Notes under the pieces: generated by a model
What the model saw: only the letters and a program-made list of their open reading frames with translations
What the model was told of the DNA's origin: nothing
Databases searched by the model: none
Position numbers and translations under genes: made by a program
Source: Planctomycetaceae bacterium
GTDB lineage: Bacteria; Planctomycetota; Planctomycetia; Planctomycetales; Planctomycetaceae
Reading direction: 5' to 3'
Assembly (NCBI GenBank): GCA_900299185.1
Contig: OMIV01000249.1
Location: 1-64,000, forward strand
DNA: 64,000 nt
Shown: one piece after another, positions 1 to 64,000 of the stretch
Layout of the letters: each line of letters starts with the position of its first letter
Numbering within the stretch: position 1 is the first letter of the stretch

Positions 1-1260
1 GCGGCAGGTGGCTCCGCTTCGCAAGGGGCCACCGGCGGCCGATCCCGATCGGCCGGGTCGCAAACCCGGGAATGACTACAGCAAGCATGCTCGACGCGCC
101 GCAGCAACTGACGAGGATCTCGACGAGACCATCGACGCCCGTTCGCCGACGTGCTGCCCGAACTGCCGATCGCGCGGTGTTCGCGAATCCCACGTCGACG
201 AGCAGTTTCAAATTGAGCTGCCTCAGAAGCTGATTCAGCGTCGCTTCGATGTGTATGTCGGCTGCTGCGGAGAGTTCGGCGAGCGACTTTAAGGGCGGCA
301 CGAACTGCAAACGTCCAACGCCCTGGGAGCCGCCGCCGTGCAGTTGGGGACCGGTCCCTCAGGCCACGATGGCTTGGCTGAACAAGTCGTTGGAGCTCGC
401 TCATGGCAAGATTGCGAAGCTCTTCGAAGAACTCTTCAGGATCACGATCAATCGTAGCACATCGGTCCGTTCGACATTGCGAACTGCCGCTCGCTGCGAG
501 CCACAGCACCACCAAATCCAGCAGAGTGTACGCGGCTCACCACGAGTCACCCCCGATGAAACTGGCTGGCGGGTCAACGGCAAGAACGCGTGGCTGCACG
601 TGATGGTGGGGACGCGAGCGACGTTGTACGAGATCGACGAGGACCGCGGTTTCGAGGTCTCAGCGGCCATACAGGGATCGAACTTCGCAGGCCACTTGAT
701 CCACGACGGATGGAAGACTTATGACAAGCTCAAGAACGCAACTCACCAGCAATATTTCGCTCACATCTTGCGGCATTCCCGCGAACTGAGGGACATGACC
801 AGCGGAGCTGGAGTTCTTTTTCCACAAGCCATTACCCTGCTGTTCCAGGACGCGCTGGCCTTGCGCGACAAACACCTTGCTGGCCGCGCGACTCAAACCG
901 AGTTACGTGATTGTGCGGACCTGCTGGAAGACGCCTTACAAGAGCTGGTCAACTTGCCGCGTTCCAATCCCGATCAAGCCCGATTCGCGAAGCACTTGTG
1001 AAATCACCTCGGCGAGTGGTTCACCTTCCTGCGACACGCGAACGTCGACGCGACGAACTTCCGAGCCGAACAAGCCATCCGCCCTGCCGTGGTGAATCGC
1101 AAAGTCTGGGGCGGCAACCGCACCTGGATCGGAGCTCACGCCCAAGCGGTCCTGAGTTCGGTGCTGATAACCTGCTACCAACGACTCCGCTCACCAATCC
1201 TGTTCCTCACAGAAGTCCTCACCGCCATCCAACCACAAAAGCTGATACTTCCAAGTCACC
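1..1260 (+). pseudogene. IS66-family transposase, decayed and cut by window edge
   Basis: The translated pieces match the IS66 transposase layout: a Cys-rich zinc-finger segment (CCPNC, then VYVGCC) at about 150-280, the DDE catalytic core (TPDETGW at about 547, HDGWKTY at about 702) and the C-terminal signature NFRAEQAIRP followed by NRKVWGGNRTW at about 1058-1127. It is not one reading frame. A TAA at 290-292 stands where the family has a sense codon, a one-base frameshift lies near 345-352, and an in-frame TGA at 999-1001 splits the core from the C-terminal part, probably from a CGA codon. All three acidic catalytic positions are still visible, so decay seems recent. The 5' part lies outside the window. 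No terminal inverted repeat could be identified. It abuts the 3' end of dnaB. Confidence 0.88.
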
Positions 1261-1316
1261 AATCAAGCACACTAGATCAGAATAAATCCCCGACCTTGCA
1301 CGTCACCACAATAGTA

Positions 1317-2690
1317 TCAATTCACAAAGCCAACATCGCCTACACCTCGTGCCAAATCAGCAAACCTCATTGATTCACTTATCCACGCAAGTGTCGCTGA
1401 ACCTGTTGGTCCACTTCTATTCTTTGCGACGATTACGTCCGCTTCACCAGGACGATCTTCTGGATCATAGGCCGCTGGACGATGTAAAAACATCACCACA
1501 TCAGCGTCCTGTTCGATCGAACCACTCTCTCGGAGATCTGCAAGCCTCGGCCGTTTGTCTTCCCGTAATTCAACACCGCGATTCAATTGGGCCAAGGCAA
1601 TTACCGGCGCTTCAATCTCCTTCGCCAAAAACTTCATTCGACGACTAATCAAAGCAATCTGTTGTTCTCTCGGAGCCTGCTTATCTTCAGGCTCAACCAA
1701 CTGAAGATAGTCAACAATGATTAAGCCAAGTCCACGCCGTCTCTTAAGCCTTCTGCAGATCGCCCCTATTTGAGCCATTGATCGTCCCGGTGCATCGTCG
1801 ACGAAAATGGGCATCTCGCTTAATTCTTGAGAGGCTGTCATCAACCGATCTTGTTCAACATCGTCTAGTTCTCCAGCTCGAACGCGGTGACCATTTACCC
1901 GAGAACGTATACATAAAAGCCGCTCGGCAACCTCCAGCTTTGACTGCTCAAGACTGAATATCATCACGGGCGAACCAGTCCGGGCCGCTGCCTCAGCGAT
2001 ATTACAAACAAAAGCAGTTTTTCCCATACTTGGTCTGGCGGCTAGTATAATCATCTCCGTTGTATGAAAACCATTAAGCAGTTTATTCAACTCAACAAAA
2101 CCGGTCGTCATCCCACTTATCTCGCCTCCCTTCTCAAGGCGACCGCTAATGCGGTCCCAAGCATCCATCAGAATGTCGCTCAGAGCAGTTTTCTCCATCT
2201 CACTCTGCTGTTCTAGTATTGAGAAAATTCGCTGCTCCGCCCCAGCCAGCACATCTTGTGTCTCTCGCCCACCATCAAAACACTCCGAAAGTATTTCATT
2301 ACATGCAGTAGTCAGCGCACGCTGAGTCGCTTTATCGCGAACAATATCAGCATAATACCTCGCATGCGCAGCATGTGGTACCGCTGAAAGAACATGGAGC
2401 AGATAGTCCAACCCTCCGACATCATCTAGCTCATTTGATCTTGCTAGTTCATCCCCAAGAACCACTGCATCGATCCCACGAACACCGCGTTCATGAAGCC
2501 TTAGAATCGCGGCGTACAACTTCCGGTGAGCGTCTCCGTAGAAATGTTCCACCTTTAACACTTCAACGACCTCATCGATCGTTTCGTTCAGCAACAGAAT
2601 ACTTCCTAGTACTCCTTGCTCTGCATCCAAATTCTGAGGCGGTAACCTTCCTGCAAAGATGTCTCGCGAATCTTTTCGACCGGCAGTCAT
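1317..2690 (-). CDS. dnaB: Replicative DNA helicase DnaB
   Basis: Hexameric helicase that unwinds DNA ahead of the replisome and recruits primase. The 457-residue product has the usual length. The N-terminal DnaB domain covers about residues 15-120 (LPPQNLDAEQGVLGS) and the RecA-like domain about 190-455. Walker A is ARPSMGKTA at residues 218-226, Walker B is LIIVDYLQL near 320, and LRESGSIEQDADV is the conserved H3/H4 region. The start is taken as the ATG at 2690 because GGAA lies seven bases upstream; a TTG two codons earlier is the alternative. It is last in the rplY-pth-rpsF-ssb-rplI-dnaB operon, about 105 bp after rplI. The 3' end borders a dead IS66 element, but the C-terminus looks complete. 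Confidence 0.97.
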   Translation of the reverse strand: MTAGRKDSRDIFAGRLPPQNLDAEQGVLGSILLLNETIDEVVEVLKVEHFYGDAHRKLYAAILRLHERGVRGIDAVVLGDELARSNELDDVGGLDYLLHVLSAVPHAAHARYYADIVRDKATQRALTTACNEILSECFDGGRETQDVLAGAEQRIFSILEQQSEMEKTALSDILMDAWDRISGRLEKGGEISGMTTGFVELNKLLNGFHTTEMIILAARPSMGKTAFVCNIAEAAARTGSPVMIFSLEQSKLEVAERLLCIRSRVNGHRVRAGELDDVEQDRLMTASQELSEMPIFVDDAPGRSMAQIGAICRRLKRRRGLGLIIVDYLQLVEPEDKQAPREQQIALISRRMKFLAKEIEAPVIALAQLNRGVELREDKRPRLADLRESGSIEQDADVVMFLHRPAAYDPEDRPGEADVIVAKNRSGPTGSATLAWISESMRFADLARGVGDVGFVN

Positions 2691-2795
2691 AAACAAATTC
2701 CAAATCTCTGCATTTAATAAAGACGCCGCAAATGAAAAATAGCGGTTCGAATATCAAATTCGAACCGCCCCATTAACATCAACAATCCAACAAAG

Positions 2796-3329
2796 CTAGG
2801 ACTTACCGCCAACTGAAGCCGTGGCCTTGGGAACAACCCAAACTTTTACTTCCGCAACGATATCAATATCAAACTGGACCGTAACTGAATACATTCCAGT
2901 TTCCTTAAGCGGTCCTTCAAGCTTAACGTGATCGACGCCTATATCGTAGCCAGCATTACGAAGCTGACCAGAAATATCAGATGCGACAATGGAACCATAG
3001 AGATGGCCATCTTTGTTCGCGTTGGCTTCGATGGTTACGCTGTATTTAGCGACTCTCTCGGCCAAATCGCGAAAAGCTTGCAATCTTGCAAGTCGCAATT
3101 CTTCCTGCTTGACGCGATGTGCCTCTACCCTACGTTTGTTCGAATCAGTAGCGATAGTCGCCAATCCGTACGGGACTAAGTAGTTTCTCGCATAGCCAGC
3201 GCGAACCCGAACGATTTCACCCTGCTTACCTAACGCCGGAACTGACTCCGCGAGAAGCACGTCCGACATCCGGCGCGCGGTACCGGGAATTGCCTTAATT
3301 CTCATTTTCCTTGGCATCTGCTGTCCCAT
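2796..3329 (-). CDS. rplI: 50S ribosomal protein bL9
   Basis: Large-subunit protein bL9, which binds 23S rRNA near the L1 stalk base. The core begins at MSDVLLAESVPALGKQG (residue 21) and continues with GYARNYLVPYGLAT, the typical N-domain, a connecting helix (residues 65-95) and the C-domain with ANANKDGHLYGSI. The 177-residue product is longer than the roughly 150 of E. coli because of about 20 basic residues before the usual start; internal ATGs at 3317 and 3269 are alternative starts. It sits between ssb and dnaB in a ribosomal-protein/replication operon. Confidence 0.95.
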   Translation of the reverse strand: MGQQMPRKMRIKAIPGTARRMSDVLLAESVPALGKQGEIVRVRAGYARNYLVPYGLATIATDSNKRRVEAHRVKQEELRLARLQAFRDLAERVAKYSVTIEANANKDGHLYGSIVASDISGQLRNAGYDIGVDHVKLEGPLKETGMYSVTVQFDIDIVAEVKVWVVPKATASVGGKS

Positions 3330-3367
3330 TAATTCTCGAAATAAAAACTTCTACCAAACTCTGGCAG

Positions 3368-3838
3368 CTAGAACGGAACTTCGTCTGCTGAAGAGCTACC
3401 ACTCATGTCTTCGAATTCGCCCACAAATCTCGGCGAAGGCGGCTCGGCGTCAAACGACGGAGAAACCGAGCCGCTTCCAGGCGTCCTCGACGAACCGTCT
3501 CCTTTGCCACCAAGCAGCTGCATCGTCTCTCCGACGACTCTTAGTTTTGACCGCTTCTGTTGAGTCTGTTTATCTTCCCAAGAGTCGAGTTGCAAACGCC
3601 CCTCAATCAATACCGGACGCCCCTTAACAAGGTACTCCCCGGCAATCTCAGCCTGACGCCCCCAAAGCGTCACATCGACAAAAGTCGTCTCTTCTCTTTT
3701 CTGTCCCGTCTGACGGTCATTCCAAACCCGACCGACCGCCATCCCAATCTCAGTGACCGCCATTCCGGATGGGGTATATTTGACCTGAGGATCTCGTGTC
3801 AGATTGCCGACAAGTATTACTCGATTAAAACTCGCCAT
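3368..3838 (-). CDS. ssb: Single-stranded DNA-binding protein
   Basis: Binds single-stranded DNA during replication and repair and recruits partners through its C-terminal tip. The N-terminal OB fold covers residues 1-110 (MASFNRVILVGNLTRDP, then GMAVTEIGMAVGR). A Ser/Pro/Gly-rich linker follows, and the protein ends DEVPF, equivalent to the DDDIPF tip of E. coli SSB. Its 156 residues are normal for the family. A strong GGAGGG lies just before the ATG. The gene starts 26 bases after rpsF ends and about 40 bases before rplI, so the rpsF-ssb-rplI order common in bacteria is kept. Confidence 0.96.
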   Translation of the reverse strand: MASFNRVILVGNLTRDPQVKYTPSGMAVTEIGMAVGRVWNDRQTGQKREETTFVDVTLWGRQAEIAGEYLVKGRPVLIEGRLQLDSWEDKQTQQKRSKLRVVGETMQLLGGKGDGSSRTPGSGSVSPSFDAEPPSPRFVGEFEDMSGSSSADEVPF

Positions 3839-3864
3839 CGGCCCTCCAATTTATCACATTCAGC

Positions 3865-4269
3865 CTATTCAACGATCGCTTCGTCCGGAACTGCCATATC
3901 AGACGCGGAGTCCCCAACTTGTTCATGTCGAAAAGCTTCGCCCCCCTTGACCAGTTGGACCATCCGATCAAATAGACTTTGCGAATGCGATATGACCAAA
4001 TGCCGAACAACCTTATCGTTCAGCTTGACTATATTTGTTAGGCTCGCAATGGCACTACCAGGGGCCGAGAAAAAGGCTAAATAGTACAGGCCCTTCTTAT
4101 GACCATCGATTGGGTACGCTAGCTTCGCATCCTGCCAAGGCCGATGAGCAACAGTAAGTCCTCCAGCCTTTTCAATCATTCCACAAACTTCCGCAGCAGC
4201 CGCCTCTGGATCCGCACCAAAACGCCCGCTGTCAAGAATGAACATTCCTTCGTAATAATACTGCGTCAA
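3865..4269 (-). CDS. rpsF: 30S ribosomal protein bS6
   Basis: Small-subunit protein bS6, partner of bS18. YYYEGMFILDSGRF at the N-terminus is the family opening, and LAYPIDGHKKGLYYLAFF and VVRHLVISHSQ are the conserved core. The open frame runs back to a TTG at 4335, but that would add 22 hydrophobic residues with no match to bS6. The TTG at 4269, preceded by GGGAG seven bases upstream, gives a normal 134-residue protein and is the chosen start. It follows pth by about 60 bases and precedes ssb by 26. TTG initiation for a highly expressed ribosomal protein is unusual. Confidence 0.93.
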   Translation of the reverse strand: MTQYYYEGMFILDSGRFGADPEAAAAEVCGMIEKAGGLTVAHRPWQDAKLAYPIDGHKKGLYYLAFFSAPGSAIASLTNIVKLNDKVVRHLVISHSQSLFDRMVQLVKGGEAFRHEQVGDSASDMAVPDEAIVE

Positions 4270-4331
4270 AATCGTACTCCCAGTCCAAATACACAATACT
4301 AAAACTAAATGTAAAAGTAAGCCGAACGATT

Positions 4332-4904
4332 TCAATTAACGATGCGCCCATTCGACAGATTCATTGCAACCGAGCTACCCTTCCCTATCCATAACTCAAC
4401 TGCAGACGCGGCAAACTCGACCGTGCGTTGCATCACATCTAACTCTTTATCACTAAATCTTTGAAGGACAAAGCTTGATGCGTCCATTTCGTTTTGTGGG
4501 CGACCAATACCTAAACGTAGCCTAGAAACTTCATTCGTTCCCATTCGTGTCAAAATGTCCGCTAGTCCTCGCTGCCCACCTCCCGTGCCTTTTTCTCTAA
4601 GCCGTGTTACTCCTAGAGGTAGATCCAAATCGTCACACAAAACAAGAACTTCATTCGTGTCAATCTTAAAGAAGCGCACGAACTCATTTACACATACACC
4701 AGACAGATTCATAAATGTAAGCGGGCAAACCAAGAGTACCCTATGCCCTAGGTGTTCCCAATCGTAACACAAACCACGAAATCGCTCAGTTGCAGTCCCC
4801 AACTGATGCTTCTCAGCAATCCTCTTCACGACATCGAAACCAACGTTATGCCGAGTACCCTCGTATTGGCTCCCAGGATTCCCTAGTCCAACAACCAACT
4901 TCAT
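4332..4904 (-). CDS. pth: Peptidyl-tRNA hydrolase
   Basis: Releases tRNA from stalled peptidyl-tRNA in the cytoplasm. The opening MKLVVGLGNPGSQYEGTRHN contains Asn10 and the catalytic His19 of the family, and CDDLDLPLG and the GGGQRGLADI loop are the other active-site segments. The 190 residues match the usual length. It lies between rplY and rpsF. A ctc-pth pair upstream of rpsF is common in bacteria and suggests cotranscription for translation quality control. Confidence 0.96.
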   Translation of the reverse strand: MKLVVGLGNPGSQYEGTRHNVGFDVVKRIAEKHQLGTATERFRGLCYDWEHLGHRVLLVCPLTFMNLSGVCVNEFVRFFKIDTNEVLVLCDDLDLPLGVTRLREKGTGGGQRGLADILTRMGTNEVSRLRLGIGRPQNEMDASSFVLQRFSDKELDVMQRTVEFAASAVELWIGKGSSVAMNLSNGRIVN

Positions 4905-4930
4905 AACGGATGCCCCAAATCATCACGGGA

Positions 4931-5551
4931 CTACTCGGCATCTCCATCTTCAGACTTCTTTTTGCCGATGACTTCTGGCTCTGCCCCCACAGCCGAGGCA
5001 TGGACGATTTCAACGTTCTTCGCTTCATGGATTCGCAGAACTACTGCATCTGCAGGCAACCTACACACGGCCCCATTAGGAACAACGAGATCGGACACAT
5101 GAACGGAATCGCCAATCTTGAGCAACCCAACTTTGACTTCAATGCGCTCCGGGATTTGGTAGGCAAGACAGTTTAACGTGATCTTGTGAACCAACTGCTC
5201 CAAGACTCCGCTTCCAACCACACCACGCGGGACAACGTCCACTTCAATATCAACACGTGCCTCTGGATCAACACGCTGAAAGTCGACATGAAGAACTTCG
5301 GTGAAGAACACATTCCACTGTGCCTCGCGAATAATCACCTTGCTCGTATTCTCACCGATCTTCAAATCGACAACATGAATTCCCGAAGCCACAACTCTTG
5401 TGATTGAGTCAGCTTCCATTGAAATGCTCAGATTTGGCTGTCCCAATCCATAGACGTTGCCCGGAATCTGCCCCTGCCTTCTCATTCTACGCGATTTTGT
5501 AGTACCGATTTGTTGCCGTGATTCAGCGACTACAACTTGAGATACCGACAT
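4931..5551 (-). CDS. rplY: 50S ribosomal protein bL25 (Ctc type)
   Basis: Binds 5S rRNA in the large subunit. The protein has the two-domain Ctc/TL5 form: an N-terminal L25 domain (residues 1-95, with RRQGQIPGNVYGLG) and a C-terminal beta domain (100-190), ending in an acidic, lysine-rich tail KKKSEDGDAE. Its 206 residues fit the long form rather than the 94-residue E. coli form. It is the first gene of the minus-strand operon, 26 bases before pth. In many bacteria prs lies immediately upstream, but here 5552-5770 holds no gene, so the operon promoter should be in that gap. I could not identify a convincing -35/-10 pair. Confidence 0.94.
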   Translation of the reverse strand: MSVSQVVVAESRQQIGTTKSRRMRRQGQIPGNVYGLGQPNLSISMEADSITRVVASGIHVVDLKIGENTSKVIIREAQWNVFFTEVLHVDFQRVDPEARVDIEVDVVPRGVVGSGVLEQLVHKITLNCLAYQIPERIEVKVGLLKIGDSVHVSDLVVPNGAVCRLPADAVVLRIHEAKNVEIVHASAVGAEPEVIGKKKSEDGDAE

Positions 5552-5770
5552 TTGATCTCGACTCTTTCAAAAACGACAAAACGAATCCCCGTGAGCGCTT
5601 CCAATGCGCCAACGTCGCCAGGATTGAAAACCAAAGGCGATGATGCCCCGAGGATAACGGCGAAGTTTTCGAACTGCAACCAATGGACGCATAGAGTGAA
5701 CCCCAAATCGCATTGTTCGATTAGAAACACAGGGGCACATTCAAGTAAGAATCCTCTCCAAGCTTCTTAA

Positions 5771-7990
5771 TCAGATTGAATTTACCCGGCGTGCAAGAAT
5801 GCACTCAGCAAACAGAGCGAGAAGAACAGCGATCAATGGGGCGTAAACGCTCGCGGCTACGCGATCAGACTTTTCCAAACTCATTCCCGCCAACTCATCG
5901 TGCGCACGCTGCTGACCGCTAGAAACGAACTCTTCCTGAAACTCATCCACCCCGCCACGGTGATCATTCCGCAAAACCGGGAACAAGCCTTCGGATGAAA
6001 TGGGATTTACCCAAAAGCAATATCCGAAACCGGAATCGCTTCGAGTTCTTAACAAATATGCACCAGCAGAAGTCAATTGCTCTACCCGCAAGAATTGACG
6101 CCCTGACGTAACGTAGAGTCGAAAAGGCAACGACTCTCCGCTTGGGCCGTTCACACGAAAGTCTCCTTCATCGAATCGCTGTGGTACTCCGACGACAAAT
6201 GCTCCGCCAACTTCCGGTTCCGGGTACGAAACGCGGCCAGCACTCCAATTAACAGCTTCGTGTATTAATGGAACGAAACTCGCCCCGATCGCTCCCCAAG
6301 TACTCCATTCAACGTCAGGAGAAGTTGCAAAAAAAACAACAGTGCCACTACCTAAATTTCGTTTCACGATTGCCGGAGTTGAATCTGTAAATCTCGAAAC
6401 AACAAGTGCGTCTGATGATGGAGTGATGCCCAAGTGCTTGAATATCAATACTGATTCGAGTCCGGAATGCGTAAGTCGATCAGCCTGATTTGAAAAAGAA
6501 TTAAACTCGCGCCCGAAATCGAATCTTTCAAGACCACTCATTAAGACACTAGGCCCGCTCCCTCTGTTTCCGTCAATGACACCCGTTGAGCCTCCTCCAA
6601 CCAAATCCTGAAGCCAACCAGTCCCGACATCCTCGCTCGGAAATATAACTATCCCTCCCCCAGATCTGACATAATTGGAAAGTCGGCCCAAATCGACCCG
6701 ATCCAGGAGACATGGGTCACAAAGAACAATTCCATCAAAACAATTGAGGTCCCTTTCCGCGATCATTGTCGAGGACAGGAATTCGACCTTGAACTGGTCA
6801 GTTTTAACGCCATTTGGATTTGAGCCAGAAGCCAACGCTTTCTGTATGAAATAAGCTGTAGAACCGGCATGTGTATCGAGTGAATTAGCGACAATTGCAA
6901 TTCTATGATTATCAACAGCGGTAACATAAAGCATCCGTTGGTTGTCCAAACGGAGTCGATCATCTTCAATCCGGACTTCGACAAGGTGCTGCCCTGGAGT
7001 ACTGAATTGCGTCTGCCAAAGAGTGGTGATTGCTTCTCCCGGGGGAACCTCGACCGACTGTGATGAGATTAAATTACCATCAACAAGTAAATCAATTGCC
7101 GTTTGCGACTTAAGTGATCCTCCACTGTTACGAACGACAGAAGAGAACGAGGCCATTCTCCCGACTAAGACTTTCTGATAGTGACATCGCAAGTCGATGA
7201 TCGAGAGATTGGGACTATCTCCAGACGCCACATTTACAAATGACGTTTCGATCTTCTTTCGAAACTCAGAAAGCTCAGTAAAGCTCATCGAGTTGGCTTT
7301 ATGATCATCCTCTTTCAGAAAACGCGGCTGCATGTCTGTGAAAACAACGACATCACTACGCATCGGGACTTTCGTTTCGAGAGCTAGTCGATGCAATTCA
7401 GGAACGGCAATCGAAATATTTCCCGTTGCCTCACTCACTTCCATCGCTTGGATTGCCTTAATCACGGTGTCCTGATCACTGCTCTGTTTCGGCATCCCAT
7501 CGATGCGACTTCCCAGATAAACAGGAACAACACTCCACACATCCCTGCGTGGCGCATTTCTAATTAGGTTAATGGCAAGATTCTTCGCTTTTTCGAATCT
7601 ACTTATTTTTTTCCCAGTTGCCCCTATCGTTGCGTCCGCGTCTTCATGAAACTGCATGCTATATGTCGCATCGAACACCAATATATGGTGTGTCATCAAT
7701 AATCTGCTATCTACCGCATCGAGCCCGCCAATACTCGGCCTTGCAAGCGATAATGCAAAGAACAGCAAAACGGCGACTCGTAAGAGAAGGACGATTATTT
7801 GTTCCAACCGAGAACGACGAGCACGTTTTTGCGCAGCGCGAAGCAAGAAACGCATGGCGGCCCAGCGAACTTCTATTTCCGTCCGTTGATAGATTAGGTG
7901 AATTAATAACGGGATCGATGCGAAAAGTGCTCCAAACAGCAACGATTCGCTACCGAACGCCAGAGCAAGAGTTACAAAGATTATCTCCAT
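5771..7990 (-). CDS. BatA-domain membrane protein with VWA-like region
   Basis: The first 80 residues form the BatA N-terminal domain: a hydrophobic segment (about 13-33), a basic VRWAAMRFLL stretch, and a second transmembrane segment (about 62-80). A VWA-like domain follows with a MIDAS-type motif DATYS in VFDATYSMQFH and FTDMQPRF further on. The middle (about 380-560) resembles a class I glutamine-amidotransferase-like fold found in planctomycete BatA relatives (VLCDPCLLDRVDL, RSGGGIVIFP). A last transmembrane helix lies at about 715-733. Length is 739 residues. Related proteins are normally encoded beside MoxR and DUF58 genes; here none is adjacent, though a MoxR gene sits 47 kb away at 55146. 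Function is probably cell-envelope assembly or chaperoning, by family inference only. Confidence 0.8.
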   Translation of the reverse strand: MEIIFVTLALAFGSESLLFGALFASIPLLIHLIYQRTEIEVRWAAMRFLLRAAQKRARRSRLEQIIVLLLRVAVLLFFALSLARPSIGGLDAVDSRLLMTHHILVFDATYSMQFHEDADATIGATGKKISRFEKAKNLAINLIRNAPRRDVWSVVPVYLGSRIDGMPKQSSDQDTVIKAIQAMEVSEATGNISIAVPELHRLALETKVPMRSDVVVFTDMQPRFLKEDDHKANSMSFTELSEFRKKIETSFVNVASGDSPNLSIIDLRCHYQKVLVGRMASFSSVVRNSGGSLKSQTAIDLLVDGNLISSQSVEVPPGEAITTLWQTQFSTPGQHLVEVRIEDDRLRLDNQRMLYVTAVDNHRIAIVANSLDTHAGSTAYFIQKALASGSNPNGVKTDQFKVEFLSSTMIAERDLNCFDGIVLCDPCLLDRVDLGRLSNYVRSGGGIVIFPSEDVGTGWLQDLVGGGSTGVIDGNRGSGPSVLMSGLERFDFGREFNSFSNQADRLTHSGLESVLIFKHLGITPSSDALVVSRFTDSTPAIVKRNLGSGTVVFFATSPDVEWSTWGAIGASFVPLIHEAVNWSAGRVSYPEPEVGGAFVVGVPQRFDEGDFRVNGPSGESLPFRLYVTSGRQFLRVEQLTSAGAYLLRTRSDSGFGYCFWVNPISSEGLFPVLRNDHRGGVDEFQEEFVSSGQQRAHDELAGMSLEKSDRVAASVYAPLIAVLLALFAECILARRVNSI

Positions 7991-8118
7991 ACTTTACACT
8001 TTTTAAAGCACCAAGAAGTGCATGAGAAACTCATTTAACCGTTCATCATTCGATGTATCATTACGAGAAGAGACAGACATAGCGTCAACTCAGAAAACTC
8101 GCCCGAGGATGAGATTTG

Positions 8119-8457
8119 ATGAGACTATTTGAAGGCACGGTTTTTGATCGAATTCCCGTTTGTGAATTCTGTGGAAATTCCGAAACGAATTGCACTTGTT
8201 CAAAACCAAAGACACCAAGAATTGCTTCGAACCAACAAGGGGCAACCGTAACAGTTGAGAAACGTAAACGCGGGAAAGTAGTCACCCTGATTCGCGGTCT
8301 GGTCGACGGAGAAACAGATTTCAACAACCTCGTCAAGAAACTGAAATCGACTTGCGGTGCTGGTGGCACCTACTCGGGAAATCAGATTGAGATCCAGGGG
8401 GACCACTTACAGCGAATCAGCGAAATATTGAAAGAACTCGGCTACCGACTTCGCTAG
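8119..8457 (+). CDS. SUI1/eIF1-like translation factor (YciH family) with zinc ribbon
   Basis: The C-terminal 75 residues match the SUI1/YciH fold: RGLVDGETDFNNLVKKLK, then the CGAGGT turn and IEIQGDHLQRI. The family binds the ribosomal P-site region and affects start-codon choice. The N-terminus has a probable zinc ribbon, C15-x2-C18-x6-C25-x-C27. The start is the ATG at 8119; a TTG one codon earlier is less likely. GAGG lies about ten bases upstream. It is a single gene, divergent from the BatA-like gene and convergent with the alkyltransferase-like gene. Confidence 0.85.
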   Translation: MRLFEGTVFDRIPVCEFCGNSETNCTCSKPKTPRIASNQQGATVTVEKRKRGKVVTLIRGLVDGETDFNNLVKKLKSTCGAGGTYSGNQIEIQGDHLQRISEILKELGYRLR

Positions 8458-8521
8458 AAGACAGTTACATGCATGTGGCACTTAAATAGTGGAATATCCA
8501 CGCGAGTCCAACAAACGACAA

Positions 8522-8550
8522 CGCCCTTGCGATGGTCGATCGTAAGGGCG
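8522..8550. terminator. Hairpin between convergent genes
   Basis: Twelve-base arms at 8522-8533 and 8539-8550 pair with one G-U wobble around a five-base loop. It lies between the converging SUI1-like and alkyltransferase-like genes. The T tracts on either side are weak, so this may be a bidirectional terminator or simply a repeat. Confidence 0.5.
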
Positions 8551-8584
8551 CCGATTTCTTGATCCGCGATTTAGGTGGTCACGG

Positions 8585-8983
8585 CTACTTGCGTTTTGAT
8601 GGTGGCGTGAATGCAGGATGTTGTTCGGGCGCAGCCGACGCTTCTGGACTCTCTGGTTCGGGCCACGTCATACAATTCTCCTCGAACTTCTTCACGACCG
8701 GCTTCTTGTCTTTGGTCACGATTTCATAGCCGTTCTCTTCGAGGATTTTGGCCTGTTCACCATCCTTGTCTTTTTCCAACGACCCATCATCGGGAAGAAT
8801 CCGCCACCATTGAAGGTGCGGGAAATCCTTCCGCACGTTGGCGATCACTGAAGTGATGGTCCGCCCCCCCGCACCAGGCGCGAAACCTGCCTTGCGAGCA
8901 ACCGTTGTAAACTTTCCGAGCTTGCCAGCTCGCTTCATTTCCCAGAGCAATTCAGCCACTTCTTGTGCACGCGCGGACGCCAT
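8585..8983 (-). CDS. Alkyltransferase-like (ATL/MGMT DNA-binding-fold) protein
   Basis: Residues 20-95 resemble the winged-helix DNA-binding domain of O6-alkylguanine transferases and their ATL relatives: GKFTTVARKAGF at the first helix, a GGRTITSVIANVRKDFP recognition-helix region, then WWRILPDDGSL and EENGYEIV. The PCHR cysteine motif is replaced by WWRIL, so it cannot be a methyltransferase. ATL proteins bind alkylated bases and hand them to nucleotide excision repair. The last 40 residues are a Pro/Ala/Lys-rich tail. A clear GAGGAG lies seven bases before the ATG. The match is weak, and a general winged-helix protein is the alternative. Confidence 0.6.
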   Translation of the reverse strand: MASARAQEVAELLWEMKRAGKLGKFTTVARKAGFAPGAGGRTITSVIANVRKDFPHLQWWRILPDDGSLEKDKDGEQAKILEENGYEIVTKDKKPVVKKFEENCMTWPEPESPEASAAPEQHPAFTPPSKRK

Positions 8984-9197
8984 TCGTAACTCCTCTAGTG
9001 GTAATCATTTGGCTAAGCAACCAATGGATCGCTGCGGCATAATCTCAACGGCAGAGGTGCCATGCTGCATTCGATCTCGATTGGAAGATTGGCTCGCATC
9101 TTGTTCGAGCTTTTCTGAGCCCTGGGCTAATCTAGTCCCCAAGCACATGGCTCACAAGCCGCATAGAATCCCTCTGAAACTTAGCGACAAACTCACC

Positions 9198-9701
9198 ATG
9201 AAGACCTTTCACGGACACGGCATTCAGTTTCAATACATTCCGAATTGGGAGCTCACCTCAGACGTTGGCTCAGACCGAATCGACATCTCAATTCTCGGCC
9301 CAGGTACTGCCATGTGGATGCTAAGCATCTTCAGAAACCGCAACTCCCCTGATGAACTGGTCAGCGAGGTTGTTGGCTCCTTTAAGGATGAGTACCCCTC
9401 GTGCGACGTATATGAAAGCAATGAAGCGATTTGCCTTTTGCCAACAACCAGCAAGGATCTCGACTTCTTTCATCACGACCTAATTAACCACGTCTGCATT
9501 CGAGCGTGCGAAGGAGATACCGAATCCTACTTGCTTGTTTATCAAGTCGCAGAGATCGAAAAGGATGAGATCCTTCCGATCTTGGCCCATATGACCGACA
9601 GCCTCATGACTGAAGATCCGTTAGAAGATGACGAGGACGTCAGTGACCTCGCTCCCTACCGTTTTCACAACCTGTTTGCTGAACCTGACGATCCGAAATG
9701 A
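9198..9701 (+). CDS. Hypothetical protein (acidic, 167 residues)
   Basis: Unrecognised conserved-looking protein. The start is set at the ATG at 9198 (MKTFHGHGIQFQYIPNWEL); an in-frame ATG at 9147 is possible, while upstream parts of the frame overlap the alkyltransferase-like gene on the other strand and look like non-coding translation. It has a mixed alpha/beta pattern, no signal peptide or transmembrane segment, and a strongly acidic stretch near the end (EDPLEDDEDVSDL). It runs into the 5' region of xseA with only about 70 bases between, so they may be cotranscribed. Confidence 0.65.
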   Translation: MKTFHGHGIQFQYIPNWELTSDVGSDRIDISILGPGTAMWMLSIFRNRNSPDELVSEVVGSFKDEYPSCDVYESNEAICLLPTTSKDLDFFHHDLINHVCIRACEGDTESYLLVYQVAEIEKDEILPILAHMTDSLMTEDPLEDDEDVSDLAPYRFHNLFAEPDDPK

Positions 9702-9773
9702 TGCTTGTTTTCCGAGAATTCTGATCGAATGCAGCCAACACGAGTCGGTGGTCCCTTTCAACAAGTTCTCTGC

Positions 9774-11018
9774 ATGAGTCTCTTGCCCCAAGTACATCCG
9801 CAAACAGTCTCGGAACTCACTCACGAACTCAAAGACCTTGTCGAAGCCAACCTAGATACGGTGTGTGTCTGCGGTGAGATCTCTAATTGTAAAGCTGCAA
9901 GTTCAGGACACGTTTACCTCACGCTTAAGGATGACGCCGCGCAACTCGCTGCGGTTATTTGGCGATCTACCAGTGCCCGACTTTCTTTTCGATTACAGGA
10001 CGGTTTGCAGGTCATTGCGATCGGTAGCGTCGAGGTCTATCCAGCGAGAGGTACCTACCAACTCATTGTCAGCAGGTTGTTTCCACAAGGACTTGGAGCA
10101 CTGGAACTCGCTCTACGTCAACTTCGCGACAGGCTCGCAGCTGAGGGACTTTTTGACCAAGAGCGAAAGCGGCTGCTTCCGCAGCTACCGAAACGAATTG
10201 CACTCGTGACGAGTCCCTACGGAGCCGCCGTTAACGACATGCTGCAGGTCATCACGCGACGATGGCCTGCCGCGAACATTGTGATTGTCCCGGTGGCAGT
10301 ACAAGGTGAATCAGCTCCGGGCGAGATTGCTGCGGCCGTGAGATTTCTTCACCAGATCCCTGATGTCGATGTCGCCATTGTCGGACGAGGCGGCGGCAGC
10401 ATCGAAGACTTGATGGCGTTCAATTCTGAAGTCGTGGCACGAGCAATTTCTCAATGCGGCGTGCCCGTGATCAGTGCAGTAGGTCACGAAATTGATGTCA
10501 CCATTGCCGATCTCGTGGCAGATCGGCGAGCACTAACCCCCAGCGAAGCCGGTGAGCTTGTCGTCCCTAATCTTGCGGATGTCCGCTCGTTACTTGAATC
10601 ACTTGAATCACGACTCGTTGCCGGACTAAAGGACAAAGCGGTCACAGCTCGTTTGCGACTAGATGCGGTTGCCTCACGACCGGTCCTAGCGAATCCGGGA
10701 CAGCGTATCCGTCAGTTGGCCGAGGAAACCGACGATCTCGACGAACGAATCAAGAAAGCCATGCAGCAACGTCTGGAAGCTGCGCGACAACAAATGACTG
10801 CACTGAGCCAATCCCTCGACGCATTGAGTCCGCTTGCCGTTCTCGGCCGCGGCTACTCAGTCACTTTTCGCAATGAAGCACAATCTGGAGTCGCGGTACA
10901 ACGAGGAAACCTTGTCCGGCGAGCTGATGAAGTCGCCGCAGGTGACGGATTAATTACCTACCTCGAGCACGGTCGCGTTTTAAGTCGCGTCGAGAAGATT
11001 GAGCCGAATTCAGACTGA
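9774..11018 (+). CDS. xseA: Exodeoxyribonuclease VII large subunit
   Basis: Catalytic subunit of exonuclease VII, which degrades single-stranded DNA in repair. The N-terminal OB fold is at residues 5-100 (CVCGEISNCKAASSGHVYLTLKD). The core follows with IALVTSPYGAAVNDM, VGRGGGSIEDLMAFNSE and VISAVGHEIDVTIADLVADRRA, which are the family signatures. A coiled coil lies at about 260-360, and GRGYSVTF stands near the C-terminus. The ATG at 9774 gives the normal N-terminus; a TTG at 9705 and an ATG at 9729 are alternatives. The small subunit gene xseB, often adjacent, is absent; the next gene is convergent and ends seven bases away. Confidence 0.94.
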   Translation: MSLLPQVHPQTVSELTHELKDLVEANLDTVCVCGEISNCKAASSGHVYLTLKDDAAQLAAVIWRSTSARLSFRLQDGLQVIAIGSVEVYPARGTYQLIVSRLFPQGLGALELALRQLRDRLAAEGLFDQERKRLLPQLPKRIALVTSPYGAAVNDMLQVITRRWPAANIVIVPVAVQGESAPGEIAAAVRFLHQIPDVDVAIVGRGGGSIEDLMAFNSEVVARAISQCGVPVISAVGHEIDVTIADLVADRRALTPSEAGELVVPNLADVRSLLESLESRLVAGLKDKAVTARLRLDAVASRPVLANPGQRIRQLAEETDDLDERIKKAMQQRLEAARQQMTALSQSLDALSPLAVLGRGYSVTFRNEAQSGVAVQRGNLVRRADEVAAGDGLITYLEHGRVLSRVEKIEPNSD

Positions 11019-11024
11019 CTTCGC

Positions 11025-12002
11025 TCAGTGCCGACTGCGAATGTCTGCCGCGACATCGTCGATAATCGCATCCATATTGAGTGTCGGAGTCCAACCGATC
11101 GTCGCACGAATCTTGTCGATCGACGGCACACGGCGGCGCATGTCTTCAAAACCGTCTCCGTAGACTTCCATGTACGGCACGCTCTTGACCTGCGACGTGC
11201 TCGCCAACCGCGTAACAACTCGTTCGGCCAATTGCCGAATGCTGAGTTCCTCGGTACAGCCAACGTTAAAGACTTGCCCGAAACAATGACCGTGATCAAC
11301 GAGTTGAATCAATGCTCGGACCACGTCTGCGACATGGCAAAAGCAGCGAGATTGTTCGCCATCTCCATGAACTTCGAGATCAGCGCCGTTCAAGGCTCTC
11401 TCAACGAAATTCGGGACGACCATCCCATACTGACCGCGCTGGCGAGGCCCAACGGTGTTGAACAACCTTACGATCACGACCGGCAGCCGGGTCTCTTTCC
11501 AATGCGCGAGAGCCAGGAATTCATCAAGCGCTTTGGCACACGCATAAGCCCAACGATGTCGAGTCGTCGCCCCCTCGACCCGATCATCGTCTTCGCAATA
11601 AGGAACCTTGTCAGACTTCCCATAGACCTCGGACGTTGAAGTAATGAGCACTCGATTGCGATAGCGCCGCGCCAGCCGCAGGACGACCTCAGTGCCTTGG
11701 TAAATCGTGTCGATAGTTGCAACGGGCTGCTCCATGATGAGCTTCACGCCGACAGCACTCGCCAGGTGATAGACAGTGCCGCATTCCATCATCAGCTTCT
11801 CGGTCAACGCAACATGCTGAATCGTGTCGACGTACAGCCGGAAGTTGGGATCACTCTCCAGATCCGCGACATTGGCATGCAAACCGGTCGACAAGTTGTC
11901 GATCACCGACACCTTCCGTCCCGTCTTCAGCAGTGCCCGAGCGAGGTGGCTTCCGATGAACCCTGCACCGCCAGTAATCAGGACATGATCTTCGCGTCGC
12001 AT
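11025..12002 (-). CDS. NAD-dependent nucleotide-sugar epimerase/dehydratase
   Basis: Extended short-chain dehydrogenase acting on a nucleotide sugar. The NAD-binding motif GGAGFIGSH is at residues 11-19, the catalytic YxxxK at Tyr153-Lys157 (YACAK) with Ser in TSTSEVYG, and VGPRQRGQYGMVVPNF is the substrate-loop region typical of the UDP-sugar group. CFCHVADVVRAL supports this. At 325 residues it is close to UDP-glucuronate decarboxylase and UDP-glucose 4-epimerase lengths; the exact substrate cannot be read. It is a single minus-strand gene, convergent with xseA and divergent from the next gene, suggesting its own promoter in 12003-12203. Confidence 0.88.
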   Translation of the reverse strand: MRREDHVLITGGAGFIGSHLARALLKTGRKVSVIDNLSTGLHANVADLESDPNFRLYVDTIQHVALTEKLMMECGTVYHLASAVGVKLIMEQPVATIDTIYQGTEVVLRLARRYRNRVLITSTSEVYGKSDKVPYCEDDDRVEGATTRHRWAYACAKALDEFLALAHWKETRLPVVIVRLFNTVGPRQRGQYGMVVPNFVERALNGADLEVHGDGEQSRCFCHVADVVRALIQLVDHGHCFGQVFNVGCTEELSIRQLAERVVTRLASTSQVKSVPYMEVYGDGFEDMRRRVPSIDKIRATIGWTPTLNMDAIIDDVAADIRSRH

Positions 12003-12203
12003 ATTCCGTTGCCTTCGGCCTCAATCGTTGGAGAGGCCCCGTTTTGAGTGTCGCGTCGCGCGGTCCGTTAATGGGCCGCGTTTTAGGATCGGCACTCTAG
12101 CCAGCCTCTCAAGGCGAAGTCACTCTCCCCGTTGCCACTGATCACCCGAGTTCGCGTGAGTGGCACTTGCCGAGCACTCACTCTTCGAGCACTGAGGTTC
12201 CTC

Positions 12204-14375
12204 ATGTCATCGCGTCAGATAGCCGTTGCGTTGAGCGTTTCATCCGCAGCCTTGGCGTGTGGTGCAGCAGGCTGGGGGCTCTCACAAGCCGAGGCCATCC
12301 ACGTTCCCGCAGTTCTGAGCATCCTCGGTGGAGTAGCAGCTCTGGGCGGCGCCTACTTTGTCCGGCAGTTTGTAGTCGCTGGAGAGCAAGAGGTTCTCAC
12401 GTTGCGAGACGATGTCCAACGTCGAGAATCCGAACTGGCAATGACCCGACGAGAACTCGAACAGTTTGAGTCCTCCGTCGCAGACCAGTTGAAGCAGCGA
12501 TCGAATCAGCTCAACGCGCGCGAGCAACATCTCGCACAACTGCAGCTCAACTTCAGCGAGTGGTTGGAGTACCCGCAATCCGAGCAACTGCCAGACCCAC
12601 TATCCGATGTGGAACAACGGGAACTCACCGAAAAAGACAAGCTGGTCCTTAAGCACATTGAGGACGAATCACAGCGGGTCTACCAGAAGTTACGAGAGGG
12701 CTATTACAAGCCTGAGGGTGCGATTGACGCCAAACGCATCCGAGAAGACATCCATGAATTCGTGCTGGCAGTGGCTCGGATCTACCGCCCCGATGTCGAC
12801 AATCCCCTGCTGGAAACCAGCGTCGATCAATTGCTTCGAGCCGGTAGTCGCGCGTGTTTGCATCTGCTGGTTGTCATGGAACGTTTGCCATTCAATCCCA
12901 AAGACATGTCTATCAGCACGTTGCACTCTTACGTGCAGAAAGCGTTGAAAGCCTACGACGCTTACGTCGCAGCCAAGCCGTATCTGGGCTATGTGCAAAC
13001 CGCTACATACTTCGGTCGCTGGCTGGCCGGAGCAACGCCATTAACGCTCGGTGTGACCTGGATCATCGGAGAGCTGGGCAAGCGAGGTACTCAAGCTGCG
13101 GCTCAGTGGTTGATCGACCAACAGGCGGTCGCCCTGCTGCATGAGGTCACGCGAGTCATCGGCTTTGAGGTCGCCAGCCTCTTCAGTGGTGATTTTCGGC
13201 ACCGCGATCCGAACTGGGTCTATGCCGCGGAACTCGCCAACTTGATGAGCTTGTTCCCGCTCTCGCGAGACAATCTGTCGCAATCGTTGCGAGAGGTCGG
13301 TGCCCTGCCCTTCCGCAACGAATATGACCGAATCTACCTCTACCGTTGCCTCTCAGGTCATAAGACACCTCATCCGTTGGTGATCGCGCATGAGTTCTTG
13401 TCACTCGGAGATCGACAGCAAGTCGGCAAGCGGCTGGAACGATTCTTCCAGGGCTTCATTCACGGCAAACAACCGCAGCTCGTCGAGCAATGGCTCAGCG
13501 GCGTCGAACAGCGACTCGCCATCAAGCTCACTCCGCAACTGATGCTCGGCAGCCATGCGACTGCTTCCAATCCCGAACAAGACCGGCAGCAATGTTTGCG
13601 AGCCTTGGCAGGTTTCCTCATCGCCTTCAAAGCAGTTCCACTTGAAGAAGTGTCAGATCGACTACTCATCACAGACCTCTTCCGGCAGTTGTCTGATCCT
13701 GAACGATCCGCCCTTCGCGAGCAGATCATGTCAGATCCTCCGCCGTTCGAAGTTCCCGACATCGACGTCTCAGGAACGTTGGTGTCGACGTTCGTTGAAG
13801 ACCTAACTCGCCTCGTCGTTCGAACTCGACCTTGGGACGTCCAGCCAGACGAAGTTGTTTTCGAGACTGCGGTCATGCTCGGCCAAGACTTTGAAAAGAC
13901 CAAGAAACAAGTCGCCCGCGAATATGCCGACGCGCTCGCTTCGCAGTTTGCAGAGGATGCGATTGCAGCCAAGCTTGATGGACATGTCGCGCGGTCATCG
14001 CTGGGAGCGTTACAGCCCGGCGAAACTCTGCGTTGCGCCTACGCAGCGAGCTACATCAATTGGCCGGCAAACGTCAGTTCGTTAAGCGGCGATCGCAAGT
14101 CGGGCCTTATCGTTACCGATCGTCGCCTCATTTTGGTTGAAGCCACTGCTCAAGAATCATTGATCGCAACTCACGAACTCGCCGGTCTTAGCATCGAGCG
14201 AGTCAAGAAGTTGGTTCTCGATGATTGCCGACTGACTGGTGCCCAGTGGCAAGTTGAAGGCTTACCTGATGCTGTCGCCATCGCGGTTCAACTCGCAGGA
14301 TCAATCGGCACGCGCTACGAAACATCGTTCAAACCACTGACGGAACTCGTTCTTGGCCAAACGCGGCTGACATAG
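12204..14375 (+). CDS. Large membrane-anchored coiled-coil protein of unknown function
   Basis: I do not recognise this family. From the ATG at 12204 the product has 723 residues. Two hydrophobic segments (about 6-27 and 33-53) are followed by a long coiled coil (about 58-115, rich in Glu/Gln/Arg). The large middle region is helical, with a glycine-rich hydrophobic stretch near 270-300 (WLAGATPLTLGVTWIIGEL). The C-terminal 110 residues have a beta-rich pattern, including LQPGETLRCAY and GLIVTDRRLILVE, which resembles a PH-like (bacterial PH/YdbT-type) domain. An upstream frame extension to 12132 is unlikely. It is divergent from the epimerase and convergent with the M41-like peptidase. Confidence 0.7.
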   Translation: MSSRQIAVALSVSSAALACGAAGWGLSQAEAIHVPAVLSILGGVAALGGAYFVRQFVVAGEQEVLTLRDDVQRRESELAMTRRELEQFESSVADQLKQRSNQLNAREQHLAQLQLNFSEWLEYPQSEQLPDPLSDVEQRELTEKDKLVLKHIEDESQRVYQKLREGYYKPEGAIDAKRIREDIHEFVLAVARIYRPDVDNPLLETSVDQLLRAGSRACLHLLVVMERLPFNPKDMSISTLHSYVQKALKAYDAYVAAKPYLGYVQTATYFGRWLAGATPLTLGVTWIIGELGKRGTQAAAQWLIDQQAVALLHEVTRVIGFEVASLFSGDFRHRDPNWVYAAELANLMSLFPLSRDNLSQSLREVGALPFRNEYDRIYLYRCLSGHKTPHPLVIAHEFLSLGDRQQVGKRLERFFQGFIHGKQPQLVEQWLSGVEQRLAIKLTPQLMLGSHATASNPEQDRQQCLRALAGFLIAFKAVPLEEVSDRLLITDLFRQLSDPERSALREQIMSDPPPFEVPDIDVSGTLVSTFVEDLTRLVVRTRPWDVQPDEVVFETAVMLGQDFEKTKKQVAREYADALASQFAEDAIAAKLDGHVARSSLGALQPGETLRCAYAASYINWPANVSSLSGDRKSGLIVTDRRLILVEATAQESLIATHELAGLSIERVKKLVLDDCRLTGAQWQVEGLPDAVAIAVQLAGSIGTRYETSFKPLTELVLGQTRLT

Positions 14376-14417
14376 AGAAATGACAGCCAATCCCAGTCAT
14401 CACGAGACTCATAAGAT

Positions 14418-14897
14418 TTAAGCGTCGGCGAATTCAGCGAGCCCTTTGTCGAAGAAGTGCCGAGCAGCTCGACCGCTGATCTCGCCCACTCGAATCAACT
14501 CTTCAGCGATGAGTTCGACCGCTCGCCAATTCCCAGGATGTTCCAAGAGGTTTTCGACCTTAGACAGCATGCGGCGCGACAGCCGCTCCCAATGCCGATC
14601 GCCCGCTCGCAGCGAAGCCAACTTCTCAACGCCACGCAAATCTTGCTGAGCCCCACCCCAGTCGTAACGCCCGGTAACGCGAGCCTCAGCAGCCACGCCT
14701 GCGAGCGCGATCAACACTTCGCGCTCCAGCCAGTCGTCAGTCGGTTTGAACTTTCCCTTACCGAACTCGCAACGCCCCAGTCGCTGCTTATCCGGCAGCA
14801 CGGTTACTAATTGCACGGGCCTTCCCAAAGCCAGAGCCACCACTGCGTGCCCCGCCTCGTGAAATGACACCGCCCGATCGTGCTTACCGTCTTTCAT
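14418..14897 (-). CDS. Stand-alone M41-type (FtsH-like) zinc peptidase domain
   Basis: The 159-residue protein contains the zinc-binding HEAGH motif at residues 13-17 (FHEAGHAVVALALG) and a downstream GGAQQDLRGVEKLA segment whose Asp86 aligns with the third zinc ligand of FtsH. The peptidase site therefore looks intact, although there is no AAA ATPase and no membrane segment. FtsH itself is about 600 residues and needs its ATPase to feed substrates, so this small enzyme must have a different substrate supply or role. It is convergent with the preceding gene and about 220 bases from the next minus-strand gene start. Confidence 0.82.
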   Translation of the reverse strand: MKDGKHDRAVSFHEAGHAVVALALGRPVQLVTVLPDKQRLGRCEFGKGKFKPTDDWLEREVLIALAGVAAEARVTGRYDWGGAQQDLRGVEKLASLRAGDRHWERLSRRMLSKVENLLEHPGNWRAVELIAEELIRVGEISGRAARHFFDKGLAEFADA

Positions 14898-15116
14898 ACC
14901 GACATCAAATCTCTAAGGCCGAAACGAATGGGATCAGCCACGTTCTCAACACGGTCCCAAGTCAGCTCGAACATGCAACCGGCGGCATCGCGACTCTGAG
15001 ATTCGATCAAGCACTGCCATCGAATCATCAGAGTCGCAGAATCACCGTCGCAGTGAGCATCCATGATCGCGAGGTCGAGGTCTTGTAGGCCGCCTCTTGA
15101 TCAAGCTCACGCAGAA

Positions 15117-15962
15117 CTAGCCAATCTTGGCACGCAGTTCTTCAAGCAAACTCACAGCCTTGCCAATGTCTGCCTTTTGGCGGACCGGGTCGTGAGGAAT
15201 CTCGCGTTCGATAGTCAGCGGGCCGGTGTAGCCAATCTCCTTAAGAGTTCGCAGGAACGTCTCCATGCCCACATCGCCTTCGCCCAACGGAGTTTCTCGC
15301 CCCCATTCTTTGCCGCGCACTTCAGGCTTGGCCCACGTGCCATCTTTGCAATGCACGCTGCGAACCAGATGGCCGACCTTCTTCAGGGCTTCGATAGGAT
15401 CGCCGGTGCCGTACAGGATCATGTTGGCGGGATCGAAGTTGATGAAGAGATTGTCGCGACCAACGTCCGCGATGAAGTGCAACAAGTGGTCGGCGGATTC
15501 TTGCCCGGTCTCGAGATGCAGGGCCTGACCGTTGGCTTTCACGTAATCAAGCAGGTCGCGAGTTGTGGCAATCAAGTCCTTGTAGCTGTCGGTGCTTGGG
15601 TCCGGAACAAACCCGATATGCAGCGCGACGATCGGACAGCCGAGATACTTCGCGAAATCAGAGACGCTTCGGAACTCTGCCGCTCGTTGCTTGCGAGTTG
15701 CTTCGGGGACCAACCCAACAGTCTCAGCCGTTCGTTGGATGCTTTCATAGGTCTCGCCATCAAAGCCACTAAACACGACTGTCGTTTGAACGCCCGCCGC
15801 GTTGGCTCGCTTGAGGAATGCTTCCGCCGCTTCTTTGGACCGATTCTCGGGATGCGGAGCATGCAGATGCATGGTCGGCACATGCAGGTCTTGAGCGACC
15901 TCTAAATGCACTCCCAGCCCGGCATCCACGGACGTGAAAACTCCAATCGGCCACTTGCTCAT
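15117..15962 (-). CDS. Sugar phosphate isomerase/epimerase family (xylose-isomerase-like TIM barrel)
   Basis: TIM-barrel protein of the AP-endonuclease-2/xylose-isomerase-like superfamily. The metal-binding positions are visible as HLETGQE, FDPANMIL, VHCKDG and TIERE at the ends of successive strands, and the whole 281 residues match the family's size. Such proteins isomerise or epimerise sugars or inositol derivatives and are very abundant in planctomycetes. There is no signal peptide, so it should be cytoplasmic. The exact substrate is not readable. It starts next to a 550-base gap rich in palindromic repeats. Confidence 0.85.
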   Translation of the reverse strand: MSKWPIGVFTSVDAGLGVHLEVAQDLHVPTMHLHAPHPENRSKEAAEAFLKRANAAGVQTTVVFSGFDGETYESIQRTAETVGLVPEATRKQRAAEFRSVSDFAKYLGCPIVALHIGFVPDPSTDSYKDLIATTRDLLDYVKANGQALHLETGQESADHLLHFIADVGRDNLFINFDPANMILYGTGDPIEALKKVGHLVRSVHCKDGTWAKPEVRGKEWGRETPLGEGDVGMETFLRTLKEIGYTGPLTIEREIPHDPVRQKADIGKAVSLLEELRAKIG

Positions 15963-16084
15963 GTTGGAAACTCCTCAGATGAAAAAACGAAACTCAAAGT
16001 CGGGAGCACTGTAAGAATCACTCCGCCCGCGAGCTGCCGCAGCATGGCTCACGTCCCCGCTCTCACTCGATTGACTTCGAATGC

Positions 16085-16135
16085 AGCGAGTCGCGGAGCG
16101 ACTCGCCTACGTAGCTCAGTCGCTCCGCGACTGAG
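16085..16135. repeat. REP-like palindrome, family A (complete copy)
   Basis: Two 15-base arms, AGTCGCGGAGCGACT at 16089-16103 and its reverse complement at 16118-16132, flank a CTACGTAG core. Each arm is itself an imperfect palindrome. The same unit begins again at 63966, at the right edge of the window, so it is a dispersed element. Confidence 0.85.
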
Positions 16136-16422
16136 AATTGCAATCCGAAGATTCCGCAATGATGTGGCAAGGTCGACGGCTTATGACGCCCTGTCCGACA
16201 GCATCAAAATCAAATCGCACGAAGGCCACAAGATGTTAGGTGCCGACCATGAGTCGCAACAGAGATGGCGACAGCATCGTCACTATCAACTCGTGCTTTC
16301 GTGAGTCCCCGCTTCGAAACGCCTCAGGCAAGAGATTCATAACGAGCTTCTCAAACCATGCGCTAATGAGCCAGTTGTCCTCACCGGTGGTGCCAACGAT
16401 CCCCCCCGCCTCTTCCTTTGCT

Positions 16423-16490
16423 CCCTTGCGCCTTGGCATCTTTGCGTTGAACGGTCTTGTTCTTAACGCCAAGGCGCCAAGGCGCAAGGG
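16423..16490. repeat. Long inverted repeat after the STAND-WD40 gene
   Basis: Perfect 15-base arms, CCCTTGCGCCTTGGC at 16423-16437 and its complement at 16476-16490, with partial pairing of the inner GCGTT/AACGC. It lies about 20 bases beyond the stop codon of the STAND-WD40 gene on the minus strand, so it could also act as its terminator. It looks like a MITE-sized dispersed repeat. Confidence 0.75.
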
Positions 16491-16512
16491 CGCGAAGGGC
16501 ATAAGGCTGCCC

Positions 16513-19500
16513 CTATTCCCGGCGGCGGCTGAGGGCGGTGATGGCCAGCACCAGCACGTAAGCAGCGAGCGACCACAAGGCTGCCCGGAATGCTGGGAGT
16601 GGTGAGTCCAGGATGGTTGGTGCCTCAACGGCTTTGACAACGAAGGCTTCTTTCGCGGGAGACTTCTCGATCGGTTCGGGGGCTGGCGGGCTCGTCGAAG
16701 CGGCAGTGGGCAATGTCGGCGAGTCTTCCGATGCCGTGGGCAGGCCGACGAGGCCGCCTATGTCCCAGAGTCTCACGCGTCGGTCCATGCCGACACTGGC
16801 GATGCGGCTGCCGTCCGGGCTGAAGCACACTCCATCAACCGCGTCCGAATGGCCGTTGAGCGCGTAGACGGGCTCGCCGGTTTGGGCATCGCGGAGCTTC
16901 CACGTGTGGTCCCAACTTCCACTCACAAGATGCCGACCGTCCGGGCTGAATTGGACCGACCGAACATTGCTGACGTGGTCCGTGAGCGTCTGCAGGCACT
17001 CGCCGGTGTGAACGTTCCAGAGTTTGATCGTCTTGTCGTCGCTCGCACTGGCAACCCGCTGCCCGTCGGGGCTGAAGGCGACTTCATTCACGAATCCCGT
17101 GTGGCCGGTGAGTGTCCGCAGCGACTGGTCTTTTTCGGTGTCCCAGATTCTCACGGTCATGTCATCGCTGCTACTCGCAATGTGCTTTCCGTCGCGGCTG
17201 AAGACAGCTTGATTCACCAAGACTGAGTGTCCCTCATAGGTGCGGATCAACTTGCCGGTCGACACGTCCCACAGCTTCATCGTCTTGTCCTTGCTGGTCG
17301 TCAGGACTTGCTGGCTGTGGGGGTGAAACGCGATTCCCGAGACCAGATCTGTGTGACCTTCAAACGTCCGCTGCAACACACCCGTTTGAGCATCCCAGAG
17401 CTTGGCCGTCTTGTCCTCACTGGCGCTCGCGATCCATTTGCCATCGAGGCTGAACGCCACCCGCCGCACAGCCCCCTTGTGCCCCTGAAGCGTCCGCACG
17501 ACTTCGCCCGTGCGGGCATTCCAGACAGAGATCAGCCCATTCACGTTGCCGGCCGCTAACTGTTGTCCGTCAGGGCTGAACGCCACGCTGAATGCCGCGC
17601 CGGAGTCTTGGCTTGTCGAGCCCACTGCACTCACTCGTGCCCAAGCTCTGCTTCCTGTTTTCACAGACGGCTCGCGACTGGTCTTTGCGGTGGCAGTTCG
17701 ATCGGGTGGACTTGAGGCAGAGCCTCTCGGACTTGCGTATTCTGGCAGAGCCTGGGAACGAGCAGTGGTGAGCGTCTCCTGTCCCGTCGCGGCATCCCAC
17801 ACCTTCATCGTGTTGTCATCGCTGCCGCTGACGATCCGCTGCCCGTCCGGGCTGAAACTCACGCTATTCACAGGCTCCGAGTGACCTTTGAGCGTGAGCG
17901 TCTCCTGTCCCGTCGCGGCATCCCACACCTTCACCGTCTTGTCATCGCTGCCGCTGACGATCCGCTGCCCGTCCGGGCTGAAACTCACGCTATTCACAGA
18001 GCCTGAGTGACCTTTGAGCGTGAGCGTCTCCTGTCCCGTCGCAGCATCCCACACCTTCAACGTGTTGTCAGCGCTGCCGCTGACGATCCGCTGCCCGTCC
18101 GGGCTGAAACTCACGCTCGACACATAGCCCGAGTGACCTTTGAGCGTGAGCGTCTCTTGTCCCGTCGCGGCATCCCACACCTTCACCGTGTTGTCCAAGC
18201 TGCCGCTGACGATCCGCTGCCCGTCCGGGCTGAAACTCACGCTATACACATAGCCCGAGTGACCTTTGAGCGTGAGCGTCTCCTGTCCCGTCGTCGCATC
18301 CCACACCTTCACCGTCTTGTCAGAGCTGCCGCTGACGATCAGCTTCCCATCCGGACTGAAACTCACGCTACTCACCCCGTTCGAGTGACCTTTGAGCGCG
18401 AGCGTTTCCTGTCCCGTCGCCGCATCCCACACCTTCACCGTGTTGTCATGGCTGCCGCTGACGATCCGCTTCACGTCCGGGCTGAAACTCACGCTCATCA
18501 CCCAGTTCGAGTGACCTTTGAGCGTGTGATGTGGCGGACTGACGCGGCGATCGAGGTAGCCATACTCCCAGCCGCGTAAGTCCCAGCGTGTTTCATCCAA
18601 GCGCTGCCGTGCGAGGCCAAAACCCGGTTTCTCACACTCACGATCGGCATTCACGATTTGGTTGGCATACAGCCGGACGTTGGAGAGGTGCTCGGACTTC
18701 TTAGCCGCCGCTTGTGCCTTGAGCGCGACTGCCGATTGTTCCAGGGCCTCGACTGCGCTCTCGGCGGCTAACTGCGCCGCCTTGTCGGCTTCTGCCTTCT
18801 GAGTCTTGGCTTCGCTCTCTTTCTGCTTGGCCTTGCCTTCGCTCTCGACTGCTCGCGCCGTTGCTCGCTTGGCGTCCCACAGGCTGTTGAGCGAGATCAG
18901 CAAGCAGATCGCGGCGACGACCGTCGCAATCAACGCGGCTTTGCGTTGCTTGCGGAGTCGCTCGGTGGCGGCGAGGGCTTCTCGCTTTTGATCTTCAATG
19001 TGCTGGCGGCTGTCGCTGATGAGTTTCAAACACGCGGGCAAATCGTCCGTCGCCGAACTCGTGCGATCATCATAACGCTGAGCCCAACGCACGCTCGGCT
19101 GGCTTTGAGTCTGCCAGTTCTGAGCGAGCTCCAGATGAGCTTCGCTCAGGAACTCGGCCTTCTGAGTGGCTCGCACACGGCGGACGATGGCGCGGAGTTC
19201 ACGGTAACGCTCGACGGATTTGGCTTCGTCTTCCATCCACGTCTGCAGAATCCGCCATTGCCGCAAGAGACTCTCGTTGCTGATGTCGAGCACGGTTGTC
19301 GGTGTTAGTGATTGGAGGCCGTGCTGTGGTTGCCCCTCACCCCCGGCCCCTCTCCCTGTTCCAAGTAGGCCCAGCGGGGCGAGGGGAGAATTTGCGGTTG
19401 TGGGTTCACTCAGTGGGGGCAGTAAGAAGTTGCGGTCGTCCGATTGAAAGGCGCGGACGATCTTTTCGATCTGCTCGCAACTGGCCTGAGCGACTTCCAT

Positions 19501-20712
19501 CACCTCTTGCACCAGCGGACGCCGCCGCGTGATCTGGCCCTCGGCAGAGGTATCGCACAACAGCAAGAACATGTGCCGCGCGATCCGCTGCTCGGCTTCA
19601 CCGAGCGAGTTCAACGCCGTGGTGGCATCGTTCGACAGAGCCTTCTCGATACGCCCGGCTTTGGTGTAGTCGTCGAAAGTCAGGCGTCGTCGGTTGGACT
19701 CGGCTGAAATGGAACTCGCTATAGACGAGTGATGAGTTGGCTCGACCAAAGTAGCCGTCATCGCTCCGCGTGACGTGCCTTCCACGTTGGAGTTTGAACC
19801 AGTGGTGATGTTCGTTGGCAGATGAAACGTCTGGGAGGAAGGCTCATCACGCGGAGCGGTGATGGCTACCTGGCTCAGCTTCCAAGTCCGCATCAGCGCG
19901 TGCTGCAACAGCGGCAGTTGGTCGGGGCGGTCTCCGGCTTCGTTGATCAGCGTGTTGACCAAACCGGGCTCGAAGTCGAAGGCTGCAAACTTCGCATCTC
20001 GATGGCGAATGCGACTCGGTCCCGTGATGGCTTCTTCCATCTGGCTGCGAGTCAATCGCGGCACCAAGAACTGAGACTGACTCACCGCCTGCGGCAACCC
20101 TAAGAAGACTTCGCAGTCTCCCACGAAGTCCGAGCGCATCGTGATGATCACACGCAAATGCTCGTCGGCCTTCCGCATTGAAGTCAGCAACATCGCGACG
20201 AACGCCGCCGACTCGTCGCGCGATGCGTAACTCTGAGAGCGATGCTCCGTCGCGCCACTACGGCGGAAACCAAACAACTCTTCGAACTGATCAATGACGA
20301 TCAGCACGTGCGGGGCACCAGCAGCTCGCAACCAATCGACGACCCGGAGCAAACCGTCGTCAGAGCTGCGCAGCAACGAGAGGATCTCGTCAAACGGCAG
20401 CGACCTATTCAGCTTCGAGAGTTCACAAGCCAAGTTTTGATAGGGGTCGTTTCCAGGCCGAGCGACGGCGATTCTGGAATACTCGGTCCCGAACAAGAAC
20501 CCCTGACGCAACAACGGCAACAGCCCCGCGCGCACCAACGATGACTTGCCCGAACCACTGGATCCGACGACCGCCACGAAGGCGGAATCTTCCAACCGCA
20601 TGAGCAACTCATTGGCTTGCTGGTCACGACCAAAGAACAGCACATGATCCGGTTCATCGAACGGTCGCAAGCCGGGATACGGAATCGACAAGTTGAGTTT
20701 TTGATCGCTCAC
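16513..20712 (-). CDS. STAND NTPase-WD40 receptor-like protein
   Basis: 1399 residues in a clear order. Residues 10-430 form an nSTAND-type NTPase: opening PYPGLRPFDEPDHVLFFGRD, Walker A GSSGSGKSS near 50-58, Walker B HVLIVIDQFEELF near 135. A helical part leads to a transmembrane segment at about 592-612 (AALIATVVAAICLLISL), an Ala/Lys/Glu coiled coil (615-680), then 13 recognisable WD40 blades from about 727 to 1340 (likely two propellers), and a final hydrophobic segment near 1372-1392. The first six blades are near-identical. The gene starts with GTG, and its start overlaps the stop of the TIR gene as GTGA, so the two are translationally coupled. By analogy with NLR/STAND proteins it is an ATP-switched sensor. 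Two palindromic repeats lie inside the frame (17634-17762, 19333-19386). Target unknown. Confidence 0.9.
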   Translation of the reverse strand: MSDQKLNLSIPYPGLRPFDEPDHVLFFGRDQQANELLMRLEDSAFVAVVGSSGSGKSSLVRAGLLPLLRQGFLFGTEYSRIAVARPGNDPYQNLACELSKLNRSLPFDEILSLLRSSDDGLLRVVDWLRAAGAPHVLIVIDQFEELFGFRRSGATEHRSQSYASRDESAAFVAMLLTSMRKADEHLRVIITMRSDFVGDCEVFLGLPQAVSQSQFLVPRLTRSQMEEAITGPSRIRHRDAKFAAFDFEPGLVNTLINEAGDRPDQLPLLQHALMRTWKLSQVAITAPRDEPSSQTFHLPTNITTGSNSNVEGTSRGAMTATLVEPTHHSSIASSISAESNRRRLTFDDYTKAGRIEKALSNDATTALNSLGEAEQRIARHMFLLLCDTSAEGQITRRRPLVQEVMEVAQASCEQIEKIVRAFQSDDRNFLLPPLSEPTTANSPLAPLGLLGTGRGAGGEGQPQHGLQSLTPTTVLDISNESLLRQWRILQTWMEDEAKSVERYRELRAIVRRVRATQKAEFLSEAHLELAQNWQTQSQPSVRWAQRYDDRTSSATDDLPACLKLISDSRQHIEDQKREALAATERLRKQRKAALIATVVAAICLLISLNSLWDAKRATARAVESEGKAKQKESEAKTQKAEADKAAQLAAESAVEALEQSAVALKAQAAAKKSEHLSNVRLYANQIVNADRECEKPGFGLARQRLDETRWDLRGWEYGYLDRRVSPPHHTLKGHSNWVMSVSFSPDVKRIVSGSHDNTVKVWDAATGQETLALKGHSNGVSSVSFSPDGKLIVSGSSDKTVKVWDATTGQETLTLKGHSGYVYSVSFSPDGQRIVSGSLDNTVKVWDAATGQETLTLKGHSGYVSSVSFSPDGQRIVSGSADNTLKVWDAATGQETLTLKGHSGSVNSVSFSPDGQRIVSGSDDKTVKVWDAATGQETLTLKGHSEPVNSVSFSPDGQRIVSGSDDNTMKVWDAATGQETLTTARSQALPEYASPRGSASSPPDRTATAKTSREPSVKTGSRAWARVSAVGSTSQDSGAAFSVAFSPDGQQLAAGNVNGLISVWNARTGEVVRTLQGHKGAVRRVAFSLDGKWIASASEDKTAKLWDAQTGVLQRTFEGHTDLVSGIAFHPHSQQVLTTSKDKTMKLWDVSTGKLIRTYEGHSVLVNQAVFSRDGKHIASSSDDMTVRIWDTEKDQSLRTLTGHTGFVNEVAFSPDGQRVASASDDKTIKLWNVHTGECLQTLTDHVSNVRSVQFSPDGRHLVSGSWDHTWKLRDAQTGEPVYALNGHSDAVDGVCFSPDGSRIASVGMDRRVRLWDIGGLVGLPTASEDSPTLPTAASTSPPAPEPIEKSPAKEAFVVKAVEAPTILDSPLPAFRAALWSLAAYVLVLAITALSRRRE
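17634..17762. repeat. Palindromic element inside the STAND-WD40 gene
   Basis: CTCGTGCCCAAGCTCTG at 17634-17650 pairs at 15 of 17 positions with CAGAGCCTGGGAACGAG at 17746-17762, with an inner GAGGC/GCCTC hairpin at 17714-17726. The 129-base block equals 43 codons and interrupts the WD40 series between blades 6 and 7, where the protein becomes low-complexity Ser/Ala/Arg/Thr. It looks like an intergenic-type repeat that landed in-frame. Confidence 0.7.
17755..18530. repeat. Tandem 126-bp repeats (six WD40 blades)
   Basis: The block GTGACCTTTGAGCG recurs at 17881, 18007, 18133, 18259, 18385 and 18511, exactly 126 bases apart. Each unit encodes a 42-residue blade with the pattern GHS..V.SVSFSPDG....VSGS.D.T.KVWD. 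Differences between units concentrate in a few codons after GHS and in the loop before KVWD. Confidence 0.93.
19333..19386. repeat. C/G-rich palindrome inside the STAND-WD40 gene
   Basis: CCCCTCACCCC at 19333-19343 pairs at 10 of 11 positions with GGGGCGAGGGG at 19376-19386. The segment translates to NSPLAPLGLLGTGRGAGGEG, the kind of peptide produced when widespread GGGGAGAGGG-type intergenic repeats are read through, and sits in a loop of the NTPase-to-transmembrane helical region. Confidence 0.65.
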
Positions 20713-22157
20713 TTCATGGCCCTCCGCACTTCACGCACCTGCTTCACGAAATCTCGCAGGCCGTTCTCAAGGTCATCACCCAGCACACGATGCAGGCACT
20801 TGGGAGTGCTCTTGAGCAATCGCGACCAAGCCGGATCGGGAGGGGCTCGAAACACCACACCAACAGGCGGCAGTTGCTCCAACGCTTGTTGTGAAAGCTG
20901 AGTTTGAATCTGTCGGCATTGCGACAGTGCCTCGCGCGGTGAGAACGCATCGTCAATCTGCGCCCTCTCATCACAGAGGATTAAGAACCCGTGACACGGC
21001 TCGCCCGGTTGCTTGCTGGCAAAGGAGTCATTCGGTCCGAGTTCATCCAAGAGCACATCCTCTTCGAGAAAGAGGTAGTTGAAGACCGGCTCCCAGATGT
21101 CATTTCCGTTACCCGCCTTCACAGCCACTCGCACGAGCGGTTGACTGTCTGCATCGGTCGACTCGGCTGCTTCGACGGGCAACCGACTTCGATTATCCGC
21201 TTCTTGGAATTGTCGCACGGCAGCTCGTTTAGCTTCGGCCAGCTCTTTGAGTTTCTCTTCGAGCGTGTGCTTAAAGTCTTGAAACTGCCCGGCGATTGGT
21301 GCGGTGCGTTCGATGAATAGGCGCTGCTTCTCGTCGGCTCGATTCGCCGTGAGGATGTCGCCACAGAAGCAGAACGAGGGCAGCTTCAGCTCTTGCGCAG
21401 TGTCGAATTGCAGTTGGTCGTACTTCGCGCCTTTCCAATACTTCTCCGAGTGCAACTGCACGAAGGCCAAACAGCCCGCGAGTTGAGATCGCACGGCTGC
21501 CGCAAACTCATCGGAGTCGAGTTCAGAGAGATCCTGATCAGGGACGACGCGGAATTCAGGATTCATGTCGGGTGCGATGAAGCGCTTCAGCTTCGGGTTG
21601 CAGATCAGCTCATCGTCGTCTTCGAGATCGAAAGTTTGAGCTAGAAACACACGCGGCAAACCGGCACCGGGAACGAAGCGCCGGACTCGCTCGACAATCT
21701 GCTCGGCGAGGTATCGCGGCGTGCGTTGACGGGCATCAAACCAGATCGCGTTTGCCAATAGTCCCTGCACTTCGCCATCGGCAACTCGAATGGGAACAAG
21801 TCGATCCGATTCACCGTCACCGCGTGCTCGCAGCGGCATGTATCGAGCTCGAATGCTGTCCCATTCAGCGACGGTCCAAGACTTCTTTCCATACTCCGCC
21901 GACGGGCACATCACGACGACCTCTGATCGTTCGCCGTAGATCTCTTGCAGCTTCAGATCGGCTGACGTCCCAGCCAAAAAGCCTTCGTACCATTCGTCAT
22001 AGAAGACAGTGCCCCAGCCAAGAATTTGCTCGGTGGCTTCGGCGATGGTACGGACGAGCTCGCGTTGCTCGCCGGCGAAGGAAAAGGCAACGAGGAATTT
22101 CTCGTCGCCCTGCGGGACAGGTCGCAGTTCAGGCATGGCCCAGGTCTCGAAACGCAT
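20709..22157 (-). CDS. TIR-domain protein coupled to the STAND receptor
   Basis: 482 residues from the ATG at 22157 (22136 is an alternative; the frame opens further upstream only with a TTG). Residues 20-150 form a TIR_2-type domain: KFLVAFSFAGEQRELV, VFYDEWYEGFLAG, VVVMCPSAEYGKKSWTVAEWDSIRARY. Glu98 in WTVAEW sits where NADase TIR domains have their catalytic Glu. Two further segments look like diverged TIR/Rossmann folds: about 172-320 (VFLAQTFDLEDDDEL, VVPDQDLSEL, CLAFVQLHSEKYW) and about 345-475 (LVRVAVKAGNG, GFLILCDERA). No signal peptide or transmembrane segment. TIR proteins either cleave NAD+ or act as adaptors; here the partner downstream is the STAND-WD40 protein. Activity is inferred. 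Confidence 0.82.
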   Translation of the reverse strand: MRFETWAMPELRPVPQGDEKFLVAFSFAGEQRELVRTIAEATEQILGWGTVFYDEWYEGFLAGTSADLKLQEIYGERSEVVVMCPSAEYGKKSWTVAEWDSIRARYMPLRARGDGESDRLVPIRVADGEVQGLLANAIWFDARQRTPRYLAEQIVERVRRFVPGAGLPRVFLAQTFDLEDDDELICNPKLKRFIAPDMNPEFRVVPDQDLSELDSDEFAAAVRSQLAGCLAFVQLHSEKYWKGAKYDQLQFDTAQELKLPSFCFCGDILTANRADEKQRLFIERTAPIAGQFQDFKHTLEEKLKELAEAKRAAVRQFQEADNRSRLPVEAAESTDADSQPLVRVAVKAGNGNDIWEPVFNYLFLEEDVLLDELGPNDSFASKQPGEPCHGFLILCDERAQIDDAFSPREALSQCRQIQTQLSQQALEQLPPVGVVFRAPPDPAWSRLLKSTPKCLHRVLGDDLENGLRDFVKQVREVRRAMK

Positions 22158-22760
22158 TTTGGTCGGGAGTGAGTCTTGTTCGTAATGCAGTCGGGAGGTC
22201 AGCTTCAAGACTGTGGTCAACGTCGCAAGCTCTAACTTGGCCGACGCGAGCAGGCCGACGGAGCGACGAGTCAAACCCAAACTGCCTTGCGAACGTGCAG
22301 GGAACTTTGGTGAGCAACCTGCGGTCTCGCCAGCGATGCCGGTCTCTGTTTTTGATCAGCGATGCGATGGGACCAGCGCGATGAGTTTGGTGGGGCTGAG
22401 ATTCAGGCGGAACTCGTGGGGCACGTTTTCAACGTGCCTCTAAGCGAGGGAATCGAGCACGTTGGAAACGTGCTCCACGCGGTCGGTTAGCTAGGTCTGG
22501 TTTCTCGTCTGTGAACGTTATTGGGGGGCTCGCGTCGGGCTGCCAATTGGAACGTCGAGTTGCTCTTCTGACGTTGCTCACATGCGCCGTTTGGTAGGAC
22601 TTCGACCTGCATGACAACTTAAGAAATCGGCAGGTTAAAAACCTGCCCCACGATGAAACGCGACTCTGGTTGGAAACGTCCAACCTGGGAAAAGACGCTG
22701 CAAGAATTTTGACAGGCTGGAAGCCTATCCCACTTCGGGGACCAGCACTTCGCTACTCGG
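22158..22760. other. Intergenic region with short hairpin repeats
   Basis: No gene seen. Three near-perfect short hairpins occur: 22420-22438 (GGCACGTT, loop TTC), 22455-22475 (GAGCACGTT, loop GGA) and 22629-22647 (GGCAGGTT, loop AAA), plus a weaker one near 22711-22730. They share the plan of 8-9 base arms around a three-base loop. Since the flanking genes are both on the minus strand, the hairpins lie between the ECF sigma gene end and the TIR gene start and may terminate the kinase/sigma operon. Confidence 0.65.
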
Positions 22761-23525
22761 TCACTGCGCGGTGATGGCGGTCACGAGGTAGTTCAATTCG
22801 TCTCGGACTTCGGTGGGGTCGGCCACGGTGGCGGCGATGCGGTCGGTGATGAGCTGGCGGAAGCGCTTTCGCAGGCGGTGAACGACGACCTTGAAGGCTC
22901 CGTCGGTCATCTCGATCGAGCGAGCGGCAGTCAGGGCGGTGCCGGGATCTGCCGGTGTTACTAGCCAGCGCTGCAAGACTTCGAAGCGAGGCAGATCGCC
23001 AGCGGCCTCGGCTTCAGCTCGGAGCGCAGCGATCGTTTGTTCGACCACGGCCAGCGCCCATTGGTGATCGAAGTACGAGTCCGGCGGAAACGCGTGCGGG
23101 TCGACGATGTCTCGTTGAGACGACGAGTGAGAACTAGCCGACTCAGCGTCCTGCGACTGATCGAGCGACTCGATCACCACACCGCCGCCGCGCTTCAAGG
23201 CCGACTTGCGATCTTGCTGGTCGGCGAGGAAGTGCTTCACGGCTCCGAGCAAGTAGGTTCGAAAGCGGCCTCGGGCACGATCGGCTCGGTCCAGGCTTTG
23301 GCCTTCGAGCAGCCGCGCAAAGAACTCATGAGTCAGCTCGCGAACATCGTCGCTTTGCCCCGACGGTGACTGACCTCGATAACGCCGGATGAAGAATTCG
23401 ACGGGGGCGTAATAAGTCTCACACAGCGTGCGCAGAGCTTGCTGAGCCTCGGGCGTACCACCTCGCGCGGCGACCACCTGAGTCCAATGCGTCGTATGAA
23501 AAACATTCGCAGGTCGATCAGACAT
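22761..23525 (-). CDS. ECF-type RNA polymerase sigma factor (planctomycete group)
   Basis: 254 residues. The N-terminus FHTTHWTQVVAAR is typical of the planctomycete-specific ECF group, which is usually encoded with Ser/Thr kinases. Sigma region 2 covers about 35-115 (ELTHEFFARLLE, GRFRTYLLGAVKHFLAD) and region 4 about 165-240 (ALTAARSIEMTDGAFKVVVH, RLRKRFRQL). A Ser/Asp/Gln-rich linker lies between. The ATG overlaps the end of the upstream membrane-protein gene (its TGA is at 23518-23520), so both are translated from one message. No classical anti-sigma gene is present; control is probably through the kinase encoded upstream, by family inference. Confidence 0.9.
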   Translation of the reverse strand: MSDRPANVFHTTHWTQVVAARGGTPEAQQALRTLCETYYAPVEFFIRRYRGQSPSGQSDDVRELTHEFFARLLEGQSLDRADRARGRFRTYLLGAVKHFLADQQDRKSALKRGGGVVIESLDQSQDAESASSHSSSQRDIVDPHAFPPDSYFDHQWALAVVEQTIAALRAEAEAAGDLPRFEVLQRWLVTPADPGTALTAARSIEMTDGAFKVVVHRLRKRFRQLITDRIAATVADPTEVRDELNYLVTAITAQ

Positions 23526-23991
23526 CAGAGCTTCTCAACTTGGAACGAACGACTTGCACGCCTCGCCAGAACAACCCACCACAGATGCACGCGGCTGACG
23601 TCAGAACCAGACTCAAGCTAGACGCGGCACTGTCATACGCAGTCAGCGAACCATTACGAGCGATGGCTCGTTGATAACTCTCGTACTGATACATCGCAGC
23701 CCAGACCAGCGCGATCACTCCAGTCGACCACATGGCCATCCAGACGAGGCGGCGAACTTGCAGTCGATCCAATGCCCAGCCGATCAAGCCGGTGCTCAGC
23801 ATTCCAGCCGCGTAAACCAGCGGCAGCAACTTGATGGGGTTAGCGCGGGGCATAACCAGCACCAACCAAACGGCTGGCAAGCAAGCCACGCCCCATAAGC
23901 CGTATTCGTCACCAGGGTGCTGCTCTGACACCATTGCCGACAGCAACCAGAGCACTGGCAACAGAATTCGGAACCACCTTCGAATCGTCAT
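23518..23991 (-). CDS. Small integral membrane protein, unknown function
   Basis: About 157 residues from the ATG at 23991 (MTIRRWFRILLPVLWLLSAM). The frame is open further, to 24138, overlapping the kinase end, but that extension has no membrane or conserved character. Four to five hydrophobic segments are visible (about 8-25, 33-50, 57-75, 84-103, 125-145). It lies between the kinase and the ECF sigma factor and overlaps the latter by eight bases. Position suggests a membrane link in the same signalling unit, perhaps acting as an anti-sigma or tether, but no sequence motif shows this. Confidence 0.7.
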   Translation of the reverse strand: MTIRRWFRILLPVLWLLSAMVSEQHPGDEYGLWGVACLPAVWLVLVMPRANPIKLLPLVYAAGMLSTGLIGWALDRLQVRRLVWMAMWSTGVIALVWAAMYQYESYQRAIARNGSLTAYDSAASSLSLVLTSAACICGGLFWRGVQVVRSKLRSSDV

Positions 23992-24121
23992 GGAGTGCTT
24001 TCCGTTCGAGCCTTCAGAACATCCTGCGAAGTGCCAGAGAGGCGTCACTGACTGCGACTTATCACGCACGATTTTGAAGCGAGTGCCGACCTTCCATGTC
24101 GTTGAGGTCACAGCAGCGAGT

Positions 24122-27100
24122 TCAGCGTACTTCAACATCCGACCGATGGCCGAGTTCCAGGGACACGTTGCGAAACTCGATCCACTGATAGCGGCGCGAC
24201 TGCACGTGGAACTTGCGGATCGTTTCGAACTCCTCGCGCGGCATCGTCATCAACGAGTGGGTCAGATTGTTAGTCGTCTCAGAGCCTTCACCTTTGAGAA
24301 CTTCGATCGAGCCGTCGTTGCGTTCGTAGACCAGCCGAGTTTCGTAGTCGTCTCTCCTAGAGTAACTGAAGGCCAACGGAATGCTGTCACCGACCGCTCG
24401 GATGGTCCGCACGGAACCCGTCCAGCTTCCATTGGAGTTCGACGAACTGGCACCGTGCTGCTGCTGATTCTCGTGCCGATCGAACGACAGCTTTGACTGC
24501 CAAGAACCATCGGCGACTCCGACTTCGAACGTCGTTTCGCGAGCTTCTGGCGAGCAGGCGATTGTGCTGACAAGCACTCCAAACGGTTGCCTGACATCGG
24601 GCTGCCGAAAGGACGTGCCCTGCCCCCAGATACCCGAGTTCGGCGCGAACCTCAGCACCGGCACCGACGACGACTTCGTATCGCTGTGAACTCGGACGAC
24701 CAGTTCCTTCATCACCTTTCCCGACGCCCAACTGCTTCCGCCCGCTTCGGGCACGTTCGGTTCGGTGATCAGCTCGCCGTTGGGCTTCCAGTGCGGCTGG
24801 TCCTTTGCGGGATGAGAACCCAGCGCGAACAGTTCGACCTTGCCTTGATCGTAAGCGCCTTCGAATAAGCCAACAGACCGAACAGCGGGAGCTTCGAACT
24901 GCTTGTAATGAGGTCCGCCATAGATGCTGACGAGTGACTCGGGACTCTGGCCTTCAGGGAGCATCATCAAGCTTGCCGACACGTTGATGAAGTTCTCGGT
25001 CGTGTATGCCAGCAAGGTCCGACCACGATTCGGACCGGCCTCGAAGACGATGCCATCTTGATCCGGCAGCGAGGCTTCCATGTTACGCCGTCCTTGCTCC
25101 GTCGTCGGTAATTCGCCCAAGGGAATGGAGATGCGATTGCGGCCTTCGAGCTTCACTTGAGAGCGTTCGATGATGCGCGGTGCGGGATCACCGAGCTGAT
25201 ACTCGCGATGTTGTACTAGATACTTCTCGACGATCAGCCACATCGATTGGCCGGGAGTCTTCTCCACGGTGTAACTGAAGTTGAAGTGGCCGTTCTCGAC
25301 CTGCGCGTCGCGGCTCGTGACCTTCATGGTCGTTGTGTCATGAGTCAGCAAAATGGACAGGACCACGAGAGCAATGGCAATCACGGAGACCACCCGGAAC
25401 CCGTCTCGCCGGCGGCGGATAAGAGTTCCATCCAGGGCGGCACCGCCACTGGCAGCCGTCATTCTCGAACGAGCTTGCCACAAGACGACGCTCGACCACA
25501 GCGGACACGCGGCAAGAACAACTGCAGGCACAGTGATGCTCCACGTGATTCCATTCATCGCAACCGCGCCTGCCAGGACGCCATTACCGACTCCAACTAG
25601 GAAGCCCATCAGCAGAAATGTCTCGATGATACCGCCGACAGCAACGAGTCTCAGAAACTTGAAGAGCGACTCATTCGATGCATCTGAGTTCTCACTCTGC
25701 GTCTGCTTCAGTCGGCTCGACACCCACAGCCCGGCCATGACGGACGAGCCCAGCAAGAACACGGTGAGCAGCAACCATTCGAGGTCATACCGCACTCGAA
25801 TCTCAGTGGCTTTGATCGACACCGTTCCCAACAACAACCCCGTCACGAACCACACCATCGACGCCGCGATCGCAATCTTGTGGCGTTGTGCTTTCTGATC
25901 CGTGAGTCGTCTCGGCGATGTGGGGTCGCTACGACGATGCCGGTGCTCGGCGATCACGGCGAACCCCAGCAGTCCAAAGAAGCCGAAGAACCCCGAGAAG
26001 CCCATCGCTCGTTCCAGACCGGGCAGAAAACTGAGGAAGCACAACGAGCCCAAGAACCCGAGATGTGCCCACTGGTAAAACCGCCTTGCCCAGATCGATT
26101 GAAAGCCAGCCGGCATTAGCAGCATTAATCCCTGAACATCGCCCGAGACCGCTTCGGGACTCGCACCAGACTCAGCAGTTGCTGCGGGGTAATGCCGATC
26201 TCGCCGTCGCATCAACCAAGCAAACGTCACTGGAATAAGAATTCCCAACAACGGAGTCAGTGCCGCCAACAGTGGAAACATTCCCATCCCGCCCGACATC
26301 CGAATTGGACCTTCGGCACTCGTCGCCCACCTGAAGATGACGAACTGAAAGACGACGACACTCAGCACCAACAGACACAGCAAGGCCAGACCTTTAGCTC
26401 TGCTTATCGGCGCGCCGATGTCAGTCACGGTAGATCGCTCCAGAGCACGCCCCGTCGCAGTCTCCACCGCAGAGCGAATGGCCTCGAACCACCCGGCCAC
26501 TGCAGAATTGAATTGCTGAGGAGTCGCAAACACTCCGCAGTGTGGCGAAAAGTACAACGTCTCCAGTCGACCTTCGACTTCGTAAGCCACGCTGATGAAG
26601 TCGAGCCCCATCGGATTCACCATCGCTGGATAGCGTCCGATGCCCAGAGCCCGAATCGACCCGAGCGGCATCCCATACGCTTTCGCGCCGCGAGTGACGC
26701 TGAGCTGCCGATCGTCCAACACCAACTGCCCAACATTCCGCCACAAGAAGAACTGTCCGGCGAAGGTCGCCAACTGTGTCGGAGTTGTGACATGGCAGCG
26801 AGTCGTTCGCGGAACACCGGCGGGCTTCGGAGCATCTGTCGGAGCCATCAAGCGTGTGGGAGTGCGAACCACTCCTTCCACCTGCTGACGAAACTCCGTC
26901 GCCGTGTGAAACCGCAACTCGGGCTTTGCATCGAGTGCTCGCAAGACGATCTCATCCAGTCGCACATCGATCTGCACTTTCCGCGAAGGGGGCTGCAAGT
27001 TCGGTCCGGGGACTTCGCCGGTCAGCATCTCATACAGCACAACGCCGAGCGAAAAGATGTCCGCTCGATGATCGACCGACGCAGGCTGCTCGCGCTGCTC

Positions 27101-27865
27101 GGGTGCCATGTAACGCGGCGTTCCGACAACCGACTGCTGAGTCAGATCAATCTCGTTGCTTGCGTCTGACGACGCCTCTGTGACCTCCGGTTGAGCCACA
27201 GCATCAGTGCCGCGCCGCAACATCCGCGCGATCCCAAAGTCTGCGATCTTCACGCGACCGGCTTTATCGAGCAGCAGGTTCTCGGGCTTGATATCGCGAT
27301 GCACGATGCCACGGTCATGAGCGAACTGCAGGGCCTCACAGATCGGCGGCACGATCGCGAGTGCTTCTTCGGGACTCAGCCGCCCGGCGTTCATGGCCTG
27401 CCGCAAACTGACTCCGTCCACGAACTCCATCAGCAGGTAATAAAAACTGCCGGCCCTGCCAAAGTCATGCACGGTGACAATGTTGGGATGGTTCACTTCG
27501 GCCAGCGCTTGGCCTTCCCGCGAAAGCCGTTCGGCGAAGTCTGGGTTGTCCGCCAACTGAGGCGCCAAGATCTTGAGCGCAACCAATCGTCCCAACGACT
27601 TCTGGCGAGCTTTGTAGACCGCCCCCATCCCGCCTTGCCCCACGAGTTCCAGCACATTCAACTGCTCGAACGACGGAGCCAGCTCTTCCGCACTCGGCGG
27701 CACCCACGGGGTATTCGGCAAGCTGTCCACGCCCGTGCCAAGCGCCGCTGCTCGCAGCAAGCAAGCCGGACAACAACCGCCAGCAACTCCAACATCGACC
27801 ATCGCCCCGCAACGTGGGCAGTTCGATCGTGACTCGGCAGCAGCAGATGAAGAAGTCGCATTCAT
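24122..27865 (-). CDS. Ser/Thr protein kinase with zinc ribbon and multi-pass membrane tail
   Basis: 1247 residues from the ATG at 27865. A zinc ribbon opens the protein (Cys16, Cys19, Cys31/32, Cys35). The kinase domain runs from about 70 to 340: glycine loop VGQGGMGAVY, Lys98 in VALKIL, HRDIKPENLL at 189-198, DFGIARM at 209 and APEQREQP. Residues about 480-900 contain some eight to ten hydrophobic segments, and the C-terminal 330 residues form a soluble beta-rich domain likely outside the membrane. Pattern and neighbours fit the planctomycete kinase-ECF sigma units, in which the kinase is thought to activate the sigma factor. It is first in the operon with the small membrane protein and sigma gene. 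Confidence 0.9.
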   Translation of the reverse strand: MNATSSSAAAESRSNCPRCGAMVDVGVAGGCCPACLLRAAALGTGVDSLPNTPWVPPSAEELAPSFEQLNVLELVGQGGMGAVYKARQKSLGRLVALKILAPQLADNPDFAERLSREGQALAEVNHPNIVTVHDFGRAGSFYYLLMEFVDGVSLRQAMNAGRLSPEEALAIVPPICEALQFAHDRGIVHRDIKPENLLLDKAGRVKIADFGIARMLRRGTDAVAQPEVTEASSDASNEIDLTQQSVVGTPRYMAPEQREQPASVDHRADIFSLGVVLYEMLTGEVPGPNLQPPSRKVQIDVRLDEIVLRALDAKPELRFHTATEFRQQVEGVVRTPTRLMAPTDAPKPAGVPRTTRCHVTTPTQLATFAGQFFLWRNVGQLVLDDRQLSVTRGAKAYGMPLGSIRALGIGRYPAMVNPMGLDFISVAYEVEGRLETLYFSPHCGVFATPQQFNSAVAGWFEAIRSAVETATGRALERSTVTDIGAPISRAKGLALLCLLVLSVVVFQFVIFRWATSAEGPIRMSGGMGMFPLLAALTPLLGILIPVTFAWLMRRRDRHYPAATAESGASPEAVSGDVQGLMLLMPAGFQSIWARRFYQWAHLGFLGSLCFLSFLPGLERAMGFSGFFGFFGLLGFAVIAEHRHRRSDPTSPRRLTDQKAQRHKIAIAASMVWFVTGLLLGTVSIKATEIRVRYDLEWLLLTVFLLGSSVMAGLWVSSRLKQTQSENSDASNESLFKFLRLVAVGGIIETFLLMGFLVGVGNGVLAGAVAMNGITWSITVPAVVLAACPLWSSVVLWQARSRMTAASGGAALDGTLIRRRRDGFRVVSVIAIALVVLSILLTHDTTTMKVTSRDAQVENGHFNFSYTVEKTPGQSMWLIVEKYLVQHREYQLGDPAPRIIERSQVKLEGRNRISIPLGELPTTEQGRRNMEASLPDQDGIVFEAGPNRGRTLLAYTTENFINVSASLMMLPEGQSPESLVSIYGGPHYKQFEAPAVRSVGLFEGAYDQGKVELFALGSHPAKDQPHWKPNGELITEPNVPEAGGSSWASGKVMKELVVRVHSDTKSSSVPVLRFAPNSGIWGQGTSFRQPDVRQPFGVLVSTIACSPEARETTFEVGVADGSWQSKLSFDRHENQQQHGASSSNSNGSWTGSVRTIRAVGDSIPLAFSYSRRDDYETRLVYERNDGSIEVLKGEGSETTNNLTHSLMTMPREEFETIRKFHVQSRRYQWIEFRNVSLELGHRSDVEVR

Positions 27866-28248
27866 AGCGAGATCGTACCTCAGCAGAGAGTTCTTGCAGT
27901 CCCGCAGCACACGACTCACATCGCACACCGCACCACTGCCAGTACCTGAGGAATCCCGCTTCGCTGGTTACAAGATTCTTTGAGGAATCTGGAGCACTCC
28001 CCATCGGGCTTCCAGCCATGACTACACCCGACGATGCGATGGCTCGTCCTGACATCCGACCTACTCAATCCCTTCAACAATCGTCATGAGGCCGCAACTC
28101 TGCCTTTTGGAGTGCCGCTGCGTCGCGGTCTGAGGTCTGTTGCTTTACGTTGCGGTGGATGGGCTTTTCCATCTGCGGCCAGCGGCGAGACAGGGTCTGT
28201 GTCGCACGAGTTGAGTGTCAGTGAGTTTCAACCAGGAGAGCGTTCAGA
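27866..28248. other. Divergent intergenic region
   Basis: Lies between the kinase start (minus) and the monooxygenase-like gene (plus). No gene seen. It should contain promoters in both directions, but I could not pick a reliable pair. AGGAGAG nine bases before the ATG at 28249 is the ribosome-binding site of that gene. Confidence 0.5.
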
Positions 28249-28533
28249 ATGATTACTGTGGGCATGAACTATCACGTCCTTCCCGGCAAGCAGCAGGATT
28301 TTGAGAGCAAGTTCGCAGGCGTGTTAGGCGCCCTGACTGCCGCACCGGGGCATACCAATTCTACGTTGTGGAAAGACGTCGCTGACGATGCGTCGTACCT
28401 CATCACCAGCGAATGGAATGACGAGCAAGCCTTTGCGAGCTTCATTCAAAGTGCTGAGTTCCGCGCCGTGACCAACTGGGGCAAAGAGCAAATCTTGTCA
28501 GGTCGTCCTCAACACAAGATCTACAAGACATAG
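28249..28533 (+). CDS. Antibiotic biosynthesis monooxygenase (ABM) family protein
   Basis: 94 residues with the ABM ferredoxin-like fold: ITVGMNYHVLPGKQQDFESKF, then APGHTNSTLWKD, YLITSEWNDEQAF and VTNWGKEQIL. Such small dimeric proteins act as cofactor-free oxygenases on quinones or heme-like compounds, or have no known activity. The length is typical. A strong AGGAGAG precedes the ATG. The gene stands alone, flanked by repeat-rich gaps. Confidence 0.85.
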   Translation: MITVGMNYHVLPGKQQDFESKFAGVLGALTAAPGHTNSTLWKDVADDASYLITSEWNDEQAFASFIQSAEFRAVTNWGKEQILSGRPQHKIYKT

Positions 28534-28606
28534 TCTGATCTCTTCGAGCTTCAAGCCGGCCTTGGCTCGCAGGCCAGAGGCATGACGCTTGATTCTGGCG
28601 AGTTGT

Positions 28607-28648
28607 CATCGGTCATTGGTCGTTAGCACAAAGAGCCAATGGCCGATG
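28607..28648. repeat. Inverted repeat of CATTGG type
   Basis: CATCGGTCATTGG at 28607-28619 pairs at 12 of 13 positions with CCAATGGCCGATG at 28636-28648. It is downstream of the monooxygenase-like gene and could serve as its terminator. Confidence 0.6.
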
Positions 28649-28670
28649 CTTCGACAACACCAGCAAAGTG

Positions 28671-28697
28671 ATGGGGCACGTTAAGAGCGTGCCCCAT
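28671..28697. repeat. Hairpin repeat with perfect 10-bp arms
   Basis: ATGGGGCACG at 28671-28680 pairs perfectly with CGTGCCCCAT at 28688-28697 around a seven-base loop. The GGCACGTT core links it to the hairpins at 22420 and 22455. Confidence 0.7.
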
Positions 28698-28810
28698 TGC
28701 CATTCAGAGACCGCCTGCGTTGCCTGCCGACGCTCCCGCGAGCGCGCCGCATGAACGACGCAGTCGACGATCGATCGTTCGAGTTTCGGACGAATTCGAC
28801 AAAGCCTGCA

Positions 28811-28895
28811 ATCTCGCGCAGAGGCACAAGGGACGCGGAAAGGACCACGTTCACCACACTGTCCACTCTGCGACCTCAGCGTCTCTGCGCGAGAT
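28811..28895. repeat. Dispersed inverted repeat, family C
   Basis: ATCTCGCGCAGAG at 28811-28823 pairs perfectly with CTCTGCGCGAGAT at 28883-28895. The right half, ACTCTGCGACCTCAGC onward, is repeated exactly over 25 bases (28865-28889) at 61383-61407, so this is a dispersed element. Confidence 0.8.
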
Positions 28896-29048
28896 CTCAT
28901 CTTCTTGTCGAGTTTGAGAGTGTGGTCTCGACGACGAGCCCACCGGTCCGTTGATCGACAGCTCAAACGGCGGCGCGCCGCATGTCTCAAGCCAATTCAG
29001 TTTTCGGTCGTCCAAACAGAAACTTCTCCAGTGAAAGAGGAACCTTTC

Positions 29049-29960
29049 ATGAAACTGTTGCGTTGTTACTTGGCGTTGTTGTGCCTCGTCGTCACAGCGA
29101 GTGTGAATGCCGAAGACATCCGCCATTCGTTCTTCATCGCTGGTCCCTCCTTCACGGGGATAATCGACGAAGATGGCAAGGAAGTTTGGAACTCAGGCAA
29201 GGCGGCGGCTCGCGATGGGTACGTGCTCGCCAACGGCAATGTCCTGATTGCTTGGTCCGACGAAGTGAAAGAGCTAACTCGGGACATGAAGTTAGTCTTC
29301 CACTTCAAACGCACGGCCAACGCCAAAGAGATCGGAACCGTCGAACGCTTGGCTGACGGTCGCACGCTGATCACCGAACTCGGCCCACAGCCACGACTGC
29401 TCGAAGTCGACGCTGACGGCAAGATCGTGTTGGAGTTTCCGCTACAGCCCGAAACCGACAACGCTCACATGCAGACGCGCATGGCTCGCAAGCTGGCTGG
29501 CGGAACGTATCTCGTACCGCACCTGCTGGCCTTCAAGGTGAAGGAGTACTCGGCCAAGGGCGTAGTTGTTAAGGAGTTCAAGACGGACTCTGACGATCTG
29601 GGCGGACGCAAAGCCGAGAACTGGCCCTTCACCGCAATCCGCTTAGACAACGGCAACACGCTGGTGAATCTCACGCACGGCAATAAGACCGTGGAGCTTG
29701 ATCCGGCGGGCAATGTCGTCTGGAAAATCAGCAACGACGACTTCCCCACCGAGAAACCATTCGCCGATCCCTGCGGTGGCCAGCGATTGCCCAACGGCAA
29801 CACGGTCATCGCGAGCTATGGCACGCGCGGTCCAATCAAGGTGTTTGAAGTGACTCGCGAGAAGAAACTCGTCTGGAGTTACACCGGCCGTCATAACGCC
29901 CACGAAATTCAAATCCTGACGACCAACGGCAAGCCCATCGAAGGCAAGCCGCTGAAGTAA
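29049..29960 (+). CDS. Secreted beta-propeller protein, arylsulfotransferase-like
   Basis: 303 residues from the ATG at 29049, preceded by GAGGAA. The N-terminus is a signal peptide (MKLLRCYLALLCLVVTASVNA, likely cut after NA). The mature part is a series of propeller blades with repeated NGN and DxDGKIV patterns: VLANGNVLIAWSD, LADGRTLITE, LDNGNTLVNL, LPNGNTVIASYGTRG. This fits arylsulfotransferase/PQQ-like propellers. The long form expected of arylsulfate sulfotransferase (about 550 residues with catalytic His) is not reached, so a binding or structural role outside the cytoplasm is likelier. It stands alone. Confidence 0.78.
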   Translation: MKLLRCYLALLCLVVTASVNAEDIRHSFFIAGPSFTGIIDEDGKEVWNSGKAAARDGYVLANGNVLIAWSDEVKELTRDMKLVFHFKRTANAKEIGTVERLADGRTLITELGPQPRLLEVDADGKIVLEFPLQPETDNAHMQTRMARKLAGGTYLVPHLLAFKVKEYSAKGVVVKEFKTDSDDLGGRKAENWPFTAIRLDNGNTLVNLTHGNKTVELDPAGNVVWKISNDDFPTEKPFADPCGGQRLPNGNTVIASYGTRGPIKVFEVTREKKLVWSYTGRHNAHEIQILTTNGKPIEGKPLK

Positions 29961-30070
29961 GTGACCGATCGAAATCGTCCCTCATGGAACTCGCTCGTCC
30001 CCGAGTTTTGGTCTTGGAAGTTGCGTAGTTTTAATTTTTCGCCCTCTTCGCGAACTCATTGCGATTCATA

Positions 30071-30131
30071 TTCCTGTCTCAAATCTTCCTGTCTGAAATG
30101 CCTTTGAAGACAGAAAGATTTGTGGCAGGAA
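30071..30131. repeat. Inverted repeat of CTTCCTGTCT type
   Basis: CAAATCTTCCTGTCT at 30080-30094 pairs at 14 of 15 positions with AGACAGAAAGATTTG at 30108-30122, extended by TTCCTG/CAGGAA at the ends. A half copy (CATCTTCCTGTCT) occurs near 36607-36619, upstream of the radical-SAM gene. Confidence 0.7.
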
Positions 30132-30253
30132 GATGGAAGCAGCTCTTTGGCCCACCTCTCTCTTGGCTTCACTTGATTGATTGGTAAGCACTAGTTCCCA
30201 ACACATACAGGATCGCGACAACGAGCCGAAAAACAGAAGGGGCCTCGGATATC

Positions 30254-30292
30254 AGCCTAGGGCCAGCAACGAATTAAGCGCCGCCCTAGGCT
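30254..30292. repeat. Inverted repeat AGCCTAGGGC
   Basis: Perfect ten-base arms at 30254-30263 and 30283-30292 flank a 19-base loop. It lies about 110 bases beyond the end of the hydratase gene on the other strand. Confidence 0.65.
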
Positions 30293-30402
30293 ATGTTCCG
30301 CCGCCTCGTTGGGGCCAAGACAACTACAACCGCGCAACTTCGAAGGTTTTGGCAGGGGACGAGTCCTCTCCAATAAGACCGAGTGACGGTCACCAACGAA
30401 AG

Positions 30403-31188
30403 TTAAACCAGTTCCGTGCTGACGGTGCCCAGGCAACCAAAGTCTGCATGCACGTGGCTGCCAAGTTGGATCGGCACCGGAATGACGCTGGTACCAGTTG
30501 TCACAATCTGGCCGGCCTTCAAATCCAAGCCATGCGTTCGCAGTTCGTTGGCCAACCAAGTGAGCGCGATGCGCGGATCACCCAGCACGTTCGATCCCAC
30601 GCCCTCGCGATCCGGAACGCCGTTCATCGCCACCTTCACCACATGCTTGGCGAGATCGATCGCGCGCCAATCGGTCGAGGCAGCGGGACCAAGCACGAAG
30701 AAGTGAGCACACGCATTGTCCGCGATGAGCTGAGGCGAGCCGACAATGCAAAAGTTCGAGTATCGCGAATCAGGAACTTCGATCGCCGGATGCAGAGACT
30801 CGACCGCCGCCAAAACTTCTTCCTGTGAGTACGGCTCGGCGCGGGCCACCAGATCGCGGCCCATACGGAAGCAGAACTCAGCTTCCGCCACGCGCATGCG
30901 ATTCAGTCCGAGCTTGATCTTGGCTCCGTTTGGTTGCACTCGGTCACCCAGCAAACGACCGGCCAACGGGCCATCTACTTGCAGATGGCTCTGCCCTGCC
31001 TTGCTCGTGGCAGCAATCTTCCAGCCAACCGTCGGCTGCTTCGAAACCTGAGCCACAGCCGCTTGAATCACGTAGCCTTCCGCGCGACTCGTCGGACGAA
31101 CGTGCTCTGGCAAAGCATCTATGAGCCCTTCGACGGTCCACGTTTGCCAAAGTAGTTCCGCTGCTTGCCGCGCTGCTGCCTGATCCAT
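30403..31188 (-). CDS. 2-keto-4-pentenoate hydratase/fumarylacetoacetase-type protein
   Basis: 261 residues resembling MhpD/2-oxopent-4-enoate hydratases: VGWKIAATSKAGQ, PLAGRLLGDRV, VAEAEFCFRMGRDL (the metal-binding AE-E region), HPAIEVPDSRY and an IVTTGTSVIPVPIQLG C-terminal region. The family hydrates 2-hydroxydienoates in meta-cleavage of aromatics or acts on related keto acids. No other aromatic degradation gene is nearby, so the substrate is open. It is a single minus-strand gene, 95 bases beyond the start of which lies the kinase-pseudocaspase stop. Confidence 0.85.
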   Translation of the reverse strand: MDQAAARQAAELLWQTWTVEGLIDALPEHVRPTSRAEGYVIQAAVAQVSKQPTVGWKIAATSKAGQSHLQVDGPLAGRLLGDRVQPNGAKIKLGLNRMRVAEAEFCFRMGRDLVARAEPYSQEEVLAAVESLHPAIEVPDSRYSNFCIVGSPQLIADNACAHFFVLGPAASTDWRAIDLAKHVVKVAMNGVPDREGVGSNVLGDPRIALTWLANELRTHGLDLKAGQIVTTGTSVIPVPIQLGSHVHADFGCLGTVSTELV

Positions 31189-31283
31189 GAATGCTCCTCA
31201 TCAGTTGCTGAAAGTTTTGAAGTGGTCGCCACGAGACTTGGCATCAAGACCATGAACGAAGTCCGTCGGGGTTCCCTCGGCTG

Positions 31284-34200
31284 CTATTTTTCCAAGCCCG
31301 CGAGAACGAATTGCCGAGCCGACTCGGAGTCGAAGCGGGCATACGAAGTCAGACGCTTTTGATCGAGTGCCAAGAGCCGGCCATCGGACGAGTCGGGCTT
31401 ATTGCCAATGCGTTTTTCGAAGTCTTGGTTCTTCTCGCGAACCGCCAGACGTCCCGCTTCAAACGCACCGACTGCTGCTTCGGGGAGCTGAGCCATCGTG
31501 CTATCGAGCGTCTTCAGCAGGCCGGCATCCGGTCGCTTCAACTCATCCACAATGCTGCCCGCGAACTCGCGCAAGCGTCCGGCGAACTCAAGCTGTCGTT
31601 TGATGGAGTCGTCGATCTCGGTGGCTTCGGGCAACGCTTTGACTTGTTCCGCCATTCGCTGCATCTCGGCCACAGACTCTCGATACCGGCCCGAGTAAGC
31701 ATGCAGCCAAGCCAGCCCTTCGTAGCTCAATCGAATCGACGGATGGGACAGCTTCACCTGCTCGAAGTACTTCTGCGCATCCTTGTCGTCGTTGCGAACT
31801 TTCAATCGCAACACCGCAAACGCGAGCTTGCCATCCGGCTCATCGCCAGTCGCCCGAGCTGCCGCCAAGAACTCGCTCGCCAACTGCGACTCGGAAGCGG
31901 CCGTAAATTTGGTGACACCCCAATGGTTCGCGAAGAGACCTCGCACGGCGTCCTTCGCCTCGGGACTCAACCGATCCTTCTCCGGCGGAGCATCATTCGG
32001 ACGGAACAAGACGGGAGTTTGTTTGAGAACTTGGTTGCGTCCCTTGTGAGTGAACTCCACCTCCGCCATCTGTGTGACGAGATCATCAAACAGTTCGGTC
32101 GGTTCCAGATGCACGTCAGCGTTCTTGTCACCTTTGCCGGAGAACGCGCGAGCAACGAACCACCCGAAGACTCCGTGCTGCTTCTCGGAACTGATCAAGC
32201 CTCGTTGCCCATCGTTGCAACTGGCAATCGCCCAGGTCTTGCGAAAGACATCAGGGTCTTTGGCTGGCCTAAGCGCCTGCAACATCGTCTCGCTGGCGGG
32301 CTGCTGCTTCAGATCGAGCCCGTCCCCCAAGTGCGACACATCGAACAACAAAACCTTCTCTGCGGCGACACAGTCTTCCAACTGCTGCCGCAACCAACTC
32401 AACGACAAGCCCGTTTCTTTGACGCGCGTTAAGTCGAAATCCTTGGCGGCGTAATACGGCTGATTTTGATCGTCGACGTAGGCATTGCCGACGACATACA
32501 CCAACAACTGGCTTTGAGCATTGGTCCGCTTCAGCCAATCGGGCATCGCTTGAGTCAGCCGGATGCTGGTCTCATCAGTCAACAACACAGTGCGATCGCG
32601 CGAGCAGCCATATCGGCTCAGCAAGGTGTCGTGAACCAGCTTGGCATCGCTGACGGCATACGGCAGCTTCGTCAGCTTGTTGTCGTCATACGCTTGATTG
32701 CCGATGACGATCGCAAAGCGATTCTCAACCTCGGGCCGCAGCGCATCGATGACAGAGATTTCAGCTTGCACATTGGCGCTGTCATACGTGATCTCGATCC
32801 GATCATTGCGCCGCAGGTCAGAGAGTTCCGCCTCGGTGTTGTTAATTGTTACAGCGGTCTTCTTGCCAATCACAAAGGCTCGCCGTTCGCCTTTCTCATC
32901 TCCAGCCACGAGCGCGGACGCCCCCAAATTCACATCCAGCACCACGCCCTTATGCAGCGACATTCTCAACGCGTGCACTTCAATGACATCGCGATGATGC
33001 ACGATCGACGCTCGATCGCCCGGCTGCAGGTCGGCGACCTTAAGGAGCTTGCCTTCCACAATCTGCTTGCCGTTGACCGTCACGTTGCAGTCGATCGCCG
33101 ACGGCATCGCAACCAACTTGGTCCCGTACGTCCTGCGAACTTCCAGAGTGATCGTGCCTTTGTTGATGTCGCGCACGAAGCCATCGAGCTTGCGCTTTTG
33201 CAGTGCCTCAATCCGAGTCGCGACCCGCTTATCACCCAGATTCGGATCGGGGATATGTCGCAACGTGACGCGATCTTCGTCCTTGAGTTCCTCAAGCGTG
33301 CCAGTTTGACCGTTGATGGTGATCTCGGTCCGAGTATTTGTTCGCACGGCGAGTTCGCCGCGCTGCGAGCCCTCGGTGATCTGAACTCGGAACTCGCCAA
33401 TCTGCGACTGCAGCGCCGTCACCAATCCGGTGCTCTCATCCGGACGAGCGACCTTGAGATCTAAACGAGCATGGCCGTCATCGTCCTTGCCCTTCGAAAT
33501 GACGACTTGATCTCCGGGTTCGAGATCGCGCGGCAAGATGAAGTTCTTGTTGTTGAGCAAGATGCGCGGAGCATTCCCAAGCTTGATCTCCTTGGGTTGC
33601 CCATCCGCCTCTTGCTCCAGCACGAGGACGTTTTCATCGACATGCACATGCCTGACGACACCGCGATCGGGCTCGTTCGACTCGGCAACTTTTTCGATCG
33701 GCTTCTCTCCCGATGGCATGAACAACATGGCCAGGCTTAGCAGCAGACTCATGCTGAAGGCCACGATCGCAATCGTGCGTTGCTTGTTCTTGGGTTCGGG
33801 TTTGGGAGCTTCCTCACCGCCCTGCTTGATGATCTTCACATCAATGTTGAGATCCGACAGAGCCTCATCCGCCGTCGCATAACGCAGCGATTGGTCCTTC
33901 TCACACAGGCGCGTCACCACCGTCGCAATGTCGTCTGGCACACCTTCGAGCACTCGTCGGATCTCAGGCAATTTCCGATCGTTGGCAGCGTGCCACATCA
34001 TCCACGCAATCTGCTTATCGCGACCAAAGGCGGTTAGCCCTGGGAAGAGATTGCTGAAATTCGGTCCGCAAAGTAGTTCAAACGCCGCGAAGCCCAATGA
34101 GTACAAGTCCGACGCCGGGCCAACATCGCCCCATTCATCCGAGACGGTCTCAGGGGCCATGTATTTTGTAGTACCCTTGAGCAAGCTGCCGTCTTCATCG

Positions 34201-34655
34201 CTGACGCGTCGAGCCAATCCGAAGTCGCCAATTTTCACACGCTTTCGCGAGTCGATCATCATGTTCGTCGGCTTGATGTCGCCATGCACGACGCCACGAC
34301 CATGCAGGTACTTCAAAGCACGCAAGCAATGGGCCAGCGCGGTCCGCACCGATGAAATATCCATCGGCTCTTTGGAGATACGATCCGCAAGCGTGCCTTG
34401 CATCAGCTCCATGATCAGCCAGCCGCGCTGCCGATCGATGTCGAAGAACGTGATGATGTTGGGGTGCTGCAACGAGGCGAGCAGTTGAGCTTCCTGCCAA
34501 TAGCGATCCATCTGCTCCGGCAAGTGCAGGTACTGCTCATGAATTTGCTTGATCGCGACCTCGCGATTGAGTTCGTTATCTCGAGCGCGATAGACCGTCG
34601 CAAAGCTGCCCGTCCCTACTCGCTCCAGCAGTTCATATCGCGAATCCCGACTCAC
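31284..34655 (-). CDS. Ser/Thr kinase fused to a caspase-like domain (degenerate active site)
   Basis: 1123 residues from the GTG at 34655 (GGGGAG eight bases upstream; a GTG at 34664 is possible). Kinase domain, residues 7-265: glycine loop VGTGSFATVY, Lys36, DFG at 144-146 and APETVSDEWG. The catalytic loop reads HGD (124-126) instead of HRD. A transmembrane helix follows at about 297-317. Residues 340-630 hold several small beta modules with the pattern GxVxDVNxGxxxL and LQPGDR. A caspase-like (peptidase C14) fold covers about 640-885: NRFAIVIGNQAYDD, DAKLVHDTLLSRYGC, and QALRPAKDP. The His site reads YVVGNAYVDD and the Cys site FDVSHLGDG, so both catalytic residues appear replaced. The C-terminal 230 residues are helical repeats. 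Extracytoplasmic sensing coupled to a kinase is an inference. Confidence 0.85.
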   Translation of the reverse strand: MSRDSRYELLERVGTGSFATVYRARDNELNREVAIKQIHEQYLHLPEQMDRYWQEAQLLASLQHPNIITFFDIDRQRGWLIMELMQGTLADRISKEPMDISSVRTALAHCLRALKYLHGRGVVHGDIKPTNMMIDSRKRVKIGDFGLARRVSDEDGSLLKGTTKYMAPETVSDEWGDVGPASDLYSLGFAAFELLCGPNFSNLFPGLTAFGRDKQIAWMMWHAANDRKLPEIRRVLEGVPDDIATVVTRLCEKDQSLRYATADEALSDLNIDVKIIKQGGEEAPKPEPKNKQRTIAIVAFSMSLLLSLAMLFMPSGEKPIEKVAESNEPDRGVVRHVHVDENVLVLEQEADGQPKEIKLGNAPRILLNNKNFILPRDLEPGDQVVISKGKDDDGHARLDLKVARPDESTGLVTALQSQIGEFRVQITEGSQRGELAVRTNTRTEITINGQTGTLEELKDEDRVTLRHIPDPNLGDKRVATRIEALQKRKLDGFVRDINKGTITLEVRRTYGTKLVAMPSAIDCNVTVNGKQIVEGKLLKVADLQPGDRASIVHHRDVIEVHALRMSLHKGVVLDVNLGASALVAGDEKGERRAFVIGKKTAVTINNTEAELSDLRRNDRIEITYDSANVQAEISVIDALRPEVENRFAIVIGNQAYDDNKLTKLPYAVSDAKLVHDTLLSRYGCSRDRTVLLTDETSIRLTQAMPDWLKRTNAQSQLLVYVVGNAYVDDQNQPYYAAKDFDLTRVKETGLSLSWLRQQLEDCVAAEKVLLFDVSHLGDGLDLKQQPASETMLQALRPAKDPDVFRKTWAIASCNDGQRGLISSEKQHGVFGWFVARAFSGKGDKNADVHLEPTELFDDLVTQMAEVEFTHKGRNQVLKQTPVLFRPNDAPPEKDRLSPEAKDAVRGLFANHWGVTKFTAASESQLASEFLAAARATGDEPDGKLAFAVLRLKVRNDDKDAQKYFEQVKLSHPSIRLSYEGLAWLHAYSGRYRESVAEMQRMAEQVKALPEATEIDDSIKRQLEFAGRLREFAGSIVDELKRPDAGLLKTLDSTMAQLPEAAVGAFEAGRLAVREKNQDFEKRIGNKPDSSDGRLLALDQKRLTSYARFDSESARQFVLAGLEK

Positions 34656-34819
34656 GGCTTGCACTCCCCGATGATGGCTCAGTTGATGGCGGCGACTGTT
34701 CGTAGTTTCGGCAACAGCAGGTCATGGCACCGCCATGTGATCCTACGAATGAGTTCCGTTCGTCTTATCATACGGCCAATGAATTCACCCCTGCCATCGA
34801 ACGCAGCTTTCGCGATTTA

Positions 34820-35458
34820 TCAACTTCGCAGCGTGTTGAACTGCCGATCGCCGGCATCTCCCAAACCGGGGACGATGAATTTGCGATCGTTCAAGCACTC
34901 ATCGACGGCAGCCACGACGATCTCGACATCGGGAAACGCGCGAGAGACCGCGCTCACTCCTTCAGGAGCTGCGATCAACGACACCAACTTCAACCGTTTG
35001 ACGCCCCAGCGTTTGAGCAGCGCGAGCGTATGCGTCGCCGATCCGCCGGTGGCGAGCATCGGATCGACCACAAACGCGACATCAACCGGATTATCGCGCG
35101 GCAGCTTCTGGTAGTACTCAACCGGAGTCGCAGTCGCTTCATTGCGATAGACGCCGAGATGCCAAACTTCCGCCGTCGGAATAAGGTCAAGGAACGGATC
35201 AACGAGCCCGAGCCCCGCTCTTAAGATCGGCACGAGCGCAATCCGCTGACAGAGCACCTTCGTCTTGGTCACCGCGAGCGGCGTTGTAGCCGTCGAATCG
35301 GACAACTCCAAATCGCGAGTGGCTTCGCTCGCCAGCAGAGTCGCCAGTCGATGCACCAGCGACCGAAACTCAGCGGGCGAAGTCCCGACATCGCGCAGAT
35401 GTCCGAGATGATGTTGCACAAGCGGATGTTGGCAAACTCGCAATCGTTCGGTCGTCAC
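34820..35458 (-). CDS. upp: Uracil phosphoribosyltransferase
   Basis: Converts uracil and PRPP to UMP in pyrimidine salvage. The PRPP-binding motif is FVVDPMLATGGSA, the uracil-binding C-terminal segment is FIVPGLGDAGDR, and RAGLGLVDPFLDLIP is the conserved early loop. Its 212 residues match the family. The GTG start is supported by AGAGGAG eight bases upstream. It begins 12 bases after the desaturase gene ends, so the two are probably cotranscribed, which is an odd pairing. Confidence 0.95.
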   Translation of the reverse strand: MTTERLRVCQHPLVQHHLGHLRDVGTSPAEFRSLVHRLATLLASEATRDLELSDSTATTPLAVTKTKVLCQRIALVPILRAGLGLVDPFLDLIPTAEVWHLGVYRNEATATPVEYYQKLPRDNPVDVAFVVDPMLATGGSATHTLALLKRWGVKRLKLVSLIAAPEGVSAVSRAFPDVEIVVAAVDECLNDRKFIVPGLGDAGDRQFNTLRS

Positions 35459-35470
35459 GGTGAAGCTCCT

Positions 35471-36343
35471 CTAAAGGCAGCCCTTCACGACCGTGCGATT
35501 GAGCGACATTCCATCCGGCACTCGGTCGTTGAGGGCGACGAGTTCTACTCGCTCGGGGTGATGTTCCGGGAGCTTCACGTTCCAGGCGAGACCGACACTT
35601 TGCAGAAACAGCACGAACCAATAACCGGGATCGGGCTGCGTCCACTTCAGTCCGAAACGCGCTGACTCGGGAAAAGCGTGATGGTTGTTGTGCCATGCTT
35701 CGCCGAGCAAAATCAGTCCGAGACCTCGGACGTTGTAACCCTGCACTCCGGCGGTCTCGACGCGCCAATCACTGCTGCCGAAGTTGTGAACCAAATACGC
35801 GATGCCCCAAAAGCTAATGTGCGTCATCGCCACTCGGACGCTGATACCCCAGACGCACCAACTCCAACCTCCGATGAGAAACAGCACCACTGCAAGAGGC
35901 ATTTGAGCGGCCATCCAATACCGATCGAGGAACCAATAGAAACGATCGTTTTCAAACTCAGGCTCAGGCTGAATGGTCGGCGGATGATCGAGCTCGCAGC
36001 GGCAGTTCAAGACCCAGAACGCGTCTCTGAGGATGTTGCTCTGATGCGAGAAGAAGTGATGACACAGCGGCTGCCTTTGGCACCAGTCGCGGAGTTCATG
36101 CACTTCCAACATCCGCCGAGGCCCGCCGATCCCCGAGAGAACTCCGCAGTAGACGAGGACATGTTCGAGCCACTTAGGGCATTCAAAACTGCGATACGTC
36201 AGCAGTCGGTGCATCCCGACCGAACCCGGCAACATGATGAGTACCGTGAGCACGGCAGACATTGCGGTCACGTCCCAACTTGCCGTCAGAACTCCGCCAA
36301 TCGCCGCAATTGCAAGATGAGTCGTGAACCACAAGGACTTCAC
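35471..36343 (-). CDS. Divergent acyl-CoA/fatty-acid desaturase
   Basis: 290 residues with four hydrophobic stretches and the membrane-desaturase plan. The third histidine box is intact (GEAWHNNHHAFP). The first reads HRLLTYRS (residues 45-52), where the usual second His of HxxxxH is Tyr50. The second box region is HELRDWCQRQPLCHHFFSH, which lacks the common HRxHH spacing. The fold would still hold di-iron if other His residues supply ligands. The start is set at the GTG at 36343; the frame is open about 12 codons further without an ATG. It introduces double bonds into lipid acyl chains by family inference. Confidence 0.78.
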   Translation of the reverse strand: MKSLWFTTHLAIAAIGGVLTASWDVTAMSAVLTVLIMLPGSVGMHRLLTYRSFECPKWLEHVLVYCGVLSGIGGPRRMLEVHELRDWCQRQPLCHHFFSHQSNILRDAFWVLNCRCELDHPPTIQPEPEFENDRFYWFLDRYWMAAQMPLAVVLFLIGGWSWCVWGISVRVAMTHISFWGIAYLVHNFGSSDWRVETAGVQGYNVRGLGLILLGEAWHNNHHAFPESARFGLKWTQPDPGYWFVLFLQSVGLAWNVKLPEHHPERVELVALNDRVPDGMSLNRTVVKGCL

Positions 36344-36654
36344 CGGAGCCCAAACAACTCGGCCATCAACGCCGTTCGTCTATGGTTCAATCCGCATTCG
36401 CTCGGGTCGCAACATGATGAGTCCTCAGCCTTCGAGATTTGAAATAGGCACAAGAACTCAAACCGGTGCGAAGCGGTCTCATTAACTCGACTATCTTCGA
36501 GCTTCGAACATCAAGGCCGCATTGAGTGAGCGGAAAGGCGTTCACACACCCTGAAACTCATATCCTGAAGACTACTCGCCTGCTCGCATTTCATTTTTCT
36601 GTTGCTCATCTTCCTGTCTCCACTCGCCTTCTGTCCTTATTTGAGTCCGACACG
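36344..36654. other. Divergent intergenic region
   Basis: Lies between the desaturase (minus) and radical-SAM (plus) genes. No gene seen apart from a low-quality upstream extension of the radical-SAM frame. It contains a half copy of the CTTCCTGTCT repeat near 36607-36619. Confidence 0.5.
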
Positions 36655-37734
36655 ATGTCTTCCTCTCCACACGCCAAAGGTCGCGGCAGTCAGATCGATC
36701 CGCCAAATCGGTTTGGGCAGACTTATGCCGTGCCGGACCTTGAACATGTCGAGCACGATGCCGAGTACATGGAAGACTTACGGCATTTGAAGACCGAGTA
36801 CTTCCTCGACTCATCCAAGAGCATCGTGAGCGAGAACGACAGTCCCGACGTTCCGTTCCGGTACAGCATCAATCCTTATCGCGGGTGCCTTCACGGTTGT
36901 AGTTATTGCTACGCCCGACCGTCTCACGAGTATCTAGGCCTCAGCGCGGGACTCGATTTCGAGACCAAAATCTTCTTCAAGGCCGATGCACCGAAGCTGC
37001 TGCGAGACTGGCTCAATCGTCCCAATTGGCAGCCTGAAACCGTCGTTATGTCCGGCGTCACAGACTGTTATCAGCCGATCGAACGCGAGCACCGCATTAC
37101 GCGCGGCTGCTTGGAAGTAGCCTTGGAAGCTCGCTTGCCGATCGGCATTGTGACCAAGAACGCACTCGTCGTGCGCGACATCGACATCCTCAGCGAAATG
37201 GCCAAGCTCGGATTAGTACGAGTCGCACTGAGCGTGACATCGCTCGATCAGGAACTGACGCGAGTTCTGGAACCTCGAACCAGCAGCCCAGCCGCGCGAC
37301 TGCGAGCGATTCACGAACTCTCTCAAGCGGGAATTCCTACGGTTGTTATGACCTCGCCGATGATCCCTGGCCTTAACGATTCAGAGATGCCCGCCATCTT
37401 GAAAGCCGCCTCGGAAGCGGGAGCCCAATTCGCCACTTACATCCTGGTGAGATTGCCTCTGACCGTGCAGCCGGTGTTTATGGAGTGGCTGGAGCGCTGC
37501 TTGCCGAGTAAGCGTGAGCTGATTGAATCTCGAATCCGAGCCACTCGTGACGGCCAATTGAATTCGTCCGAGTTCGGCGAACGTATGCGAGGCACCGGCC
37601 CGATCGCTCAACAGATTGATCAAACCTTCAAAGTCTTCGCCAAGCGTTACGGGCTCAATGGCAAATACGAACCGCTCGATGCATCCCTGTTTCGACCGCC
37701 CAAACCTTCGAGCGGGCAACTGCGATTGTTCTGA
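36655..37734 (+). CDS. Radical SAM protein (PA0069 family)
   Basis: 359 residues from the ATG at 36655. The [4Fe-4S] cluster motif CLHGCSYC gives Cys78, Cys82 and Cys85, set in NPYRGCLHGCSYCYARPSHEY. Further family marks are FETKIFFKADAP, GVTDCYQPIE and the MTSPMIPGLND strand. The PA0069/Rv2578c group has no proven reaction; some members lie near DNA photolyase-like genes. The C-terminus resembles the group's end with LRLF. It stands alone, and the gene after it starts 223 bases away. Confidence 0.9.
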   Translation: MSSSPHAKGRGSQIDPPNRFGQTYAVPDLEHVEHDAEYMEDLRHLKTEYFLDSSKSIVSENDSPDVPFRYSINPYRGCLHGCSYCYARPSHEYLGLSAGLDFETKIFFKADAPKLLRDWLNRPNWQPETVVMSGVTDCYQPIEREHRITRGCLEVALEARLPIGIVTKNALVVRDIDILSEMAKLGLVRVALSVTSLDQELTRVLEPRTSSPAARLRAIHELSQAGIPTVVMTSPMIPGLNDSEMPAILKAASEAGAQFATYILVRLPLTVQPVFMEWLERCLPSKRELIESRIRATRDGQLNSSEFGERMRGTGPIAQQIDQTFKVFAKRYGLNGKYEPLDASLFRPPKPSSGQLRLF

Positions 37735-37957
37735 GACATCGCATTCCGTGGACGACTTCCAAGAACGACGCGAGTGAGTTCTTACAGGCAGTACGTCACT
37801 CGAATAAGTTGGTGGCGTATCCGCTGACAGAAGCTAGCCTCGGATCTACAACATTCTGGCAGTCGCCTTCCCGCGCTGCTCCCTTTCGACCTGCCTCGCA
37901 TCCCCCCGACTGCCCTTCGCCACCATCACTCATCCCTGCCTCACACGGAGAGTTCAT

Positions 37958-40900
37958 ATGCGCCGCTCTTTGCTCCTCGTTCCATTGACGGTTTGCTTGC
38001 TGGCAAGCCGCTCCTCTGCAGCCGAGCCGAAGATCGACTTCAATCGCGACGTGCGACCCATCCTGTCCAACAACTGTTTCTTCTGTCATGGCCCGGATGA
38101 GAAGGAACGCAAGGGCGGCAGTAATGCTTTGCGTCTCGATACGGCCGACGGCTTCTTCGAGGATCTCGGCGGACACACGGCTGTTGTGAAGGGCAAGCCG
38201 GATGACAGCGAACTCATCAAGCGAGTGATCTCAACTGACAACGACACCGTCATGCCGCCAGCCAAGTCTGGCAAGAAGTTGTCCGTCAAAGAGGTCGAGA
38301 TCCTCAAGCAGTGGATCGCTCAAGGTGCTCCGTTCTCGCGGCATTGGTCGTATGAGAAGCCCATCAAGCCCAACGTTCCGGCAGTTGCGACCAATGCTCC
38401 AGTGCGAAATGCCATCGACAACTTCATACAAGCACGTTTGGCCAAAGAGGGACTTAAGCCAAGCGTTGAAGCTGATAAGAACGCTCTCATTCGCCGAGTG
38501 TCACTCGATTTGATTGGGCTCCCGCCGACGCCTGCTGAAGTCGACGAATTTGTGAGCGACAAGAGCGCGGACGCTTACGAAAAGCTCGTTGATCGCATCC
38601 TCGCCAAGTCGGCTTATGGCGAGCATTGGGCGCGGCAATGGCTCGATGTCGCGAGGTATGCGGACTCAGCGGGATACGCCGACGATCCGCCGCGGACGAT
38701 TTGGGCTTATCGAGATTGGGTCATTAAGGCGTTCAATCGCAACCTGCCGTTCGATCAATTTACGATCGAACAAGTTGCAGGCGACCTCTTGCCGAATCCC
38801 ACCGAAGACCAACTCGTCGCGACTGCGTTTCATCGCAACACCCAGACAAACAGCGAAGGCGGAACGAACGACGAAGAGTTCCGCAATGTGGCGATCGTCG
38901 ATCGAGTCAACACAACCATGGCCACGTGGATGGGCACGACCATCGCCTGTGCCCAATGCCACAGCCACAAGTACGACCCGATCTCGCAGAAAGAATTCTT
39001 CCAGCTCTTCGCCATTCTCAATAACACCGAAGACGCTGATCGTCGCGATGAATCGCCATTGCTGACGTTCTACTCGGAAAGCGACAAGCAGCGTCGCACC
39101 GCGCTGGAAGCAGAACTCGCCGCCTCCGAAACCAAACTGAAGACAGCCACGCCCGAACTGCTTGCGGCTCAAAACAAGTGGGAGGCCAGCTTTCCTCGTG
39201 AGCTAACTTGGCTTACTCCCAAGCCAAGTGCCGCCACATCAACCAGTGGAGCAACTCTGACAGTTGACGATGCTGGCAATGTACTCGCCTCTGAAGCCAA
39301 GCCGACGGACACATTCCGCATCGATCTACCACTGGATGGCAAGAAGCTCAGCGCGATCCGCCTCGACGCCCTTCCTCACGACACGCTGCCAGGAAAAGGA
39401 CCAGGTCTCGCAGGCGGCAACTTCGTGGTAAGCCAGATCACAGCGTCGATTGCGCCCCCAGAATCCAGCAAGCTCTCCGGTCAGTTTGTACGAGTTAGCT
39501 TGCCCGGCAATACGCACTTGATGCTGGCCGAAGTGCAGATCTTTAACGGCACCGAGAACGTCGCCCTCAAAGGTGAAGCCACTCAGAGCAGTGTGGATTA
39601 CGAAGGCCCTGCCAAGCTCGCCAATGACGGCAACACCAACGGGCACTACTTCGAGGGTAAGTCAGTGACTCACACCAAGCTTGAGAACAATCCTTGGTGG
39701 GAAGTGGATCTCAAGTCTGCTCAGCCGATCGACCGCATCGCGATCTGGAATCGCACCGATGGAGGAATTGGTAACAAGCTCGTCGGTGCCAAAATCGAAG
39801 TGCTAAATGCCGATCGCAAAGTGGTGTTCGAAGACACGATCAAAACCGCGCCGAACCCAAGTCGCGAAATGTCACCAACCGGTGCTCGCAGTGTGAAGTT
39901 GGTCTCGGCGTTCGCGGATTACACGCAGACTCAATTCGATGCGAACGACGTCCTCGTGAAAGATGGCAAGCCCAAGGACAAGACCAAAGGCTGGGCAGTT
40001 GGCGGCAAGATCGGTCAACCGAGTTCCCTCACGCTCATTGCCGAGGCATTAGAGATTACACCCGGCTCGAAGCTGACGGTTTCGATCGAACACAGTTCGC
40101 AACACGAGAAGCACATTCTCGGGCACTTCCGACTGAGCGTCACCGATGACGCCAGGACCGCCGAGTTTGCTCGCACTCCTGCGAACATTGTCGCACTCGT
40201 AAAGAAGCCCGCAGAGCAACGCAGCGACGCAGACCGAACGACGTTGACGGAGTACTTCCTCACGACCGTGGCTGCAGAGCAACAACCCCTTCGCAATCAG
40301 ATTGCTGACATCAAGAAACAGCTTGCGGGCATTCAAGCGGTGACCGTTCCGATTCAGCGCGAGCTCGCTGCCGACAAGCGCCGCAAGACCCGTGTACAAC
40401 TCCGCGGCGACTTCATGAACCTGGCCGACGAGGTCAGTGAAGGCGTGCCAGCGGCGTTTCATCCGCTGCCCGATGGAGCGAAGCCCGATCGTTTGACTCT
40501 CGCCACGTGGTTGCTTGATTCAAACAACCCACTCACGTCGCGAGTTACCGTCAATCGCTATTGGGAGAAGCTCTTTGGCAACGGCATCGTGCTGACTGCC
40601 GAGGAGTTCGGCTCCCAAGGCGATTTGCCATCACATCCTGAATTGCTCGATTGGCTGGCCGTCGAATTCCAGACCACATTGAATTGGGACATGAAGAAGC
40701 TGCTGAAGTTGCTTGTGACATCCCACGCTTACCGGCAGTCGTCCAAGGTGACTCCTGAATTGCTCGAACGCGACATCGACAATCGCCTGCTGGCGCGAGG
40801 TCCGCGTTTCCGCGTCACCGCCGAAATCGTTCGCGATCAAGCCCTCTTCGTTGCCGGTCTCTTAAGCCCCAAGATGTATGGCATGCCAGTGAAGCCATAT

Positions 40901-41431
40901 CAGCCCGCTCTCGGAGTGAGCGCTGCATTCGGCAGTGGTATCGACTGGTCAAAGAGCGACGGCGAAGACCAATACCGCCGAGGCATCTACACCAACTGGC
41001 GGCGTTCGAATCCTTACCCGTCGATGGCGACCTTTGATGCTCCGACGCGCGAAGCCTGCATTCTACGTCGTCCTCGCACCAACACTCCGCTGCAAGCCCT
41101 CGTTACGTTGAACGACCCGGTTTACATCGAAGCCTCGCAAGCACTGGCTCGACGCCTCATCAAGGAAGGTGGAGCGACTCCTACAGACCGAGTGCGATAT
41201 GCCTTCAAGGTTTGCCTCGCACGTGACCCCAGCGAGTCAGAACTAAACCGCCTCGTCAAACTGCAAGCTCAAGCCAAGGAGCAGTTCGCAGCCAAGCCGA
41301 CCGAAGCCGCCAGTATCGCGACCAAACCCATTGGTCCGGCACCACAAGGCGTCGAAGTCCCCGACCTCGCCGCCTGGACCATCGTCAGCAACGTGATGCT
41401 GAATCTCGACGAGATGTTTATGTCGCGTTAA
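37958..41431 (+). CDS. PSD1 / planctomycete cytochrome C (DUF1549-DUF1553) protein with discoidin domain
   Basis: 1157 residues, secreted: signal peptide MRRSLLLVPLTVCLLASRSSA. The planctomycete cytochrome domain (PSCyt1) has a heme-type CxxCH, Cys40-Cys43-His44 (NNCFFCHGPDE). DUF1549 follows (about 150-360) with a CAQCHSHKYDP motif. A coiled segment and an F5/8-type C (discoidin) carbohydrate-binding domain occupy about 500-650 (EVQIFNGTENVALKG, WWEVDLKS). DUF1553 ends the protein (about 850-1150, RVTVNRYWEKLFGNG). These proteins occur in the dozens in planctomycete genomes, next to DUF1501 genes, probably for outer-surface or polysaccharide processing. Exact reaction unknown. A GGAGAG precedes the ATG. 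Confidence 0.93.
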   Translation: MRRSLLLVPLTVCLLASRSSAAEPKIDFNRDVRPILSNNCFFCHGPDEKERKGGSNALRLDTADGFFEDLGGHTAVVKGKPDDSELIKRVISTDNDTVMPPAKSGKKLSVKEVEILKQWIAQGAPFSRHWSYEKPIKPNVPAVATNAPVRNAIDNFIQARLAKEGLKPSVEADKNALIRRVSLDLIGLPPTPAEVDEFVSDKSADAYEKLVDRILAKSAYGEHWARQWLDVARYADSAGYADDPPRTIWAYRDWVIKAFNRNLPFDQFTIEQVAGDLLPNPTEDQLVATAFHRNTQTNSEGGTNDEEFRNVAIVDRVNTTMATWMGTTIACAQCHSHKYDPISQKEFFQLFAILNNTEDADRRDESPLLTFYSESDKQRRTALEAELAASETKLKTATPELLAAQNKWEASFPRELTWLTPKPSAATSTSGATLTVDDAGNVLASEAKPTDTFRIDLPLDGKKLSAIRLDALPHDTLPGKGPGLAGGNFVVSQITASIAPPESSKLSGQFVRVSLPGNTHLMLAEVQIFNGTENVALKGEATQSSVDYEGPAKLANDGNTNGHYFEGKSVTHTKLENNPWWEVDLKSAQPIDRIAIWNRTDGGIGNKLVGAKIEVLNADRKVVFEDTIKTAPNPSREMSPTGARSVKLVSAFADYTQTQFDANDVLVKDGKPKDKTKGWAVGGKIGQPSSLTLIAEALEITPGSKLTVSIEHSSQHEKHILGHFRLSVTDDARTAEFARTPANIVALVKKPAEQRSDADRTTLTEYFLTTVAAEQQPLRNQIADIKKQLAGIQAVTVPIQRELAADKRRKTRVQLRGDFMNLADEVSEGVPAAFHPLPDGAKPDRLTLATWLLDSNNPLTSRVTVNRYWEKLFGNGIVLTAEEFGSQGDLPSHPELLDWLAVEFQTTLNWDMKKLLKLLVTSHAYRQSSKVTPELLERDIDNRLLARGPRFRVTAEIVRDQALFVAGLLSPKMYGMPVKPYQPALGVSAAFGSGIDWSKSDGEDQYRRGIYTNWRRSNPYPSMATFDAPTREACILRRPRTNTPLQALVTLNDPVYIEASQALARRLIKEGGATPTDRVRYAFKVCLARDPSESELNRLVKLQAQAKEQFAAKPTEAASIATKPIGPAPQGVEVPDLAAWTIVSNVMLNLDEMFMSR

Positions 41432-41453
41432 GTCGCCTCAGTGGAGTCCCCTG

Positions 41454-42104
41454 ATGATCGCCACGATCCCCCTGCAAAGCACTTTGGAACATCGTGTGGT
41501 GAAGTGCGATGTGTCCTGGCTGCAATACGATCGAATGATTCGTGAGTCCGACAAACGGCGAACTCGTATCGCGTTTGATCAAGGAGTGTTGGAGATCATG
41601 TCGCCCTCTCGACTTCACGAAACCGCCGGCAGTTTTATTGGCCGAATGATCGAAACCTTTACCGAGGTTCGTGACATCGAGATTGCAGCAGTGAAGTCAA
41701 CTACTTTTCGCCGTGAAGACGTGCAACGAGGATTTGAAGCCGACGAAAGCTATTACATCGCGAATGCTCAACGTGTTCGCGGCTTAGCTGAGATCGACCT
41801 TTCGATTCACCCCGGACCGGATCTCGTTCTGGAAGTCGATATTGGCCGATCGTCCCTGCCGAAGTTTGGAATTTATGCCGCATTGCGAGTCAGCGAAGTA
41901 TGGCTCTATTACGGTGACCGATTGCGAGTTTTCGTCCTTCAAGTCGACGGTCAATTCGACGAAGTCCCTGGCAGCCGAGTACTGCCAGAGTTTCCTATCA
42001 GTGAGATCCCACATTGGTTCGAGAAGATACAGGAACTCGGAGAAACCAAAGCCATTCGAGCCTTCCGTAGTCAAGAAACTGCTCGGTCCTCATCGGTTGA
42101 ATGA
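41454..42104 (+). CDS. Uma2-family (DUF820) putative endonuclease
   Basis: 216 residues with the restriction-endonuclease-like Uma2 core: RIAFDQGVLEIMSPSRLHE, FEADESYYIAN, PDLVLEVDIGRSSL and the RVSEVWLYYGD strand. The pattern Asp...Glu-Val-Asp fits a PD-(D/E)xK nuclease. Members are numerous in cyanobacteria and planctomycetes, often near transposons, and their role is not established. It lies 23 bases after the PSD1 gene, separating it from the DUF1501 gene that normally follows directly. Confidence 0.88.
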   Translation: MIATIPLQSTLEHRVVKCDVSWLQYDRMIRESDKRRTRIAFDQGVLEIMSPSRLHETAGSFIGRMIETFTEVRDIEIAAVKSTTFRREDVQRGFEADESYYIANAQRVRGLAEIDLSIHPGPDLVLEVDIGRSSLPKFGIYAALRVSEVWLYYGDRLRVFVLQVDGQFDEVPGSRVLPEFPISEIPHWFEKIQELGETKAIRAFRSQETARSSSVE

Positions 42105-42229
42105 GTAATAGACACACTCTTGTTTCTAGAGCCCGCCGCCAACCTACTCCTTGATCGCCATGCGATGCATGGAGAAGCCAACAAACCCGAAACACTCTGG
42201 CAACCGAACTCCAATAAGAGAGTCACAAC

Positions 42230-43681
42230 ATGAACTTCGAATTCGAACGCCTGCAACATCTCACTCGACGACACTTCTTGAAGGACTCGCAAGCGGGGCT
42301 CGGAGCGATTGCATTGGCGGGGCTCATGGGGCAGCCAGCGACTGCCGCTCCGTCAGCGCCGATCAATCCGCTCGCACCAAAGAAGCCGCACTTCGCAGCG
42401 AAGGCGAAGCGGGTCATCTATCTGCACATGACTGGTTCGCCGCCGAATTTGGACATCTACGACTACAAGCCCGAACTGGTGAAGCTGACGGGCAAACCGG
42501 CGCCGGACTCGTTCATCAAGGGCAAGCGGTTCGCGTTCACGTCCGGCGTACCGAACCTGCTCGGCACGCCGCGCGAGTACAAGCAGCACGGACAAGGCGG
42601 ACAATGGTTCTCGGATGCGGTGCCAAACTTTCATGGCGTCGCGGATGAGATGTGCGTCATCCACTCGATGAACACCGACCAATTCAATCACGCTCCCGCC
42701 GAGATCCTCGCTTACACCGGCTTCGCGCGGCCCGGTCGTCCGTCGATGGGTTCTTGGATCACATATGGGCTCGGCACAGAGAACGAAAACTTGCCCGGCT
42801 TTGTCGTCCTCATCTCGAGCGGCGTGCAGCCCAACGGCGGCAAGAACTCGTTCGGCTCGGGCTTCCTGCCGTCGGTTTATCAAGGCGTGCAATGTCGCTC
42901 GACCGGCGACCCGGTGCTCTTCGTCTCTGACCCCGAGGGTATGAATCGTGACATGCGCCGCTTGAGCCTCGATGCTCTGCGCGATCTCAATGAGACGCAA
43001 GCTCAAGAGTTCGGTCATCCCGAAACTCTCACTCGCATTCAGCAATACGAGCTTGCCTTCCGCATGCAGACCTCAGTGCCCGAGGTGATGGATATCTCGA
43101 AGGAACCGCAGCACATCCTCGAAAGCTACGGAGCGAAGCCGGGCGGAGGCAGTCTCGCGAACAACTGCTTGCTGGCCCGGCGGCTGTGCGAGCAAGGAGT
43201 CCGCTTCGTGCATCTCTTTGACTGGGGCTGGGACTTTCACGGCACTGGTCCCGGCGAGGCGATCACGCAAGGTCTCACCAACAAATGCGCGACGATGGAT
43301 AAGCCGATCGCGGCGCTCATCAAGGACCTCAAGCAACGCGACATGCTGAAGGACACGCTCATCGTGTGGGGTGGAGAATTCGGACGCACGCCGTTCCGCG
43401 AAGGTCGCACGGCGGGCGGAGCGAATTTGGGTCGCGATCACTATCCCGATTGCTTCTCAATCTGGATGGCCGGCGGCGGCATCAAGGGCGGCCTCTCTTA
43501 CGGCGAGACCGACGAACTGGGCTTCAGCGTCGTGAAGGACAAGGTCCAATGGTACGACGTGCAAGCGACGATCCTGCATCAGCTCGGCCTCGATCACGAG
43601 CGACTAACAACCCGCTTTCAGGGCCGCGATTACCGTCTGACCGACATTCACGGTCACGTGCTGAAGGACATCATCGCGTAG
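42230..43681 (+). CDS. DUF1501 protein, partner of the PSD1 protein
   Basis: 483 residues. The N-terminus carries a Tat-like signal (TRRHFLKDSQAG followed by a hydrophobic stretch). The DUF1501/sulfatase-like fold follows: VIYLHMTGSPPNLDIYDYKP, MSGSWITYGLG-type segment (MGSWITYGLG), VHLFDWGWDFHGTG and IVWGGEFGRTPF, ending DITGxLI-like in YRLTDIHGHVLKDIIA. The metal-site region of sulfatase-like enzymes is recognisable but the catalytic Cys/Ser is not clear. Downstream partner of the PSD1 gene, in the block 37958-43681. Function is export-related or hydrolytic by family context only. Confidence 0.92.
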   Translation: MNFEFERLQHLTRRHFLKDSQAGLGAIALAGLMGQPATAAPSAPINPLAPKKPHFAAKAKRVIYLHMTGSPPNLDIYDYKPELVKLTGKPAPDSFIKGKRFAFTSGVPNLLGTPREYKQHGQGGQWFSDAVPNFHGVADEMCVIHSMNTDQFNHAPAEILAYTGFARPGRPSMGSWITYGLGTENENLPGFVVLISSGVQPNGGKNSFGSGFLPSVYQGVQCRSTGDPVLFVSDPEGMNRDMRRLSLDALRDLNETQAQEFGHPETLTRIQQYELAFRMQTSVPEVMDISKEPQHILESYGAKPGGGSLANNCLLARRLCEQGVRFVHLFDWGWDFHGTGPGEAITQGLTNKCATMDKPIAALIKDLKQRDMLKDTLIVWGGEFGRTPFREGRTAGGANLGRDHYPDCFSIWMAGGGIKGGLSYGETDELGFSVVKDKVQWYDVQATILHQLGLDHERLTTRFQGRDYRLTDIHGHVLKDIIA

Positions 43682-43703
43682 CATTTTCCTGGCTTACGAA
43701 TTC

Positions 43704-43793
43704 GGGTGGCACGCCCTGAGTACTCGAAGGGCGTGGGCATACTCCGAAGTGTCGCTCCAACGCGCCCTTCCCGATGGTCAGGGCGTGCCACCC
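43704..43793. repeat. Long two-tier inverted repeat
   Basis: Perfect 16-base arms, GGGTGGCACGCCCTGA at 43704-43719 and its complement at 43778-43793, enclose a second perfect pair, GAAGGGCG at 43726-43733 and CGCCCTTC at 43763-43770. It fills the gap between the DUF1501 gene and the DHPS-like gene and may terminate the former or regulate the latter. Confidence 0.85.
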
Positions 43794-43833
43794 AAACTCC
43801 CTGCGTTCGTCACGCACGAGTTCAGGACCATTG

Positions 43834-45225
43834 ATGTCCCCGCGTTACCTGTTTCTTACTGGCAAGCTGGCTGAGCCGTCCTTGCATAAGGTCGTGACTC
43901 AGCTTGGCGAGAGCGTGGGGTTCGAGCCGCAGGTACTTGATGTTGGCGTCAGTGTCGCGGCACTCATGCATGCCGATCTCGTCGCGCGGCGTTTGCCTGA
44001 AGAGACCGCTGCGGGCAGCCAAAAGGTCTTTGTGCCGGGATGGTGTCAGGGGGATCTCGGCGTGCTCTCTGACAAATTCGGAGTGCCGTTTGAACGCGGG
44101 CCGAAAGATCTCTTCGACTTGCCCGAGTACTTCGGCAAAGGCGCGCGGCCGCCGATCAAACTCGATGAGTACGACATCGAGATCCTCGCCGAGATCAATC
44201 ACGCGCCGCGCATGAGCGATCGCGAGATCCTCAAACTGGCGAGCCACTTTCGAGACAGCGGCGCGAACGTCATCGACCTCGGCTGCGTGCCCGGCGAGAG
44301 TTGGCCGCGAGTTGCTGAGGTCACTCAGTTGCTCAAGCAAGACGGCTTTCGAGTCTCGATCGACAGTTTCGATCGAGCGGAGGTCGAAACATCAGTCGCC
44401 GCCGGCGCGGAGCTCGTCTTGAGCTGCAATCGCAGCAACGTTGAGTGGGCGGCTCAGCTCGACGCCGAATTCGTCGCGATTCCCGATGCACCGTTCGGAT
44501 TGGATTCGCTCGCCGAGGCCGTTGATGTATTAAAACTTGCAGGCCGTCGCTTTCGCATTGATCCAATCATCGAACCCATTGGCTTCGGCTTCGCGGCGTC
44601 CTTGGCACGCTACTTCGAAGCGAGGCGCCGTTGGCCCGAGATCGAGATCATGATGGGCATCGGCAACCTCACGGAGCTGACCGAGGTCGATTCGAACGGC
44701 GTCAACTTCTTGCTAGCGGCGATCTGTCAGGAACTCGGCATCCGCAGCGTGCTGACGACGGAAGTCATCAATTGGGCGCGTTCGGCGGTGAAAGAGTTCG
44801 ACCTCGCACGGCGGCACGTCTTCCGCTCGATCAAGCAGCGAGCACTGCCGAAGCATGTTGATTCGAGCTTGCTGTTGCTCCGAGATCCGAAGCTACGCGA
44901 GATGGGCGACGCCGAACTGCGACAACTCGCTGCTCAGATCAAAGACCCGAACTATCGAGTCTTCGTCGAACGCGGTGAGATTCACGTGATGAACCGCGAC
45001 GGCTATTGGCATGGCACCGATCCGTTCGTGCTCTTCGACCAATTCAGCGCCGCAGCGAGCGAACCACTCGCTGCCAGCCATGCGTTCTATCTTGGTCACG
45101 AGTTGAACAAGGCCGCGACCGCGTTGCTGCTCGGCAAGCAATACACACAAGACGAAGCGTTGCGTTGGGGCTTCCTGACAACGGAAGAAGCAAGCGCCAT
45201 CGAGCGACGTCGACACTCTCGCTGA
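43834..45225 (+). CDS. Dihydropteroate-synthase-like protein (DUF6513-type N-domain)
   Basis: 463 residues from the ATG at 43834. The N-terminal 120 residues (MSPRYLFLTGKLAEPSLHKV) form the extra domain seen in DHPS-related proteins of methanogens and planctomycetes. The rest is a TIM-barrel pterin-binding domain: EINHAPRMSDREI, GANVIDLGCVPGES, FRVSIDSFD and IGFGFAASLARYFEAR. The match is to the dihydropteroate synthase-related proteins linked to tetrahydromethanopterin synthesis, not to folate FolP. Planctomycetes carry H4MPT-linked C1 genes, but no other such gene lies in this window. It precedes the alpha/beta hydrolase by 17 bases. Confidence 0.85.
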   Translation: MSPRYLFLTGKLAEPSLHKVVTQLGESVGFEPQVLDVGVSVAALMHADLVARRLPEETAAGSQKVFVPGWCQGDLGVLSDKFGVPFERGPKDLFDLPEYFGKGARPPIKLDEYDIEILAEINHAPRMSDREILKLASHFRDSGANVIDLGCVPGESWPRVAEVTQLLKQDGFRVSIDSFDRAEVETSVAAGAELVLSCNRSNVEWAAQLDAEFVAIPDAPFGLDSLAEAVDVLKLAGRRFRIDPIIEPIGFGFAASLARYFEARRRWPEIEIMMGIGNLTELTEVDSNGVNFLLAAICQELGIRSVLTTEVINWARSAVKEFDLARRHVFRSIKQRALPKHVDSSLLLLRDPKLREMGDAELRQLAAQIKDPNYRVFVERGEIHVMNRDGYWHGTDPFVLFDQFSAAASEPLAASHAFYLGHELNKAATALLLGKQYTQDEALRWGFLTTEEASAIERRRHSR

Positions 45226-45242
45226 CCATTACTGGAGACTTC

Positions 45243-46046
45243 ATGCCCACGGTTTCACTCAACAGTTTCAAGCTGCACTTTGTCGAACAGGGCCAAGGGA
45301 CTCCTTTGGTTTGCTTGCATGGCTTTCCTCTGAATCACGCCATGTGGAAAGAGCAGCTCGCGGGTTTGAGCTACTGTTACCGAGTCATCGCACCAGACCT
45401 GCAAGGCTTCGGGCAAAGCGAACTGGCGACGTCCAACTCAGAGCGACTGACGATGGAGCAGCTCGCCGACGACGTGAATGCGCTGCTGGATGTACTTGGC
45501 ATTACAGAACCAATCGTGCTCTGCGGGCTGTCGATGGGCGGCTACGTCGCATGGCAGTTTGCCAAGAAATATCCGTCGCGGCTGAAGGGACTCATTCAGT
45601 GCGACACTCGAGCCATCGCCGATACGCCCGAGGGAGTCGCCAACCGACATCGGCTCGCAGGGCTGGTGTTGGAGAACGGGGCCGAGGTCGTCTCAACTGC
45701 CATGCTTCCCAACCTCTTTGCCGCAATCACGAGCGAGCGACAACAAGCCGCCATCTCTCAGATGCGAGACATCATTCATGCCAACTCGCCGCGCACGATC
45801 GCGGCTGCTCTACGCGGCATGGCCGAGCGGCCGGACGTACGCGCATGGCTGCCACAGTGTGATGTGCCATCGCTCTTGATCTGCGGCATCGACGACAAGA
45901 TTTCGACCGTTACCGAGATGCAGGAGATGGCTCGTTCCATGCCGCGAGCCAACCTTGTCGTCGTCCCGGAAGCCGGGCACATGGCTCCCCTAGAGAACCC
46001 AGCGGTCGTCAACGCCGCCATCGTTGAGTTCATCAAGCAGCTCTAA
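45243..46046 (+). CDS. Alpha/beta hydrolase
   Basis: 267 residues with the alpha/beta-hydrolase fold. The oxyanion region is CLHGFPLNHAMW, the nucleophile elbow GLSMGG with Ser97, the acid in CGIDDKISTV and the catalytic His in PEAGHMAPLENP. The start is the ATG at 45243; the frame is open further upstream inside the DHPS-like gene. Such hydrolases split esters or C-C bonds; the substrate cannot be read. The closeness to the DHPS-like gene suggests one transcript. Confidence 0.9.
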   Translation: MPTVSLNSFKLHFVEQGQGTPLVCLHGFPLNHAMWKEQLAGLSYCYRVIAPDLQGFGQSELATSNSERLTMEQLADDVNALLDVLGITEPIVLCGLSMGGYVAWQFAKKYPSRLKGLIQCDTRAIADTPEGVANRHRLAGLVLENGAEVVSTAMLPNLFAAITSERQQAAISQMRDIIHANSPRTIAAALRGMAERPDVRAWLPQCDVPSLLICGIDDKISTVTEMQEMARSMPRANLVVVPEAGHMAPLENPAVVNAAIVEFIKQL

Positions 46047-46096
46047 AAGACCGGCGTTATCGACATCAAAAGCCGTTCTTCATTGAGAATCTTGAG

Positions 46097-46146
46097 ACTA
46101 CGGTTTGACGTTCGGACTGAAACTGGACGACACTCAAACTCGTAGT
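46097..46146. repeat. Imperfect inverted repeat
   Basis: ACTACGGTTTGA at 46097-46108 pairs with TCAAACTCGTAGT at 46134-46146 with one bulge. It lies in the gap before the second DUF1501 gene. Confidence 0.4.
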
Positions 46147-46239
46147 TTTAGATACGTCGCCTCTCGGCGACTCGAACTGCCGCAATCCTCGCCGCTTATC
46201 CCCCGCCATCGCCAACACGCCCTGCCCCAAGGACACGCC

Positions 46240-47577
46240 ATGCTTAGCTTCGACCATGGATCATCTCGGAATTGCGAAGGGCTCAACCGACGAGAGTTCT
46301 TGCAGGTGGGCGGCGCGGGGCTCGCAGGTTTGAGCCTGCCACGTCTGCTTCGAGCCGAACAACAAGCTAAGGCCGCAGGCAGTGCCAAAGGCAACGACCT
46401 CAACATCGTGGTCCTGTGGATGCTAGGAGGAGTTTCGCATCAGGACTCGTTCGATCCAAAACCGAATGCACCGGCGGAGATTCGCGGTGAGTTCGATGTC
46501 ATCCAGACCAACATGCCCGGAGTCACGATTTGCGAGCATCTGCCGCGCATGGCGCAGAGCCTCGATAAATACTCAATCATCCGCAACGGGTACTCATACA
46601 ACGGAGGGCACGGCATCGCTGACGCGTACATGCTCTCGGGTTGGCGATTCAATCCAACCACCGTCTATGCCTCGTATGGTTCGGTGATCTCTCGCGAGCT
46701 TGGCTATCGCAACGGGATGCCGCCCTACGTGCAGCTCGGCAACGGCGTCGACAAGATGAATGCTGGCGGCCAGTCGGGGTATCTCGGCAATGAACACAAC
46801 CCGTTTGTCGTCAGCGACGATCCAAATGCCGGCGTCTTCAACATTGATGGCATCACGCTGCCTGGTGGGATCCAGGTCTCGCGATTCAATCGCCGCCAGC
46901 GCATGTTGGAGAAGCTCGATTCGTGGCAACGCAAAGTCGAGCAACAGCAAAACGATGTCGGTGCGATGGACGCCTTCTACGAGAAGGCTTTTGGCATCGT
47001 GACTTCGCCACGAGCGAAGGAAGCATTCGATCTCTCGAAAGAAGATCCACGGTTGCGAGATAAGTACGGTCGACATCGCTTTGGCCAGTCGTGCTTACTC
47101 GCTCGACGATTGCTGCAAGCCGGCGTGCGAATGGTCAACGTCAGCTTTTCGAGCTGGGATACTCACGCCCAAAACTTCACGAGCTTGAAGAACACACTGC
47201 TACCGCAGCTCGACACCGGTTACTCGGCCTTGCTCGATGACCTGGAACGACTCGGCATGCTCGATAACACGATCGTCTTCTGGCTCAGCGATTTCGGTCG
47301 GACACCCAAGATCAATTCAGCTGCAGGTCGAGATCACTGGGTCGGTTCGATGGTCTTCACAATTGGTGGCGGCGGCTTCAAGAACGGACAAGTTGTCGGG
47401 GCCAGCGATCAATACGCCGAACAACCTGTCGGTCGAGCGATCGAAGTCGAAGACCTTGCCGCCACGATTTATGACCGCTTCGGTTTTGATCTCGATAGGC
47501 ACTACACCAGTCCTGACGGACGCCCCTTCAAGATCCGTCCTGGCCAAGGACGAGTGCTGGATGAGTTGCTCGTGTAG
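46240..47577 (+). CDS. DUF1501 protein, second copy
   Basis: 445 residues from the ATG at 46240. A twin-arginine-type signal (LNRREFLQVGGAGLAGLSL) is followed by the DUF1501 fold: VVLWMLGGVSHQDSFDPKP, ICEHLPRMAQSLDKYSIIRN, the SGYLGNEHNPF segment and FWLSDFGRTPKINSAAGRDHW. It is related to but clearly different from the copy at 42230. No PSD1-type gene lies next to it, so it is an orphan copy. Probably exported folded by Tat. Confidence 0.92.
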   Translation: MLSFDHGSSRNCEGLNRREFLQVGGAGLAGLSLPRLLRAEQQAKAAGSAKGNDLNIVVLWMLGGVSHQDSFDPKPNAPAEIRGEFDVIQTNMPGVTICEHLPRMAQSLDKYSIIRNGYSYNGGHGIADAYMLSGWRFNPTTVYASYGSVISRELGYRNGMPPYVQLGNGVDKMNAGGQSGYLGNEHNPFVVSDDPNAGVFNIDGITLPGGIQVSRFNRRQRMLEKLDSWQRKVEQQQNDVGAMDAFYEKAFGIVTSPRAKEAFDLSKEDPRLRDKYGRHRFGQSCLLARRLLQAGVRMVNVSFSSWDTHAQNFTSLKNTLLPQLDTGYSALLDDLERLGMLDNTIVFWLSDFGRTPKINSAAGRDHWVGSMVFTIGGGGFKNGQVVGASDQYAEQPVGRAIEVEDLAATIYDRFGFDLDRHYTSPDGRPFKIRPGQGRVLDELLV

Positions 47578-47615
47578 AAATCTCGTTTGTGAAGTTGATC
47601 CACCTCAAAGCAAAC

Positions 47616-47673
47616 ATCCTGCTAGCCAGCTGGCAATCGCTGCAAAGCAGGATTGCCAACTGACGAGCAGGAT
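47616..47673. terminator. Hairpin between convergent genes
   Basis: Two nested perfect pairs, ATCCTGCT/AGCAGGAT (47616-47623, 47666-47673) and TGGCAATC/GATTGCCA (47631-47638, 47651-47658), between the second DUF1501 gene and the TadG-like gene ends. There is no T tract, so it is either a factor-type bidirectional terminator or a dispersed repeat. Confidence 0.55.
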
Positions 47674-47694
47674 GAAGGTACTCAGTCGCTTGGC

Positions 47695-49449
47695 TTACTT
47701 GATGAGCTTCAGAGGTCGAGTCGAAGCAATTCGAATGAAGACTTCCATCAACTGAGCCTGCACGTCAGCCACCGATTGATTGCCCGGCACGATGAAGCAC
47801 TCGCCGCCACCGATGCTGGCAACTTGCTGCATGAGCGCGGTGTCTGCATCCAAACCCACGGTCACCGTGACAATCTTGATACCAGCCGCACTAGCCGCTT
47901 GAGCTTCTGTGAGCACTGCGGCACAAGCCGTACTGACACTTCCAGGCAGGTTCGCCTGACCGTCAGTCATCACGATCATCAGTTTCTCGGATCGATCGCG
48001 ACCATTCGTTGTCAGTTCGACTCGGCCCGTTGCCATCCCTGCGGAGATGTTCGTGCCGCCGGTGTAATGGCCAGCTTGTCGCTGCCGAGTGGTGTTTTTC
48101 ACTTGAGTCAGATTGGTGCTCAACCCGTGCTCAAGAATGGCCCCCGAAGAACTCGTGTGTGTGTAGATCGTCAGGCCGATGTAGTCACCGCCAGCGTTCT
48201 CGGTCAGGTAGTCCACGAACAAGTCAACGGCGTCCTTAACCGAACTGATGGGATGCTCGCTCGTCTTCCACAAGTCTGGAGTATCCGATGCATAGGGATG
48301 GTAGTACTGCAAGTAGTGCAGCCACGTCAGATACCCATACATGTCACGATACCCAGCGTTCTTGATATCACCCGACGAGGCTTGGACATAGCTGATGTAT
48401 TCATCCCATGAACCAGCCGGATACGGATAGGTGATGTTGAGCCCCAAAGCCGTCTTGATGTTGGCAGCGGTGAAGCTGAAGAGTTCGCCAAGTCCACCCG
48501 GTGAGCGATTCGTGTTGGTTCCCGATTCGACATAGACCGAAGTGATGTCGCGGCCAGCATTCGAACCGGTGCCTTGGAAAGTTCCAGTCATCGCCGTCAA
48601 ACCCGAGAACGTCTGAGTTCGACTTCCCATCACGAGCGTGACCTTCTTCAACGCAGACGTTGACGTCACGTAAACCGAGGATCGCTTATAGGTGACTTCC
48701 ACATGCGGCATCGTGCCCGAAACTGGCCCGCCCTTCAGAACTGCGTACTGAGGTGTGAAAGTCAGATTGCCATAGACTGGACTCCCCAGTTCGGTCCACA
48801 TCGTCTGCAAATTGCTTTCGATAAAGGTCTGTCCCAACTTGCCGATGGCTCCTAAGCAACTGTCGTCATTCATCGACGCTGAAAAGTCGAGGACCAGCAT
48901 GATGTCGCGCGGTTGAAACGATGCGATTGCTTCCGTAGTGAGGTCAGCCTTCGAGTTTTGAATGACAGGACCGAAGAACAACGGCAGGCGATTATCAATC
49001 GTGCCACCGTTGCCATCACTGTCGGTACCACGACGAACGCGTACCTTCACAATGTTGTACGGAGTTTGATCGTTGCCCCAGAGCATCGAGTATTGGCCGT
49101 TTCCGATGCTGACTTGCTTTCCAAACGTAATGTCGGTCGCGGCGTCTAAAGTCACGCCTGACCGATCGCCGTTCACAAACCTCGATGCAACATCAGCAGC
49201 AGCCGCTTGAGCGTTGGCTCGCACCTGACTCGGGCTCGTGGAACTCGTCAGCTCCATCGCTGCCGCCAACGCCGCAGAGTCAGCGGCGGCTTGCATCTGA
49301 GTTCTCGCCAGTGAGATGAATCCCACGTCGACTGTGAATGCCGTGAAAGCCAGGATCACCACCAAGAAGATGACCGCCAGCAACACGATCGAACCATTGC
49401 GTTCCCGCAACGCGGCCAATCGCTCGCGCCATCGCCAGAACTCGCCCAT
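47695..49449 (-). CDS. TadG-like VWA membrane protein
   Basis: 584 residues. The N-terminus is the TadE/TadG anchor: basic segment, transmembrane helix at about 20-45, then DVGFISLARTQMQAAADSAALAAA. A VWA domain begins at about 181 with the MIDAS motif DFSAS (Asp188, Ser190, Ser192), but the second half (TGGTNISAGM, MIVMTDGQANLP near 494) is separated from it by some 230 residues of an inserted Gly/Ser/Thr/Tyr-rich region. Tad-type pilus or surface-adhesion functions are the family role. No other tad gene is nearby. It faces the second DUF1501 gene. Confidence 0.88.
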   Translation of the reverse strand: MGEFWRWRERLAALRERNGSIVLLAVIFLVVILAFTAFTVDVGFISLARTQMQAAADSAALAAAMELTSSTSPSQVRANAQAAAADVASRFVNGDRSGVTLDAATDITFGKQVSIGNGQYSMLWGNDQTPYNIVKVRVRRGTDSDGNGGTIDNRLPLFFGPVIQNSKADLTTEAIASFQPRDIMLVLDFSASMNDDSCLGAIGKLGQTFIESNLQTMWTELGSPVYGNLTFTPQYAVLKGGPVSGTMPHVEVTYKRSSVYVTSTSALKKVTLVMGSRTQTFSGLTAMTGTFQGTGSNAGRDITSVYVESGTNTNRSPGGLGELFSFTAANIKTALGLNITYPYPAGSWDEYISYVQASSGDIKNAGYRDMYGYLTWLHYLQYYHPYASDTPDLWKTSEHPISSVKDAVDLFVDYLTENAGGDYIGLTIYTHTSSSGAILEHGLSTNLTQVKNTTRQRQAGHYTGGTNISAGMATGRVELTTNGRDRSEKLMIVMTDGQANLPGSVSTACAAVLTEAQAASAAGIKIVTVTVGLDADTALMQQVASIGGGECFIVPGNQSVADVQAQLMEVFIRIASTRPLKLIK

Positions 49450-49932
49450 GATGCAATCTCCCGGTTTACTTTGTTGCGGCCCTTCGAGAACTCCACTCGT
49501 GAAACTCCTAGGTCGTGCCTGCGATTCGGGTGGAAATCAGATGGCAAAGTGAGTGATTGGAGGGAATCAGTCCTGAAGTATGACTCGAAAGCCAGGACGG
49601 ACAGCTCTTCGACGTCCTGACAAATCCTTGCGATGCAATGCTTCTCAACCACCTGACACTTCGGACTCATGAGATTCATCGACACGACCGAACTTGGAAT
49701 TGCTTGTCACAACCGTCGATGAACGGCTTCATCGATACAACTGCCAGCCATCGTGTGGTCTCTGACTGACCAAACCAACAAGACCGCTCCACAGGGGCGA
49801 GTCATCGCTTCACAAGTAACCTGAAGTCTCCACGATCTCGGCCTAAGCTACTCGGCGTTTCGCGACCTCGTTCGCTTCAACAGAATCGGCATGAGTGCCA
49901 GGTTCTGGCCCTCGCCTTCCAGGATACATCGA
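49450..49932. other. Intergenic region, nothing identified
   Basis: The 483-base gap between the TadG-like (minus) and UbiA (plus) genes holds no gene and no strong repeat. It should contain promoters for both divergent genes. Confidence 0.45.
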
Positions 49933-50877
49933 ATGACCGCTCCCATCCCTCTACCGCCTCAGGAACTTCCGGGGATCACTTTCGGAGACCGCCTCTTGGG
50001 GTTCTTGCAGCTCGTGCGATTTGCCAACGTCTTCACAGCGATGGCTGACATCTTACTCGGCTTCGCATTGGTCAACGGCAGCTTCACCCCCACTCATTCG
50101 TTTGTGGTGCTGTTGGCGGTTTCGGTCTGTCACTACTGGACCGGAATGATTTTCAACGACGTATTCGATCGAGCCATCGATGCCGAACAGCGCCCTCTGC
50201 GCCCCATTCCGTCGGGACGAATTCCAGTCAAGGTTGCAGTCGCCATCGGCATCATCTGCAACATCACAGGACTGGGACTAGCGGCCTACGTCGGGCGTGA
50301 TTCACTGATCGTTGCTGCGGCGCTAACGGTCTCCATTTACCTGTATGACAAAGTACTCAAGAAGACGCCGCTGGGGCCGGTTGCGATGGGGAGCTGCCGC
50401 TTCTTCAACGTGATGCTGGGGGCGAGTGCCGCGATCAATGACTCACCCTGGTCCGTTAATCCGCTGGTCGTGGCCACAGGCTTTGGAGTTTATGTGACCG
50501 GCTTAACCTGGTTTGCAAAACAAGAAGCCAAATGGAGTCACCGTGGATTGTTGATTGCGGCCGCCGGAGTCATCGCTGCCGGGCTGTGCATACTTGCTGG
50601 GTTTACGTGGAAAGCTTCGGGAGGACTCGAAGACCCGTCTTCAACGTTGTTAGTGCTCGGCATGATCGCCTTCACCGTCGGACGCCGATTGGTAACGGCC
50701 ATCTCTGAACCGTCTCCGCAAAACGTGCAACTGGCCATCAAGGTGATGCTGCTGTCCTTGGTCATGCTCGACGCGACGCTGGTTGTGTATGTAACCGGCC
50801 AATCAGCACTCGGGCTCGTGACTGCGGCGCTGATGATCCCAGCATTCATCTTGGCCAAGTGGATTCCGATGACGTGA
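49933..50877 (+). CDS. UbiA-family prenyltransferase
   Basis: Integral membrane aromatic prenyltransferase or relative, 314 residues from the ATG at 49933, with about eight transmembrane helices. The first Asp-rich motif is NDVFDRAIDAEQRPLRP (Asn75, Asp76, Asp79, Asp83), which binds the prenyl diphosphate through magnesium. The second motif is weak, around YLYDKVLKK. The closest plan is the EboC-like branch, but no eboA/B/D-F genes are present, so it could also serve quinone or other lipid prenylation. It converges with the SGNH hydrolase gene, whose stop lies 30 bases away. Confidence 0.88.
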   Translation: MTAPIPLPPQELPGITFGDRLLGFLQLVRFANVFTAMADILLGFALVNGSFTPTHSFVVLLAVSVCHYWTGMIFNDVFDRAIDAEQRPLRPIPSGRIPVKVAVAIGIICNITGLGLAAYVGRDSLIVAAALTVSIYLYDKVLKKTPLGPVAMGSCRFFNVMLGASAAINDSPWSVNPLVVATGFGVYVTGLTWFAKQEAKWSHRGLLIAAAGVIAAGLCILAGFTWKASGGLEDPSSTLLVLGMIAFTVGRRLVTAISEPSPQNVQLAIKVMLLSLVMLDATLVVYVTGQSALGLVTAALMIPAFILAKWIPMT

Positions 50878-50907
50878 CGTCTTGCGGGCCGACATCAACG
50901 AGCATTC

Positions 50908-51978
50908 TCAGTCAGCCTTCAGATCCGACAGCAAGTTCTTGAGCAAGGCCTCTGCTGCCAGTTGATGAGCACGCTCGTTGGGATGATTGTCGAAGCGTCC
51001 GACAACCAATCCTTCATTGAGATGTGCTGAAAAGACAGGGTCGAGATCCAGCACCGGAATCGACTGCTCGCGACAAAAGTCTGCAATCTGTTGATGCACT
51101 TCGCGGAAGGGATAGTCCGGACCAAGGCTGTGCATGAAAGGGAAAATGGCAACGCGGAACTCGGCTCCATTCTGCTTCGCGTTGTCGCGCATCCTCTCAA
51201 GAGTGCGTTGCACTGAACCCCATGCGGGCGAGCGATAGGAGTCTCGTAAGTGTGGGAAGTAATCCACCGTGCGACCGGCTTGGTATTGCTGCCAACGAAA
51301 ATACAGCCAATTGAAAAAGTAAGTTCGAGTCCACAACCAATGCTGAGGCTGATGCTTTTGAATCTCTTTAATGGCCTCGGTCGTGCGCGGGTCGTAGCCC
51401 TCGATGTCATTTAGCATGTAGGCATAGACGATGACTTGGGCCTCGTAGCCCTCCGTAAACGCTGCCTTCATCATGCCTTCGATCGTGGCAATCTCCCAAC
51501 CGCACTCACCGAAGTTCGAGACTTCCCACACTGCGGTTTTGGAGTTGGCATTAAGTCCGACTTCCACGAGATCACTGAAGCGATCTTCCATCCGCCGTAG
51601 ACCATGCCCAATGGTGAAACTGTCGCCATAGAAGACGACTCGCTTCTTGCCGGCGGCCAGTTTGCGTTGCAGCGGACGGCAATCACGAAAGCCGTCCTCG
51701 TTGCGTTGCGGTTCGATGTACCGCCGAAACCAACGCTTAGAAATGTTGGTCATGTTGAAGGCGTCGGTGCTATCAGCGAAGGCTGCGAAGCTCACTTCAA
51801 GACCGGTAACAAACGCCAGCAACATCCAACCCGAAAGCCCGACGGCAACGAACCTCAGACCGCGTCCTCGAGCCTTGCACCGCCGCCGCCAAAGCAACAA
51901 CTGCCGCAACCCAACCGCCAGCGCAAGCACCCACACGAGTGCTGCGAGGAGATACTCCGGCTCAGTCCAAAAGAGCAT
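50908..51978 (-). CDS. Membrane-anchored SGNH/GDSL-type hydrolase
   Basis: 356 residues. Two hydrophobic segments at the N-terminus (about 5-28 and 42-68) are followed by an SGNH hydrolase: block I FYGDSFTIGHG with the catalytic Ser, block II Gly in NFGECGW, block III YMLNDIEG and block V FDNHPNERAH with Asp and His. The family removes acyl or acetyl groups from polysaccharides or lipids. It starts about 20 bases after gyrA ends, so readthrough from gyrA is likely. A GTG one codon upstream of the ATG is an alternative start. Confidence 0.87.
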   Translation of the reverse strand: MLFWTEPEYLLAALVWVLALAVGLRQLLLWRRRCKARGRGLRFVAVGLSGWMLLAFVTGLEVSFAAFADSTDAFNMTNISKRWFRRYIEPQRNEDGFRDCRPLQRKLAAGKKRVVFYGDSFTIGHGLRRMEDRFSDLVEVGLNANSKTAVWEVSNFGECGWEIATIEGMMKAAFTEGYEAQVIVYAYMLNDIEGYDPRTTEAIKEIQKHQPQHWLWTRTYFFNWLYFRWQQYQAGRTVDYFPHLRDSYRSPAWGSVQRTLERMRDNAKQNGAEFRVAIFPFMHSLGPDYPFREVHQQIADFCREQSIPVLDLDPVFSAHLNEGLVVGRFDNHPNERAHQLAAEALLKNLLSDLKAD

Positions 51979-51998
51979 CACAACGCAGCACTCCGAGA

Positions 51999-54761
51999 TT
52001 ACGAAGCTGGCGGTTCATTGTTTGATGCGTCGACCTGCTGAGTTACGACTTCAACTGGGGCGACTTGCTTCTCGTCTTCTTCCGTGATGATCTCTGCCGG
52101 GATGCGGGCCAGTGAGACGAGTTTATCTTCAGTCGTCAGACGGATGATGCGCACGCCCTGCGTGTTGCGACCGATGACGCTGAAGTCTGCCACTCGCACG
52201 CGTTGAATCATTCCGCCGCTGGTCACCATCACCACGTGATCCCCTTCGTTCACAGCGAGCACATCCACGACCTTGCCGTTGCGTGCTGTCGTCTTGATGT
52301 CTCGCACGCCTTTGCCGCCTCGGCCTTGCAGGCGATACATGAACGCGCTGCGAACGTCGTCTTCGGCTTCTTCTACTTCCGGCTCGTCGGGCACATCGAC
52401 GCCATCTGCGTCAGCGGCTTCATCGTCAGCCGAAGCCGCAGGCGCCGGCTGCGAACCATCGCTACCCGGACCGAACGGAGTGCGTTTGCCGTAACCGTTC
52501 TCACATACCGACAGCAGGAACGAGCCTTCCTTCGCGAGCACGACGCCGACGACTTCATCGCCCTTCGTCAGCTTGATGCCGCGCACGCCGGCGGTGGCTC
52601 GACCCATTGCTCGCGCGTTGGTGTGCGCGAAACGGATCGCCATTCCATTCGCCGTCGACAGCAACACGTCATCGCCCGGCCCGACGATGATCACGTCGAC
52701 GAGTTCGTCGCCCTCTTTCAGCTTGATGGCGATGATGCCGCCCTGCTTCGGTCGACTGTATTCCGTCAACGCCGTCTTCTTGACCGTGCCATTCTTCGTT
52801 GCCATTACCAAGAAGTGTTGGCCATCGAAGTCACGTACCGGCAAGCAGTTCTCGACCACTTCGCCTTCCGACAGCGCGAGTAGATTGACGAGAGCACGCC
52901 CCTTCGCCGTGCGACCTTGCAGCGGCAGATCGTAGACCTTCTGCCAATAGACGCGCCCCAGGTTGGTGAAGAAGAGCAAGTACGCATGCGTGCTGGAGAC
53001 GAAGAGATGCTGAATGGCGTCTTCTTCGTCGCTCTTCGCACCGGTGATGCCCTTACCGCCGCGGTTCTGAGCCTGATACGCGCTGAGCGAGGTCCGCTTG
53101 ATGTAGCCACGCTGCGAGAGCGTGACGACCATCGTTTCCTCGGTGATGAGGTCGTCCTTATTGACGTCCGTCAGTTCTTCTTCGTCGATCAGCGTTCGTC
53201 GCTTATCGGGATACTTCTCTTTGAGCGCCTGCATGTCCTGACGCACGACGGCCAGAATGTGTGCCTCATCCGACAACAGATGCAGATAAGAATTGATGTC
53301 TTCCAAGAGCTTGTAGTACTCGCCGCGCAGCTTCTCTCGTTCCAGGTTGGCGAGTGAGCCCAGCTGCATCGAGACGATGGCTTCGGCCTGATTATTTGAG
53401 AGCGAGTAGTTCTCGCGAACTCCGTACTCGGCGGAAAAGTTCTTGAAGCCGTCGTCCCCAAGTGCCCGAGCAATGAGTTCCGCCGGGACTTCGATCTTCT
53501 GCAAGTCGACCTTAGCTTCGGCGCGGCTACCAGCTTTACGAATCGTGCTGATGACTTTGTCGATGTCGAGCTGCGCGATCATCAAGCCTTCGACCGTATG
53601 CTTCCTCTTACGAGCTTCGGCTAAGAGGAACTCGGTCCGCCGACGAATGACGTCCACCCGGTGTAGGATGAATTCCTGCACGAGTTCCTTGACCGTCAAC
53701 GTGCGCGGCTTGCCGCCGACCAGCCCCAGCAGAATTACGCTGAAGGTCGTCTGCAACGACGAGAACTCATAGAGCTGATTGAGAACGACGTCCTTATCCG
53801 CTTCCTTCTTCAAGACAATATGCAGTCGCACTTGCCACGGCGGAGTCTTGCGGTCGGTGTAGTCGACGATGCGCGAGATGCCTTTGATCTTCTCATCGCG
53901 CACCAGTTGTTCGAGCTTCTCCTTAACGCGGTCACGAGTCTCCATGTAGGGGATCTCGGTGACGACGATCACGTCGCTGTTCTTCTCGGTCTCGAAGTGA
54001 GTCCGTGCTCGCAATGTGATCGTCGACCGACCGGTCATGTAGCCCTGCCGAATGCCATAGCGTCCGCAGATGACGCCACCAGTCGGGAAGTCCGGGCCGG
54101 GCAAGACATCGATGATCTCATCAACCGACGCATTGGGATCGTCGATCACCAACATGATCGCATCGGCGACTTCGACGAGGTTATGCGGAGGGATGCTGGT
54201 CGCCATACCGACCGCGATGCCCTGAGATCCGTTGACGAGCAAGTTGGGAAAGCGACCGGGCAATACCGACGGCTCGCGCTGCTTTTGGTCGTAGGTCGGA
54301 ACGAAGTCGACCGTGTCGTATTCGAGATCAGCGAGCAACTCGGCGGAGGCACCGGATAGCTTGGCTTCGGTGTAACGCATCTGAGCTGGCGGCAAACCAG
54401 CGAGCGAACCGAAGTTACCTTGCTTCGCGATGAGCGTCGTTCGCATGACCCAGTCTTGAGCCATACGCGCCAAGGTGGGATAGATCGCGCCGTCGCCGTG
54501 CGGGTGATAGCGCTTCATCGTCTCACCGACGATACCCGCGCACTTGGTCGTCGAACCGCCGGGCGACAGACTGAGATCGTTCATCGCGACGAGGATGCGC
54601 CGCTGCGACGGCTTCAATCCGTCACGCACATCAGGTAGCGCTCGACTGACGATGACGCTCATGGCGTAGGTGAGATAGCTCGTTCGCATCTCATCGGTAA
54701 TGTCGAGCTGCTGAATCCGTTCGCTGCCGGTTGGCAGACCTTCAATGTCACTGTCGGACAA
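51999..54761 (-). CDS. gyrA: DNA gyrase subunit A
   Basis: 920 residues. The breakage-reunion domain begins [17 protein letters not shown] and has the catalytic Tyr130 in [11 protein letters not shown]. The CTD propeller carries the GyrA-box as QNRGGKG, with a second related QGRGGKG, as expected for gyrase rather than topoisomerase IV. An acidic, low-complexity insert (about 25 residues, rich in Asp/Glu/Ala) lies in the CTD near residue 765-800. In the quinolone region the E. coli Ser83 and Asp87 positions read Gly91 and Pro95. The start is a TTG with an excellent AAGGAG eight bases upstream. gyrB is not adjacent. Confidence 0.97.
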
Positions 54762-55145
54762 CGAGGTATCTCCTTAAAGGACGCGCCGCGAAGCGCCTGT
54801 CGTCAGAATCCTTGAGCCGTTCCTGATCAGCGTCCGCGAGGGTCTCGAAATCGCTATAAATTTCGAGCATTTCTCTGGCTCGGCGGGCGGCAAAATGTAG
54901 CGAAATTCGAGACGCCTCACAATCAACTCAACAGCCTGGATTTAGTCCTCAATGGAAGCCGTTCGAACCGCCGCAAGCATGCTCTCACGCAACAGGAATG
55001 CGAGGTTGCAGAGGTCACTCGGCGAGCGTTCTGACCACATTTCTGGAAACTCGTTTGAAGCACCGCTGATTCTCAGTTCCACTGTGTCAGCCAACGAATG
55101 CTCGACGAGATTCACCAACGCAAGAACCCCATCACGAAACGAACT
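54762..55145. other. Divergent intergenic region upstream of gyrA and moxR
   Basis: No gene seen. It contains the inverted repeat at 54844-54867 and the ribosome-binding site of gyrA just after 54761. Promoters for both genes must lie here. Confidence 0.5.
54844..54867. promoter_or_regulatory. Palindrome, possible operator
   Basis: CTCGAAAT at 54844-54851 and its complement ATTTCGAG at 54860-54867 enclose an AT-rich spacer containing TATAAA. The location between gyrA and moxR makes it a candidate operator or promoter element, but no regulator is known. Confidence 0.35.
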
Positions 55146-56189
55146 ATGGCACTTCCCACATTGGCCCCTACGCGATTACTGACACCTGAAGAAGTTTCGC
55201 ATGCCAAGACCGGAATCACTCGACTGATCGACGGACTGCAAACGGCAATCCTCGGTCAGCAAGATCTCATCGACCGAGTCGTCACCTGCCTGCTCGCGCG
55301 AGGTCACTTGCTGCTGGAAGGACTTCCGGGGCTTGGCAAGACCGAGCTAGTGAAGTCGCTCTCGTCGTTGCTGGGGCTTCAGTTCCGCCGAGTGCAGTTC
55401 ACTCCCGACTTGCTCCCCAGCGACATCGTGGGCGCTCCCATCCTGCAAGAGGTCTCAGGAACTCGAAAGCTGGTGTTTCACCAAGGCCCCATCTTCGCGA
55501 ACTTGGTTCTGGCTGACGAAATTAATCGAGCTACTCCCAAGACTCAGGCGGCACTGCTGGAAGCCTTGCAAGAGCGACGTGTGACAGTGATGGGCGAGTC
55601 CCATCAACTCCCCTTCCCGTTCTTCGTGTTGGCCACACAAAACCCAATCGAACTCGAAGGCACCTATCCTCTGCCTGAAGCCCAGGTCGACCGTTTCATG
55701 TTCAAGATCAATGTGCAGAGCGTAAGCACCGAGGTCTTGCAGCAGATCATCATGACTCGCAAACAAGGCGTACCGCCCGAATTGCAAGTCGCAGTCTCGG
55801 GGCAAGACCTGAATCAGCTCTTCGAGTTCGTTGACCGCGTGCATCTTCCCGAGGCCGTGAGCAACTACATCGCTCGCTTAGTCTCGGCGACTCATCCTGA
55901 TCGAGCCGACTCTCCCGAGCCCGTTCGCAAGTTTGTGAAGTTCGGCTCGTCCCCACGTGCTGCCATCGCCTTGGCGTCTTCGGCACGAGCGGCGGCACTC
56001 ATCGCTGGTAAGCCCAATGTTGGCTTTGCCGAAGTTCGACGTGTCGCCCCCAACGTCTTGGGACATCGTTTGATTCTGGATTACTCGGCCCGCATGGAAG
56101 GATGGACGACGGGCAAGATCGTCGACACCTTGCTGACCGCTGTTCCTGAAGTTGCCAAAGCCATTCCGGACGACATCGCTAAGAACTAA
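55146..56189 (+). CDS. MoxR-type AAA+ ATPase
   Basis: 347 residues from the ATG at 55146 (an in-frame ATG at 55098 is possible). Walker A is GLPGLGKTE, Walker B LVLADEINRA, followed by the MoxR marks TPKTQAALLEALQERRV and FFVLATQNPIELEGTYPLPEA-type sensor region. The lid domain has SSPRAAIALASSARA. MoxR ATPases act as chaperones for VWA proteins. Usually a DUF58 and a BatA gene follow, but here a secreted/membrane protein follows 58 bases later. The 739-residue BatA-like gene is 47 kb away. Confidence 0.94.
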   Translation: MALPTLAPTRLLTPEEVSHAKTGITRLIDGLQTAILGQQDLIDRVVTCLLARGHLLLEGLPGLGKTELVKSLSSLLGLQFRRVQFTPDLLPSDIVGAPILQEVSGTRKLVFHQGPIFANLVLADEINRATPKTQAALLEALQERRVTVMGESHQLPFPFFVLATQNPIELEGTYPLPEAQVDRFMFKINVQSVSTEVLQQIIMTRKQGVPPELQVAVSGQDLNQLFEFVDRVHLPEAVSNYIARLVSATHPDRADSPEPVRKFVKFGSSPRAAIALASSARAAALIAGKPNVGFAEVRRVAPNVLGHRLILDYSARMEGWTTGKIVDTLLTAVPEVAKAIPDDIAKN

Positions 56190-56247
56190 GTCCGAACGCG
56201 AATGTCTCCGCCCCGCTTGTTCCATCGTCACGTCAAAGGGCTATTCC

Positions 56248-58287
56248 ATGCGACTTCTCATCGCTCTCTGGTTGTTGATTTCGACCTGGAGTTTGATGCC
56301 CAGTCTGTGTCTCGGCGCTACAGGCAGCGAGTACCAGGCGCAGGAAGAAGACTTCGTTGTGACTGTCGATTCTCGATGGGCTGGATCACGCAGCGGCGGA
56401 TACCACCCCATTCGAATTCGCATTCAGAACCGCTCTGAAACGCGAGACATGGCCATCACGTTTCGGCCCAGCGACAGCACGCTGCCGAACGTCACTCGCA
56501 CCGTCAACTGCCCCCAAAATGCGTCGACCTTGGTGACGTTGCCCGTCCCCATGATTGGTGCCGCGAGTTCCGGCAATCTCGAATTCCTATCCACTCGAGG
56601 CCGACTGAGAGACCTCGAACGCTCGGTCAGTGTGGCCGAGCAAGACTTGGGCTCGAGTCGTCCCGGACTGTTGGTGATCTCGACGAAGAACGCGGACTGT
56701 TCCCAATTTGAGTCAGCCGTTTCATCCACAATGGGAGTCTCGCACGGCCACTTTGGAACGGCTTACTCAGAGAACTCGGCGGTCGTGCAGCCGACCATGT
56801 TGCCGAACATGTCGATCGCTTACAGCGGACTCGACATCGTCGCGATGTCGCTGGCCACTCTGGAATCGCTCAATCCCGAGACGCGTGAAGCCATTCTCAA
56901 CTGGACTCGTACCGGTGGCTTGTTGCTTGTCACCGAAACGGGAGAAGCCGCCACAAGCAACCCCGATCTGATAAAGCTGACGGGGCTCGATCGCACAGCG
57001 CAACAAGCCGAGTGGATCAAGCCTGCCCAAAGTCTTCGCCTTGTCGTAGCAATTCGCACCTTCGACCAATATGGAAATGAAACATCAACCAATGCCGCAT
57101 CAGAGTCACCGACCACCTTTCTGTGGAAGGCCAGTGATAAGACCTTCGCGATGCGAACTTACGGTTTAGGTCACTTGGCAGTCTTCACCGACAATCCCTT
57201 CCCCGGCACGGTCCATGATTGGGCATGGTTCATCAATTCCAACAACATCGCCCGGTTTGGTCGCTGGGCCAATCGATTAGGAATTAACGGTCGCGGCGAC
57301 TCCAGTGACTTCTTTCATTTTCTGATCCCCGGCATTCAGTCCGTGCCGGTGTACTCCTTCCTACTCTTCATCACGCTGTTCGCAGTGGTGATCGGCCCGC
57401 TGAATTACTTCTTCTTGGCCCGCCGCAATCGACTCAATGCATTGATCGTCACCGTGCCCACGCTGTCGATCATCACCAGTGTTGCGTTGTTTGTATTCTC
57501 GGCGGTGGCTCATGGATTCGCCGTGAAAGGCCGAGTTCGCAGCCTCACGGTAATCGACCAAGGTTTGCAAACGGCGGTCGTCGGCAATCGACTGTCTTTG
57601 TATGCCGGCATGGTGCCTTCGAACGGTTTGCAGTTCTCGCCGGACACCGTCGTCATTCCGCTGTGGCCGCGTGACATCGAATTCGAAGGCGGCTCGGTCG
57701 ATTGGACTCAGACCCAACACCTAACCAACGGCTTTTTGCGAGCCCGCACCAAGACCCAATACCACACCGTAGTCAGCCAACCAGAACGCGGCCGCATCAC
57801 TGTCGAGGCACCGTCTGCCGACACCATGAAGATTACGAACGGATTGGAATGGCAACTCGATACGTTGGTTGTTGGTGACGACAACGGCGAAGCCTACTTC
57901 GGCCAGAACGTCGCGGCTGGAACTTCAGCCACACTCAAGAAGATCACCGCGGAAGCCGCCAACTCTTTGGTGAGTGAGATCCGCGACACGACTCCCGCCT
58001 TGCCCGACGAATACACGTCGACCAACAACATCAACTTCTTCACGGGCATGAATTCGCGACGAAATCGCTTCGGCTATTGGGGCGGAGTCGAACAGCAATT
58101 CAAACTACAAGACGGCTCGCTTGAGCAAGAACTCACCGCAGTCCGCGAGTCGCTCAGTCGCGAACCGTCTAAGTCGTCGACTCTGAAACGTCGCTACTTT
58201 GCCACGATGAAGCATCGCCCCGGCATCGAGACCGGCACGAAGGTAGACACAGTCCAAGAGTGGCACGCCCTCATCGGCTTCTACTAA
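56248..58287 (+). CDS. Secreted/membrane protein of MoxR operon, unknown function
   Basis: 679 residues from the ATG at 56248 (AAGGG upstream). Signal peptide at 1-23 (MRLLIALWLLISTWSLM). The outer part (25-370) is beta-rich and includes a Rossmann-like segment (DIVAMSLATLESLNPETREAI, LNWTRTGGLLLVTETG) resembling the amidotransferase-like fold of BatA relatives. Two transmembrane helices lie at about 370-390 and 415-440 (LLFITLFAVVIGPLNYFFLARR, TVPTLSIITSVALFVFS). The C-terminal 230 residues appear soluble. It follows the MoxR gene closely and probably is its client or partner. Confidence 0.72.
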   Translation: MRLLIALWLLISTWSLMPSLCLGATGSEYQAQEEDFVVTVDSRWAGSRSGGYHPIRIRIQNRSETRDMAITFRPSDSTLPNVTRTVNCPQNASTLVTLPVPMIGAASSGNLEFLSTRGRLRDLERSVSVAEQDLGSSRPGLLVISTKNADCSQFESAVSSTMGVSHGHFGTAYSENSAVVQPTMLPNMSIAYSGLDIVAMSLATLESLNPETREAILNWTRTGGLLLVTETGEAATSNPDLIKLTGLDRTAQQAEWIKPAQSLRLVVAIRTFDQYGNETSTNAASESPTTFLWKASDKTFAMRTYGLGHLAVFTDNPFPGTVHDWAWFINSNNIARFGRWANRLGINGRGDSSDFFHFLIPGIQSVPVYSFLLFITLFAVVIGPLNYFFLARRNRLNALIVTVPTLSIITSVALFVFSAVAHGFAVKGRVRSLTVIDQGLQTAVVGNRLSLYAGMVPSNGLQFSPDTVVIPLWPRDIEFEGGSVDWTQTQHLTNGFLRARTKTQYHTVVSQPERGRITVEAPSADTMKITNGLEWQLDTLVVGDDNGEAYFGQNVAAGTSATLKKITAEAANSLVSEIRDTTPALPDEYTSTNNINFFTGMNSRRNRFGYWGGVEQQFKLQDGSLEQELTAVRESLSREPSKSSTLKRRYFATMKHRPGIETGTKVDTVQEWHALIGFY

Positions 58288-58354
58288 CGAGGCATCTCTG
58301 ACAGCTAAGCCAATCCTTCTGAGGCAGCTTCACCTCGGAATCATTCCAGCTCTC

Positions 58355-58412
58355 CGCGTTCTCTGATCCTCTGCGGTGAGGAATTCTTTTACCGCAGAGA
58401 ATCAGAGAGCGC
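58355..58412. repeat. Inverted repeat between convergent genes
   Basis: TTCTCTGATCCTCTGCGGT near 58359-58377 pairs with ACCGCAGAGAATCAGAGAG at 58391-58409 with one mismatch. It lies between the MoxR-operon membrane-protein gene and the response-regulator gene ends and may terminate both. Confidence 0.72.
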
Positions 58413-58502
58413 TGAGCAAAGACACGGACCGCAATTGACGCCGCGGCTCGGCAACAAAGCGATGTCTCTCTCGCTCAAGAATCTACACGAAGGCGGAGAG
58501 CA

Positions 58503-58976
58503 TTATTCCGCGCGAGGAGTCTGTGCTTCCGCCGACTCCACTTCCGCGAGATACGCCAGCAAACGATCTCGCTCGCTGGTCAGTTGGCGGACTCTCATCA
58601 GAGATCGAACGCGGGTCGTCAATTCGAGCCGGTTCACAGGCTTGGTCAGGAAGTCGTCGCAACCCGCGTTGACAGCCTTCTCGATGTCGCCCATTTCATT
58701 GAGCGCCGTGACCATCAAGATCGGGATGTCCTTCGTCGCCGGGTTCTGCTTGAGCTGCTTGCAAACTTCGTAGCCGCTCATGCGAGGCATCATGATGTCG
58801 AGCAGAATCAGATCAGGGTGCTGCTTCGCCACTTTGTCGAGTGCATCCTGACCATCGAAGGCCATCTCAACGTCAAAGGGCTCGGAAGCCAAATACGCTT
58901 CGAGCAATTCGCAGTTCTGCTGATTGTCGTCGGCGATCAGGATGCGAGACGGCGAAGAAGTATCAACAGGAGGCAT
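58503..58976 (-). CDS. Single-domain response regulator
   Basis: 157 residues from the ATG at 58976; the frame is open to 59051 without a typical start. A complete receiver domain: acidic pair DD at 16-17 (ILIADDNQQN), phospho-acceptor Asp60 (LILLDIMMPRMSG), Thr90 and Lys112 (TKPVN). A short coiled-coil tail follows (LTSERDRLLAYLAEVE). There is no DNA-binding output domain, so it passes phosphate or binds a partner, and no histidine kinase is nearby. Confidence 0.92.
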   Translation of the reverse strand: MPPVDTSSPSRILIADDNQQNCELLEAYLASEPFDVEMAFDGQDALDKVAKQHPDLILLDIMMPRMSGYEVCKQLKQNPATKDIPILMVTALNEMGDIEKAVNAGCDDFLTKPVNRLELTTRVRSLMRVRQLTSERDRLLAYLAEVESAEAQTPRAE

Positions 58977-59129
58977 CGTGGTCGACTCGTTTGGCGATGG
59001 ATGAAACAGACCCAGAAAACGGCTCGGTTCGTCGTCGATGTGAATCACCATTCAAGTCACGCAACGCTCAACGAACTAAGCGGGCGGAGTATAGGCCGCG
59101 CTGTCGTTACGAGAAGCGACGACGTGAAC

Positions 59130-59546
59130 TCACTGCCCCAACTGAGCCTCGGACCTCAATTGATTGCCGCGTTCCAATAAGTCGCCACCCGAAGACTCAA
59201 CCCGCTGACGCAGCTTGACGGTGAAGTCGTGCTGATCTTTAACCCGCATGGGCAGCAAGTTATCGGACACGAAATCGAGCGGCGGAACCTGGTACCACGG
59301 AGTTCTAAGTTTGACGTACTGCGTCTCCAGCTCGTACCCGTCCTTCTGCAGAGTGATCTCTTCGGTTCCGTACCAAGTGAAATCAAACGAGCACGGAGTG
59401 TGACCAATCATCTTGTCGTTGACCCAGACTTGAGCACCAGGTGGGTCAGATCGAACCGTTGCTCGCCGATGCACGCAGCCCACCGAACTGAGCAGCAGGC
59501 CAAAGCTCATCAGCAAGAGTGTGAAGCGGGGCAAACGAGGCGACAT
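59130..59546 (-). CDS. PEGA-domain lipoprotein
   Basis: 138 residues from the ATG at 59546. A lipobox LLSSVGC gives a lipoprotein signal with Cys at about 25. A PEGA domain follows (ATVRSDPPGAQVWVNDKMIG, LQKDGYELETQYV), the beta-sandwich found in S-layer and envelope proteins. The rest is a short tail rich in Arg/Gln. Anchored to a membrane, probably in the periplasm. Confidence 0.85.
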   Translation of the reverse strand: MSPRLPRFTLLLMSFGLLLSSVGCVHRRATVRSDPPGAQVWVNDKMIGHTPCSFDFTWYGTEEITLQKDGYELETQYVKLRTPWYQVPPLDFVSDNLLPMRVKDQHDFTVKLRQRVESSGGDLLERGNQLRSEAQLGQ

Positions 59547-59684
59547 CCGTGTCGACTTTCGATGAGGCTGAAATGAGAACCCTACGACAAGCGGCGGGAT
59601 AGTAGGCACGCTCTCAAAGTGCAGGAAGACGAAGTCCGCGTCTGGAACTCACTCCGCAGACAGGGACAAGGAACATGCCATACC

Positions 59685-61193
59685 TCAGCGAATCGTCAGC
59701 ACTCGCTTGTCCGTCAGCTTGACCAGCACATCGCTCTTGAGTGACTTCACGGCTTCCGAGAATTGATCGGGAGTATTGACCGTCTTGCCGCCGATGGACG
59801 CGATGAGCTGACCGACCTTCAATCCTGCTGCGGAGGCTGGACTCCCCGGATCAACAGCCAACACGAGCACTCCTTCGGGGTAACGCGAACTGAAGGTCGT
59901 ATCGGTGTGCTCCTGCCGGGCCGTCGGCCAGTCGACTCGCAAACCACGCCACGTTTGATAGCGATCCTGAGCCGTCACGATGCTCTCTGCGTCGGGAGCT
60001 GGCCACTTTCCCAACGTCACTGCGGCCACTCGATTGCCCTTCAACTGCAGCGAGGCTTTGCCATTGGGGCCAAGCAATCCCACCTCGCGCATCACTTCGT
60101 CGCGATTGAAAACCGGCTTGTTATTCACCGCCAGAATCACATCGCGATACCTCAAGCCTCCCAACTCTCCGGGAGATCCCGTCAACAAACCGCTAACCAC
60201 TGCGGCACTGCGAGCCCCCGTGCCAACGATGTCTTCGGCTTCGTGGCTCGTGGTGAGCGCGACTCCCAAAAAGCCGTACTCGACTTCGTAACCGGCCAAC
60301 AGTGAATCAACGACGCGTCGCATCACGCGATTGATCGGAATGGCGAACCCTGCCGAAGCCTCATAGCCCTCCAGCGCTGCCATAGATGTCGTGATGCCAA
60401 TCAACTCGCCATTGCGATTCAGCAAAGCTCCGCCGCTCGTCCCCACGTTCTGCCGAGTGTCAACTTGCAGCAAGGTGCCCATGTGATGGATCGTCGTCTT
60501 GTCCGCCGCTAACTCAGCGAACGGCACTCGAGCGATGTTGCTCACCATGCCAAAGCTGACGCTGGCCGAACCGTCTCGCGCCAAGGCATACGGATTCCCC
60601 AGCGAGTACACGAACTGCCCCTTCTTGACGGTCTCGCCTTCGAACATCTTCAAAGGAGTCAGACTTTCCTCGACCTGCCGCTCTTGTCCGAGCAGTTTCA
60701 GCACCGCCAAGTCACTGCGAGGATCAGCAGCATAGATCGTCGCTTCGACCACCTTGGCGCGCGGCAAATGCACGAAGAGCAGGTACTCGAACGGAGCCTC
60801 GGGATTCCGAAAGGTCTTCCCGCCTTTGACCACGTGATAAGCCGTCAGCACATAGCGTTCAGCCGGTCGTTCCCGAGGAGCGACAATCACACCCGACCCA
60901 AATTCAGTCGGTAAGAAATCGCTGTTGTAGGGTTGGTTGGACTGCACCGCCGGAGCGTTCAAGTCATTGGGGCCGAAGACGTTCTTCCCCGGCGGGCGTC
61001 TAACTAACGGACCTCGATTGGCCAATCGCGAGATCGCAACCACGCCACCTTCCGACTGCTCGATGATCTTGGTGGTTGAATCCTCAAACGCCTGCAACAC
61101 GGAAGCCGTCGACGGACCTTGAGCCAGCAACGAACTCGACAAAACGAGTTCGATCAGCAGCAGCCCGCAGCCAAGTCTCAAGAGGGAGATCAT
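59685..61193 (-). CDS. HtrA/DegP-like trypsin protease with two PDZ domains
   Basis: 502 residues from the ATG at 61193. Signal peptide at 1-25. The trypsin-type domain covers about 85-300 with His120 (LTAYHVV), Asp161 (DPRSDLAVLK) and Ser253 (VGTSGGALLN). One PDZ domain follows at about 310-400 (GFLGVALTTSH) and a second near 420-500 (VDPGSPASAAGLKVGQLI). The second PDZ ends the protein. A 22-residue Pro/Asn-rich N-terminal region precedes the protease. Role: envelope protein quality control, by family. Confidence 0.92.
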   Translation of the reverse strand: MISLLRLGCGLLLIELVLSSSLLAQGPSTASVLQAFEDSTTKIIEQSEGGVVAISRLANRGPLVRRPPGKNVFGPNDLNAPAVQSNQPYNSDFLPTEFGSGVIVAPRERPAERYVLTAYHVVKGGKTFRNPEAPFEYLLFVHLPRAKVVEATIYAADPRSDLAVLKLLGQERQVEESLTPLKMFEGETVKKGQFVYSLGNPYALARDGSASVSFGMVSNIARVPFAELAADKTTIHHMGTLLQVDTRQNVGTSGGALLNRNGELIGITTSMAALEGYEASAGFAIPINRVMRRVVDSLLAGYEVEYGFLGVALTTSHEAEDIVGTGARSAAVVSGLLTGSPGELGGLRYRDVILAVNNKPVFNRDEVMREVGLLGPNGKASLQLKGNRVAAVTLGKWPAPDAESIVTAQDRYQTWRGLRVDWPTARQEHTDTTFSSRYPEGVLVLAVDPGSPASAAGLKVGQLIASIGGKTVNTPDQFSEAVKSLKSDVLVKLTDKRVLTIR

Positions 61194-61497
61194 CGAATCA
61201 TCCTTCACTTCGAAGTCTGGTGACGCTGGTTGTCGAGTGCTCGAAACGATTCCCTGCCACCAACACATTGAATTACGGCGGTCGCGACATGTTCTTGGCA
61301 AGATCAGAAAGGCAGCCAAATCCAAACACCGAAATCATCTCACGCAAAGTCACGGAGTCCGCCGAGTCACTCTTCTTCTCCAACTCTGCGACCTCAGCGT
61401 CTCTGCGTGAGCTATCTTCAACGACTCAAGTAACAACGACTCCAACCCACGGAGGTTCGCGAGGCTACGTTTCCGTCATCGTTCGTATCTGCGGAAA
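61194..61497. other. Intergenic region with dispersed repeat
   Basis: Between the SDR gene end and the protease gene start, both on the minus strand. No gene seen. It contains the family C repeat at 61339-61411. Confidence 0.5.
61339..61411. repeat. Dispersed inverted repeat, family C (second copy)
   Basis: CTCACGCA at 61339-61346 pairs with TGCGTGAG at 61404-61411. A 25-base stretch (61383-61407) is identical to 28865-28889. The left arm differs from the first copy, so the copies have diverged. Confidence 0.75.
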
Positions 61498-62295
61498 CTA
61501 TTGCCCGCCGTCTGCCGGGATCGGCCAATTGAGTCCCGCCGTGAAGCCGCCGTCGACGCGCATGATTTGCCCGGTCATGAAGGCTGCAGCATCCGACGCC
61601 AAGAAGATCGCGGCGCCGACCATATCTTCGGGCCGACCGAGTCGCTTCAGCGGTGTATTAGTCATTCCCCACTCTTGCATCGTTTCGTTCGACCACAACT
61701 TCTTCGTGAGGTCGGTCAGGATGAAGCCCGGAGCGATTGTATTAACTCGCACACCCTTCGGTCCCCACTCCAAAGCGTGCGAGCGGGTCATCATCACCAC
61801 TCCGGCTTTGCTCATCGCATACGGAGCAACGTTCTTGAGCGGCGCGTAAGTGTTGAGCGAGTCGACGTTGATGATGCTCCCCGAGCCTGCAGCGATCATG
61901 CGTTTGCCGACTTCCGTCGACATGAAGAACGCGCCCTTCAAGTTAATGTCGACAACGAAGTCGTATTGCTCGGGAGTAAAAGCTTCGCTTGGCTTGCGGA
62001 TGTTGACCCCGGCCACATTCACAAGCACGTCGATGTGCCCGCACTTCTCAATGATCTCCGCGACCGCGCGTTGAATGTCTTCTGGCTTCGACACATCGCA
62101 CACAACGGGCAACACCGTGACGTCCGGCGTCGAGAGTTCTTGAGCCGTCGCTGTAAGAGTCGTTGCATCGCGTCCGGTGATAACAACCTTTGCCCCGCGC
62201 TGAGCAAACCCTTGAGCAATCGCCCGGCCAATGCCGCGACTCCCGCCCGAGACGACGGTGACTTTGTCTTTAACGCAGAAGAGTGAATCGCTCAT
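61498..62295 (-). CDS. SDR-family oxidoreductase
   Basis: 265 residues. Classical short-chain dehydrogenase: cofactor motif VVSGGSRGIGRAIA, N-V-A-G in LVNVAGVN, catalytic Ser in IINVDSLN and YAMSK, with the PGFILTDLT-type loop. It fits the gluconate 5-dehydrogenase/2-deoxy-gluconate 3-dehydrogenase or FabG group; the substrate is not readable. A GAGTG-rich leader precedes the ATG. It stands alone. Confidence 0.9.
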   Translation of the reverse strand: MSDSLFCVKDKVTVVSGGSRGIGRAIAQGFAQRGAKVVITGRDATTLTATAQELSTPDVTVLPVVCDVSKPEDIQRAVAEIIEKCGHIDVLVNVAGVNIRKPSEAFTPEQYDFVVDINLKGAFFMSTEVGKRMIAAGSGSIINVDSLNTYAPLKNVAPYAMSKAGVVMMTRSHALEWGPKGVRVNTIAPGFILTDLTKKLWSNETMQEWGMTNTPLKRLGRPEDMVGAAIFLASDAAAFMTGQIMRVDGGFTAGLNWPIPADGGQ

Positions 62296-62464
62296 AGATG
62301 ATGCCTTTCATTGGGGAAGTGATGTCATTGGTCCGCGCCAAAGTGCATGGGACTGATAGGACCGATAGAACGAATGAGATCATGCAACGGTCCTCCGTCC
62401 CATCGGTCGCATGCGTCGCACTCGTCTCATTGTCCGCAGCCACCGAATTACATGTGCTGCCGCT

Positions 62465-63850
62465 CTACTTCAGCAAATGCAGATTCGCGATCGTGATCCC
62501 CGAGAGCATCGAACCGATGATGCCTAAGAAACCCTGATCGGTGCCGCACAAATACAAGTTCTCCAGATGCGTGCGACCGTCGCGGACTTTGACCGGTGCT
62601 CCGTAAACCGCTCCGTTTAGATGGCTCGTGAATTTGGTGATGGTGCGCGGCGTGAACATGTCGGTGTCAACGACGTGCGAACGGAAGTCGGGAATGTGCT
62701 TGATCGCTTTCTCAACGATGCGCGAGCACCACTGCTCTTTGGCCGGGTAATAAGTCTCGTCCGGCAACGACATCCAATACTTCGGATCGGCCAGCGCAGT
62801 GATGCGAATGCGACCTTCTTCCAGTTCAGCACCGGCGCCGTAATCAAAGTTGTTCGGCGAGCAGATGATGCCGCTCCGTAAGTCGCACGGCTCGATGGAA
62901 GGCTCGTAGTGAAAGTTCTCGGCATCATTGTAGAAGACGATCGTTTGCTTGTGCCCGAGTTCCGCCGGCTGACAGTCGAGCGAGAAAATCGTCTCGACGA
63001 ACGAGATGTCGCCGGGTTTGTGAGTGGCGACTTGCTCTGAGGGCGCATCGGTCATTCGCAGAGTCTCAGCAACTCCGGCGGACGAGAGCACGTTCTTCGC
63101 TTCGATGACTTCGCCACTCTCCAGCAGCACGCCAGTTGCGCGACCGTTCTCGCTGAGGATCTTTTGCACGCCGCTGCGGAGCTTCAGTTCGCCGCCCGAT
63201 TGCCGGTACTGGTTCACAAGGTTCTTCATGATGAGCCGCACACCATTGGCCGGGCGTCCGAAGCCTTGCTCGAAGATCGCCTTCCACATGATGACGAACT
63301 GGCTGAAGTCCATGTCTGAGGCAGTGGGGCTGCCGTAGAACATCAGCGGGCAGAAGAGCATGTCGATCAGCACCCGGTCGGTGAGGTACTCGCCGAGAAT
63401 CACTCGGGCCGACGCGGTCTCGTTCGTGAGATGCAATTCGTCATGACCACGCACGCGCTGCACGAGCTTCGCAAAGCCGTCGCGCTGAGCCGGGAACTCT
63501 TGAATGACTTGCTGCTCGAAGAACGCAAAGTCGTTCGTGAAGCGGAGCGTGTGACCGGGAAAGACGACGCTCGATTCAATCTGCGGGCAGAGCGAAAAGT
63601 CTTCCCAGCGCAGTCGCAGTTGCCGCAGCAGTTTGCTGAGCGGCCCCGTCTTTGTGCCCGGTACCGCATAGTTCGTGACAGCGTGCAGGCCGACATCGTG
63701 ATCCCGTTTGCGAAGCCGATAGAACGAGTTGAGTCCGCCAATCGTCCAATGCTTCTCGACGACGCAGACCTTCTTTTCGTAGTAGGCCAGTCGAGTCCCC
63801 GCCGCGAGTCCTGAGAGCCCGGCGCCAATGATGAGCGTGTCGTAAACCAC
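62465..63850 (-). CDS. CrtI-like FAD-dependent oxidoreductase
   Basis: 461 residues, starting with GTG. The N-terminal dinucleotide motif is IIGAGLSGLAAGTRLA, followed by the CrtI/phytoene-desaturase-like block VVEKHWTIGGLNSFYR and a C-terminal FAD-binding end YLCGTDQGFLGIIGSM. The middle carries two helical regions and a VGLHAVTNYA segment. The family includes carotenoid desaturases and related FAD proteins; no other carotenoid gene lies nearby, so the substrate is open. No signal peptide. Confidence 0.85.
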   Translation of the reverse strand: MVYDTLIIGAGLSGLAAGTRLAYYEKKVCVVEKHWTIGGLNSFYRLRKRDHDVGLHAVTNYAVPGTKTGPLSKLLRQLRLRWEDFSLCPQIESSVVFPGHTLRFTNDFAFFEQQVIQEFPAQRDGFAKLVQRVRGHDELHLTNETASARVILGEYLTDRVLIDMLFCPLMFYGSPTASDMDFSQFVIMWKAIFEQGFGRPANGVRLIMKNLVNQYRQSGGELKLRSGVQKILSENGRATGVLLESGEVIEAKNVLSSAGVAETLRMTDAPSEQVATHKPGDISFVETIFSLDCQPAELGHKQTIVFYNDAENFHYEPSIEPCDLRSGIICSPNNFDYGAGAELEEGRIRITALADPKYWMSLPDETYYPAKEQWCSRIVEKAIKHIPDFRSHVVDTDMFTPRTITKFTSHLNGAVYGAPVKVRDGRTHLENLYLCGTDQGFLGIIGSMLSGITIANLHLLK

Positions 63851-63965
63851 TACTGTTGAGCCGCTAGAGGAACGAGATTGAGTGAGGCCCTAATCCGCAT
63901 TCGGTCTTAAGCACCGGTCCAAGAACATCACCGCAGCGTGAGCAGCATTCTTCCAAATGCTGCTC

Positions 63966-64000
63966 AGTCGCGGAGCGACTGAGCTACGTAGCTGAGTCGC
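63966..64000. repeat. REP-like palindrome, family A (cut by window edge)
   Basis: AGTCGCGGAGCGACT at 63966-63980 and the start of the opposite arm at 63995-64000. It matches the complete element at 16085-16135 and runs out of the window. Confidence 0.8.

Follow-up and report, generated by a model that had tools for sequence, protein, structure and literature searches.

What does a protein kinase do with a caspase fold that has lost its catalytic residues? This question is raised by one gene in a 64,000-nucleotide stretch (hereafter the window) of contig OMIV01000249.1, from a Planctomycetaceae bacterium, in which a preliminary description had recognized a kinase fused to a caspase-like domain lacking the catalytic His and Cys. 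The open reading frame begins with a GTG codon (Table 1); the end originally given, 34655, corresponds to a second GTG at codon 4, and either 34664 or 34655 may be the start. The encoded protein is organized sequentially in a kinase domain, one transmembrane helix, four homologous beta modules, a caspase fold and a helical tail.

Table 1. Coordinates of the features discussed, numbered along the window, with protein residues where they apply.
Feature	Residues	Positions	Strand	Basis
Whole gene, receptor-type Ser/Thr kinase with predicted pseudo-orthocaspase ectodomain		31284..34664	(-)	1126 aa ORF; orthologs
Cytoplasmic kinase domain	8-273	33846..34643	(-)	Pfam Pkinase 10-269, 8.6e-49; conservation
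HGD catalytic loop motif (non-RD)	127-129	34278..34286	(-)	92/93 members
Transmembrane helix, single	298-316	33717..33773	(-)	hydropathy scan; basic residues kinase-side
Four tandem beta modules	331-642	32739..33674	(-)	HHalign 98.6-99.2% between modules; AF2
Pseudo-orthocaspase domain	645-890	31995..32732	(-)	Pfam C14, AF2, Foldseek
Asn at catalytic His position, motif VVGNAYVDD, codon AAT	727	32484..32486	(-)	alignment to MALT1
Ser at catalytic Cys position, motif LFDVSHLG, codon TCG	777	32334..32336	(-)	alignment to MALT1
EF-hand-like loop DKNADVHLEPTE	846-857	32094..32129	(-)	family conservation
C-terminal helical (TPR-like) tail	900-1126	31287..31967	(-)	AF2 all-helical; alignment
Uracil phosphoribosyltransferase gene, upstream		34820..35458	(-)	neighbour conservation

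A hydropathy scan recovered the helix that had been placed between the kinase and the caspase-like domain, and a single helix was found in 84 of 89 family members, with Lys and Arg more numerous before it than after it in 79/87. Since the basic residues flank the helix on the kinase side, the beta modules and the caspase domain are predicted to lie outside the inner membrane, that is, in the periplasm, in an orientation that we infer from this charge distribution. The several small beta modules of the preliminary description resolved into four homologous repeats, modelled by AF2 as beta structure and displaying weak DUF5666/CusF-like similarity in Pfam searches of family members; when the whole ectodomain was compared with Foldseek, caspases alone appeared among the matches listed, which leaves the beta modules with no structural match among them. 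The C-terminal tail is absent from many relatives in the alignment, and TPR matches were obtained with Pfam in some members. In one relative (L128, genome G042), the family gene ends early at an in-frame TGA and is possibly a broken copy.

Two features expected of a receptor Ser/Thr kinase are present, namely complete catalytic residues and one transmembrane helix between kinase and ectodomain. The window kinase retains Lys39, Glu58, Asp129, Lys131, Asn134 and the DFG motif (147-149); Lys39 is kept in 90 of 93 members, and Glu58, Asp129 and DFG in all 93, so that a pseudokinase reading was discarded. The catalytic loop reads HGD, as had been noticed, and thus lacks the Arg that defines RD kinases, HRD being found in 15 of 16 HxD motifs at other planctomycete kinase loci. 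The label of atypical kinase therefore holds for the HGD motif but not in the sense of a defective enzyme, because HGD removes only the regulatory Arg, the catalytic residues being present in 90 to 93 of the 93 members. From these residues, the kinase is probably active and non-RD, and would not be expected to be switched through the HRD Arg. PknB and StkP were among the best bacterial solved-structure matches to the kinase domain, and these receptor kinases share with the window protein the arrangement of kinase, one transmembrane helix and repeated extracytoplasmic modules; they differ from it in carrying HRD instead of HGD, and in that here beta modules and a pseudo-caspase lie outside, with no PASTA repeats in Pfam scans of the window protein and its family members. 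In three genomes of one genus (g4; L181, L183 and L185), Lys39 of the VAIK motif is replaced by Arg, and the caspase His and Cys are retained (EVCS motif).

Regarding the caspase fold, Pfam assigned residues 649-886 to Peptidase_C14 (2e-7), the AF2 model of the domain reached a pLDDT of 96.3, and Foldseek against the PDB matched MALT1 (2.1e-10) as well as caspases and metacaspases; together, these analyses place the domain in the caspase-hemoglobinase fold. Of the structural relatives that the preliminary description had named for comparison, metacaspases were thus recovered, and EACC1 domains were not found with either Pfam or Foldseek. When the family profile was aligned to MALT1, columns 727 and 777 coincided with the His in YYAGHGYEN and the Cys in LLDMCRK, respectively, which confirms the GNA and DVSH readings made earlier at the two sites. 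The window protein hence lacks the His-Cys dyad of active orthocaspases and, with both dyad residues replaced in p20, where one replacement suffices, corresponds to a pseudo-orthocaspase; on this ground its caspase domain is predicted to be devoid of proteolytic activity. No other His column exceeded 50% occupancy across the caspase domain in the family alignment, therefore no alternative conserved dyad is visible, and a displaced His/Cys pair was ruled out. Neither of the two findings that would have overturned the earlier observation, an intact pair elsewhere or a non-caspase fold, was seen, and the residues at both sites, the AF2 model, Foldseek and the MALT1 profile agree with it.

Caspase folds without the His-Cys dyad are known from bacterial pseudo-orthocaspases (PMC6426788), and Planctomycetes are reported to have only 64% of their dyads intact (PMC3501461). 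The window domain shares this loss with them; however, the published variants are mainly Y/S and come from cyanobacteria and alphaproteobacteria, whereas H/S, H/T, Q/x, R/G or N/S combinations occur here, and, unlike in the published proteins, the domain forms the outer part of a membrane-spanning kinase and is associated with a Tad system.

In order to place the window protein among its relatives, family members were gathered by searches with an ectodomain alignment, which yielded relatives in 57 of 170 genomes of the window's family and, beyond it, under three further family codes of the class (f5, f7 and f107); among the named records of a second scan were Thermoguttaceae and Pirellulales. 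Among the 82 non-redundant members having the caspase domain, both His and Cys are present in 12, neither residue in 17, and H/S or H/T in 37. The Cys site holds S (28), C (15), T (14) or G (9), followed by V, A, N, D, P, R and F; the His site holds H (62), Q (9) or R (5), followed by others including P, I, S, T and N. Control caspase domains, which came from relatives of the window genome or were recovered by the same searches, were aligned with the family's own HMM and kept the dyad in 37 of 38 cases, a difference from the 12/82 of the family with a Fisher p of 2e-19 that is nominal because the family members are related. Given the intact controls, the ancestor of the family likely carried an intact dyad. 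On a tree built quickly from kinase and beta-module columns only, at least 13 state changes are needed at the His site and 11 at the Cys site, and 25 events of Cys loss if loss is irreversible and the tree is taken as rooted for drawing, its root not being inferred. The dyad-less caspase domain evolves under purifying selection, with dN/dS of 0.05-0.16 within genera, a Q/D pair included. Thus, one orthologous family holds many apparently separate dyad losses under purifying selection, and constitutes a natural series for asking what a non-cutting caspase fold does. Seven members of a single clade (L162, L166, L168, L169, L171, L177 and L178) lack the caspase domain and end after the beta modules; they still lie behind Tad genes wherever the upstream DNA is known (L169 could not be assessed), which suggests that the kinase is the core of the system and the caspase an option of the ectodomain.

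Clustering of the neighbouring genes revealed Tad genes upstream of the kinase gene in relatives. TadC lies upstream on the same strand in 47 loci, 35 of which also contain an FHA-CpaF ATPase, and in these 35 the order is constant: CpaB, FHA-CpaF, TadB, TadC, a membrane FHA/zinc-ribbon protein and the kinase. According to Pfam, the ATPase combines T2SSE and FHA, TadB and TadC are T2SSF proteins, and the membrane protein beside the kinase matches FHA, YscD-cytoplasmic-like or zinc-ribbon models; CpaB, which has no Pfam match, was named by its position and CpaB-like sequence. Of the 34 distinct CpaF sequences matched by motif scan, 31 carry the FHA signature GR..VS[RK]. This linkage, seen in the loci of 47 relatives, had escaped the preliminary description; it indicates what the sensing is probably for, and makes the kinase a candidate signalling kinase for the Tad pilus. 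In the window genome itself, the kinase gene lies outside any Tad operon and the Tad parts are unlinked, with FHA-CpaF on contig C143, where GR..VSKRQA is retained, TadC on C207, TadB on C343 and the FHA adaptor on C380. The co-occurrence of kinase and FHA-CpaF holds despite this scattering: with FHA-CpaF counted at 63% identity or more, 54 of the 170 genomes of the window's family carry it, 57 carry the kinase and 53 carry both (Fisher p 5e-38, nominal, the counts running over related genomes), and outside this family, in the class sample, the same 13 genomes have kinase and FHA-CpaF.

FHA-fused CpaF proteins correspond to the class III CpaF of PMC12019362, and the Kil system of Myxococcus is a Tad-like system with an FHA-KilF, for which the authors propose an upstream signalling cascade (PMC8460266). 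In both, as here, the motor ATPase of the Tad system bears an FHA domain, and control by phospho-Thr is therefore implied. In the accessible parts of these two papers the FHA partner kinase is unnamed, whereas here a kinase is the next gene of the operon and co-occurs almost strictly with the ATPase. In Pseudomonas, the T6SS is under kinase/FHA control (cited by PMC8460266); this is a different machine for which homology is not shown, and serves as an analogy only. No paper linking a kinase-pseudocaspase to Tad was found among the open-access papers searched.

A second FHA-CpaF subtype, with an identity of at most 50%, stands clearly apart from the window type, and several of its operons carry in the same slot a kinase-like protein without the VAIK Lys and DFG. 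Those at L303 3114-5957(-), L304 11933-14872(+) and L306 6135-7964(+) resemble pseudokinases, with VAIF or VAIW for VAIK, SFS for DFG, and other ectodomains. As these proteins look catalytically dead, the role in the sister system may not need phosphotransfer. The kinase-like protein of another genome with the second subtype (L294 661-2901(-)) also looks like a pseudokinase with a different ectodomain; in it, VAVK is kept and HGK replaces HGD. Furthermore, in L306 the Tad pseudokinase is followed, 1.4 kb further on, by a caspase gene of its own (9379-11127(+)) in which GHG and DACRN are found, a split counterpart with an intact dyad.

With the integration of these findings, we consider, with a probability of about 0.6, that the window protein is a Tad (Flp, type IVc) pilus receptor kinase that senses through a pseudo-orthocaspase and acts by way of FHA domains. 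In this view it would be a single-pass receptor Ser/Thr kinase belonging to the Tad machine, its cytoplasmic domain probably being active and non-RD; the pseudo-orthocaspase would no longer cut while still folding and binding, and would probably sense a ligand or a contact. An envelope signal would alter the state of the ectodomain and, in turn, that of the kinase. The putative phospho-Thr marks that the kinase makes in the cytoplasm would be recognized by FHA domains in both the CpaF motor ATPase and the membrane adaptor, and this recognition would set pilus assembly. Such a role would specify the sensing or scaffold function first proposed, which fits both the purifying selection on a dead domain and the prediction that this domain and the kinase lie on opposite sides of the membrane. 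The sensor may also use Ca2+, as suggested by an EF-hand-like loop whose acidic ladder is kept at its key positions in about 80-81 of 82 members. Compared with DxDxDGxxxxxE, the Gly at position 6 is usually missing in the family, and Pfam gave a weak EF-hand_5 match in 1 of 45 members; the loop is also found in most of the 38 control caspase domains, therefore its retention may be structural. The reading in which the dead caspase senses outside the cytoplasm, possibly depending on Ca2+, and governs the Tad motor by means of a dedicated kinase and of FHA domains is put forward only tentatively. If true, the kinase would be the partner that FHA-fused CpaF/KilF ATPases would need, absent from the papers found, and the caspase fold would have a non-death role in bacteria; since FHA-fused Tad ATPases imply phospho-control, the kinase family offers a concrete and directly testable candidate for that partner.

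A rather unlikely account of the same data is that the pseudo-caspase senses nothing and serves as a passive module, structural or for docking, by which the kinase is anchored to Tad parts in the periplasm, as could be expected of a fold that is conserved while its active site varies, and of a domain that one clade has lost while keeping the Tad operon; the receptor-like layout, with one transmembrane helix between the domains, and the conserved acidic loop suggest more than a spacer. It is improbable that the family still consists of hydrolases, with the H/C members as working orthocaspases, the H/S and H/T members using a hydroxyl nucleophile, and targets such as pilins or the receptor itself being cleaved. 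The intact fold and the dyad states of 12 and 37 of the 82 members would agree with it, but the Cys site also holds G, V, P, D, N, F, R and A and the His site Q, R, P, I, S, T and N, and the window protein is N/S with no other conserved His/Cys pair. Moreover, replacement of the caspase Cys by Ser usually abolishes activity, which also counts against hydrolysis.

Bacterial caspases are often conflict effectors, according to PMC7159879 and PMC8195603, and PADLOC kinase models match the window protein; a cell-death or anti-phage function, as in other bacterial caspase fusions, is nevertheless very improbable, as the PADLOC models match kinase domains only generically and most members have a dead effector site. 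In addition, many relatives carry the gene within a Tad operon, and its inheritance follows that of FHA-CpaF over many genera instead of being patchy. That the domain is a relic in decay, or arose as an assembly artefact, as the varied residues at both sites and the loss of the domain in one clade might suggest, is scarcely credible and was dismissed, given the dN/dS values in dyad-less pairs and a caspase-domain reading frame that is open in 82 non-redundant sequences.

The uracil phosphoribosyltransferase gene upstream keeps its place as a neighbour in the window's close relatives alone; an operon with it was therefore set aside, and it probably lies outside the kinase system. The FAA hydrolase, desaturase, radical SAM and other window neighbours showed no conserved linkage among the loci of relatives. 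A second large kinase gene (24122-27928(-)), 3.4 kb downstream, encodes an HRD motif and several hydrophobic segments, and has no conserved link to the pseudocaspase-kinase family. Finally, a TIR_2 gene and an nSTAND1-WD40 gene (16513-20712(-) and 20709-22280(-)) overlap by 4 bases and possibly form a conflict or defence pair.
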